A stretch of 34,618 nt of DNA, taken from Acidimicrobiaceae bacterium. Lineage in GTDB: Bacteria; Actinomycetota; Acidimicrobiia; Acidimicrobiales; RAAP-2. Where the stretch lies: assembly GCA_003133685.1 (NCBI GenBank), contig PKYQ01000010.1, forward strand, positions 81,456-116,073, in the 5' to 3' direction. The notes below the pieces were generated by a model. It made no database searches, had not been told where the DNA came from, and saw nothing but the letters and a program-made list of their open reading frames with translations. The translations under genes and the position numbers were made by a program. This document shows positions 1 to 34,618 of this stretch, in pieces (position 1 is the first letter of the stretch; every line of letters starts with the position of its first letter).

Positions 1-1616
1 TCCCCGACCAGGAGTTTGTCCTTGCCCGGATAGGGCATCGAGGCGGTGCCCGTCTTGCCGGCCACGCTGTAGCCCGGGATGATGGCGTTCGTTCCGGTGC
101 CCGAGAGCACGACCTGCTCGAGCATCTTCACCATCGTGGCCGACACGCTCGGACTGATCGCCACGCGCGTCGCGCTCGGCGCGGCCGCCTTGACGGCGCC
201 GTTCGCGTAGACGTAGCCCCGAACCAGTTTCGGTTCGATGAAGACGCCACCATTGGCGATTGCGTTATAGGCGTCGAGCACCTGTATCGGCGGCACGGCG
301 TCGACCTGACCAATGGGCAAGGCAACTTGGTCGCTCGCGTACCAATTCGCGGTGTTCACGAGCAGACCGGAGGACTGGCCTGGAAAATCGATGGCCGTGG
401 GCTGACCGAATCCCAATCGCGTGACCTGGGCCAACAGACCGTTTTCGCCAACACGCGCACCAATCTCGTAGGTTCCGATGTTCGACGAGAGCGCGAGCAC
501 CTGCGTCGCGGTGAGGTGTTCGAGAGGGTGTTGCTCGGCGTCGTGAAAGTAACGACTGCCAACGACCACTGAGGAGGGAACCGTAATCACGGTGGACGGC
601 GTGATGAGCCCGGCCTGCAGTGCCGCTGAGAACGTGACGACCTTGAACACCGAGCCGGGCTCGTAGGTCTGCGTGAACGCGAGGTTATTCACGGTCTGTT
701 CGATACCGGGAACGCCGACACTTCGTCCCCACACTGGAGTTGAACCCAGAACTCCGGGATTGGACTTTGTATTCGCCAGCGATGCGTCGGCCAGGATCTG
801 TCCGGTCTTCACGTCCATCACCACCGCGACGCCCGACACCGCGTCGGTTGCGGCCAGTTGTCGCGCGAGGTCGCGCTCGGCGACAAACTGCAATGAAGTG
901 TCCAGAGTCAACTCGAGTCCGACGCCCGGTTGAGGCTTTCGTATGACGGTGCTAAGAGAACTGGGCAGGCTCACGCCCGATGAAGACACGAATTCGCGCG
1001 TGATACCCGTGCTGCCGGCGAGTAACTTCTGATACTGATATTCAAGCCCTGCTGAACCGACGCCGGCGCCATTCGTGCCGCCGAGGGCCGACGTCGCGAG
1101 TGGACCGTTCGGATAGGTGCGCACCGAGGAGTTCTGCACCACGATGCCCGGAAAGGCTCGGGCGGACAGTTCGCGTCCGGAGTTCAGATTCAACTTGTTG
1201 TTCAAGATGACGTATCCATCTTTTGACTTGGAGAGCAGCGGAACGAGACGGCTGACGGGCATCTGGATTATCGCCGACATCGCTAGGGCTTGTCGCTGGG
1301 GATCTTTGATCTGCATATCGTCGGCGATCACGAGTGACGTCGGTCGCGACACCGCGAGGATCTGTCCATTGCGGTCGTAGATGCCGGCGCGCAACGCCGT
1401 CGTCGTGAGTTTCACCTTCACCTGCGCGACCGACAGCTTGGCGTAGTGCGCGTGATCGACGACCTGGATGAAGAAGAGTCGCACCCCGAGGGCGACGAAC
1501 GCTAGTGCCAGCAGGCTCCGAAGCATGACCAGGCGGCGCGGACCACTGGCCCGTCGACGCGCGGGGTGGTGCAGGACTTGGGTGCGCGTGTGAGTCGGTG
1601 AATAGTGTGTGCTCAC
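1..1616 (-). CDS. ftsI: Peptidoglycan transpeptidase FtsI (PBP3 / class B PBP), partial
   Basis: Septal class B penicillin-binding protein that cross-links peptidoglycan at the division site; the 3' end lies beyond the left edge, leaving about 538 residues. Translating the minus strand gives a short basic N-terminus, one membrane anchor (about residues 37-55), a PBP dimerisation domain with a motif like YDRNGQILAVS, then the transpeptidase domain. All three active-site motifs are visible: SVFK (nucleophile Ser about 322), SSN (about 375) and KTG (about 520). The start is a GTG at 1616-1614 that overlaps the ftsL stop as GTGA, so it is the fourth gene of a coupled mraZ-rsmH-ftsL-ftsI unit. Its place after ftsL supports FtsI rather than an elongation PBP2. 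No PASTA domain is visible in the part present. Confidence 0.95.
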   Translation of the reverse strand, partial: MSTHYSPTHTRTQVLHHPARRRASGPRRLVMLRSLLALAFVALGVRLFFIQVVDHAHYAKLSVAQVKVKLTTTALRAGIYDRNGQILAVSRPTSLVIADDMQIKDPQRQALAMSAIIQMPVSRLVPLLSKSKDGYVILNNKLNLNSGRELSARAFPGIVVQNSSVRTYPNGPLATSALGGTNGAGVGSAGLEYQYQKLLAGSTGITREFVSSSGVSLPSSLSTVIRKPQPGVGLELTLDTSLQFVAERDLARQLAATDAVSGVAVVMDVKTGQILADASLANTKSNPGVLGSTPVWGRSVGVPGIEQTVNNLAFTQTYEPGSVFKVVTFSAALQAGLITPSTVITVPSSVVVGSRYFHDAEQHPLEHLTATQVLALSSNIGTYEIGARVGENGLLAQVTRLGFGQPTAIDFPGQSSGLLVNTANWYASDQVALPIGQVDAVPPIQVLDAYNAIANGGVFIEPKLVRGYVYANGAVKAAAPSATRVAISPSVSATMVKMLEQVVLSGTGTNAIIPGYSVAGKTGTASMPYPGKDKLLVG

Positions 1617-2092
1617 CGAATCGTCCTTGATGTAGCCGGTGCATAACCCAGGAACTTCGGTAGCCGCAAAGGCTCATCAAGTGACGTGGACGGGACTTGC
1701 GTGACCGTGACGGGGTAGACCAAGTGCAGAGCGCCGGCCTTGGTCGCCACGAGACTGGGTGCGGCCAGATTGGTATTCGATCCCACCTGCTCGGCGTAGG
1801 TCGACTGGGCCTGGAGGAGTTGACTCTGGAGCGCGTGCAGTTGGACTTGGCGATTGGCGACCACCATGCTGCCGGCCATCGAAAGCGCGAGCGCAAAGAT
1901 CACGACGACGCACGACTTTCTCAGTGATGACGCGTCGCGCCATGTCCTCGTGACGACGCGACGACGCGGGGCCACCGCGACGTGCGTCGGTCGGCGACGG
2001 ACGTCCGGACGAGTTTGGGGACGCGTCCGAGGCGGAGTACCCGGGCGTGGACGGCCGGTATCGACTCGCCGAGGGAAGGTGATGACGCTCAC
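1613..2092 (-). CDS. ftsL: Cell division protein FtsL-like
   Basis: Bitopic divisome protein of 159 residues. It has an Arg/Pro-rich cytoplasmic tail of about 58 residues, one hydrophobic segment (about 61-79) and a Leu/Gln-rich segment (about 80-115) that can form a coiled coil, then a poorly conserved outer part. FtsL sequences diverge strongly, so the name rests on topology plus position between rsmH and ftsI. The start is chosen as GTG at 2092-2090 because it overlaps the rsmH stop as GTGA and matches the style of this genome; a longer frame upstream lies inside rsmH. In the known divisome FtsL acts with FtsB/FtsQ to activate FtsWI; that role is inferred here. Confidence 0.85.
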   Translation of the reverse strand: MSVITFPRRVDTGRPRPGTPPRTRPQTRPDVRRRPTHVAVAPRRRVVTRTWRDASSLRKSCVVVIFALALSMAGSMVVANRQVQLHALQSQLLQAQSTYAEQVGSNTNLAAPSLVATKAGALHLVYPVTVTQVPSTSLDEPLRLPKFLGYAPATSRTIR

Positions 2093-3027
2093 GGGAGTTT
2101 CCGCGCTACTCGCAGTCGAGCCGATCGGGCTCGCGGATTCCGGTCGATCTCGCTCTGGCTGGCGAGTCGAGCGCTGGCTTTGAAGACGATGACGCGCGGC
2201 ACGGCGCCGCACACGCAACCCAGTTCGGGGGGGCAGTGGCATCCTCCGGTAGCGGCGTCGTGCAGGACCGTCTTCACGACCCGGTCTTCGCCCGAATGAT
2301 AGGAAATGACGGCTAACAGGCCGCCCACGGCCAACGCGTCGAGAGCGGCGTCGAGACCGTTGGCCAATTCAGCTTCTTCGCCGTTCACCGCGACGCGAAG
2401 GGCCTGAAAGACGCGCGTCGCGACGTGACCACGGCGGCGCGCCGCCATCGGGACCGCGCGTTCCACCGCCTCGGTCAATTCGCTGGTCGTCTGGGGTTGG
2501 CGCTCAAGGACGGACTTGGCGATTGAACCGGCGAATCGACTCTCCCCGTTCTCTCGAAGGAGACGCACGAACTGGTGCTGGTCGATCTGGCTGAGGAACT
2601 GGGCTGCGGTCGTGCCCCGGGTTGGGTCCATGCGCATGTCGAGCGGGGCGTCCGCGCGAAACGAGAAGCCGCGGGTGGCGTCGTCGAGCTGGTGCGACGA
2701 AACCCCGAGGTCCATCAAGACGCCCACGATGGGGTCGGCCCCGACGAAGTCGGCGCTGCGAACCAACACGTCACGCAATTGGCCGAAGGTCGCGTCCACG
2801 ATGCGGACACGACCCTCGAACTCGGCGAGTCGCTGCGCGGAGGCGGCTCGGGCATCGGGGTCTCGGTCAATGCCAAGAATGCGAAGTTGCGGTGCGTTCT
2901 TCAAGAGTGCGTACGCGTGTCCCGCGCCACCCAGGGTGGCGTCGACAACGACACCAGTCGGTTGACTGGCGAATAGCTCGACGATTTCGCTCTCGAGCAC
3001 CGGTACGTGAAATATGTCCTGGGCCAT
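2089..3027 (-). CDS. rsmH: 16S rRNA (cytosine1402-N4)-methyltransferase RsmH
   Basis: SAM-dependent methyltransferase modifying C1402 in the ribosomal P site (former name MraW). The 312-residue product starts with FHVPVLESEI, carries the SAM loop VVDATLGGAGHA, then GVLMDLGVSSHQLDD and the C-terminal HSGEDRVVK motif, where Gly stands for the Leu usual in HSLEDR. Start choice: ATG at 3027 has GAAAGG six bases upstream and matches the family N-terminus. An alternative ATG at 3144 overlaps the mraZ stop as TAATG and would add 39 Ser/Arg-rich residues with no family similarity that I recognise. That extra stretch contains a strong inverted repeat, described separately. It is coupled to ftsL by a GTGA overlap. 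Confidence 0.95.
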   Translation of the reverse strand: MAQDIFHVPVLESEIVELFASQPTGVVVDATLGGAGHAYALLKNAPQLRILGIDRDPDARAASAQRLAEFEGRVRIVDATFGQLRDVLVRSADFVGADPIVGVLMDLGVSSHQLDDATRGFSFRADAPLDMRMDPTRGTTAAQFLSQIDQHQFVRLLRENGESRFAGSIAKSVLERQPQTTSELTEAVERAVPMAARRRGHVATRVFQALRVAVNGEEAELANGLDAALDALAVGGLLAVISYHSGEDRVVKTVLHDAATGGCHCPPELGCVCGAVPRVIVFKASARLASQSEIDRNPRARSARLRVARKLP

Positions 3028-3038
3028 CTGCAGCCTTT

Positions 3039-3095
3039 CAATCGTCAAGACGGGCGAGGAGGCGGAGGAGGATTCTCTACTCGTCTTGACGATTG
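3039..3095 (-). promoter_or_regulatory. 14-bp inverted repeat ending at the rsmH ribosome-binding site
   Basis: Perfect 14-bp arms (3039-3052 and 3082-3095; CAATCGTCAAGACG and its complement) flank a 29-base loop. In the minus-strand transcript the 3' arm ends at the G of the GAAAGG ribosome-binding site of rsmH. The loop is rich in CCTCC-like, anti-Shine-Dalgarno sequence. No T-run follows, so it is not a standard terminator. It may control rsmH translation or stabilise a processed end; this is inference. Confidence 0.6.
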
Positions 3096-3143
3096 CCAGG
3101 CTGCGCATGGTCCGCGGCCGATACTTCTGTTGCACTCCATTCA

Positions 3144-3563
3144 TTAGTCACTGCCCTGCTTAAAAAGCTCTTCGGCCGAGTTCACCTTCTCGGCGTAGAT
3201 CGCGGGATTCCATAATTCGATGTGATCGAGCGTGCCCACGATTAATACGTCACCTTTCAATTGTCCGTACTCACGAATCGCCGTGGGCAACGCGAATCGC
3301 CCCTGCTTGTCAAACTCGACGTCCGAGGAGTTGGCCGCCCAGTAGCGAACCTGCTGGCGTTCCACGGATCCGCCGGCGCGGCTCTGTTCGAGGCGTTCGT
3401 CGCTCTGGCGCGCGAATTCCCCCGGCGTCCAGAGCGCGATGCATCCTTCGGAATTGGGGCTGAGGTGGCCACCTCGTTCGAACTCGGCGCGAAATTTCGC
3501 GGGCAGGATGAGTCGACCCTTGGCGTCCAGCGAGTGCTGGTACTGGCCAACGAATCCGAGCAT
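3144..3563 (-). CDS. mraZ: Transcriptional regulator MraZ
   Basis: DNA-binding repressor of the division/cell-wall cluster and first gene of that cluster here. The 139-residue product has two SpoVT/AbrB-type repeats. The first begins MLGFVGQYQHSLDAKGRLILP and the second has DVEFDKQGRFALP, the duplicated D-x-K/Q-G-R-hydrophobic-x-L/I-P signature of the family. ATG at 3563 is chosen because GGGAGGA lies just upstream; the frame is open further upstream but that part reads through the operator region. The stop overlaps the alternative rsmH start as TAATG. Family members bind TGGG-type repeats in their own promoter, and such repeats are present upstream. Confidence 0.96.
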   Translation of the reverse strand: MLGFVGQYQHSLDAKGRLILPAKFRAEFERGGHLSPNSEGCIALWTPGEFARQSDERLEQSRAGGSVERQQVRYWAANSSDVEFDKQGRFALPTAIREYGQLKGDVLIVGTLDHIELWNPAIYAEKVNSAEELFKQGSD

Positions 3564-3572
3564 CGACGTTCC

Positions 3573-3628
3573 TCCCACGGGTTCACCACTTTCCCCCATT
3601 CGGTGACACATTACACCACCTCTCCCCA
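3573..3628 (-). promoter_or_regulatory. Candidate MraZ operator: periodic TGGNN boxes
   Basis: On the minus strand, boxes start at 3628 (TGGGG), 3618 (TGGTG), 3598 (TGGGG), 3588 (TGGTG) and 3577 (TGGGA), with a weak one at 3608 (TGTCA). Spacing is 10, 10, 10, 10 and 11 bases, one helical turn. Known MraZ boxes are TGGGN units separated by 5 bases, so both spacing and sequence fit autoregulation of mraZ. A TAATGT at 3613-3608 could be the -10 element, in which case the boxes flank and cover the promoter. Confidence 0.7.
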
Positions 3629-3647
3629 CATGAATGCAAATCAAAAC

Positions 3648-3663
3648 AAATTGGGGCCAATTT
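3648..3663. promoter_or_regulatory. AT-rich inverted repeat upstream of mraZ
   Basis: AAATTGG-GG-CCAATTT, a perfect 7-bp inverted repeat with a 2-base centre, lies just upstream of the mraZ operator. It resembles a dimeric regulator site. The protein that would bind it is not evident. Confidence 0.35.
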
Positions 3664-3717
3664 TCCAGTGTGGGAGGTGACGCGGTGCCGGGTGCGCTTC
3701 GTGGCGCGAGTGCGGAC

Positions 3718-4380
3718 TTACACGTGAAGTGATACGGCGCGGTACTGCCAGGGACCGCTCGAGCGTCGAAGCGCTTCGATCAAACGCTCGGGGTCGACGT
3801 CGGTGAGCGACGCGAGAACCTGATGATCGAGGGCTCGATCGAGTCCTTCGGGCACCTCGTTGAGATAGCCCAGCACGTCGTGGGAGGCGTGAGCGGGTAA
3901 GACGGTTGAAAGGAAAATACCTTCACGCACCCGCCACTGGGTGACGCCAACGGCCTTTTTCCCGTCGACGAACACCTCGCCGGGACCGCTCCCCGCGAAA
4001 CAGACGAGTCGATAGGCCGGGTCGCCCTCGAGCGGTCCATCGTGCACCGAGATGTCGCCGGTAACGAACTCTCTCAGAACGTCGGCCCACCACTCCCCGA
4101 CCAACCGCGAACTCGCGTGCACGTCACCACGCCAGCGATCGTCGCCGGTCGGAATCCACCAATCGATCCAGAGGTCATCGGGTTGCAGGAGCACGAGACC
4201 GCCGCCGCCTCGGCGACGGCGTAGCGCTATCTCGCCACGTCGCGACGGGTCGAGAAGGTCGGTGCTCTGCGTGCTACCCAGGACAAGCGTGGAACGGTCG
4301 GCACGCACGACATAAATCGTCGCGTCGACTTCGTTGCGCAATTCGTCGTAGTCGTAGAGCTCGGCGATCGACTCGTTCAC
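3718..4380 (-). CDS. Lipoate/biotin protein ligase-family protein
   Basis: 220-residue member of the BPL/LplA/LipB catalytic-domain family, which attaches lipoyl, octanoyl or biotinyl groups to carrier lysines. Seen: the arginine/glycine run RRRGGGG (about 54-61), matching the RRxSGGG ligand-loop region, followed by a W-rich strand, and DGKKAVGVTQ (about 140-149), matching the K-x-x-G-x-A/T-Q motif with the substrate-contacting Lys. It is shorter than full LplA, which has an extra C-terminal domain, so it may be an amidotransferase-like or carrier-specific variant. The start is GTG at 4380, overlapping the HNH stop as GTGA. It is the last gene of the five-gene operon beginning with DUF3040. 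The substrate cannot be deduced. Confidence 0.75.
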   Translation of the reverse strand: MNESIAELYDYDELRNEVDATIYVVRADRSTLVLGSTQSTDLLDPSRRGEIALRRRRGGGGLVLLQPDDLWIDWWIPTGDDRWRGDVHASSRLVGEWWADVLREFVTGDISVHDGPLEGDPAYRLVCFAGSGPGEVFVDGKKAVGVTQWRVREGIFLSTVLPAHASHDVLGYLNEVPEGLDRALDHQVLASLTDVDPERLIEALRRSSGPWQYRAVSLHV

Positions 4381-4883
4381 GACGCCCGAGGTAAGTACGG
4401 CGCCCAGAGCGGGTCCGGGTCGGGCAGGTGGCGCCAACGCCACCACGGCCCGTCGGGCACGCGCGGTTCGAAGTGCATGCGCCAGCCGATCTCTTCGAGC
4501 AGCCGGTCACCCTTTTGCATGTTGTGACGCCGGCAGGCCGCCACCACGTTGGTCCACTCGTGGCGACCGCCCCGACTGCGCGGAACGACGTGGTCAATCG
4601 TGTCGGCGTGCTCGAGGCAGTAGGCGCAGCGATAGCTGTCGCGCAACAAGAGCGAGCGTCGCGTCAAGGGCGGCGTGCGAACTTTGGATGGTAACTTCAC
4701 CATGTCGTGGAGTCGAACAATGGCCGGAATCTGGACCACGAGTGACGCCGAGCGACAAACGTTCGGAAATTCGGGCGTGACGATCGGTTCCGCGCGACCG
4801 GCCAGCATCAAGACGACGGCGCGTCGCTCGCTCACGAGTTGTAGTGGCTCGAACGTGGCGTTCAAGAGTAGGACCCGGCTCAC
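4377..4883 (-). CDS. HNH endonuclease-family protein
   Basis: 168-residue protein of the common actinobacterial HNH family that starts with a strand like VLLLNATFEPLQ. The C-terminal half holds the nuclease fold: CAYC (about 86-89), TIDHVVPRSRGG (about 95-106) with the D-H metal/catalytic pair, W-x-N-V (about 109-113) and CRRHN (about 117-121). The zinc knuckle is CxxC...CxxH rather than the more usual CxxC...CxxC. The start is GTG at 4883, giving a GTGA overlap with the upstream 86-residue gene, and it overlaps the ligase-like gene the same way. This family is widespread in bacterial chromosomes and is not a homing enzyme by itself; its cellular role is unknown. Confidence 0.88.
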   Translation of the reverse strand: MSRVLLLNATFEPLQLVSERRAVVLMLAGRAEPIVTPEFPNVCRSASLVVQIPAIVRLHDMVKLPSKVRTPPLTRRSLLLRDSYRCAYCLEHADTIDHVVPRSRGGRHEWTNVVAACRRHNMQKGDRLLEEIGWRMHFEPRVPDGPWWRWRHLPDPDPLWAPYLPRAS

Positions 4884-5140
4884 GCGCTCCGTCCTACGGG
4901 TTGAGCCAACGCCCATTTGGCGGCGTCGACCATCGACGCCGGGCTCAGCGTCACGTCGGAACTTCCGTTCACGGTGACGACGCGAAAATTCCAGTAGTTG
5001 ATGTCGGGGAGCGGCAGGAACGGTGCGTGGCCCAGCCAGCCATCACCACGAAGTCGCCACCCGGCGCGCGCGAGGGTGACGGCGTTCGCGGGATGCCCCA
5101 GGAGGTACCGTCCGAGACCGGGCGTCCACAGACCCTTCAT
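4880..5140 (-). CDS. Conserved-looking 86-residue protein of unknown function
   Basis: I do not recognise a named family. The protein is basic in its first half (RYLLGHPANAVTLARAGWRL), rich in Trp and aromatic residues (WLGHAPFLPLPDINYWNFR), and has no membrane segment or signal peptide. A GGGGA ribosome-binding site sits about 7 bases before the ATG at 5140. The gene overlaps the ROK-like gene as ATGA upstream and the HNH gene as GTGA downstream, so it is translated as part of the operon. The coupling and clean reading frame argue that it is real. Confidence 0.75.
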   Translation of the reverse strand: MKGLWTPGLGRYLLGHPANAVTLARAGWRLRGDGWLGHAPFLPLPDINYWNFRVVTVNGSSDVTLSPASMVDAAKWALAQPVGRSA

Positions 5141-5547
5141 GGCCGTCCCCGCCTGGCGACGAGCGCCCCTTCGGCCAGTGCGAGTGCGCGCGCGTCGCCG
5201 TCAACGAAGACGTCGAGACCCAGAACTTCATTCAACGTGCGCCAAAGTGGGAACGCGCGCCACTGGGGAATGTTGAGCGGCGAGACCTCTTCTCCCCTGC
5301 GGCTCATCGGACCCGCGCATCCCACGCCCACGCCCACGCCCACGACCGCGACGGGTCCTTCGGACATGACGCGCCGGGACAGTTCGATGATCGCGCTGAT
5401 TAGGTCATCGTGTTGATCGGTGTCACTGATGCGAAATCTCGCGCGCGTCGTACCGTCGCGCTCGACAAGCGCTGTTTCGACTTTGGTCGCACCGATATCC
5501 AGGGCCAAACACGGGGGCGCGTGGCACGCTTCCCCGACGTCGGTCAT
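5137..5547 (-). CDS. ROK-family N-terminal half (truncated sugar-kinase-like protein)
   Basis: 136-residue protein matching only the N-terminal half of ROK proteins (sugar kinases and repressors of about 300 residues). Seen: the phosphate-binding start LALDIGATKVETALVERDG, the GVGVGCAGPM turn, NIPQWRAFPL, and VDGDARALALAEG, which matches the VDNDANAAALGE region. The protein then stops. The usual second half (STGVGGGI nucleotide loop and zinc-binding signature) is absent from all three minus-strand frames downstream. Complete kinase activity is therefore unlikely. The ends are orderly: ATGA overlaps with DUF3040 upstream and with the 86-residue gene downstream. It may be a decayed kinase or a retained half-domain. 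Confidence 0.75.
   Translation of the reverse strand: MTDVGEACHAPPCLALDIGATKVETALVERDGTTRARFRISDTDQHDDLISAIIELSRRVMSEGPVAVVGVGVGVGCAGPMSRRGEEVSPLNIPQWRAFPLWRTLNEVLGLDVFVDGDARALALAEGALVARRGRP
5321..5344. repeat. Four tandem CCCACG hexamers
   Basis: Four exact in-frame copies of the hexamer CCCACG lie within the ROK-like gene and encode a Val-Gly run on the minus strand. Copy-number change would alter the loop length without shifting the frame. Confidence 0.85.
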
Positions 5548-5930
5548 TCTCGAGTGCGGCGCTGACGCGACAACCAGTCGCGAAGCGAACTGGTCCGAGG
5601 ACCATAGTTCGCGCGGGTGTCGTCACCCTGGCTCGGACGGGTGATGTCCTGCCACGATGCACGTCCCATGAGACGAGCGTTTCGCTCGATTACTACTGCG
5701 GAAATAAACATCAGGGCGACACCGGCGAGGCCCAAGAGCACCGAGGTGGAGAAGCAGAGAATGAGAATCACGAGGCCCGCAATGAAACCGGCGATGCCCC
5801 ATCGCACGCGCCGTCCACCGTGCGAGTAGACGTTTGTCTCGCGGACGCTTTTTGCGAATCGTGGATCCTGCTTCGAAAGTGACTCTTCGAGTTCGGCCAG
5901 GATTCGCTGTTCATGCTCTGAAAGTGGCAT
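5544..5930 (-). CDS. DUF3040 membrane protein
   Basis: 128-residue DUF3040-family protein, an actinobacterial family often encoded close to mraZ. It opens with the family hallmark MPLSEHEQRILAELEESL, then DPRFAKSVR, and has two adjacent hydrophobic helices (about 44-62 and 63-81) and a basic cytoplasmic tail. GGAAGGGAG lies a few bases before the ATG, so this gene has a normal leader. It is the first gene of the five-gene operon running to 3718. Function is unknown; the location beside the division cluster suggests an envelope link, which is inference. Confidence 0.88.
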   Translation of the reverse strand: MPLSEHEQRILAELEESLSKQDPRFAKSVRETNVYSHGGRRVRWGIAGFIAGLVILILCFSTSVLLGLAGVALMFISAVVIERNARLMGRASWQDITRPSQGDDTRANYGPRTSSLRDWLSRQRRTRE

Positions 5931-6014
5931 CGCGTCTCCCTTCCTTAGATCCTGGACCCATAGTAGTTACTCGCGCTCGGCCCTGGCACGTCACTTACTG
6001 CTTCCTTAGCCACT

Positions 6015-6020
6015 TAATAT
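6015..6020 (+). promoter_or_regulatory. -10 box of the phosphatase gene
   Basis: TAATAT with a start point expected near 6027, leaving a short leader that carries AAAGGAG at 6032-6038. This argues against the ATG at 6019 as start codon, because that codon overlaps the -10 box. Confidence 0.45.
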
Positions 6021-6042
6021 GAGACCCATCCAAAGGAGTTCG

Positions 6043-6546
6043 GTGGTCGAGATGCGCCTACGAGTCGCCATGATCTGCACCGGGAACATCTGTCGCTCCC
6101 CCATGGCCGAAGTGGTGTTGCAAAACTTTGTCGACGCCGATTCGTCGCTTCGCGGTTTCGTCAACGTCACGAGCGCCGGCACCGCCAACTGGCACGTGGG
6201 CACTCCGATGGACCCTCGGGCTCGCGGCGCGCTCGATCGAGCCGGCTTCGGCGGCGCGGGATCTCTCGGCGCGTACGCCGACCGGGCGTACTTGGACCGC
6301 CAGGACGTCGTGATCGGCATGACTCGTGAGCACGTTCACGAAGTGAAGAAGCGTCTCACCAATCCGTCGACCGAAGTGATCCTCATGCGCAATTTGACTG
6401 AACCGGGACGAGACCTCGACCTCTTCGATCCCTACTACGGCGACGATTCAGAGTTCGACGAATGTCTCGAGATGGTCAGAGCAGGGGGTCAGTGTTTGAC
6501 ATTGGAATTTCGTCAGCGATTGGGTGGAGGCTCGCCCGCAGTTTGA
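6043..6546 (+). CDS. Low-molecular-weight protein-tyrosine phosphatase
   Basis: Cysteine-based phosphatase that removes phosphate from protein tyrosine; bacterial members often control capsule or exopolysaccharide export. The P-loop [13 protein letters not shown] gives the C-x5-R signature near the N-terminus, and the acid loop DPYYGDD supplies the general-acid Asp near the C-terminus. AAAGGAG at 6032-6038 points to GTG at 6043 or ATG at 6052; I use GTG. The length (about 167 residues) is normal for the family, with a somewhat long tail. The last 71 bases overlap the convergent MFS gene on the other strand. No partner tyrosine kinase is visible in the window. Confidence 0.9.
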
Positions 6547-8032
6547 CCTCCGGCAGAGTCAAGGAGAGGATCACGGCGAGAACACCAATCGGTACGGCGT
6601 AACGGTAGATCTCAGATATCGAACCCGAGACGGCGTGAAGAATCACCGAGAGTTCGTTCAAGGGAAGTTTGCGAAGGTTCTTGGGCGTCCAAAGTAACGG
6701 CGACGGCAATGAGGTCACCGACGGATTCGCTCGAAGTCCGGCCGCCAATTGGTGCGGCAACGCGTTCACGTACAGCGCGCCGAATACCGCGGTGCCGAAC
6801 GATCCTCCTATCGACCGAAAGAAGTTCGCGCCGGCCGTCGCGGCGCCGAGGTCTTCGTGTTGCACGGCGTTCTGTACCGCGGTGATGAGAATCTGCATCA
6901 CCAATCCGAGTCCCGTTCCGAGGATGAGCATGTAAAAGGCCAAGGTGAGTTCGGAGGTGGCAACGCCAATGGTGCCGAACAGGCCGAGGCCGATCGTCAT
7001 GACCGCAGTGCCGAGAATCGGGAACGGACGGTACCGCCAGCCCTTGGAGACGAGTTGACCGGTGACGATCGACGCGACAAGGAGTCCGGCCATCATCGGC
7101 AACAGGCGCAACCCCGAGCTCGTCGGCGACGCACCCCGGACGTCTTGAAAGTAGAGCGGGAGGAAGGTCAAGGCGCCGAACATCGCGAAGCCGACGACGA
7201 ATCCGATCGCCGAGGCCGAGGAGAAGACGCGGTTCGCGAAAAGTCGTGGCGCCAGGACCGGCTCACTCGAGCGCCGCTCGATCATGACAAAGACCACCGC
7301 GGCCACCAGACCGACGACGAGCAGCGTGATCGACTTCCAACCGAGCCAGGCGAGAGACGCCCCTCCGAGCGAAGTGAAGAGAATCAGTGCCGAGGCCGAC
7401 ACCGTCAAGACGATGATGCCGGCATAGTCGATGACGTGTTGCACGCGTGCGCCCGCACTCGGGAGTACTGCCGCGGTCACGATCAACGCGAGGATTCCGA
7501 ACGGTACGTTCACGAAGAAGATCCATCGCCACGAAAAGTATTCGACGATGAATCCACCGAGAAGGGGGCCGATCACCGTGGCGGCACCGAAGGTCGCGCC
7601 GAAGAACCCGGCGTAGCGGCCTCGTTCTCGAGGCGGCACGATGTCCGCGATGATCGATTGCGCGCCGACCATGAGACCGCCGCCGCCGAGACCCTGTAAC
7701 GCGCGAAAGAGGATCAACTCGAGCATCGTGTGGGCGACGCCGCACAGCATGCTGCCAATCAAGAAGAGGATGATCGCGGCCTGGAAGTAGACCTTTCGAC
7801 CGTGAAGGTCACCCAGTTTGCCCCAGAGCGGAGTGCTGACCGTCGAGGACAACAGGTACGCGACGACGACCCAACTCAGGTGACTGGCCCCGTGGAGGTC
7901 ACCGACAATCGTCGGAAGTGCCGTGGCCACGATCGTGCTGTCGAGCGCGGCCAACAACATGCCGAGCATGAGCGCACCGAAAACGAAGTACAACTCCCTC
8001 TTGGGCATTGGGACAGCGAGGTCAGTATCCAT
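6476..8032 (-). CDS. MFS drug exporter, DHA2 (14-TM, EmrB/QacA) family
   Basis: 518-residue proton-coupled exporter. It starts with a short cytoplasmic tail and the first helix [22 protein letters not shown], typical of DHA2 with its D-S/N-T-I-V motif. Motif A is [11 protein letters not shown] and motif C is [16 protein letters not shown] with the N-V-P-F-G end. Hydrophobic segments are compatible with 14 helices. Known relatives expel hydrophobic drugs, dyes and other toxic compounds; the substrate here is unknown. It is divergent from the flavoprotein gene at 8161, and the 128-bp gap between them holds operator-like palindromes, suggesting shared control by an unlinked regulator. Its 3' end overlaps the phosphatase gene. 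Confidence 0.93.
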
Positions 8033-8079
8033 GCAACGATTTCACTCCAGAAGAGACGACGGGGGCTAACACCACTCGT

Positions 8080-8094
8080 GGGTGATTCTCACCC
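8080..8094. promoter_or_regulatory. Inverted repeat in the MFS / nitronate monooxygenase divergent region
   Basis: GGGTGA-TTC-TCACCC, a perfect 6-bp inverted repeat with a 3-base centre, sits 48 bases before the MFS start and 67 bases before the flavoprotein start. It is a candidate operator for a dimeric repressor such as TetR or MarR. No such regulator gene is in the window. Confidence 0.4.
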
Positions 8095-8134
8095 TAGTAG
8101 TGCCCGCTGACATTTGGCCGCCGCGCAACGGCCT

Positions 8135-8150
8135 AACTAGTTTGTAACAA
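8135..8150. promoter_or_regulatory. Paired short palindromes upstream of the flavoprotein gene
   Basis: AACTAGTT (8135-8142) joins TTGT-A-ACAA (8142-8150), just before the GAGGAG ribosome-binding site of the gene at 8161. Their position between promoter and start fits an operator; this is inference. Confidence 0.3.
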
Positions 8151-8160
8151 GAGGAGACCA

Positions 8161-9123
8161 ATGAAAACGAGACTCACCGAGATGTTGCACATCGAACACC
8201 CGGTAATGCTCGCGGGCATGGGCGGTGTGGCCTACAGCGCGCTCGCGGCCGCGGTCTCCAACGCCGGTGGCTACGGCTGTCTCGGGGCCTCCACCATGTC
8301 GAGCGAGCGCCTCTCGCACGAGATCGCCACCACCAAAGAACTCACGACCAAGCCCTTCGGCGTTGACCTATTAACGGCGTTCCCCGAGACCCTCAAACAC
8401 AACGTCGAACTGTTGATTGAGGGCGGCGCCAGTACCTTCGTGGCCGGACTCGGTGTGCCCGCGCACGTCATCGACCTCTGCCACGAACACGGCGTGCTCG
8501 TCGTCTCGATGTGCGGCAAGGTCGAACACGCCAAGCGCGCGCTCGACGCCGGGTGTGACCTCGTCGTCGCCCAAGGCACCGAGGCCGGTGGTCACACCGG
8601 CACGGTGGCGACGTTGCCGCTCGTGCCCTTGATCGTCGACGCCATGGACGGGGCGATCCCCGTCGTCGCCGCCGGAGGGATCTTCGACGGTCGAGGGCTC
8701 GCGGCCGCGTTGTCGTTGGGCGCGGCGGGCGTGTGGATCGGAACCCGATTCATCGCGACCCCGGAGGCGCGCGCCATCCCCGGGTACCGCGAAACGATGC
8801 TCGAGACTCGCGAAGACGGCACCGTCGTCTCGCGCGCGTTCAGTGGCAAGACGATGCGCGTTCTTCGCAACGACACGACCGATCGCTACGAGGCCAATCC
8901 GTCGTTGCTGAAGAAATTCCCCGATCAGTTGGCGGTCGCGTTCAACGACGGGACGTTCCACCTCGGCGGCGACGAGAACACGCTCGACGTCGATCCGCGA
9001 CGAGAGGGATACCCCGCAGGACAGGCCGTGGGGGCGATCACGTCCATCGTCCCGGCCGGGGACATCGTTCGCTCAATCGTTGAAGAGGCGCAGCGTGTGA
9101 TTGACGGTCTCGCCGCCCTGTAG
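8161..9123 (+). CDS. Nitronate monooxygenase / 2-nitropropane dioxygenase-family flavoprotein
   Basis: 320-residue FMN-dependent TIM-barrel enzyme. Seen: HPVMLAGMGGVAYSALAAAVSNAGG at the first strand (FMN pocket), the conserved catalytic His145 in AQGTEAGGHTG, and the phosphate-binding end VVAAGGIFDGRGLAAAL followed by GAAGVWIGTRF. Known members oxidise nitronates such as propionate-3-nitronate; others in the family are enoyl-ACP reductases (FabK) or of unknown substrate, so the exact reaction is open. GAGGAG precedes the ATG by 4 bases. The gene is divergent from an MFS exporter, so a detoxification role is plausible but inferred. Confidence 0.85.
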   Translation: MKTRLTEMLHIEHPVMLAGMGGVAYSALAAAVSNAGGYGCLGASTMSSERLSHEIATTKELTTKPFGVDLLTAFPETLKHNVELLIEGGASTFVAGLGVPAHVIDLCHEHGVLVVSMCGKVEHAKRALDAGCDLVVAQGTEAGGHTGTVATLPLVPLIVDAMDGAIPVVAAGGIFDGRGLAAALSLGAAGVWIGTRFIATPEARAIPGYRETMLETREDGTVVSRAFSGKTMRVLRNDTTDRYEANPSLLKKFPDQLAVAFNDGTFHLGGDENTLDVDPRREGYPAGQAVGAITSIVPAGDIVRSIVEEAQRVIDGLAAL

Positions 9124-9138
9124 CCAGGCCGACCGACC

Positions 9139-9144
9139 TAGTGT
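9139..9144 (+). promoter_or_regulatory. -10 box of a leaderless Fur-family gene
   Basis: TAGTGT ends exactly 6 bases before the ATG at 9151, and there is no ribosome-binding site. This is the spacing expected when transcription begins at the start codon. Confidence 0.55.
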
Positions 9145-9150
9145 TTTTCT

Positions 9151-9594
9151 ATGTCCCCTGAGAGCCCCGACGTCAACGAGATCCTTTCGGAGATTCGTGG
9201 CGCCACAAAGCGGGTCACCGTCGCCAAGCGCACGGTCGCTGAGGTCCTCGTCGCCGCCCCCGGTCACCTCACCGCTGAAGAAATCACTCAGGAGGTGCAA
9301 TCGCGCCAACCCGACGTCAGTCCCTCGACGGTGTACCGAATCCTCGAAGAATTCGAAGCAATGCAGATCGTCGTGCACGCGCACCTCGACCAACACGCCG
9401 CGGTCTTCCATCTCGCGGGCGCCGTGCACGGTCACCTCACCTGCGACGAATGCGGCACGACATTCGAGATCCCGGCCGCGCACTTCGACGCGCTCAGCAA
9501 AGACCTGATGCGGACATTCGGATTCATGCTGGACCGGCACCACGTCGCCGTGACCGGCACGTGTGAATACTGCCAAGCCAATCGACGGCTTTAG
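9151..9594 (+). CDS. Fur-family metal-responsive regulator
   Basis: 147-residue winged-helix repressor of the Fur/Zur/PerR family. N-terminal DNA-binding part: the sequence around TAEEITQEVQ, then VSPSTVYRILEEFE, the recognition helix (about 57-69). C-terminal dimer and metal part: H-x-H around residues 93-95, CDEC (98-101) and CEYC (138-141), the two CxxC pairs of the structural zinc site. Which metal it senses cannot be told from sequence alone; the His pattern would allow Zur or Fur. It lies 27 bases after the flavoprotein gene but probably has its own leaderless promoter. Confidence 0.88.
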   Translation: MSPESPDVNEILSEIRGATKRVTVAKRTVAEVLVAAPGHLTAEEITQEVQSRQPDVSPSTVYRILEEFEAMQIVVHAHLDQHAAVFHLAGAVHGHLTCDECGTTFEIPAAHFDALSKDLMRTFGFMLDRHHVAVTGTCEYCQANRRL

Positions 9595-9606
9595 AGGCGA
9601 ACACAC

Positions 9607-9625
9607 TCTTAGTGGGTTCTTAGTG
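9607..9625. repeat. Direct repeat with 11-bp period upstream of an ABC exporter
   Basis: TCTTAGTG occurs at 9607-9614 and 9618-9625, exactly 11 bases apart, about 50-70 bases before the exporter start. Tandem half-sites at one-turn spacing are typical of OmpR/PhoB-type response regulators. This is a candidate site only. Confidence 0.35.
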
Positions 9626-9676
9626 CCGGCCACGGTTGACGCTGCGAGTCGAAAGTAAAGTCTCACTAGGTTTCCC

Positions 9677-10597
9677 ATGATAAAAATCGACCATCTGACG
9701 AAGCGATACGGCGACACCCTCGCGGTCGATGATCTGGACTTCGAAGTCAAGCCGGGCGTCGTGACGGGATTCCTCGGACCGAACGGTTCGGGCAAATCGA
9801 CCACGATGCGAATCATCCTCGGCCTTGATCACGCGACCAAGGGGCAGGCGACCGTCAACGGCACGCGCTACGCCAACCTCAAGGACCCGATTCGAGAGGT
9901 CGGTGCTCTCCTCGACGCCAAAGCGGTCCACCCCGGGCGAACTGCGCGCAATCACCTACGCGCCTTGGCCGCGTCGAATCAGATCAAGAAGTCGCGCGTT
10001 GACGAAGTACTCGACTTCGTGGGCATCAGTACCGTTGCCAACAAGAAGGTCGGTACGTACTCACTCGGCATGAGTCAACGACTCGGCATCGCCGGGGCTC
10101 TGTTGGGCGATCCCGCCATCCTGCTCTTCGACGAGCCAGTCAACGGACTCGACCCCGAAGGCATCAAGTGGATTCGCGAATTCTTTCGAGCCCTGGCCAA
10201 TGAGGGTCGCACCGTCTTCGTCAGCTCGCACCTCATGAACGAGATGGCCGTGACCGCCGACGAAATCATTGTGATCGGGCGGGGTCGCTTCATCACGTCC
10301 GGCTCCGTCAACGACCTCACCAAGAGCGCCGAGGGCACCGTGCTGGCGCGGGCGTCGGACCACGAAAAACTGGCGGCGGCCGTCGCGTCCAATCGCGGCG
10401 TCGTGCACGAGGCCAACGACGAGGGTCTGACCATTTCTGGACTGACCTCGGACCAGGTCGGTCAACTGGCGTTCGACGCGGGGATCACAATCTTTGAATT
10501 GACACCCCAACGAGCTTCGCTCGAAGAGGTCTTCATGGACCTCACCGCGGGCGCCGTCGAATACGGCTCGCCAAAATCGGATCCCGCTCATGGCTAA
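9677..10597 (+). CDS. ABC exporter ATP-binding protein (ABC-2 type)
   Basis: 306-residue ATPase that energises the membrane partner encoded by the next gene. Walker A is GPNGSGKST (34-42), the signature is YSLGMSQRLG (about 128-137), Walker B is ILLFDEPVNGLDPEG (about 148-162), and the switch His lies in VSSHLMNEM. The C-terminal extra region of about 90 residues is typical of the drug/bacitracin/lantibiotic (DrrA/BcrA-like) group. Its ATG follows the direct repeat by about 50 bases with no good ribosome-binding site. The stop overlaps the permease start by 8 bases (ATGGCTAA), so the two are coupled. The substrate is unknown; self-protection or drug efflux is typical of the group. Confidence 0.92.
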   Translation: MIKIDHLTKRYGDTLAVDDLDFEVKPGVVTGFLGPNGSGKSTTMRIILGLDHATKGQATVNGTRYANLKDPIREVGALLDAKAVHPGRTARNHLRALAASNQIKKSRVDEVLDFVGISTVANKKVGTYSLGMSQRLGIAGALLGDPAILLFDEPVNGLDPEGIKWIREFFRALANEGRTVFVSSHLMNEMAVTADEIIVIGRGRFITSGSVNDLTKSAEGTVLARASDHEKLAAAVASNRGVVHEANDEGLTISGLTSDQVGQLAFDAGITIFELTPQRASLEEVFMDLTAGAVEYGSPKSDPAHG

Positions 10598-11387
10598 CGA
10601 GTCAACGTTGATGGCGACCGCACAGTCCGAGTGGCTCAAATTCCGCACCGTGCGCTCGTCAATAATGGGCGTCGCTGTCACGGTGCTGCTCACGATCGGC
10701 CTCGGTGTCCTCATCACCACGCTCGTTCGAACCCACTGGACTCAATTGAGCCCACTACGGGTCGCGACCTTCGATCCGGTCTCGAGCAGTTTGCGCGGCA
10801 GCCTCTTCGCCCAATTCGCGGTCGGCGTCATCGGGTCGCTCTTCATTACGAGCGAGTACACGTCGGGTTCGATTTGCACGACCCTCACGGCCGTCCCCAA
10901 TCGATTTCGCTTGATTGCCGGTAAGTGCATCGTGCTCGCCGTCTCGATGTTGATCCTCGGGGAGTTCGTCTGCTTCGCCGCCTTCTTGATCGGCCAGCGG
11001 ATCTATCTCGGGGTCGTGCCGACGGCGTCGATCAGCAACGGCGCGGTCCTTCGATCGGTGATTCTCGCCGGCCTGTACTTGGCGTTGTTGGCCCTCTTCG
11101 CCTTCGCCCTCGGTCTCATACTTCGACAGAGCGCCGCCGCCATCAGTGTCTTCGTATCGGTGCTCTTAATCGTGCCGATCATCGGTCTCTTCTTTCCCCA
11201 GAACTGGCAGAACGACTTCATGCGATTCGAGCCGTCCACCCTCGGCGTGTCGATGCAGTCACCGTTCGCGCCGTCGAACTCCTTCGGCGCCTGGAGCGCG
11301 ACGCTCATCCTGCTCGCCTACGTCACTGGCACCATGGCCATCGCGGTCGTCCTCTTCCTGCGTCGAGACGCCGGGTCGAATCAGTAG
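10590..11387 (+). CDS. ABC-2 type permease
   Basis: 265-residue membrane partner of the preceding ATPase. It has a cytoplasmic start (ATAQSEWLKFRTVRSS, the usual E-W-x-K-x-R-x-x-R/S pattern of DrrB/BcrB-like permeases) and about six hydrophobic segments: near 27-47, 72-90, 112-133, 150-175, 182-203 and 238-258. The sequence around ITSEYTSGSICTTLTAVP is the conserved E-Y-x-x-G-x-x-x-x-x-L-x-x-x-P motif of this permease group. The start overlaps the ATPase stop by 8 bases. No accessory regulator or biosynthetic gene is adjacent. Confidence 0.9.
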   Translation: MANESTLMATAQSEWLKFRTVRSSIMGVAVTVLLTIGLGVLITTLVRTHWTQLSPLRVATFDPVSSSLRGSLFAQFAVGVIGSLFITSEYTSGSICTTLTAVPNRFRLIAGKCIVLAVSMLILGEFVCFAAFLIGQRIYLGVVPTASISNGAVLRSVILAGLYLALLALFAFALGLILRQSAAAISVFVSVLLIVPIIGLFFPQNWQNDFMRFEPSTLGVSMQSPFAPSNSFGAWSATLILLAYVTGTMAIAVVLFLRRDAGSNQ

Positions 11388-11397
11388 AGGTCAGTCC

Positions 11398-11403
11398 TAG
11401 AGT
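11398..11403 (+). promoter_or_regulatory. -10 box of a leaderless nitroreductase gene
   Basis: TAGAGT ends 6 bases before the ATG at 11410, and no ribosome-binding site is present. It lies in the 22-base gap after the ABC permease, so the nitroreductase is probably transcribed separately. Confidence 0.55.
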
Positions 11404-11409
11404 GACGTC

Positions 11410-12099
11410 ATGGAACTGACCGACGCCCTTCGCACGACCGGTTCTGTTCGAGCGTTCCTCGACGAACCAGTAGCGGACGACATCCTCTACGCGATACTCG
11501 ATGACGCACGCTTTGCCCCTTCCGGCGGCAATCGACAGGCGTGGCGCGTGATCATCGTGAAGGACGAACAGCGTCGCCGCGCGCTTCGCGATCTCTACTT
11601 GGACGGTTGGCACGACTACATCGCGCACGTGCTGGCCGGACTGATTCCATTTTCTCCCCTCGCCAGCGACGAGGACCGCGCGGCCGCCACCGCAAAACGA
11701 TCGGCGGCGATCGCGGTCTCGAAGCCCGACGGCTTTCCCGAAACGCTCGACCAAGTGCCCGTCATGCTCGTCATCTGCGCCGATCTTGCCGCGCTCGCGG
11801 CGACTGACCGCGACCTCGATCGTTACCAGATCGCCGGCGGCGCGTCGATCTATCCGTTCGCGTGGAGCATTCTCCTGGCGGCTCGAGCCCGGGGCTTGGG
11901 CGGCGTGATGACGACGATCGCGACGCGCAACGAGTCGGGCGTGCGAGCGGTCCTCGGCATCCCGCAGGATCAGATCGTCGCCTCGATCGTGGCGCTCGGT
12001 CATCCCGCGAGTCAGGTGACGAAGTTGAAGCGTCGCGCGGTCGAAGAGTTCTCGACGACCGACACCTTTGACGGCGACCGATTCACTTCCATGAGCTAG
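11410..12099 (+). CDS. Nitroreductase-family FMN oxidoreductase
   Basis: 229-residue NAD(P)H-dependent FMN enzyme of the nitroreductase superfamily. The N-terminal FMN-binding region TTGSVRAFLDEPVADD matches the family's R-S-x-R-x-F/Y pattern. ARFAPSGGNRQAWRVIIV matches A-P-S-G-x-N-x-Q-x-W, and the C-terminal LAARARGLGGVMTT matches the A-x-x-x-G-L-G segment. Members reduce nitroaromatics, quinones or flavins, and a few serve in deazaflavin or F420 metabolism; the substrate here is open. The stop codon is nested with that of the convergent CoA-transferase in a CTAG overlap (12096-12099). Confidence 0.9.
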   Translation: MELTDALRTTGSVRAFLDEPVADDILYAILDDARFAPSGGNRQAWRVIIVKDEQRRRALRDLYLDGWHDYIAHVLAGLIPFSPLASDEDRAAATAKRSAAIAVSKPDGFPETLDQVPVMLVICADLAALAATDRDLDRYQIAGGASIYPFAWSILLAARARGLGGVMTTIATRNESGVRAVLGIPQDQIVASIVALGHPASQVTKLKRRAVEEFSTTDTFDGDRFTSMS

Positions 12100-13253
12100 T
12101 CGCCGAAGATCTCGTCGGAGTCTTCGCCCATTCGCCGAGGTCCTCGACGCACATTCGGACGCGCTCCGTCGATGACCAGCGGCGTGCGCATTGTCGACAC
12201 TTCCCCGCCGGGCGTGTCCATCCGACCGACGAAATCGCCGTCACGAATCTGTTCCTGAGCGAAAGCGCCCGCCACGTCCAAGATCGGCGCGTGCGGAACG
12301 CCGGATTGCTGAAGGACGCCGAGCCAGTCTTCGGTCGAGCGCGTGAGGAAGATTCGATTCAATTCGCCACGCAGTTCATCGCGGTGCTGCACCCGCGCGG
12401 CGTTATCACGCCACGCCGCTCGATTGGAAAGTTCTGCGTCACTGAGAACTTCGACCAAACGCGCAAACTGTTGGTCGGTCCCGACGGCGAGCAAGATGAA
12501 TCCATCGGCGGTCGTCACGGGGCCGTAGGGCGTAATACTCGGGTGATCGTTGCCGAGTCGTGTCGGGTTCACGCCACCCGCGAGATAACCCTGCGCCTGA
12601 TTCACCAAAGCGCTCATCGTCGACTCCAACATGGGGGCCTCGAAGTGGCGACCGGGTCGACCTTGAAGTCGCGCGAAGAGTCCGGCGAGGAGACCTATCG
12701 CGCCATAGAGCCCGGTGACGACGTCGGCAATCGGTGCGCCAACCTTCGTCGGGGGTCCTTCCGGCTCCCCCGTCACGCCCATGATCCCGGAGCGGGCCTG
12801 TGCCAGGAGGTCGAAGGATGGTTGATCAGCGACGGGGCCACCGACCGTCGCGGGCGTGATGCTCACCCAGACGCAGTCGGGATTCGCTGCACGTAATCGA
12901 TCGATTCCCAGTGATGTGATTTGACTCGGAAGGTAGTTCTCCACGACGGCGTCGGCGAGACGCACCAAATCGGCGACCCGTTCAAAGTCGCGAGGATTGC
13001 GAAGGTCGACGACCACGTTGCGACGATGACGATTGACGGCCAGGTAATAGGTCGCGTCGTCGCCGAATCGAGGCGGCGCGAGAGAGCGCACCGGGTCACC
13101 ACCCGGTGCTTCGACCTTGATGACGTCGGCGCCGAGATCTCCCGCGACCATCGCGCACAGCGGTCCCGCGAGGACCCGCGAAAGGTCCAAAACCCGTACG
13201 CCTTCGAGCGGCAGCCCCGTGCCGACATTCGTCGGATCAATAGTCCACTCCAT
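12096..13253 (-). CDS. CaiB/BaiF family (class III) CoA-transferase
   Basis: 385-residue enzyme that moves CoA between carboxylic acids; known members act on carnitine, oxalate/formate, bile acids, alpha-methylacyl groups and dicarboxylates. Seen: GVRVLDLSRVLAGPLCAMVAGDLGADVIKVE at the N-terminus, the family hallmark; PSFDLLAQARSGIMGVTG with the probable nucleophile Asp148; and AMLE/QAQ-type segments typical of the interlocked dimer. The ATG overlaps the stop of the ABC ATPase gene as TGATG, so it is co-translated with the importer. That suggests that the imported compound, or its breakdown product, is a carboxylate activated as a CoA ester. The exact substrate cannot be read from the sequence. 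Confidence 0.93.
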   Translation of the reverse strand: MEWTIDPTNVGTGLPLEGVRVLDLSRVLAGPLCAMVAGDLGADVIKVEAPGGDPVRSLAPPRFGDDATYYLAVNRHRRNVVVDLRNPRDFERVADLVRLADAVVENYLPSQITSLGIDRLRAANPDCVWVSITPATVGGPVADQPSFDLLAQARSGIMGVTGEPEGPPTKVGAPIADVVTGLYGAIGLLAGLFARLQGRPGRHFEAPMLESTMSALVNQAQGYLAGGVNPTRLGNDHPSITPYGPVTTADGFILLAVGTDQQFARLVEVLSDAELSNRAAWRDNAARVQHRDELRGELNRIFLTRSTEDWLGVLQQSGVPHAPILDVAGAFAQEQIRDGDFVGRMDTPGGEVSTMRTPLVIDGARPNVRRGPRRMGEDSDEIFGD

Positions 13254-14017
13254 CAGAGCACTTTGGCGAGGAAACTTTGGAGTCTTGGTGACGATGGTGA
13301 TGTGAGCACGACTTTCGGATCTCCGGACTCCTCGATGACTCCCTGGTCCAAGAAATACACGGTGTCGGCCACTTCTTTCGCGAAACCCATTTCGTGGGTC
13401 ACCACGATCATCGTCATGCCGCTGCGGGCCAAGTCCTTCATGACGTCAAGTACCTCGCCCACTAACTCCGGGTCGAGCGCCGAGGTCGGCTCGTCGAACA
13501 ACATCAATTTCGGCTCCATGGCAAGCGCGCGAGCGATTGCAACGCGTTGTTGCTGTCCCCCAGACAACTGCGTAGGGTAATTCTTCTCTCTGCCCTCCAA
13601 GCCAACCCGTTCCAGAAGTTCACGTGCGAACTTCTTCGCTTGCTCTTCGCTGACCTTCTTTACGTTGACTGGTCCGACCGTGATGTTTTCTAGCACGTTC
13701 AAATTTTGAAAGAGATTGAATCGTTGGAACACCATTCCAATTTGGGAGCGTTCGTGACAGATTCGTCGATCATTCAGTTCATAAAGTTTGTCACCTCGGA
13801 GTTCGTAACCCACGAGTTCGCCGTCGACGCGCAATTCTCCGGCGTTGTGCTTCTCTAAGTGATTTATGCAACGCAGTAGCGTGCTCTTGCCGGAACCTGA
13901 AGGTCCGATCAAACAGGTCACCTCGCTCCGAGCCACGGTGAGATTCACGCCTTTCAACACCTCGTTCCCGGCGTACGATTTATGAACTCCGATTGCTTCA
14001 ACCATTGGTTCAGTCAC
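13253..14017 (-). CDS. Amino-acid-type ABC importer ATP-binding protein (GlnQ/HisP-like)
   Basis: 254-residue ATPase of the polar amino acid uptake family. Walker [10 protein letters not shown] (38-46), signature LSGGQQQR (151-158), Walker [14 protein letters not shown] (about 172-184) and switch region [13 protein letters not shown] are all present and typical of GlnQ/HisP. The longer open frame upstream is discarded: GTG at 14017 overlaps the permease stop as GTGA and gives the family length (an internal ATG at 14005 is also possible). The gene is followed by the CoA-transferase through a TGATG overlap. Base composition is lower in GC than the flanks. Confidence 0.95.
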
Positions 14018-15024
14018 GAAGTCACTCCCGCTTGAACCCCACGCTTCGTGCGGTACTTCGAAGCGATACCGCGAAGATCTCGTCGAAGCCTTTGGATGGG
14101 AGTTGGCGGCGGCGTTCGCAATGCGCCGCGAGCGAAATAGCGCTCCAAATAAAACTGTCCGATTGAAAGAATGGTCGAAACAATCAGGTACCAAAGACTC
14201 GCCATTATCAGCATCGGCATGATTTGAAGCGTCTGATTGTAGATATTCGTCACCGCGCCGAGGAGGTCAACGACCGCAACCACCGAGACCAACGACGTCG
14301 TCTTCAACATCGAGATGACTTCATTTCCGGTCGGGGGGATGATGACGCGCATCGCCTGTGGCAATACCACAAGTCGCAGAGTTTGACCACGCGTCATGCC
14401 AAGCGAAGTTGCGGCCTCAGTCTGTCCCTCGTCAACCGCAATCAACCCGGAGCGAACAATCTCTGAGAAGTACGCACCTTCATTGAGTCCGAGGGCCGTC
14501 ACCGCAGCGTTAAACAAGCTAAACACGGAGTTCGCCCCGAAATGGACGAGGTAGATGTGGGTGAATGGAATTCCTATCGCGAGTTTCGGGTACAGAAAGG
14601 CGATGTTGCCCCACATGAGAATCTGCACGAGGACCGGTGTACCTCGAAACGCCCACGTGTAAGTCCAGGCTGCACCGGAAAGCAATCGATTGTGCGAAAG
14701 ACGCATTATTGCTACGAGAACCCCTAACACGATGCCGATGATCATCGCGATTGCGGTCAGCTCCAGAGTGACGAGAAGACCCTTTAGGACGAGGCCATTG
14801 GTGAAGTAATGGAAAATTGAATTCCATCCGAAACGCCACGTCAATATCGGGTGACAGCTGTACTTTCCATCTACCTTGTGACAGGACCTACCTCCCGAGG
14901 GAAGTTTCGAAAAAATTGTGTGGATCAGCATCGCGACGATTAGCGCCAAAAATGCCGTTCCGAACCACTGGCCGACATGGCGAACGGGGACGACCTTGAC
15001 TTCGGCGTCCCCGTTCGTATCCAT
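14014..15024 (-). CDS. Amino-acid-type ABC importer permease (HisM/GlnP-like)
   Basis: 336-residue inner-membrane permease. The conserved MetI-type domain carries the EAA loop [20 protein letters not shown] (about 198-217) followed by [17 protein letters not shown], which contacts the ATPase. It is longer than the usual 220-250 residues: an extra N-terminal helix (about 20-37) is followed by an outside loop with two Cys (48 and 57) that could form a disulphide, and the C-terminal tail is basic. One permease gene implies a homodimer. The ATG at 15024 lacks a good ribosome-binding site and lies 21 bases after the binding-protein stop. GC content is about 50% in lines I counted by hand. Confidence 0.93.
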
Positions 15025-15045
15025 GAAGTTAGTTTTTACTACGAC

Positions 15046-15930
15046 TTACGAAAGCGCCCCGTTGAGCACGATTTTCGACGACGGCAGTCCACCGGCCGTG
15101 ACACCGTACTGCTTCAAAATGGCTCCGTACGTGCCATTGGCGATCAAGGTCTTGATCGCCGCTTGAATCGCCACGGCGAGCTGCTTGCCTGACTTCGACT
15201 TCGCCGTCGCGATGCCGTATGGGGCAACTTCGATCGCGTTACCGACCAATTTGAAGACGCCCTTGGACTGCGAGACCACGTAGCCCGCGACCTGACTGTC
15301 AAGGAATCCAAAGGTTGCGTGACCCGAGGAAACCGCCAGATCCGCTTCGGTCTGGGTTGGGTACGACAGATAGGTCAATTTCTTGCTCGCCGGACAAGTC
15401 TTTGCGGTGTTTTTAGCGTCGCTCTGCTCCGTCGTTCCAGTCTCCACCGCGACCGTGAAGCCGCAAAGGCTCTTCAGGCCGGTGAACGTTGCGGCGGTCG
15501 AACTCTTGGCGTAGATGCCTTCGCCAGCCTGGAAGTAGTCGACAAAGTTGGCCTGCTTCTCGCGGCTCTTCTCGTCGGTGAAAGACGAGTTGCCGATCTG
15601 GTATCGGCCGTCACCGATGCCGAGGAGAATACTTTCGAAAGTGACGTTGCTCTCCTTCACAGTGATTCCCAATGTCTTTGCAATCGCGTACATCATTTCG
15701 ATGTCGAATCCTGTCATAACGCCGTTGTTCATATATTCGTCCGGCGCGTACGTGGCGTCGGTCGCGACCTGCAAGGTAGTGCCTTTGTAGGCCGATGGGA
15801 CGAGCTTCGCGTCCGCGGCGTTGTACTTACCCGACGTTGAACTGGCTCCCGCACTCACGCTGGTGGCCAGCATCAGCGAGGCGACTCCCGCCATGACGAG
15901 AACCTGACGGAATCGTGTGAAACGCTGCAT
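15046..15930 (-). CDS. Solute-binding protein of a polar amino-acid-type ABC importer (SBP family 3)
   Basis: 294-residue secreted binding protein. The N-terminus is basic (MQRFTRFRQ) followed by a hydrophobic core and a Sec-type cleavage site near SVSAGA; there is no lipobox Cys, which is unusual for a Gram-positive binding protein. The mature part has the family start TLQVATDATYAPDEYMNNGVMTGFDIEMMYAIAKTLG and the typical FDIDL-like helix, with internal Cys residues that may form a disulphide (LCGF and TCPAS). The ligand pocket cannot be assigned: the usual amino-acid-binding Arg is not obvious. It is first gene of the importer/CoA-transferase operon, with GGGAG six bases before the ATG. Confidence 0.92.
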   Translation of the reverse strand: MQRFTRFRQVLVMAGVASLMLATSVSAGASSTSGKYNAADAKLVPSAYKGTTLQVATDATYAPDEYMNNGVMTGFDIEMMYAIAKTLGITVKESNVTFESILLGIGDGRYQIGNSSFTDEKSREKQANFVDYFQAGEGIYAKSSTAATFTGLKSLCGFTVAVETGTTEQSDAKNTAKTCPASKKLTYLSYPTQTEADLAVSSGHATFGFLDSQVAGYVVSQSKGVFKLVGNAIEVAPYGIATAKSKSGKQLAVAIQAAIKTLIANGTYGAILKQYGVTAGGLPSSKIVLNGALS

Positions 15931-16027
15931 GAAATCTCCCTAATCTTCCCCTCGCCGTGGTCGGCGTCTGGGTTCTATTGATACCAGAAAAACTGACCTG
16001 ATAACCCGCAGCGCGTTGAACGTCGAC

Positions 16028-17578
16028 TCAGTGCTCGAGGACCAATTCCGATTTCGAGGACGTTTGCCCGGCGGGTAGGTAATAAAACACGATGACGGCG
16101 ACCACGACGGCGGTACCGGCGGCCACGAGGCATCCCCGATGAAACCCGTCCATGAAGGCGGCCGTGAGTTTGGGTACCAGCGACGCCCGCGCTGCGCCCG
16201 GGAGGTGGGCCGCGGTCATTTTGGCCGCCTGCATCGAACTCTGCGCCACGTTCAGTTGATGCGCGCTGAGACCGTGACCGCGAAACGGTTCGAACGCTCG
16301 ACGAATTGCGGGACCAAACAGTGACGCGAAGACCGAGCCAATGATCGCCACGCCCATCGTGCCTCCGAGCTCGCGCGTGGTCTCGTTGCCGGCGGCGCCA
16401 GCGCCGATCTGATTCGGTTCGAGCGTCTCCATCGTGGCGGCGACCGAGGGCGCGTTCACGAGCGAGAAGCCCACGGCGAGGGTGATCATCGATCCGAGGA
16501 GCGGACCAAGGTACGACGTGTCGGCCGCCAACCTCGACATCCATATGAGCGCCACCGCGATCACCAAAAGCCCCAGTGCGACCACGAAGCGCGTCCCGAG
16601 GCGCAACGCGGCGAGCGCCCCAATCGGTGTCGCCACCATGACCGTGAAGGCGTAGGGCAGAGTGTGAACGCCCGCCGACAGCGCGGAGTAGCCCCGCACG
16701 AGTTGGAAGTACTGCGTCACGAGGAAGATGAAGCCGAAGAGGCAGAAGAAGTTGGTGGCCATGGCCCCGGCGCTCGCGGAGTAGGTCCGGTTGTTGAAGA
16801 TCCGCACGTCCAAGAGCGGTCCTTCGCGGCCGAGCTCGTAATTCGCGAAACCGCTGAGCAGCAGTACCGCTGCTCCGAAGAGAACCAAGGTCGGCGAGGA
16901 GCGCCAGCCCCACGACGGACCCTGAATGATCGCCAAGATCAGCGCCGTGATGCCAGTCGTTCCGAGGGCCAGACCCACCAGATCCATCGGGTGGCGCTCG
17001 GGAATGGTGGATTCCGGCACGACCGTCGCGATCGCCACCACGCCAATAAGAGCCACCGGGACGTTCACCAAGAAGATCGAACCGAAGAAGAAGTGCGTGA
17101 TGAGGGCACCACCCGCGATGGGTCCCAGGGCAATGGCGATCCCGGTCGTCGCGCCCCATAACCCGAAGGCCTTCGCCCGTTCACGACGGTCATCGAAGAC
17201 GACCGTCAACGTCGAGAGGGTCGCCGGAAAGATGAACGCCGCACTCGCGCCCATCAACGCTCGGGCCGTCAAGAGCATTGAGACGTTGTGCGAGAATGCC
17301 GCGAGCAGTGAGAACAGCGAAAAGGCGAATAGTCCCATCTGCATGACGCGCTTGCGGCCCCAACGGTCCGAGAGCCCTCCGCCGGCGAGTAAGAGACCGG
17401 CGAACGGCAAGGAGTAGCCGTCGACGATCCACTGGAGCGACGAGTTCGACGCGTGCAGGTCACGAGAGATCGTGGGCAGCGCCACGTTGACGATGGTGTT
17501 GTCGACGACGACTAGGAAGACCGCGATGCAGAGAACGAACAGCACCAACCATCGCCGTTCACTGGCAAACGTTGGCAC
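16028..17578 (-). CDS. MFS drug exporter, DHA2 (14-TM) family, second copy
   Basis: 516-residue exporter of the EmrB/QacA group, distinct in sequence from the one at 6476-8032. The first helix contains VVVDNTIVNVALPTI (D-N/S-T-I-V-N motif), motif A is GGLSDRWGRKRVM, and motif C is LGPIAGGALI. The segment after motif C reads FFFGSIFLVNVP instead of the usual WRWIFFINVP. The GTG at 17578 is preceded by a GGGGGG stretch only 3 bases away. An operator-like palindrome lies about 46-60 bases upstream. It ends 97 bases before the binding-protein gene of the importer operon; common transcription is not excluded. Substrate unknown. Confidence 0.92.
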   Translation of the reverse strand: MPTFASERRWLVLFVLCIAVFLVVVDNTIVNVALPTISRDLHASNSSLQWIVDGYSLPFAGLLLAGGGLSDRWGRKRVMQMGLFAFSLFSLLAAFSHNVSMLLTARALMGASAAFIFPATLSTLTVVFDDRRERAKAFGLWGATTGIAIALGPIAGGALITHFFFGSIFLVNVPVALIGVVAIATVVPESTIPERHPMDLVGLALGTTGITALILAIIQGPSWGWRSSPTLVLFGAAVLLLSGFANYELGREGPLLDVRIFNNRTYSASAGAMATNFFCLFGFIFLVTQYFQLVRGYSALSAGVHTLPYAFTVMVATPIGALAALRLGTRFVVALGLLVIAVALIWMSRLAADTSYLGPLLGSMITLAVGFSLVNAPSVAATMETLEPNQIGAGAAGNETTRELGGTMGVAIIGSVFASLFGPAIRRAFEPFRGHGLSAHQLNVAQSSMQAAKMTAAHLPGAARASLVPKLTAAFMDGFHRGCLVAAGTAVVVAVIVFYYLPAGQTSSKSELVLEH

Positions 17579-17623
17579 AAACCCCCCATAGGTCTTCGTT
17601 CTATATTACATATCAAGCACGCA

Positions 17624-17638
17624 TTCGGCCCTGCCGAA
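17624..17638. promoter_or_regulatory. Inverted repeat upstream of the second MFS exporter
   Basis: TTCGGC-CCT-GCCGAA, a perfect 6-bp inverted repeat with a 3-base centre, lies in the 147-bp gap between the sulfatase end and the MFS start. It has the same 6-3-6 architecture as the palindrome near the other MFS gene but a different sequence. Likely a repressor site; the repressor is unknown. Confidence 0.4.
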
Positions 17639-17725
17639 CACATCCGACCTTACCCAACACGACAGCCGTGACTCGGCATTACGGATTCAAACGTGCACGC
17701 TCACTATTCGGTGATCTCTGAGCCT

Positions 17726-19195
17726 CTACGTTGTCGACGACGCGAGGACCGCGTCCTTGAATCCCGCGGGCCATCTCCCCGGCCGACCGGGCCGTAACAA
17801 CATGTCGGTCAAGTCACGTCGCAGGTGTTCTTGACGCCAGACGAGTTGTTCTTGGGCACCGCGCATGATGCGTTCGGGGTCGCGACATTCGGTTCGCCAG
17901 GTCGGATCGGCGAGCAGATCGAAGCAACGATACGTCCCGTCGGCGAACTGCACGTAGCCCAGATCGTCGCTGACTGAAGCGGCGAGGTTCGCGAGTGACA
18001 GGCGTCTATCCCTGGGCCAATCACTCGTGGCGTGTCGGATGAAGTAGCTGCGGTAGTCCCACTCGTAGTGGGCAGCCGTGCGCCACGCCACGTCCTCTCC
18101 GGCGAGCAGTGGCGTCAGTGACCGGCCGTCGCACTGGGCCGGCTCGTCGATCGCAAGCACGTCGGCGAGCGTCGGCAGGAGATCGACGTTCTCACTGAAC
18201 TTCGTGACCACTCGTCCGGCGTTGGCGCAGTGAGGATCGCGCCAGAGTCCGATGACGTGATAGCTCTGCGGGAAGAAACCCAACTTCTCCTTCAGTCCGT
18301 GGTCGCCCAGTTGCTCGCCGTGGTCGGCGGTGATGACGACCAGCGTGTCATCCCATTCGCCGCGCGCTTCGAGCTCGCGCACGATTCGCCCCAGTTGGGA
18401 GTCGACCTCGCTGATCATCCCGTAGTACTGAGCCTTCAGCGCTCGCATCTGATCGGGATCACTCGGCGCGGCGCTCGCCTCAAAGCCCATCGCCGCGTCG
18501 TGGATCGCGTGTCGCTGCGACGCGGGAACTGGCGCGATCGGCATCTCGATGTCCGCGGGGTCGTACATGCGCGAGAACTCCCCCGCCGCCGCATACGGAG
18601 GGTGGGGACGCAGGTAACTGAGGTGGGCGAACCATCCGCTTTCCTGAGTGCCGAGCCAGTCCAGGAATCGCGACGTGAGAAAACCACTGAGCGAGAGTTC
18701 GGCCGGACGATCGGGCTCCCCGCGCGCGGCCGCTTCCCATCCGTAAGGCACGTCGTAGCCGTTGGCGCGTAGGTGTTGGATCCAGCCGGCCTGGCTCTCG
18801 GGCAAGTACAGACCGACCGAGAGACCGGGCAACACGCCGTCGTAACTGTCGAGTCGGGGATCGTCAATGCCTTCGGCGTTCGCGGGATCGACCCCCTGAT
18901 CGGTGTATCCGAAGAGCGTCGGGTCGTATCCGGCTCGACGCGCAACGTGCGCGATGTTGTCAAGACCCTTCGGTAGAGGTGTCCCGTTGGCGACGACGCG
19001 ATTGTTCATCTGATAGGTGCCGGTGTAAATCGCGGCTCGTCCGGGCGAGCACGGCGCCGCCTGGGAGTAGTGCCGCGAGAGCCGAACTCCTTCGCGAGCG
19101 ATGCGGTCCAGTGTGGGCGTTTGCACGAGCGGATGACCCGCCGCCGCGTAGGAATCGCCACGGAACTGATCGAGCGTGACGAACAGGACGTTCAC
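17726..19195 (-). CDS. Sulfatase-family hydrolase (formylglycine-dependent)
   Basis: 489-residue member of the alkaline phosphatase/sulfatase superfamily. The N-terminal metal site is FVTLDQFRGD. The active-site motif is CSPGR (49-53), a C-x-P-x-R signature whose Cys is converted to formylglycine in known enzymes. The metal-binding segment ITADHGEQLGDHGLKEKLGF occurs in the second half. No signal peptide is seen, so it is probably cytoplasmic, as are phosphonate monoester hydrolases; arylsulfatase, choline-sulfatase-like and phosphodiesterase activities are all possible. The start GTG at 19195 is fixed by a GTGA overlap with the esterase gene; the longer open frame upstream lies inside that gene. 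No formylglycine-generating enzyme gene is in the window. Confidence 0.9.
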   Translation of the reverse strand: MNVLFVTLDQFRGDSYAAAGHPLVQTPTLDRIAREGVRLSRHYSQAAPCSPGRAAIYTGTYQMNNRVVANGTPLPKGLDNIAHVARRAGYDPTLFGYTDQGVDPANAEGIDDPRLDSYDGVLPGLSVGLYLPESQAGWIQHLRANGYDVPYGWEAAARGEPDRPAELSLSGFLTSRFLDWLGTQESGWFAHLSYLRPHPPYAAAGEFSRMYDPADIEMPIAPVPASQRHAIHDAAMGFEASAAPSDPDQMRALKAQYYGMISEVDSQLGRIVRELEARGEWDDTLVVITADHGEQLGDHGLKEKLGFFPQSYHVIGLWRDPHCANAGRVVTKFSENVDLLPTLADVLAIDEPAQCDGRSLTPLLAGEDVAWRTAAHYEWDYRSYFIRHATSDWPRDRRLSLANLAASVSDDLGYVQFADGTYRCFDLLADPTWRTECRDPERIMRGAQEQLVWRQEHLRRDLTDMLLRPGRPGRWPAGFKDAVLASSTT

Positions 19196-20127
19196 TTGGC
19201 CGCCTCGACGTAGCGGTGCATGTGTTCGGCCAGATCGTCGATGATCTCGAGCGCCTCGGGCGCTATGGTCGGCAGTCGCAAGAATCCGTGGATCATGCCC
19301 TCGGCTTCGAGTAACTCCACGCGTACTCCGAAGTGCTCGAGCAATCCGGCGTAGGCCACGGCCTCGTCGCGAAGTGGATCGCACTCGGCGACGATCACGA
19401 TCGCGGGCGGTGCGCCCGTGAGGTCATCGAACATCAGCGGGGAGACACGCGGGTCGCCGTGATCGGTCCAGCCATCGAGGTAGAGCCCGTAGTCGTAGCG
19501 CAGATGATCGATATCGAGGGCGTAACCGACACCGAATTCGTGCACCGAGTTGGTGAACAGCTCCGGTCCGAGCGTCGGGTAGATCACGACCTGCGCGGCA
19601 ACACCCAAGTTTTCGTTTCGCGTGAGCGCGCACGCGACCGTCATGAGCGTTGCACCGGCGGAATCACCCATCACGATCACCTCCGCGTCGGGGTCGTCGA
19701 ACTCGGCCAAATGCATCAGCACGTAGCGGATGGTATCGACGGCGTCGTTGATGCCGGCCGGGAAGGGGTGTTCCGGCGCCAACCGGTAGTCGACCGCTAG
19801 AAACCGCATTCGAGTGTCTGAGGAGAGTCGCCGACAGAGTGCGTCGTGCGTATCGAGGTCCCCCACCACGAATCCACCTCCGTGGAAATAGACCACCAGC
19901 GCCTTGCTCTCGTCATCGAACGGCACGTACAGCCGGGCCGGCAGCGTTCGCCCGTCGAGGGGCAAGGCGACGTCACGAATCGATTCGACGGCCTGCGGTT
20001 CGCCGCGATGGGCCAGCGCCGTTTCCCGGTACGCGGCGCGGCGCTCGTCGGCGCTCACGAGTGACGGATGAGGCGCCGGTTCGGCGCGTACGGCATTCAC
20101 GTAAGGCTCAAGCGAGGGGTGAACCAT
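19192..20127 (-). CDS. Alpha/beta hydrolase, hormone-sensitive-lipase (HSL) family esterase
   Basis: 311-residue carboxylesterase. The oxyanion motif HGGGFVVGD (82-90), nucleophile elbow GDSAGA with Ser156, acid Asp250 in AECDPLRDEA and His280 in GMIHGF form a full catalytic set of the HSL/bacterial family IV group. No signal peptide, so it is cytoplasmic. AAGGAGG lies 5 bases before the ATG at 20127. The stop overlaps the sulfatase start as GTGA, so the two hydrolases are made together; a substrate bearing both an ester and a sulfate or phosphonate ester would explain the pair, which is inference. Confidence 0.93.
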   Translation of the reverse strand: MVHPSLEPYVNAVRAEPAPHPSLVSADERRAAYRETALAHRGEPQAVESIRDVALPLDGRTLPARLYVPFDDESKALVVYFHGGGFVVGDLDTHDALCRRLSSDTRMRFLAVDYRLAPEHPFPAGINDAVDTIRYVLMHLAEFDDPDAEVIVMGDSAGATLMTVACALTRNENLGVAAQVVIYPTLGPELFTNSVHEFGVGYALDIDHLRYDYGLYLDGWTDHGDPRVSPLMFDDLTGAPPAIVIVAECDPLRDEAVAYAGLLEHFGVRVELLEAEGMIHGFLRLPTIAPEALEIIDDLAEHMHRYVEAAK

Positions 20128-20181
20128 GGCAACCTCCTTCGTTAGAGACTACGGCTCAACGAATGCCGCGTCACGTCCGAA

Positions 20182-21120
20182 TCAGCCCTTGAGGTCGTCC
20201 CAACTACCCTCGACGTCGTCGATCGACGCTCGCCATCCCCGCTTGGCTTCTCGGTGCGCCTCTTTATGGAACGCTCGTATCTCCCTGAGCGGTTCCGTCA
20301 TGACCGGCTCCGCGACAGTCAAAGACTTCAACCACAAACTGGCGACCGCTTCGTCGTGTACGACGCCGAGCTTCGTCTGAGTCTTCTCGGCCGCTCGAGC
20401 GACTCTGACGGCCGGCTTGCCGGCGACCAAGCCCAGCACCTCACAGGCACATTGCAATCGCTTCAATTCTTTGCGAACCTCGTGCAAGTTCTCGTTGGTC
20501 GAATCGGCTCGCGCCTCATCAGCGGCTCTGCGCACGTCACGCCAGGCACCCTTCAACTGTGAACTCAGGACTTCGGAAGCCGGACCTTGGGCGTCGACGT
20601 CGAATACGACGGATGAACCAATGGTCGCAATCTCATCCACGAGGAGCGCGTAGCGCTTCGTCGTGCGCTCGAGCGTCCCTCGCTCTTGCGCCACTTTGAT
20701 GTCCTGGTCCAGGCGTTGCACGACGTCTGATTGCGCCGGTTCGTCTTCGATCAACCACAGGGACTTCACGATGCCCGTTCGAAGAACGTCGAGGTCGCGA
20801 ATCTCGCCGAGCACTCCGGCGTACCACGAGAGTTCGACCAACATCGGTTTGGCCCACTTGCTCTCGAAGAGTCCGGAGAAGGTCCGCAGTATCGAACGGA
20901 GGCGTCGGACGCTGACGCGCGCTTGGTGGATTTGTCCAACAGCGGAGTCTCTACGGCGCGCCTCTCGTCGCGGCACCTGGAAGACGACTTCGCCTCGCGA
21001 GGCTTCGAGCAACTTGCCGGACTCCTCGTTCGTCAGATCGTTGAGAAGGAAGTTCCGAGCGAACTGATCGAGGACGTCCGCGATGACCCGGTCGGCCGTC
21101 GCGGTGGATTCCTCTACCAC
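20182..21120 (-). CDS. CHAD domain protein
   Basis: 312-residue all-helical protein rich in charged residues. Typical CHAD (conserved histidine alpha-helical domain) segments are seen: IHQARVSVRRLRSILRTF (about 69-86), EIRDLDVLR (about 110-118) and a second copy LHEVRKELKRLQCACEVL (about 218-235), giving the two conserved His-x-x-R-x-x-x-(K/R)-(K/R) helices. Known CHAD domains bind inorganic polyphosphate and locate to polyphosphate granules. There is no fused CYTH triphosphatase and no ppk gene in the window. GTG at 21120 is the start, with GGAAGGGG upstream. Confidence 0.9.
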   Translation of the reverse strand: MVEESTATADRVIADVLDQFARNFLLNDLTNEESGKLLEASRGEVVFQVPRREARRRDSAVGQIHQARVSVRRLRSILRTFSGLFESKWAKPMLVELSWYAGVLGEIRDLDVLRTGIVKSLWLIEDEPAQSDVVQRLDQDIKVAQERGTLERTTKRYALLVDEIATIGSSVVFDVDAQGPASEVLSSQLKGAWRDVRRAADEARADSTNENLHEVRKELKRLQCACEVLGLVAGKPAVRVARAAEKTQTKLGVVHDEAVASLWLKSLTVAEPVMTEPLREIRAFHKEAHREAKRGWRASIDDVEGSWDDLKG

Positions 21121-21317
21121 GTCGCCCCTTCCGCAGTCAGAGTGGCGCCGGCCAAAGATAAAGATCTAGTAACTCGGTTCGTCAGAGGCCTTTCACGACA
21201 ATCATCATCTCGATGGCTAGGCATTCAAGTCTACGGCGCGACTCGACACGCGTTTTCGGGCGGCGCCGCGCCGCTTCGGTCCTTCAGTTCGAGCATCCGC
21301 CGTCGAGTAAGAAACAA
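21121..21317. other. Intergenic stretch without a recognised gene
   Basis: The 233-base gap between the CHAD gene and tRNA-Gly is the longest in the window. Apart from the terminator at its tRNA end it holds a GC-rich run near 21258-21275 and an AT-rich patch near 21156-21170, which probably contains the CHAD promoter. I see no convincing small ORF or structured RNA. Confidence 0.4.
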
Positions 21318-21342
21318 GATCCCGGCCATTTCGGCCGGGATC
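21307..21342 (-). terminator. Rho-independent terminator after tRNA-Gly
   Basis: A 10-bp perfect stem GATCCCGGCC/GGCCGGGATC (arms 21333-21342 and 21318-21327) with a 5-base loop is followed, in the minus direction, by TTGTTTCTTA. It lies 12 bases after the tRNA 3' end. Confidence 0.85.
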
Positions 21343-21353
21343 CATGAACTCAC

Positions 21354-21429
21354 TGGAGCGGACGACCGGGCTCGAACCGGCGACCTCGACCTTGGCAAGG
21401 TCGCGCTCTACCAACTGAGCTACGTCCGC
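21354..21429 (-). tRNA. tRNA-Gly (anticodon GCC)
   Basis: 76-base cloverleaf including an encoded CCA end. Acceptor arms GCGGACG/CGTCCGC, D-arm GCTC...GAGC, anticodon stem CGACC/GGTCG with loop TTGCCAA (anticodon GCC), and T-arm GCCGG-TTCGAGC-CCGGT all pair. A promoter with TCGAAA (-35, 21468-21463) and TACTAT (-10, 21445-21440), 17 bases apart, lies in the short gap upstream, and a terminator follows. Confidence 0.98.
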
Positions 21430-21439
21430 GTGGTCACCC

Positions 21440-21468
21440 ATAGTAGCCCAGGCGAGGAACAGTTTCGA
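21440..21468 (-). promoter_or_regulatory. Promoter of tRNA-Gly
   Basis: On the minus strand TCGAAA and TACTAT are separated by 17 bases; the expected start point is about 4 bases before the mature tRNA. Confidence 0.5.
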
Positions 21469-21475
21469 CTCTGGC

Positions 21476-22907
21476 TCAGTCGGAGGCGGTGTCAATCAGG
21501 GCGGTGGCCGCATCCCTCAAATAGTCGCGGAGCGTGGCGAGGTCAGGCATTCTCTGCGCGCACCCGAGCATTCCAAACTCCAGATTCTGCTCGAATCCGA
21601 GGACCGTGACGTTCAATGAGAACGGGCCGAGCAGGGGACCGACCGGTGCCGCGGATACCACGCGGTGCCCGCTCAACCAGAGTGGGATTGGCGGACCCGG
21701 AACCGACGACAACATCAAATTCGCCATCGGTGGCACTACGTCGAAGAGTCCGAACGCGTCGACCATTTTGCCGCCGAGCGACAGAACAGTGGGACCGAGC
21801 ACGCGGGGTATTTCCTGGAACATCCTTGCGCCGTAGTGGCGCTGCACGCCGACAGTTTTGGCGGAGTCCCGCGCGATCGCTTTCAATCGTTCGACCGGGC
21901 CATCGATATCGGTATGCAGCGCCAACAACATCCCCGAGATTTCATTTCCCATCGCCGCGGCGTCACCGTCGCCCCGCACGTTGATCGGCACGAAGGCGAT
22001 GAGGTCGCGGGTGAGCACTTCACCACGGTCGGTCAAAAGTCTTCGTAACGCACCACTCGTCGTCGCCATAACAAAGTCCGTCACGGAAGCTCCGTGATGT
22101 TTCGCGGCGCGCTTCGCGTCGGCGAGCGGAATGCGCATTCGGTGATGCACCCTCTCGATTCCGGCGCGCCCATTGAGCGATGTGCGGCGCTTCGAAGATT
22201 GAGGGCTGCTCGGGCGTCGTTCGTTTTCGACCCCGCGAGAACGCGACGCCCACGACCGTGCGTACAACGTCGAAGACTCGTGACAACCACGACGTCACCA
22301 CGCTCACGGCGAGTGACGGCTCGACTCGCAAGCGGCGCAGTCCTTCGAGCAGGAGCGACGTTGAGTTTGTCACGACCGGTTCGGTCGTGGCGTCTGGCGC
22401 CTTCGGAGTCGGAGCGCGAACCTCCGGCGAAATATCGAAGAGACTCGCGAACGTCTCGGCCCCGGACACACCGTCGGCCAACGCGTGATGGACCTTCAGT
22501 GCCGCGGCGACGCGACCGTCCTCAAGTCCCTCGATGATTAAGAGCTGCCACAGCGGGCGAGTTCGCACGAGCGGTCGCGACAGGAACGCCGAGATCAACG
22601 CGTCGAACTGGTCGGCCGTCCCGGGCGACGGTAGGGCGACGCGCGAAATGTGTCGATCGAGGTCGATATGAGCGTCCGGTACGAGCGCCGGCCACGTGAG
22701 ATCGAAGGGTGCGCGGATGACGCGATGGGTCAATACCGGAATCTCGTGCAGTCGATCAGCGACATTCTTGCGAATCAGCTCAAATCGTTCAGTGGGATCG
22801 GCGACGCCGCCGAAATCGAGTTCAATGACCGCACCAATGTTCATCGCCGACCCCGGAACTTCCAACAGAACGAAGGCACTGTCCAGAGGATCGAGGTAGC
22901 GGGTCAA
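21476..22907 (-). pseudogene. WS/DGAT-type acyltransferase, interrupted by one frameshift
   Basis: Wax ester synthase/diacylglycerol acyltransferase family, which makes storage lipids from acyl-CoA. The 5' part (22907 to about 22185) encodes the N-terminal domain: MTRYLDPLDSAFVLLE and the catalytic HHALADG (His140-His141). The 3' part (about 22180 to 21476) is in another frame and encodes TSLNGRAGIERV, VTDFVMATTSGALR, FVPINVRGDGD and the DUF1298-type end with LMLSSVPGPPIPLWLSG. Joined, they give a protein of normal length. The break lies near 22175-22190 at a CACA run, consistent with a 2-base loss or 1-base gain. The start is TTG at 22907, overlapping the dut stop as TTGA. It is either a recent pseudogene or a sequencing error; both halves are otherwise intact. 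Confidence 0.85.
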
Positions 22908-23338
22908 CGCCCGCTGCTTCCGAAGCCGCCCTCGCCACGCCTCGCTTCCGGGAGCTCCTCGACCGTAGTGAAGGTGACGAGCGGCACGCGCAGGATGACC
23001 AATTGGGCGATTCGGTCGCCCTTCTTCACCTCGTAATCGTGCGTCGGATCGAGATTCACCAAGGCGACCATCACTTCGCCGCGGTAACCGGCATCGATCA
23101 AACCGGGCGCGTTGATGCACGTGACGCCGTGTTGGGCGGCGAGGCCGCTTCGGGGTAAGACGAATCCCCCGTGACCCTCGGGAATCGCGACGGAGAGTCC
23201 CGTCGACACCATCGCGCGACCGCCTCCCGCTTGGATTACCTGCGACTCAACGGCAACGAGATCGCACCCCGCGTCGCCGTCGTGCGCATACTCGGGAACG
23301 GTGGCGTCGGGGTGAAGTATCCGAATTGGGATTTCCAT
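22904..23338 (-). CDS. dut: Deoxyuridine 5'-triphosphate nucleotidohydrolase (dUTPase)
   Basis: 144-residue trimeric enzyme hydrolysing dUTP to dUMP and pyrophosphate, keeping uracil out of DNA. All five motifs are visible: DGDAGCDLVA, PRSGLAAQHGV, INAPGLIDAGYRGEV, KKGDRIAQLV and the C-terminal RGEGGFGSSG arm. The start at 23338 has TAGCCT exactly 6 bases upstream and no ribosome-binding site, so it is probably leaderless. Its stop is coupled to the acyltransferase start (TTGA). It is divergent from orn, with only 59 bp between the start codons. Confidence 0.97.
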   Translation of the reverse strand: MEIPIRILHPDATVPEYAHDGDAGCDLVAVESQVIQAGGGRAMVSTGLSVAIPEGHGGFVLPRSGLAAQHGVTCINAPGLIDAGYRGEVMVALVNLDPTHDYEVKKGDRIAQLVILRVPLVTFTTVEELPEARRGEGGFGSSGR

Positions 23339-23344
23339 AGGGCG

Positions 23345-23350
23345 AGGCTA
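23345..23350 (-). promoter_or_regulatory. -10 box of leaderless dut
   Basis: TAGCCT on the minus strand ends 6 bases (CGCCCT) before the ATG at 23338. The back-to-back orn promoter is about 35 bp away. Confidence 0.5.
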
Positions 23351-23385
23351 TCGCTGGGCGAAACGAACATTGGCCGGAGGTTATG

Positions 23386-23391
23386 TAGTCT
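23386..23391 (+). promoter_or_regulatory. -10 box of leaderless orn
   Basis: TAGTCT ends 6 bases (CGGACT) before the GTG at 23398, with no ribosome-binding site in the interval. Confidence 0.55.
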
Positions 23392-23397
23392 CGGACT

Positions 23398-23961
23398 GTG
23401 CTCGTGTGGATGGATCTGGAGATGACGGGACTCGAACCGCTACGTCACGTCATCATCGAAATAGCGACCTTAATTACTGACGACGACCTCAACGTGATCG
23501 CCGAAGGTCCGGACCTCGTCATCCACGCCAGCCCCGAGCAAATGGCCGAAATGGGTGATTTCGTCACGGAGATGCACACCAAGTCCGGCCTGATCGACGC
23601 GGTCCAACAGTCGACGGTGACGAACGAAGAAGCCGAGAATCAGACATTGGCATTCCTGAAAGAGCACATCACCGAATCTCGCACGATTCCACTTTGCGGC
23701 AACTCAATCGGCACCGATCGCCGGTTCCTTCAGGAGTACATGCCAACGCTCGAAGAGTTTTTCCACTACCGAAACGTGGACGTCTCGACGTTGAAGGAGT
23801 TGACCCGCCGCTGGTACCCCGAGGTGCTGAGCGGACTTCCCGAGAAAGCAACCACGCATCGCGCTCTCGAGGACATTCGCGAGTCGATTGCCGAACTCCA
23901 GCACTATCGCGACACGCTATTTCCCAAGGCACCGCTGAACCCTCCCACGCTCGATGACTGA
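23398..23961 (+). CDS. orn: Oligoribonuclease
   Basis: 187-residue DEDDh 3'-5' exoribonuclease that degrades di- to penta-ribonucleotides, including pGpG from cyclic di-GMP turnover. The N-terminal metal motif is WMDLEMTGL (Asp6, Glu8); CGNSIGTDRRFL carries the second Asp region, and THRALEDIRES supplies the His and last Asp. The length matches the family (about 180-200). The start is GTG, supported by the -10 box 6 bases upstream. The 3' end overlaps the acyl-CoA synthetase start by 8 bases (ATGACTGA), so the two are co-expressed. Confidence 0.97.
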   Translation: MLVWMDLEMTGLEPLRHVIIEIATLITDDDLNVIAEGPDLVIHASPEQMAEMGDFVTEMHTKSGLIDAVQQSTVTNEEAENQTLAFLKEHITESRTIPLCGNSIGTDRRFLQEYMPTLEEFFHYRNVDVSTLKELTRRWYPEVLSGLPEKATTHRALEDIRESIAELQHYRDTLFPKAPLNPPTLDD

Positions 23962-25723
23962 CGAAGTCCTCTCAATGGCGAACGCCACGGCGCAAATGAC
24001 CGCGCCGGGCTCGATGTTCGAAACCGAGCGAACGTCCGTCAACGGCATTGAAATGACCGTGTGGAAACACGCCCCGGCGACGCTGCGCCAGATACTCGAC
24101 CTCTCACTCACGCACGCGTCGCGCGACTTCCTCGTCTACGAAGGACAGCGATTCACTTTTGATGAGCACTACCGGGCCGCGTCCACGCTGGCCGAACGTC
24201 TGATTGCCACCGGTGTCACGAAGGGCGACCGCGTGGCGATCGCGTCGCGCAATCTTCCCCAATGGGTGATCGCCTTCTGGGGAACAGTGTTAGCGGGCGC
24301 GGTCGTGGTGCCAATCAATGCGTGGTGGACACCCGAAGAGTTGCAGTACGGGCTCAGCGATTCGGGAACCTCGGTGCTCTTCGTCGACGAGGAGCGACTC
24401 GAGCGCGTGCGAAGCACACTCGATGAACTCGCGGAACTCTCCACGATCGTGGTGATCAGCGAAGATCCACACCGGCGCGCTCGACTGGGCGCGGTGCATG
24501 CCCGAGTGCGCATCGTCGATTTCAATGAGTACGTCGGCGACATCAGCCCGAGTGCGACACCCCCTGACATTGCTGTCTCGACGGACGACGACGTCACGAT
24601 GTTCTACACCTCGGGCACGACGGGACACCCGAAGGGTGCCGTCGGCACGCATCGAAACGCCATTACCAACCTGATGAACCTCTTCTTCGTGGGATCGCGC
24701 GCCACGATGCGTTGGGGCAGTGGGAACGTCGATGAAACCGGTGAGAGCATTCCCAACGCCGGTCTCTTGAGCGTGCCGCTCTTTCACGCGACTGGTTGTC
24801 TCGCGACCATGATCACGAACACCGCGTCGGGCGGAAAGCTCGTCATGATGCATCATTTCGACGCCGGCCAGGCCCTCGCGTTGATCGAGTCCGAACGACT
24901 CACAATGTTCGGCGGGGTGCCGACCATCGTGATGCAGATCCTGGACCACCCGGACTTCGCCACGTTCGACACCTTGAGTGTGAAGTCCGTCTCGTACGGC
25001 GGCGCGCCCGCGCCCCCCGAACTCGTGCGACGCATCCAGGCGGCCTTTCCCGGTGGCCAGCCCGGAAACGGCTACGGACTCACTGAGACCTCGGCCGCGG
25101 TCTGTCTGAACGGCGGCGCCGACTACCTCGCCAAACCCGACAGTTGCGGTCCGGCCGTGCCGGTCGTCGAGCTGGCGATCGTGCCCGAGGACTTCGACGG
25201 CGACGAACCGTCGGCCGACCTACCGAGCGGTCCCGACGTCGTGGGTGAACTGTGGATCAAGGGTCCCAACGTCGTGCGCGGCTACTGGAAGAAGCCCGAA
25301 GCGACCGCCAAGGCGTTCACGAAGGGGTGGCTACGAAGCGGCGACATCGCTCGCATCGATGAGGAAGGGTTCGTCTTCATCGTCGACCGCGCCAAGGACA
25401 TGATCATCCGCGGCGGTGAGAACGTCTACTCGGTCATCGTCGAAGCGGCGATCTTCGAACACCCCGACGTTGCTGACTGCGCGGTCGTCGGACTCCCCCA
25501 TACGACAATGGGTGAAGAGGTCGCTGCCGTCATCGTGCTACGTCCCGGTCGCGTGCTCGAGGCCGAAGAGATCAACCGTCACGTTGCCCGACACCTCGCG
25601 CGCTTTGAAGTGCCAACAAGGATCTTCTTTCGGGCCGATCCTCTCCCGCGCAACCCGCAGGGCAAGGTCCTCAAACGAGAATTGCGCGCATCGCTCGTCA
25701 GCGAGATCGAGCGTTCCGCCTAA
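23954..25723 (+). CDS. Long- or medium-chain acyl-CoA synthetase (AMP-binding family)
   Basis: 589-residue adenylate-forming ligase that activates carboxylic acids to acyl-CoA via acyl-AMP. Motifs in order: P-loop [12 protein letters not shown] (about 217-228), [10 protein letters not shown] (A5 region), the hinge and A7-A8 region [19 protein letters not shown] and [13 protein letters not shown], and the C-terminal catalytic Lys in [13 protein letters not shown]. The N-terminus has an extra stretch of about 35 residues before the fold. Fatty acid or aromatic acid substrates are both possible. Translation is coupled to orn by an 8-base overlap. The stop is nested with that of the convergent aldo/keto reductase (CTAA, 25720-25723). 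Confidence 0.93.
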
Positions 25724-26562
25724 TCGTGCAGCGCGTCGATCGCGTCAAACGTCTCATCGTTGAGCGTGATGTCAGCCGCCGCACAGTTCTCCTCCACGTG
25801 AGCCACCTTGGACGTCCCGGGAATCGGCATCATGACCGGTGAGCGACGAAGCAACCACGCGAGTGAGAGTTGTCCGACGGTGATGTTGTTCTTGTGGGCC
25901 AGTGCGTCGAGCGGTCCCCCACTTCGCGCGAGGCTGCCGGCGGCGACCGGGTACCACGGAATGAAACCGATGCCCTCGCGTTGGCAGTACTCCAACGCCG
26001 CTTCACTCTGACGATTCGTCAGGTTGTAGAGGTTCTGCACTGTGGAGATCGTGACGACCTTCCTAGCGGCAACGATTTGCTCGACCGACACTTCGGAGAG
26101 ACCGACGGCTCGAACTTTTCCTTCGTCGAGCAGATCTCGGAGCAGTCCGAACTGGTCTTCAGCAGCGACCGACGGATCGATGCGATGGAGTTGGAAAAGA
26201 TCGATTGATTCTTGGCCCAAACGACGAAGCGACATCTCGCACTCCTGGCGCAGGTAGTCCGGACGACCGCATTCGCGCCAAGCATCCGGACCGATTCTCA
26301 AGAATCCGGCCTTGGTCGCGATCTTCACGTCGCCGTAGGGGTGGAGTGCCTCGCGAATTAACTCTTCAGAAATGTACGGTCCGTACGAGTCGGCAGTGTC
26401 GATGAGGTTGACGCCGAGTTCAACGGCTCTCCGAAGGACCGCGCGGCATTCGTCGGGGTCCTTGGGTGGCCCCCAAATACCCTCGCCCGTGATGCGCATT
26501 GCGCCGAAGCCGAGACGATTCACCGTCTGGCCGGCGAAAGTGAACGTCGTCGATTCGCTCAT
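25720..26562 (-). CDS. Aldo/keto reductase
   Basis: 280-residue NAD(P)H-dependent TIM-barrel reductase. The catalytic Asp and Tyr lie in [17 protein letters not shown], the Lys in VKIATKAGF, and the His in FQLHRID; the C-terminal cofactor loop is [13 protein letters not shown]. It belongs to the large group related to YajO/PdxK-like and oxidoreductase-YdbC-type enzymes; the substrate is unknown. AAAGG lies about 8 bases before the ATG. A strong terminator separates it from the upstream peroxiredoxin, so it is monocistronic. Confidence 0.93.
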
Positions 26563-26595
26563 AGCCCAACCTTTCGTACTCTCACCTTAAAGTGC

Positions 26596-26630
26596 GAAAA
26601 ACGAAAAGCGACCACCCGAAGGTGGCCGCT
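26596..26630 (-). terminator. Rho-independent terminator of the peroxiredoxin gene
   Basis: In the minus direction AGCGGCCACC-TTCG-GGTGGTCGCT forms a 10-bp stem with one G-T pair and a UUCG tetraloop, followed by TTTCGTTTTT. It begins 18 bases after the stop codon. Confidence 0.93.
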
Positions 26631-26647
26631 TCGCGATTGCCTCGTGA

Positions 26648-27283
26648 CTACTTGTTCGGCTGAGGTGTGTAACGCAGGTAGTCCTTCACCTTGCGGAATC
26701 CCTTGGGGAACTTCTCCTTGGCGTCGTCGTCACTTACCGACGGCGCGATGATGACGTCGTCGCCGTCCTTCCAGTCGACCGGCGTCGAAACTGGGAACTG
26801 AGACGAGAGCTGCAGCGAGTCGAGCACGCGCACGATCTCGTCGACGTTGCGACCGACCGAGGCCGGGTAGGTCAGCGTGAGCTTCACCTTCTTATTGGGG
26901 TCGACGATGAAGACGCTGCGCACGGTCAACGTGTCGTTCGCGTTCGGGTGAATCATGTCGTAGAGGTCCGCGACCTTGTGGTCGGCGTCGCCAATGATCG
27001 GGAAGTTGAGCTCCGCTCCCTGCGTCTCGCTGATGTCGCTCCTCCAGCGCAGGTGGGAGGCAACGTCGTCGACCGACACGGCGATCAGCTTGGTGTTGCG
27101 CTTGTCGAAGTCGCCACGGCGCGCAGAAAAAGCGCCCAGTTCCGTGGTGCACACCGGGGTGAAGTCCTTGGGGTGCGAGAAGAGAATGCCCCAACCATCG
27201 CCCAGATAGTCATAGAAGTTGACGGTGCCTTCGGTGGTCTCCGCCGTGAAGTCAGGGGCCTCGTCGCCGAGTCGAATCGCCAT
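26648..27283 (-). CDS. 1-Cys peroxiredoxin (Prx6 type)
   Basis: 211-residue thiol peroxidase reducing H2O2 and organic hydroperoxides. The peroxidatic site is HPKDFTPVCTTELG with Cys45, the only cysteine in the protein, so no resolving Cys exists and an external thiol must reduce it. The sequence SVDDVASHLRWRSDI and the long C-terminal domain with TLTYPASVGRN and TPVDWKDGD are Prx6 hallmarks. AAGGAG sits about 8 bases before the ATG. The leader contains a TCAGTC-CCTT-GACTGA repeat (27306-27321), and a terminator follows the gene. It is divergent from the HAD phosphatase. Confidence 0.96.
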   Translation of the reverse strand: MAIRLGDEAPDFTAETTEGTVNFYDYLGDGWGILFSHPKDFTPVCTTELGAFSARRGDFDKRNTKLIAVSVDDVASHLRWRSDISETQGAELNFPIIGDADHKVADLYDMIHPNANDTLTVRSVFIVDPNKKVKLTLTYPASVGRNVDEIVRVLDSLQLSSQFPVSTPVDWKDGDDVIIAPSVSDDDAKEKFPKGFRKVKDYLRYTPQPNK

Positions 27284-27305
27284 GCTTTGCTCCTTGTGCG
27301 TGATG

Positions 27306-27321
27306 TCAGTCCCTTGACTGA
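27306..27321 (-). promoter_or_regulatory. Inverted repeat in the peroxiredoxin leader
   Basis: TCAGTC-CCTT-GACTGA, 6-bp arms with a 4-base loop, lies 23 bases upstream of the ATG and just before the AAGGAG. It may be an RNA hairpin or an operator; its role is unknown. Confidence 0.3.
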
Positions 27322-27390
27322 ACGAGCCAACCCTAATCGGAACTTTCCAATTGTTGCCATTACCTATCGGATTTGTAGGGAAGTAGAAAC

Positions 27391-27406
27391 CCTTTGATCA
27401 CAAAGG
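27391..27406. promoter_or_regulatory. Inverted repeat between peroxiredoxin and HAD phosphatase
   Basis: CCTTTG-ATCA-CAAAGG in the 139-bp divergent region, 17 bases before the HAD start. It resembles an operator. No redox regulator gene is nearby to pair it with. Confidence 0.35.
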
Positions 27407-27422
27407 CTGTGAAACTGGTTCC

Positions 27423-28097
27423 ATGGACTCTGAATCGCCACCAGTCGTCGCCGCGTTTGATCTCGACGGCACGCTCACCGAAGGTGGCAGCGTCTTTCCC
27501 TGGCTCAAGTGGGTCGCCGGTCGCGCGCGCACCTGGCGCGCGGCGCTGTCACTCGCGGTGCCGCTGACCGTGGGCGCCTTTCGATCGAGCCGGTGGGCCG
27601 ACAACGCGAAGGAACGACTCTTCTTGAAGTTGCTCGCGGGTATCGACGAGCAGATCGTCATCGCCGAATCGCGGACCTTCGCGCTCGAGCACTTGGAACA
27701 CGAAGCTCGGCCCCTCTTGCTCGCGCGCCTCGCCTGGCACCGCGACCGGGGCCACGACGTCGTCATCGTCTCGGCGTCGCCCCAGCTCTACGTCGACGTG
27801 ATGACCGAACAACTCGGCGCGAACGGCGGGCTCGGGACCCGTCTGGCGGTCGATCCACGAGGTCGCCTGACCGGCGGATACCTCGGCAAGAACTGTCGGG
27901 GCAGCGAAAAGCTCCGTCGACTCGACGAGTGGATCGCCAGTCGCCACTACCCGACTCCCCCCGTCGTCTTCGCCTACGGCAACTCGCGCGGTGATCGACG
28001 GATGTTGAGTGGTGCGGCGCACCCCTTCAACGTCGGCAGGCTCGGCGTTTTCGGCTCGCTTCGCCGATTCCCGCGACTCGAATCCCCGGAGCAGTGA
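27423..28097 (+). CDS. HAD-IB family phosphatase
   Basis: 224-residue haloacid dehalogenase-superfamily phosphatase of the SerB-like IB subgroup. Motif I is AFDLDGTLTEGGS with both catalytic Asp; motif II is IVSASPQLYVD; the motif III Lys lies in RGSEKLRRL, and motif IV is AYGNSRGDRRML. The cap region after motif I is helical and basic. Related proteins dephosphorylate phosphoserine or lysophosphatidic acid, and some are fused to acyltransferases; the substrate here is not clear. The ATG has no good ribosome-binding site. The stop lies one base from that of the convergent ABC gene. Confidence 0.88.
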   Translation: MDSESPPVVAAFDLDGTLTEGGSVFPWLKWVAGRARTWRAALSLAVPLTVGAFRSSRWADNAKERLFLKLLAGIDEQIVIAESRTFALEHLEHEARPLLLARLAWHRDRGHDVVIVSASPQLYVDVMTEQLGANGGLGTRLAVDPRGRLTGGYLGKNCRGSEKLRRLDEWIASRHYPTPPVVFAYGNSRGDRRMLSGAAHPFNVGRLGVFGSLRRFPRLESPEQ

Positions 28098-28098
28098 A

Positions 28099-29250
28099 CT
28101 ACTGCTGATGGATCGCCGCGCCGAGTTCGACGAGGCCGCCTTCGCGCCCGTCGTAGGTCACTTGAATTGACGCGGCCTGTTCGCGCCACGCGATGACGGT
28201 GTTGCCATGGGGATCGACGACACCGATGTTCACGTCGTAGATGCCGTCGAGGAGGGGGATCTGCGAAAGATCGATGCCCACGCGGTTCTGCCCTGGCGTC
28301 AAGTTCACCGGAGAGCCTTTGGCGTCACTGCGGCTAATCAGCAGACCCGTTCGCGTGAAGATCTCCATGACGAAGTTTCCGCTGTAGGCGCCGTGCGAGG
28401 TGATGTTGACGTCGAAGTGCATGCCGGCGCCGCTTCGCACGTCGAAGGAACCGGACGGCGTGGTGATTGAGTCGATGGTGATTGACGCGAGCAGACCGCT
28501 GCGATCGTGTTCGACGGCGCTGTCCATGAGGTGTTCGCGAAAGATACGTAGTGACTCGTGCGTCGGACCGTCGGCGATCATTTGTCCACCGTCGAGCACG
28601 ATCGCTCGGTCACAGATCGCGCGAACCTGATCGGCGTTGTGAGTGACGAACAAGATCGAGCGGCCCTCATCTTGAAAGGAGCGGATTCGATCGATGCACT
28701 TCGCCTGGAAGCGCTCGTCCCCGACGGCCAGCACCTCGTCGACGACCAGGATGTCGGGATCGACGTTGACGGCGACGGCGAAGGCGAGGCGGACGTACAT
28801 GCCGCTCGAATAGAACTTCACCTGCGTGTCGATGAAATTCTCGATCTCGCTGAATTCCACGACGTCGTCAAAGATCCCTTCGACCATCTTCTTGGAGAAT
28901 CCCAGCATCGCCCCGTAAAGAAAAATATTGTCGCGACCGGAGAGCTCGGGCTGGAACCCGGCGCCGAGTTCGAGCAGCGCGGCGAGGCTGCCCCGAATGT
29001 GAATCTGGCCCGACGTCGGTTGCAAGACACCGCAGATGCACTTGAGCAACGTCGATTTGCCGGATCCGTTGTGGCCGACCAGACCGACGGTTTCGTTCGT
29101 GTCCACGGAAAAACTGATGTCCTTGAGCGCGTTGAACGTCTCGGTTGATCCCGAGCGCGGATGGAGCATTCGCTCCTTCAGTGATTGGTGACGCTCGTGA
29201 TGAATCTTGAAGGTCTTCGAAATTCCTTCAACCTTGATGACGGTCGTCAT
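28099..29250 (-). CDS. Polysaccharide/teichoic-acid ABC exporter ATP-binding protein (TagH/Wzt-like)
   Basis: 383-residue ATPase of the glycan export family. The N-terminal part starts with EGISKTFKIHHERHQSLKER, typical of TagH/RfbB/Wzt. Walker A is GHNGSGKST (59-67), the signature is YSSGMYVRLAFAVA, and Walker B is ILVVDEVLAVGDERF. After about residue 240 comes a beta-rich C-terminal domain of the Wzt-C type, which in known systems binds the glycan end. The ATG at 29250 overlaps the permease stop as TAATG; the longer open frame upstream lies inside the permease gene and is discarded. No glycosyltransferase is in the window, so the glycan is unknown. Confidence 0.94.
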   Translation of the reverse strand: MTTVIKVEGISKTFKIHHERHQSLKERMLHPRSGSTETFNALKDISFSVDTNETVGLVGHNGSGKSTLLKCICGVLQPTSGQIHIRGSLAALLELGAGFQPELSGRDNIFLYGAMLGFSKKMVEGIFDDVVEFSEIENFIDTQVKFYSSGMYVRLAFAVAVNVDPDILVVDEVLAVGDERFQAKCIDRIRSFQDEGRSILFVTHNADQVRAICDRAIVLDGGQMIADGPTHESLRIFREHLMDSAVEHDRSGLLASITIDSITTPSGSFDVRSGAGMHFDVNITSHGAYSGNFVMEIFTRTGLLISRSDAKGSPVNLTPGQNRVGIDLSQIPLLDGIYDVNIGVVDPHGNTVIAWREQAASIQVTYDGREGGLVELGAAIHQQ

Positions 29251-30212
29251 TACAGCTCTGACTCGAAGTTGCCCTGAAGGCGCCCGAAGAGCACTTCGGC
29301 CAAGAGGAACACGATCACCATAATGCCGAGCAGGGCGAGGTCCAAATAGAAGTACGTCGACATCGGCCACGACGGCAAAATCTTCAACACCAACGGCACG
29401 GTGTGGCCACGGATCACCACGGTCTGTGTCGTTGACGGCGCGGTCGTGGCCACGTAGAACGCGCGTTGGAACGTCAACATGATGAGCGTGATCGGGTTGA
29501 GGAAGTACAGCCACGCCAAACCGTGAGCGTGAAGTTGCGGTGCGATGGAGTGCTCGTAGGAGTAAACGATCGGTGACAAGAAGAACCACAATTGCAAAAT
29601 GATGAGTATGAAGTGCTCCATGTCGCGCATGTAGACAGTGATGGCCGACATGAGGATTGCCAGTGCGGCGGTGAAAAAATACAACGCGAGAAACGCGATC
29701 GGCAAGAGCCAGAAATAGGCGTAATCCGGCGAGTGTTGGACAACCAGGAGATACAGACCGAACACGCACAGCTGAATGAAGAAGTAAAAGGTCGCGGCAC
29801 CCACATTGGCCAGCGCAAGGATCTCACGGGGAAACGAGACCTTCTTCACCAGACCGGATCGAACGACGATCACTCCGGTCGCCGTCGAGAGCGACGTATT
29901 GAACATGTTCCACACGACCATGCCGGCGAATAGATAGACGACGAAGTTGGGGATGCCGTTCTTCAAGAACTTCGCGAAGACCAACCAGTAGATGGCGAGG
30001 AACAAGGAGGGCGTCAGCATCGACCAGACGATGCCCAGCGCCGAGTTCTTGTACTTGATGCGAATGTCCGACCTGATCAGGCTGGACAGCAACTCACGTC
30101 GATTCCAGAGATTACGAAGCCTCGTTACGAGACTGTCACGGGCACTAACGACGCGAAAGGCGTCGTTCTCCAACGAGCGTCGATCGACTCGCGTCGTCGA
30201 GCCATCGCTCAC
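29250..30212 (-). CDS. Polysaccharide ABC exporter permease (TagG/Wzm-like, ABC-2)
   Basis: 320-residue membrane partner of the next gene. The N-terminal cytoplasmic part with SLIRSDIRIKYKNSALGIVWSMLTP is the classical TagG/Wzm entry motif. Six hydrophobic segments follow, with an amphipathic SFPREILALANVG region after the second, as in the family. A longer outside loop (about 245-275) precedes the last helix. The start is GTG at 30212, whose G is the last base of the clpP stop (TAGTG); the stop overlaps the ATPase start by one base. It is therefore translated as part of a clpP-led operon. Confidence 0.94.
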   Translation of the reverse strand: MSDGSTTRVDRRSLENDAFRVVSARDSLVTRLRNLWNRRELLSSLIRSDIRIKYKNSALGIVWSMLTPSLFLAIYWLVFAKFLKNGIPNFVVYLFAGMVVWNMFNTSLSTATGVIVVRSGLVKKVSFPREILALANVGAATFYFFIQLCVFGLYLLVVQHSPDYAYFWLLPIAFLALYFFTAALAILMSAITVYMRDMEHFILIILQLWFFLSPIVYSYEHSIAPQLHAHGLAWLYFLNPITLIMLTFQRAFYVATTAPSTTQTVVIRGHTVPLVLKILPSWPMSTYFYLDLALLGIMVIVFLLAEVLFGRLQGNFESEL

Positions 30213-30799
30213 TAGGCGCCTTGACGAACGGCCGAATGTTCAATGACTGCATCGATGAAGCCGTACTCCAACGCTTCTTGTGCGGTAAACCAACGATTGC
30301 GATCGGAGTCCAGTTCTATCTGCGCGAGCGACTTGCCGGTGTGAAAAGCAATGCGCTCGGCCAATTGCTTCTTCATGAAACCGATCTGTTCGGCCTGGAT
30401 CGCAATGTCCGAGGCCTGACCCTGCATGCCACCCATCAAGGGTTGGTGCATCAGGATTCGACTGCTCGGCAACGAGAAGCGCTTCCCCGGGGCTCCGGCG
30501 CACAGCAGAAACTGCCCCATGGAAGCGGCCATACCGATGCATATGGTGCGCACGTCGGCGTTGACGTACTGCATGGTGTCGTAAATGGCCAGTCCATCAG
30601 TGATTACGCCACCCGGGGAGTTGATGTAGAGACTGATGTCGCGCTCGCTGTCTTCGGCGTCGAGCAGCAGCAATTCGGCGCAGATTCGGTTGGCGGAGTC
30701 GTCGTTCACTTCGGAGCCGAGGAAGACGATTCGCTCGCGCAGTAGTCGCTGATTGAGGTCATTGGCGCCGAATCCGTCGGCCCTGTTGGAGATATTCAT
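30212..30799 (-). CDS. clpP: ATP-dependent Clp protease proteolytic subunit
   Basis: 195-residue serine peptidase that forms the tetradecameric chamber working with ClpX or ClpC. The catalytic triad is visible: Ser93 in GMAASMGQ, His118 in ILMHQPLMGG and Asp164 in IELDSDRNRW. YINSPGG and the handle helix region AEQIGFMKKQLAERI are typical. Usual neighbours (tig, clpX or a second clpP) are absent; instead the stop overlaps a polysaccharide-exporter permease gene. TAGATT lies 6 bases before the ATG and no ribosome-binding site is seen, so the mRNA is probably leaderless. Actinobacteria often carry two ClpP types; the second is not in this window. Confidence 0.97.
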   Translation of the reverse strand: MNISNRADGFGANDLNQRLLRERIVFLGSEVNDDSANRICAELLLLDAEDSERDISLYINSPGGVITDGLAIYDTMQYVNADVRTICIGMAASMGQFLLCAGAPGKRFSLPSSRILMHQPLMGGMQGQASDIAIQAEQIGFMKKQLAERIAFHTGKSLAQIELDSDRNRWFTAQEALEYGFIDAVIEHSAVRQGA

Positions 30800-30805
30800 G
30801 ACAAC

Positions 30806-30811
30806 AATCTA
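30806..30811 (-). promoter_or_regulatory. -10 box of leaderless clpP
   Basis: TAGATT on the minus strand ends 6 bases (GTTGTC) before the ATG at 30799. It would drive the clpP/exporter operon. Confidence 0.55.
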
Positions 30812-30845
30812 ACGTGCGAGCCTCCAATCACCTCGATGTGCGCCG

Positions 30846-30851
30846 TAGACT
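30846..30851 (+). promoter_or_regulatory. -10 box of tRNA-Leu
   Basis: TAGACT ends 10 bases before the mature tRNA 5' end. A clear -35 is not seen. Confidence 0.4.
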
Positions 30852-30861
30852 GATTGCTCTT

Positions 30862-30941
30862 GCGGGCGTGGCGGAATTGGCAGACGCGCTGGTTTTAGGT
30901 ACCAGTTCTTCGGAGTGTGGGTTCGAGTCCCTCCGCCCGCA
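30862..30941 (+). tRNA. tRNA-Leu (anticodon TAG)
   Basis: Class II tRNA with acceptor arms GCGGGCG/CGCCCGC, a D-arm typical of tRNA-Leu (GGCGGAATTGGCAGACGC), anticodon stem CTGGT/ACCAG with loop TTTAGGT (anticodon TAG), a short variable arm around a TTCG loop, and a TTCGAGT T-loop. The T-stem has one T-T mismatch (GTGGG/CCCTC). No CCA is encoded, unlike the tRNA-Gly in this window. Confidence 0.95.
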
Positions 30942-30985
30942 CTCACCCACGAGATCACAGTGCGTTGGAGTACTCCGATCCCTGC

Positions 30986-30991
30986 TAGAGT
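30986..30991 (+). promoter_or_regulatory. -10 box of the DEAD-box helicase gene
   Basis: TAGAGT would start transcription near 30997, giving a leader of about 80 bases before the ATG at 31079. The palindrome GGAG-TA-CTCC (30967-30976) sits just upstream, and a short stem GAGTTG/CAACTT (31047-31052, 31062-31067) precedes the AGGAG. Confidence 0.4.
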
Positions 30992-31078
30992 GCAATGACT
31001 GTTTCGCCGCACATCGCGGTGGAGACCGATTCGACTGTAAAACCTCGAGTTGGGCTCATCTCAACTTGTAGGAGTTAT

Positions 31079-32803
31079 ATGTCTATGTCCTTTGCCGCGC
31101 TCGGCGTGCCGTCCAATCTGGTCGAACACTTGAAACAACGCGGCATTACCGAAGCCTTCCCCATTCAAGAGGCCGCGCTTCCTGACGCACTTGCCGGACG
31201 CGACGTCGTCGGCAAGGCGGTCACCGGCTCGGGCAAGACCCTGGCCTTCGGACTGCCCCTGATGGCACGCCTCACCAAGGCCCGTCCTCGCAAGCCCGTC
31301 GCCCTCGTGCTCGTGCCCACGCGCGAACTGGCCGCCCAGGTCCAAAAGGAATTGGCCCAGCTCACCGACGACCACGGTCGTCGCGTGATCTGCATTTATG
31401 GCGGCACCTCGTACAACGTCGCCCGAAAGGCCCTCAACTTCGGCGTCGACGTCGTCGTCGCCTGCCCCGGCCGCCTCGAGGACATGCTCGAACAGGGCGC
31501 CCTCGATCTTTCGTCCGTGACGACGGTCGTCGTGGACGAAGCCGACCGCATGGCCGACATGGGTTTCTTGCCGTGCGTACGTCGAATCGTCGGGGCCACG
31601 CCTCGCGATCGCCACGTGATGTTGTTCTCGGCCACGATGGGTCCGGACGTCAAGTCGCTCGTCAAGGAGTTCACCCACGACGCCGTGATCCACGACGTCG
31701 TGGGCGACGAAGCCCCCAATGACGTCGACCACTACTTCTGGCGCGTGGCGCGCGAACAGCGCCCCCAGATCACGGCCGACATCGTCGAAGAGTACGAGCG
31801 AGCACTCGTGTTCACCCGCACCAAGCACGGCGCTGACCGGTTGGCCCGCCAACTCGAAGAGCGCGGCATTTCGGCCGTGCCCCTGCACGGTGACCGCACG
31901 CAGGCTCAGCGCGAGCGAGCACTTCGCAGTGTGAAGAACGGCCAGGTTCAGGTCTTGGTCGCGACTGACGTCGCCGCGCGCGGTATCCACATCGAACTAC
32001 TTCCCGTCGTCATTCACTACGACCCACCGGCGCAGGCGACCGACTACTTGCACCGCTCTGGTCGCACCGGTCGCGCCGGCGCCACCGGCGCCGTCATCTC
32101 CCTCGTCGGAGAGGACGTCATCGGGCAGGTGAAGCGACTACAGAAGGCCCTCGGCATCGAGACCTCCATCGAACGTCGCGAAGACGCGCCGGCGATCCGT
32201 CTGGGCGCCGTCGACGACGCCGTGGCCGCGGAACGTTTGGACGACCGTGGTGGCAAGGGCCGCTCCGAGCGTTCCACCCCGCGCGAGCGCGAGCACGGTC
32301 CGCGTGGATTCGAGCGCGGCGCGCGAAGCGACCGCAGTTTCTCCGATCGCGGTCCGCGACCCGAGCGAAGCACCACGCGCTCGCGTCCCGAGCGAGGCTT
32401 CTCCGATCGACCGGAACGCGCACCGCGTGTCGAGCGATCATTCGCCGATCGAGCTCCGCGACCCGAACGAAACGATCGGGCTCCTCGCGCCGAGCGAGTT
32501 TTCACTGATCGAGCACCACGTCCCGATCGCTCAAACGTGCGTGACGCGCACTTCTCCAAGGGCGCCAGCCCGGCGCGTGGCAGTGAAGCGGTCGTGAGCT
32601 TCTTCAACGACGCGAAGGGTTTCGGTTTCGCCAGCGATGACAAGGGCGACGATCTGTTCATTCACTTCTCGAACATCGTGGGAGACGGATTCAAGTCACT
32701 CGCCCAAGGACAGAAGATCACCTTCGAAGAGGCCAGTGGTCCCAAGGGACGTGAGGCTCGTAACGTACGCGCCGTCAGTGGCGGCCGCGAGCGTCGTCGC
32801 TAA
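31079..32803 (+). CDS. DEAD-box RNA helicase with C-terminal cold-shock domain
   Basis: 574-residue RNA helicase. Core (about 1-370): Q-motif region FPIQEAALP, motif I AVTGSGKT, PTRELAAQ, CPGRLEDML, motif II DEAD, motif III SAT, LVFTRTKHGADRLA, ATDVAARGIHI and motif VI HRSGRTGRAG. Then a disordered Arg-rich linker (about 380-500) with repeats of the form F-(S/A/T)-DR-(A/G)-PR-(P/A/V)-(E/D)-R. The C-terminus (about 503-568) is a cold-shock OB fold with KGFGFA (RNP1) and DLFIHF (RNP2). AGGAG lies 4 bases before the ATG at 31079; ATG at 31085 is possible. An open frame back to 30995 is rejected because that ATG is too close to the -10 box. Likely role: RNA unwinding or ribosome assembly, perhaps in the cold. 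Confidence 0.93.
   Translation: MSMSFAALGVPSNLVEHLKQRGITEAFPIQEAALPDALAGRDVVGKAVTGSGKTLAFGLPLMARLTKARPRKPVALVLVPTRELAAQVQKELAQLTDDHGRRVICIYGGTSYNVARKALNFGVDVVVACPGRLEDMLEQGALDLSSVTTVVVDEADRMADMGFLPCVRRIVGATPRDRHVMLFSATMGPDVKSLVKEFTHDAVIHDVVGDEAPNDVDHYFWRVAREQRPQITADIVEEYERALVFTRTKHGADRLARQLEERGISAVPLHGDRTQAQRERALRSVKNGQVQVLVATDVAARGIHIELLPVVIHYDPPAQATDYLHRSGRTGRAGATGAVISLVGEDVIGQVKRLQKALGIETSIERREDAPAIRLGAVDDAVAAERLDDRGGKGRSERSTPREREHGPRGFERGARSDRSFSDRGPRPERSTTRSRPERGFSDRPERAPRVERSFADRAPRPERNDRAPRAERVFTDRAPRPDRSNVRDAHFSKGASPARGSEAVVSFFNDAKGFGFASDDKGDDLFIHFSNIVGDGFKSLAQGQKITFEEASGPKGREARNVRAVSGGRERRR
32320..32540 (+). repeat. Degenerate repeats encoding the helicase linker
   Basis: Five imperfect copies of a unit of about 10-13 codons encode F-S-D-R-G-P-R-P-E-R-like peptides: FSDRGPRPER, FSDRPERAPRVER, FADRAPRPER, NDRAPRAER and FTDRAPRPDR. 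The high Arg with alternating acidic residues suggests an RNA-binding or condensate-forming linker. Confidence 0.75.
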
Positions 32804-32814
32804 TATCGCAATTC

Positions 32815-33186
32815 ATGTCTGAGAAGCCACTCGTCGATCCACACCTCGGTCCGGCCCCCGATGACCTCTTGATTGAGGATCTCATCGTGGGTACCGGCGA
32901 GGAAGCCACGCCCGGTCGTCGCGCCGTCGTTCATTACGTCGGTGTCGGTGTCACGAGTGGCGAAGAATTCGACGCCTCCTGGAACCGCGGCGACACCTTC
33001 GAGTTCCCGCTCGGTGCCGGTCACGTCATCAAGGGTTGGGATCAAGGTGTCGTCGGCATGAAAGTTGGCGGACGACGTCGTCTCGTGATCCCAGCGCATT
33101 TGGGCTACGGCGATCAGGGCGCCGGCGGCGTCATCGCACCCGGTGAGACCCTGATCTTCGTCGTCGACTTGCTGGAATTGCGTTAG
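32815..33186 (+). CDS. FKBP-type peptidyl-prolyl cis-trans isomerase
   Basis: 123-residue single-domain FKBP, a proline isomerase aiding protein folding in the cytoplasm (no signal peptide). Family landmarks: VVHYVGV, GEEFDASWNRGDTFEFPLGAGHVIKGWDQGVVGMKVGGRR and LVIPAHLGYGDQGAGGVIAPGETLIFVVDLLEL, with the pocket Tyr, Asp, Phe, Val, Trp and Tyr in place. The ATG is 11 bases after the helicase stop; TAATAT at 32801-32806 overlaps that stop and could be a -10 box for a near-leaderless transcript. The stop is nested with that of the convergent Lon-domain gene (TTAG, 33183-33186). Confidence 0.96.
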   Translation: MSEKPLVDPHLGPAPDDLLIEDLIVGTGEEATPGRRAVVHYVGVGVTSGEEFDASWNRGDTFEFPLGAGHVIKGWDQGVVGMKVGGRRRLVIPAHLGYGDQGAGGVIAPGETLIFVVDLLELR

Positions 33187-33824
33187 TCGAACGGACTGGG
33201 TGACGAGTCAATCGCCACCATTCGCTGATAGTCGCCGTAGCGCTCGCAACAGATCTCGGCGACCAGTCGAAGTCGATCGTTGGGGTCACTCAGGCTCAGG
33301 ACCTTGAACTGATCAAGCGTCGACATCGGCGTCATCGAGCACAACTGCCAACTGCGAATCCACGGGTCGGCGTCCATCTCGCAGTTCGATTGCAGGCATT
33401 CGTCGGCGAAGAGCTCGCTCTGGAGGGCCCGAATCGCGCGAACGGCCGACTCGGTGGACTTCAGTAGCGCCGCCAACACGTTGTCCTCGTCACAGCAGCG
33501 GTCCTTGACATTCGCCCGGGGGTACGGATCGTCATCGAGCCAATTCGCCACTTCGAAGCACTCGACGCCTTCGGCCATGACGACCGTCTGTCCGTTGGGC
33601 AGTACTTGCGCGCCGAGGATCTGCATCAAGGTGCCGACTGACGTACGTTCGTCGAAGCCGCCGACTTCTGAACCGCGCGCTATCAAACAGGTGCCGAAGC
33701 GTTGCTGGGTTTCAATGTCGTTCAGCATCTGGTGGTAGCGAGATTCGAAGACGCATAGTCCAACGACCTGATGCGGGAAAATGACCATACCCAGAGGAAA
33801 CATGGGCAGCACTTGGTCCTTCAC
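33183..33824 (-). CDS. Lon N-terminal (substrate-binding) domain protein
   Basis: 213-residue protein with only the Lon N-terminal domain and no AAA+ or protease part. It opens with LPMFPLGMVIFPHQVVGLCVFESRYHQML, the PUA-like Lon-N hallmark; the middle has GTLMQILGAQVLPNGQTVVMAEGVECFEV, and the C-terminus is helical with several Cys. Stand-alone Lon-N proteins are common in actinobacteria, but their role is unknown; substrate recognition is a guess. The start is the second of two GTG codons, because TAGGGT lies exactly 6 bases upstream, consistent with a leaderless mRNA; the first GTG is at 33827. Confidence 0.88.
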   Translation of the reverse strand: MKDQVLPMFPLGMVIFPHQVVGLCVFESRYHQMLNDIETQQRFGTCLIARGSEVGGFDERTSVGTLMQILGAQVLPNGQTVVMAEGVECFEVANWLDDDPYPRANVKDRCCDEDNVLAALLKSTESAVRAIRALQSELFADECLQSNCEMDADPWIRSWQLCSMTPMSTLDQFKVLSLSDPNDRLRLVAEICCERYGDYQRMVAIDSSPSPFD

Positions 33825-33830
33825 CACTCC

Positions 33831-33836
33831 ACCCTA
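33831..33836 (-). promoter_or_regulatory. -10 box of the leaderless Lon-domain gene
   Basis: TAGGGT on the minus strand ends 6 bases (GGAGTG) before the GTG at 33824, in the 35-base gap after rdgB. Confidence 0.45.
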
Positions 33837-33859
33837 AGGTGAAATCTTCGTGAACGGAC

Positions 33860-34444
33860 TTATCTTCGGGCCAGTTCTTCGCACAGTGCGCGCAGCGCGC
33901 GACCGCGGTGTGACAGGTCGTTCTTCTCTCGCGGCGTCAGTTGCGCCAGGGTCCGTCCTTCGCCTTCGTGGGGCGCGAACACCGGGTCGTATCCAAAGCC
34001 CTGATCACCGGCGCGCGCGAAGGTGATCACGCCTCTAAGTTCGCCCTCCACACAAAACGTCGTTCCGTCGGGGTACGCAACCGCGATGACGGTGACGAAA
34101 CGCGCCGTTCGCGGCGCGGGGATGACGTCCAATTCATCCAACAGTTTGGTCACGTTGTCGTCGTAACTCGCCGTTTCACCCGCGAAGCGCGCACTGCGAA
34201 CTCCGGGCCGACCATTCAACGCGTCGACGAAAAGTCCCGTGTCATCGGCGATCGCGGCCTCACCAGTCGCGCCAACGAGTGCGCGGGCCTTCAACAACGC
34301 GTTCTCTTCGAGGGTGTCGCCGGTCTCTTCGACGTCGGGGATATTCGAGGGCCGCTCCAACAATTCGACGCCGAGCGGCTCGAGGACCGCTCGCATCTCC
34401 TCGGTCTTGTGGGGATTCGCCGTCGCGAGGACGAAAGCCGTCAC
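33860..34444 (-). CDS. rdgB: dITP/XTP pyrophosphatase (RdgB/HAM1 family)
   Basis: 194-residue house-cleaning enzyme that hydrolyses dITP, XTP and ITP to monophosphates. The N-terminal substrate loop is [12 protein letters not shown], followed by [15 protein letters not shown], the catalytic segment [26 protein letters not shown], and the C-terminal [21 protein letters not shown] with LSHRGRAL. The length is normal. GTG at 34444 overlaps the rph stop as GTGA; the rph-rdgB order is a conserved pair in many bacteria. Confidence 0.97.
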
Positions 34445-34618
34445 GAACGAGGCAACGGCGCACTCGCCAGCACCAGTCGCTGGGCTTCGTGGATCGACGC
34501 GATGCCCGTCGCGGCGAGGTCCAAGAGTTCGTCCAACTCTTCGCGGGTGAAGGCCTCCTGCTCGGCCGTGCCCTGCACCTCGACGAAGCGACCAGCGCCG
34601 GTCATCACGACGTTCATG
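34441..34618 (-). CDS. rph: Ribonuclease PH, C-terminal fragment (runs off the right edge)
   Basis: Only the last 58 residues are inside the window. They read [19 protein letters not shown], then a helix with [20 protein letters not shown], matching the end of RNase PH, which trims tRNA 3' ends phosphorolytically. The stop TGA is shared with the rdgB start in a GTGA overlap. The real start lies beyond position 34618. Confidence 0.93.

Follow-up and report, generated by a model that had tools for sequence, protein, structure and literature searches.

Does a single bacterial gene encode both a DEAD-box RNA helicase and a cold-shock domain (CSD), how widespread is such an arrangement, and how might the synthesis of the resulting protein be set? 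These questions are raised by a locus in a stretch of 34,618 nt, referred to here as the window, from an Acidimicrobiaceae bacterium (assembly GCA_003133685.1, contig PKYQ01000010.1, positions 81,456-116,073, + strand). The open reading frame concerned (31079-32803) encodes 574 aa; it starts with the ATG at 31079 and is preceded by a Shine-Dalgarno (SD) sequence, AGGAG, at 31070-31074. Like all features described below, it lies on the + strand.

The fused protein

The original prediction was that one protein contains a helicase core, an Arg-rich linker and a complete CSD, and this was borne out by Pfam searches, by the motifs and by an AlphaFold model. Pfam identified a DEAD domain (aa 28-192, 31160-31654; PF00270, 159.6 bits), a Helicase_C domain (aa 235-334, 31781-32080; PF00271, 100.9 bits) and a CSD (aa 504-565, 32588-32773; PF00313, 66.5 bits with a cut-off of 27), all of them far above cut-off. 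The model was built from an alignment of 29 fused proteins (A1), in which the window protein was joined by 28 of the best 80 of 572 related loci, and a Pfam CSD is present in all 29. In the model the core is confident, the linker is disordered and the CSD is five-stranded; its pTM is 0.54, and no arrangement of the domains was therefore read from it.

With regard to the helicase core, its two RecA-like domains have the features by which DEAD-box proteins are recognised, namely the Q motif and motifs I, Ia, II (DEAD), III (SAT) and VI, and Q30, TGSGKT, PTRELA, DEAD, SAT and HRSGRT.RAG are invariant across the 29 proteins of A1. Motif V of DEAD-box proteins usually has an Asp (ARGxD). Here it reads ARGIH, and His304 (31988-31990) is invariant in 29/29 proteins of A1 and in 50/50 of a second alignment, A5, which is described below. 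Since the remaining helicase motifs are intact, we take His304 to be a probable lineage variant of motif V. The best PDB matches of the window protein found with Foldseek include Hera, CshA and DbpA, and its top NCBIfam scores are those of RhlE2 (331, cut-off 925), CshA (327.6, cut-off 646), DbpA and RhlE (321.1, cut-off 743), every one of which is under its curated cut-off. The window protein resembles RhlE/CshA-type helicases in its core, its usual motifs, its best NCBIfam scores and its disordered C-terminal extension, RhlE2 and RhlE being helicases that carry C-terminal extensions, but it differs from them in its C-terminal CSD and in the ARGIH form of motif V. With DbpA and CsdA (DeaD), the latter a cold-shock helicase, it has in common the plan of a helicase core followed by a C-terminal RNA-binding module. 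In DbpA helicases this module is the DbpA domain, as stated in the available text of one report (PMC8190605), whereas Pfam detected no DbpA domain in the window protein, whose module is a cold-shock OB fold instead; rRNA specificity is not implied. The core is followed by a partly helical motif, AIRLGAVDDAVAAERLDDR (aa 372-390, 32192-32248; helix at 380-388 in the model), recognised in the A1 alignment. It is kept, with changes, in the rows of A1 down to L023 and in L027, it is absent from rows L024-L026 and from L028 onward, and in the inner clade it is more conserved than the linker.

The CSD had been predicted to be an intact cold-shock OB fold with both RNP motifs, and that is what we found. 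Besides exceeding the PF00313 cut-off, it retains the KGFGF and LFIHF motifs, which we take to be RNP1 and RNP2, its five strands are modelled in blocks mostly with a pLDDT of at least 90 (one at 77), and, taken alone, it is matched by cold-shock proteins of known structure (best E 1.8e-19). Although a complete CSD with both RNP motifs is common to the window protein and the CspA family, the CSD is here tethered to a helicase and not free, and it scores below the cut-offs of CspE (69.7 of 120) and CspA (58.2 of 130); it is therefore not a CspA-type protein, by which is meant a small protein that stands alone and passes the curated cut-off. Standalone CSD proteins are still present in the source genome.

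Helicase core and CSD are connected by a disordered linker rich in Arg, Asp and Glu (aa 377-499, 32207-32575), in which pLDDT is below 50 nearly throughout. The five Arg-rich repeat units that had been predicted in it are real when compared with shuffles: PRx[ED]R occurs five times (shuffle mean 0.15, maximum three in 10,000 shuffles), and the strict unit DRxPRx[ED]R four times, against at most one in shuffles of the same residues (units at 32345-32530). They are, however, a local elaboration. The strict unit is present in 4 of the 28 other fused proteins of A1 (L009, L010, L012 and L027), and the Arg content of the linker is 19-30% in 24 of the 28 (lower in L033, L040, L051 and L080), so that the repeat is less well preserved than the composition and disorder of the linker. 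A DNA tandem repeat was considered and rejected, as TRF found none.

The predicted likeness to phase-separating Arg-rich tails holds in part. The linker is disordered and Arg-rich, as are the tails of condensate-forming helicases, but the composition of aa 373-500 (25% R, 18% D+E, 5% aromatic residues and one RGG) means that it is better described as a polyampholyte than as a classical RGG tail. It is conceivable that the protein is a condensate scaffold, in which the linker and two RNA-binding modules cause RNA-dependent phase separation and the ATPase of the helicase dissolves the droplets. Such a role would agree with the length, disorder and Arg-richness of the linker, and a precedent exists in E. 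coli DeaD, which according to the accessible part of its report undergoes phase separation in vitro and is a marker of condensates inside cells (PMC12758526). Nevertheless, we consider it unlikely, given that the linker is near charge balance, has few aromatic residues and a single RGG, and varies from 25 to 175 aa among the 28 other proteins; in nine of these it measures just 25-64 aa, which means that a long sticky linker is no requirement of the architecture.

The helicase stop codon ends at 32803, and 12 nt farther on, at 32815, begins a gene for an FKBP-type peptidyl-prolyl isomerase (32815-33186; PF00254). Among the 25 loci L009-L033, 17 have this gene directly 3' of the helicase gene, with which it may share a transcript.

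Spread and origins of the fusion

A comparison of genomes showed that the DEAD-CSD combination recurs. Within the genus, 56 of the 61 genomes, one of them an assembly chimera, have a CSD that belongs to an open frame 348 aa or more in length. Helicase and CSD were found in one frame at 37 of the 63 genus loci L129-L191, and at many of the remaining loci the sequence compared ends before the position of the CSD. One of the 37, L189 (G315:C78), is chimeric and was not counted as an independent fusion; in this assembly chimera the N-terminal half of a paralogue helicase and the C-terminal half of a window-type helicase are joined around the DEAD motif. Among the five genus genomes without a long CSD frame, the CSD of G341 and G314 lies in shorter frames, and in G338, G299 and G311 no such frame contains one; the contigs of G299 (L173) and G341 (L133) end within the helicase gene, before a possible CSD.

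It had been assumed that helicases and cold-shock proteins are normally separate, the spread of their fusion being unknown. In the class, however, the fusion is not rare: in an even sample of 75 genomes, at least 13 carry it (G000, G055, G063, G067, G072, G043, G052, G027, G060, G032, G028, G044 and G016; that of G063 was deduced from coordinates and frame length). This number is a lower bound: in the class and phylum samples alike, the CSD frames inspected were those of at least 400 aa and that of G634 (373 aa), less four longer ones that scored below the Pfam threshold (G060:C72, G021:C359, G648:C3 and G652:C141). Long CSD frames without a helicase occur in G046 and G007 of the class sample. 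A sample of 60 genomes from the phylum included five of the class, the source genome among them; the fusion was found in one of the other 55 (G655), and six further CSD frames inspected in these 55 genomes have no helicase. The fusion is thus not unique to the window. An artefact of binning or sequencing was rejected as well, given how many genomes share this architecture. In agreement with the prediction that this is not a characterised system, no paper describing a DEAD-CSD fusion was found among those listed from the open-licence PMC literature, as judged by titles and the first parts of abstracts. The available part of a survey of cyanobacterial DEAD-box proteins describes C-terminal extensions and makes no mention there of a cold shock domain or Csp.

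The second alignment, A5 (n=50), contains the paralogue L002 and 48 further loci besides the window protein. Neither A1 nor A5 includes L019, L061, L075 and L082, which extend past the ends of their contigs. In A5, only the window protein has a CSD match. According to a quick tree, without bootstrap, of 97 cores (the long-branched L002 was dropped), the CSD label needs nine changes, at least four of which are forced by well-supported branches, and in an earlier tree of 78 rows, made in the same way, it needed five, two of them forced. By these trees, the fusion was gained or lost several times in the class.

This coming and going would suit a CSD that is a generic RNA anchor, exchangeable with an RRM or a basic tail and adding affinity only, in which case the leader described below would be ordinary control of a helicase gene. 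It would also suit the fact that 13 of the 49 other A5 proteins carry an RRM (RRM_1 match) at the same end and that 36 have neither RRM nor CSD. On the other hand, the CSD is almost always kept within the genus, and in some unfused relatives csp genes lie beside the helicase genes, which points to Csp specifically. We therefore regard a generic anchor as possible, but not as probable.

The neighbouring csp genes are informative about where the fused CSD may come from. A csp gene is located directly upstream of the helicase gene in L086 and in two Streptomyces plasmids (L119 and L120, two records of the 10 listed among 956 matched), and among the loci searched it is found nearby in other arrangements in L065, L050 and L076. 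The two plasmids have the same order of csp, DEAD-box helicase and SCO5918-family gene, with a CBS-domain gene inserted in L120. The same two activities are joined in Streptomyces by gene order and in Arabidopsis by contact between AtRH7 and AtCSP3, according to the accessible text of the latter report (PMC4846089); both cases involve two polypeptides, unlike the window fusion. Furthermore, in L112, L113, L211 and L213 an AGGAG followed by ATG or GTG stands at the beginning of the fused CSD, in L031 a GGAG followed by GTG, L227 has a similar start, and L209, L210 and L040 have kept a Met at the CSD with no clear SD. An SD and a start codon left before a fused CSD are what would be expected if a downstream csp gene had been absorbed, and we infer that adjoining csp and helicase genes merged in this way. 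At the six loci with both a start codon and an SD, fusion and free Csp could both be made from one gene. That free Csp made from such internal starts is the real product of many of these genes, the fusion being incidental, nevertheless seems very improbable. The window linker has no Met, and no SD-like stretch precedes its CSD, so that the fusion is the expected product of the window gene.

A conserved leader with two predicted folds

Alignment of the upstream DNA of relatives revealed a strongly conserved stretch, the 5' leader at 31006-31078, which was no part of the original prediction. Before it lies an extended -10-like element, TGCTAnnnT (30983-30991), whose T, G, T, A and last T are invariant in 18 aligned upstream regions; a scan for the sigma-70 consensus gave no match, and we interpret the element as a putative promoter. 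The leader begins with hairpin 1 (31006-31020), which has five pairs and in which 99% of cells are paired among 60 leaders. It is followed by element A (GAGACCGATTCG, 31022-31033), element B (CGAGTTGGGCTC, 31046-31057) and element C (CAACTTG, 31062-31068), the last of which adjoins the SD. Comparative pairing indicates that B takes part in two folds, pairing with A in fold I (98% of cells) and with C in fold II (94% of cells). B can pair with A or C, not with both, and the two folds are therefore predicted to be mutually exclusive.

Comparison of 60 distinct leaders shows that both predicted pairings are conserved. With hairpin 1 and fold I taken together, 98.3% of the pairs are standard (96.8% in shuffles, 28-45% when slid), both sides are changed in 15 cells (shuffles 2.3) and the covariation score is 0.155 (shuffles 0.120); for hairpin 1 and fold II the corresponding values are 96.3% (93.4% in shuffles, 26-42% when slid), 22 cells (shuffles 4.1) and 0.218 (shuffles 0.157), it being understood that kinship of the sequences can by itself push these statistics above shuffles. 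Of the doubly changed cells, 14 belong to two pairs of hairpin 1 and a single one to fold I; fold II contributes eight, all in one pair that is changed from A-U to G-C in eight leaders. Pair types were matched by 40 of 500 shuffles for fold I and by 134 of 500 for fold II, and the number of both-side-changed pairs of fold II was reached by 190 of 500. Unaligned A:B duplexes in 12 mostly diverged leaders all have 9-13 pairs. The A elements of L183 and L184, which have changed letters, pair over 12 and 13 (2 and 1 of 500 shuffles as low), and the duplexes of L172, L181, L185, L029 and L030 were equalled by 33-68 of 500 shuffles. The window leader itself folds at -32.7 kcal/mol (z -3.2).

A different explanation for the conservation would be that this stretch codes for an N-terminal extension of the protein. 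An in-frame ATG at 30995 opens an ORF of 602 aa in the window, and in 48 of the 60 leaders the frame stays open from hairpin 1 to the start. However, leader lengths are 0, 1 and 2 modulo 3 in 24, 23 and 13 of the 60, on which ground the extension was rejected; moreover, small differences of one to a few bases occur in loops and spacers while the stems stay paired, and AGGAG is placed just before 31079. We consider a coding extension to be barely credible.

The leader could not be assigned to a known family. Rfam gave no match at gathering score, the best permissive matches (E 0.53 and 3.3) being unrelated, and for this reason a known leader family of the cspA type was rejected; the loci of nine relatives yielded two tRNAs only at gathering score. 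An intrinsic attenuator was also rejected, as the two terminator-like sites both lie inside the coding region. No paper describing a structured RNA linked to DEAD-box genes was found among those listed from the open-licence PMC literature, as judged by titles and the first parts of abstracts, and the words helicase, cold shock and Acidimicrob are all absent from the main text of a survey of 104 RNA motifs.

A sequence model (R1) located the leader in 55 of the 61 genus genomes, with one match each except in G235, where the second match is near a contig end; with one match per genome, a regulon element is not supported within the genus. The helicase start follows the leader in all 57 loci L129-L185 (contigs shorten the leader in L169 and L182), and the leader can be read in L184 (G055) and L185 (G332) though R1 has no match there. 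In G309 it is cut by the contig, and G311, G314 and G338 have none. Searching 65 loci with a structure model (R2) placed it directly before the helicase start in L012, L029, L030, L031 and L032 (E 2.5e-18 to 1.7e-4), with a weak match in L051 (0.04) and nine other listed matches (E 0.17 to 3.5) that we take as chance. R2 reached more loci than a sequence-only model, which in 22 loci found L012 and, weakly (0.027), L051, where the match lies apart from the helicase gene. A search of the source genome with short motifs hit 67 places at two mismatches or fewer and is hence uninformative. Order-wide and with strict filters, R2 matched 13 of 347 genomes, in 3 of 191 genera. Two of these matches are in another family: in G523 (L202) the helicase is fused, and in G403 (L203) it has no CSD, which shows that leader and CSD are not obligately linked. 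The firm leader rows fall in one clade of 27 rows (SH-aLRT 99), 26 with a CSD and L203 without, and L051 lies outside it. Close relatives have the neighbours ClpP, tRNA-Leu and FKBP in common; in L026 and L028-L032 neither ClpP nor FKBP was matched, and the leader is still found with the gene. The tRNA scan covered these loci except for the short L028 and L030.

Other helicase genes were seen to have conserved upstream stretches. The 13 RRM-bearing loci (A6; e.g. L035:1757-1940) have one of their own of about 180 nt, which has GCCGCAC...GGTGGAG.CC in common with the window leader and, in L035, has no Rfam match at gathering score. By eye, the 160 nt or less upstream of the helicase start are alike within the pairs L038/L044 and L074/L081 and unlike the others. 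The helicase genes of the class may carry lineage-specific leaders.

Folding was calculated for 57 leaders, three of the 60 being skipped as they misfit the fold II columns. In co-transcriptional folding, fold I forms once B has been made in 56 of the 57, and the full-length minimum contains hairpin II in 50 of the 57. Fold II is lower in energy than fold I in 53 of the 57, and the preference is larger in the cold, so that a simple thermometer opened by cold is not supported. As to which fold is the open state, the start codon speaks for fold I and the SD against it: the former is freer in fold I (0.72 vs 0.37; 50 of 57 leaders), while the latter is not (mean 0.30 vs 0.42 in fold II; fold I higher in 24 of 57), and a combined accessibility measure favours fold I in just 35 of 57. 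A two-state switch is therefore plausible, its folding being calculated and its use presumed, with start codon and SD pointing in opposite ways. The thermosensor leader of E. coli cspA, which is much longer than the leader here, is likewise part of a two-fold mRNA for a cold-shock RNA-binding protein; the window leader differs from it also in having no Rfam match and in its calculated preference in the cold for fold II, which may or may not be the open form. In the available part of a report on cspA, its mRNA has two folds and CspA itself stimulates cspA translation in the cold (PMC9947658). This action is positive, and the sign of a feedback cannot be transferred to the window leader.

Proposed mechanism and meaning

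The architecture is a recurrent variant in one actinobacterial class, and the leader with its two exclusive predicted pairings is the less expected part of the locus. The explanation that we consider best, and on balance probable, is that the gene encodes a one-chain, ATP-driven RNA chaperone whose synthesis is set by a two-fold 5' leader. To judge from its family and intact motifs, the DEAD-box core would open short, over-stable RNA helices, and the CSD, on its long, flexible, charged tether, would bind the freed single strand and block its re-closing, so that a step done elsewhere in bacteria by two separate proteins would become local. The leader would set synthesis post-transcriptionally. 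Fold I (A:B) would be possible as soon as B is transcribed; once the full leader is made, it could be displaced by fold II (B:C), which is in most cases the more stable of the two and has a predicted outer pairing that extends to the start codon. The simplest use of this would be a feedback, which we favour, in which the protein's own remodelling of RNA moves the leader from one fold to the other: if RNA-remodelling activity were scarce, the first-formed fold would stay, and if it were abundant, the stable fold would be reached. Either fold could be the ON state, and cold is a possible signal.

A more specific proposal, which we put forward as doubtful, is that the loop is closed, i.e., that the leader is a direct substrate of its own helicase-CSD protein and that refolding from fold I to fold II meters the translation of that protein. 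If this were true, it would be the cell's unused capacity to unfold RNA that the leader senses, and not temperature or a metabolite.

What makes the fusion of interest is that the helicase and Csp, the two main bacterial tools for RNA in the cold, were repeatedly merged in one chain in one class, with apparent intermediates in the form of neighbouring genes and then of fusions that keep the csp start site. The proposal that helicase and Csp cooperate becomes directly testable through the length of the tether. Finally, the leader provides a compact, conserved candidate for a two-state RNA placed before an RNA-remodelling enzyme, and it bears on the question of self-control by mRNA refolding.
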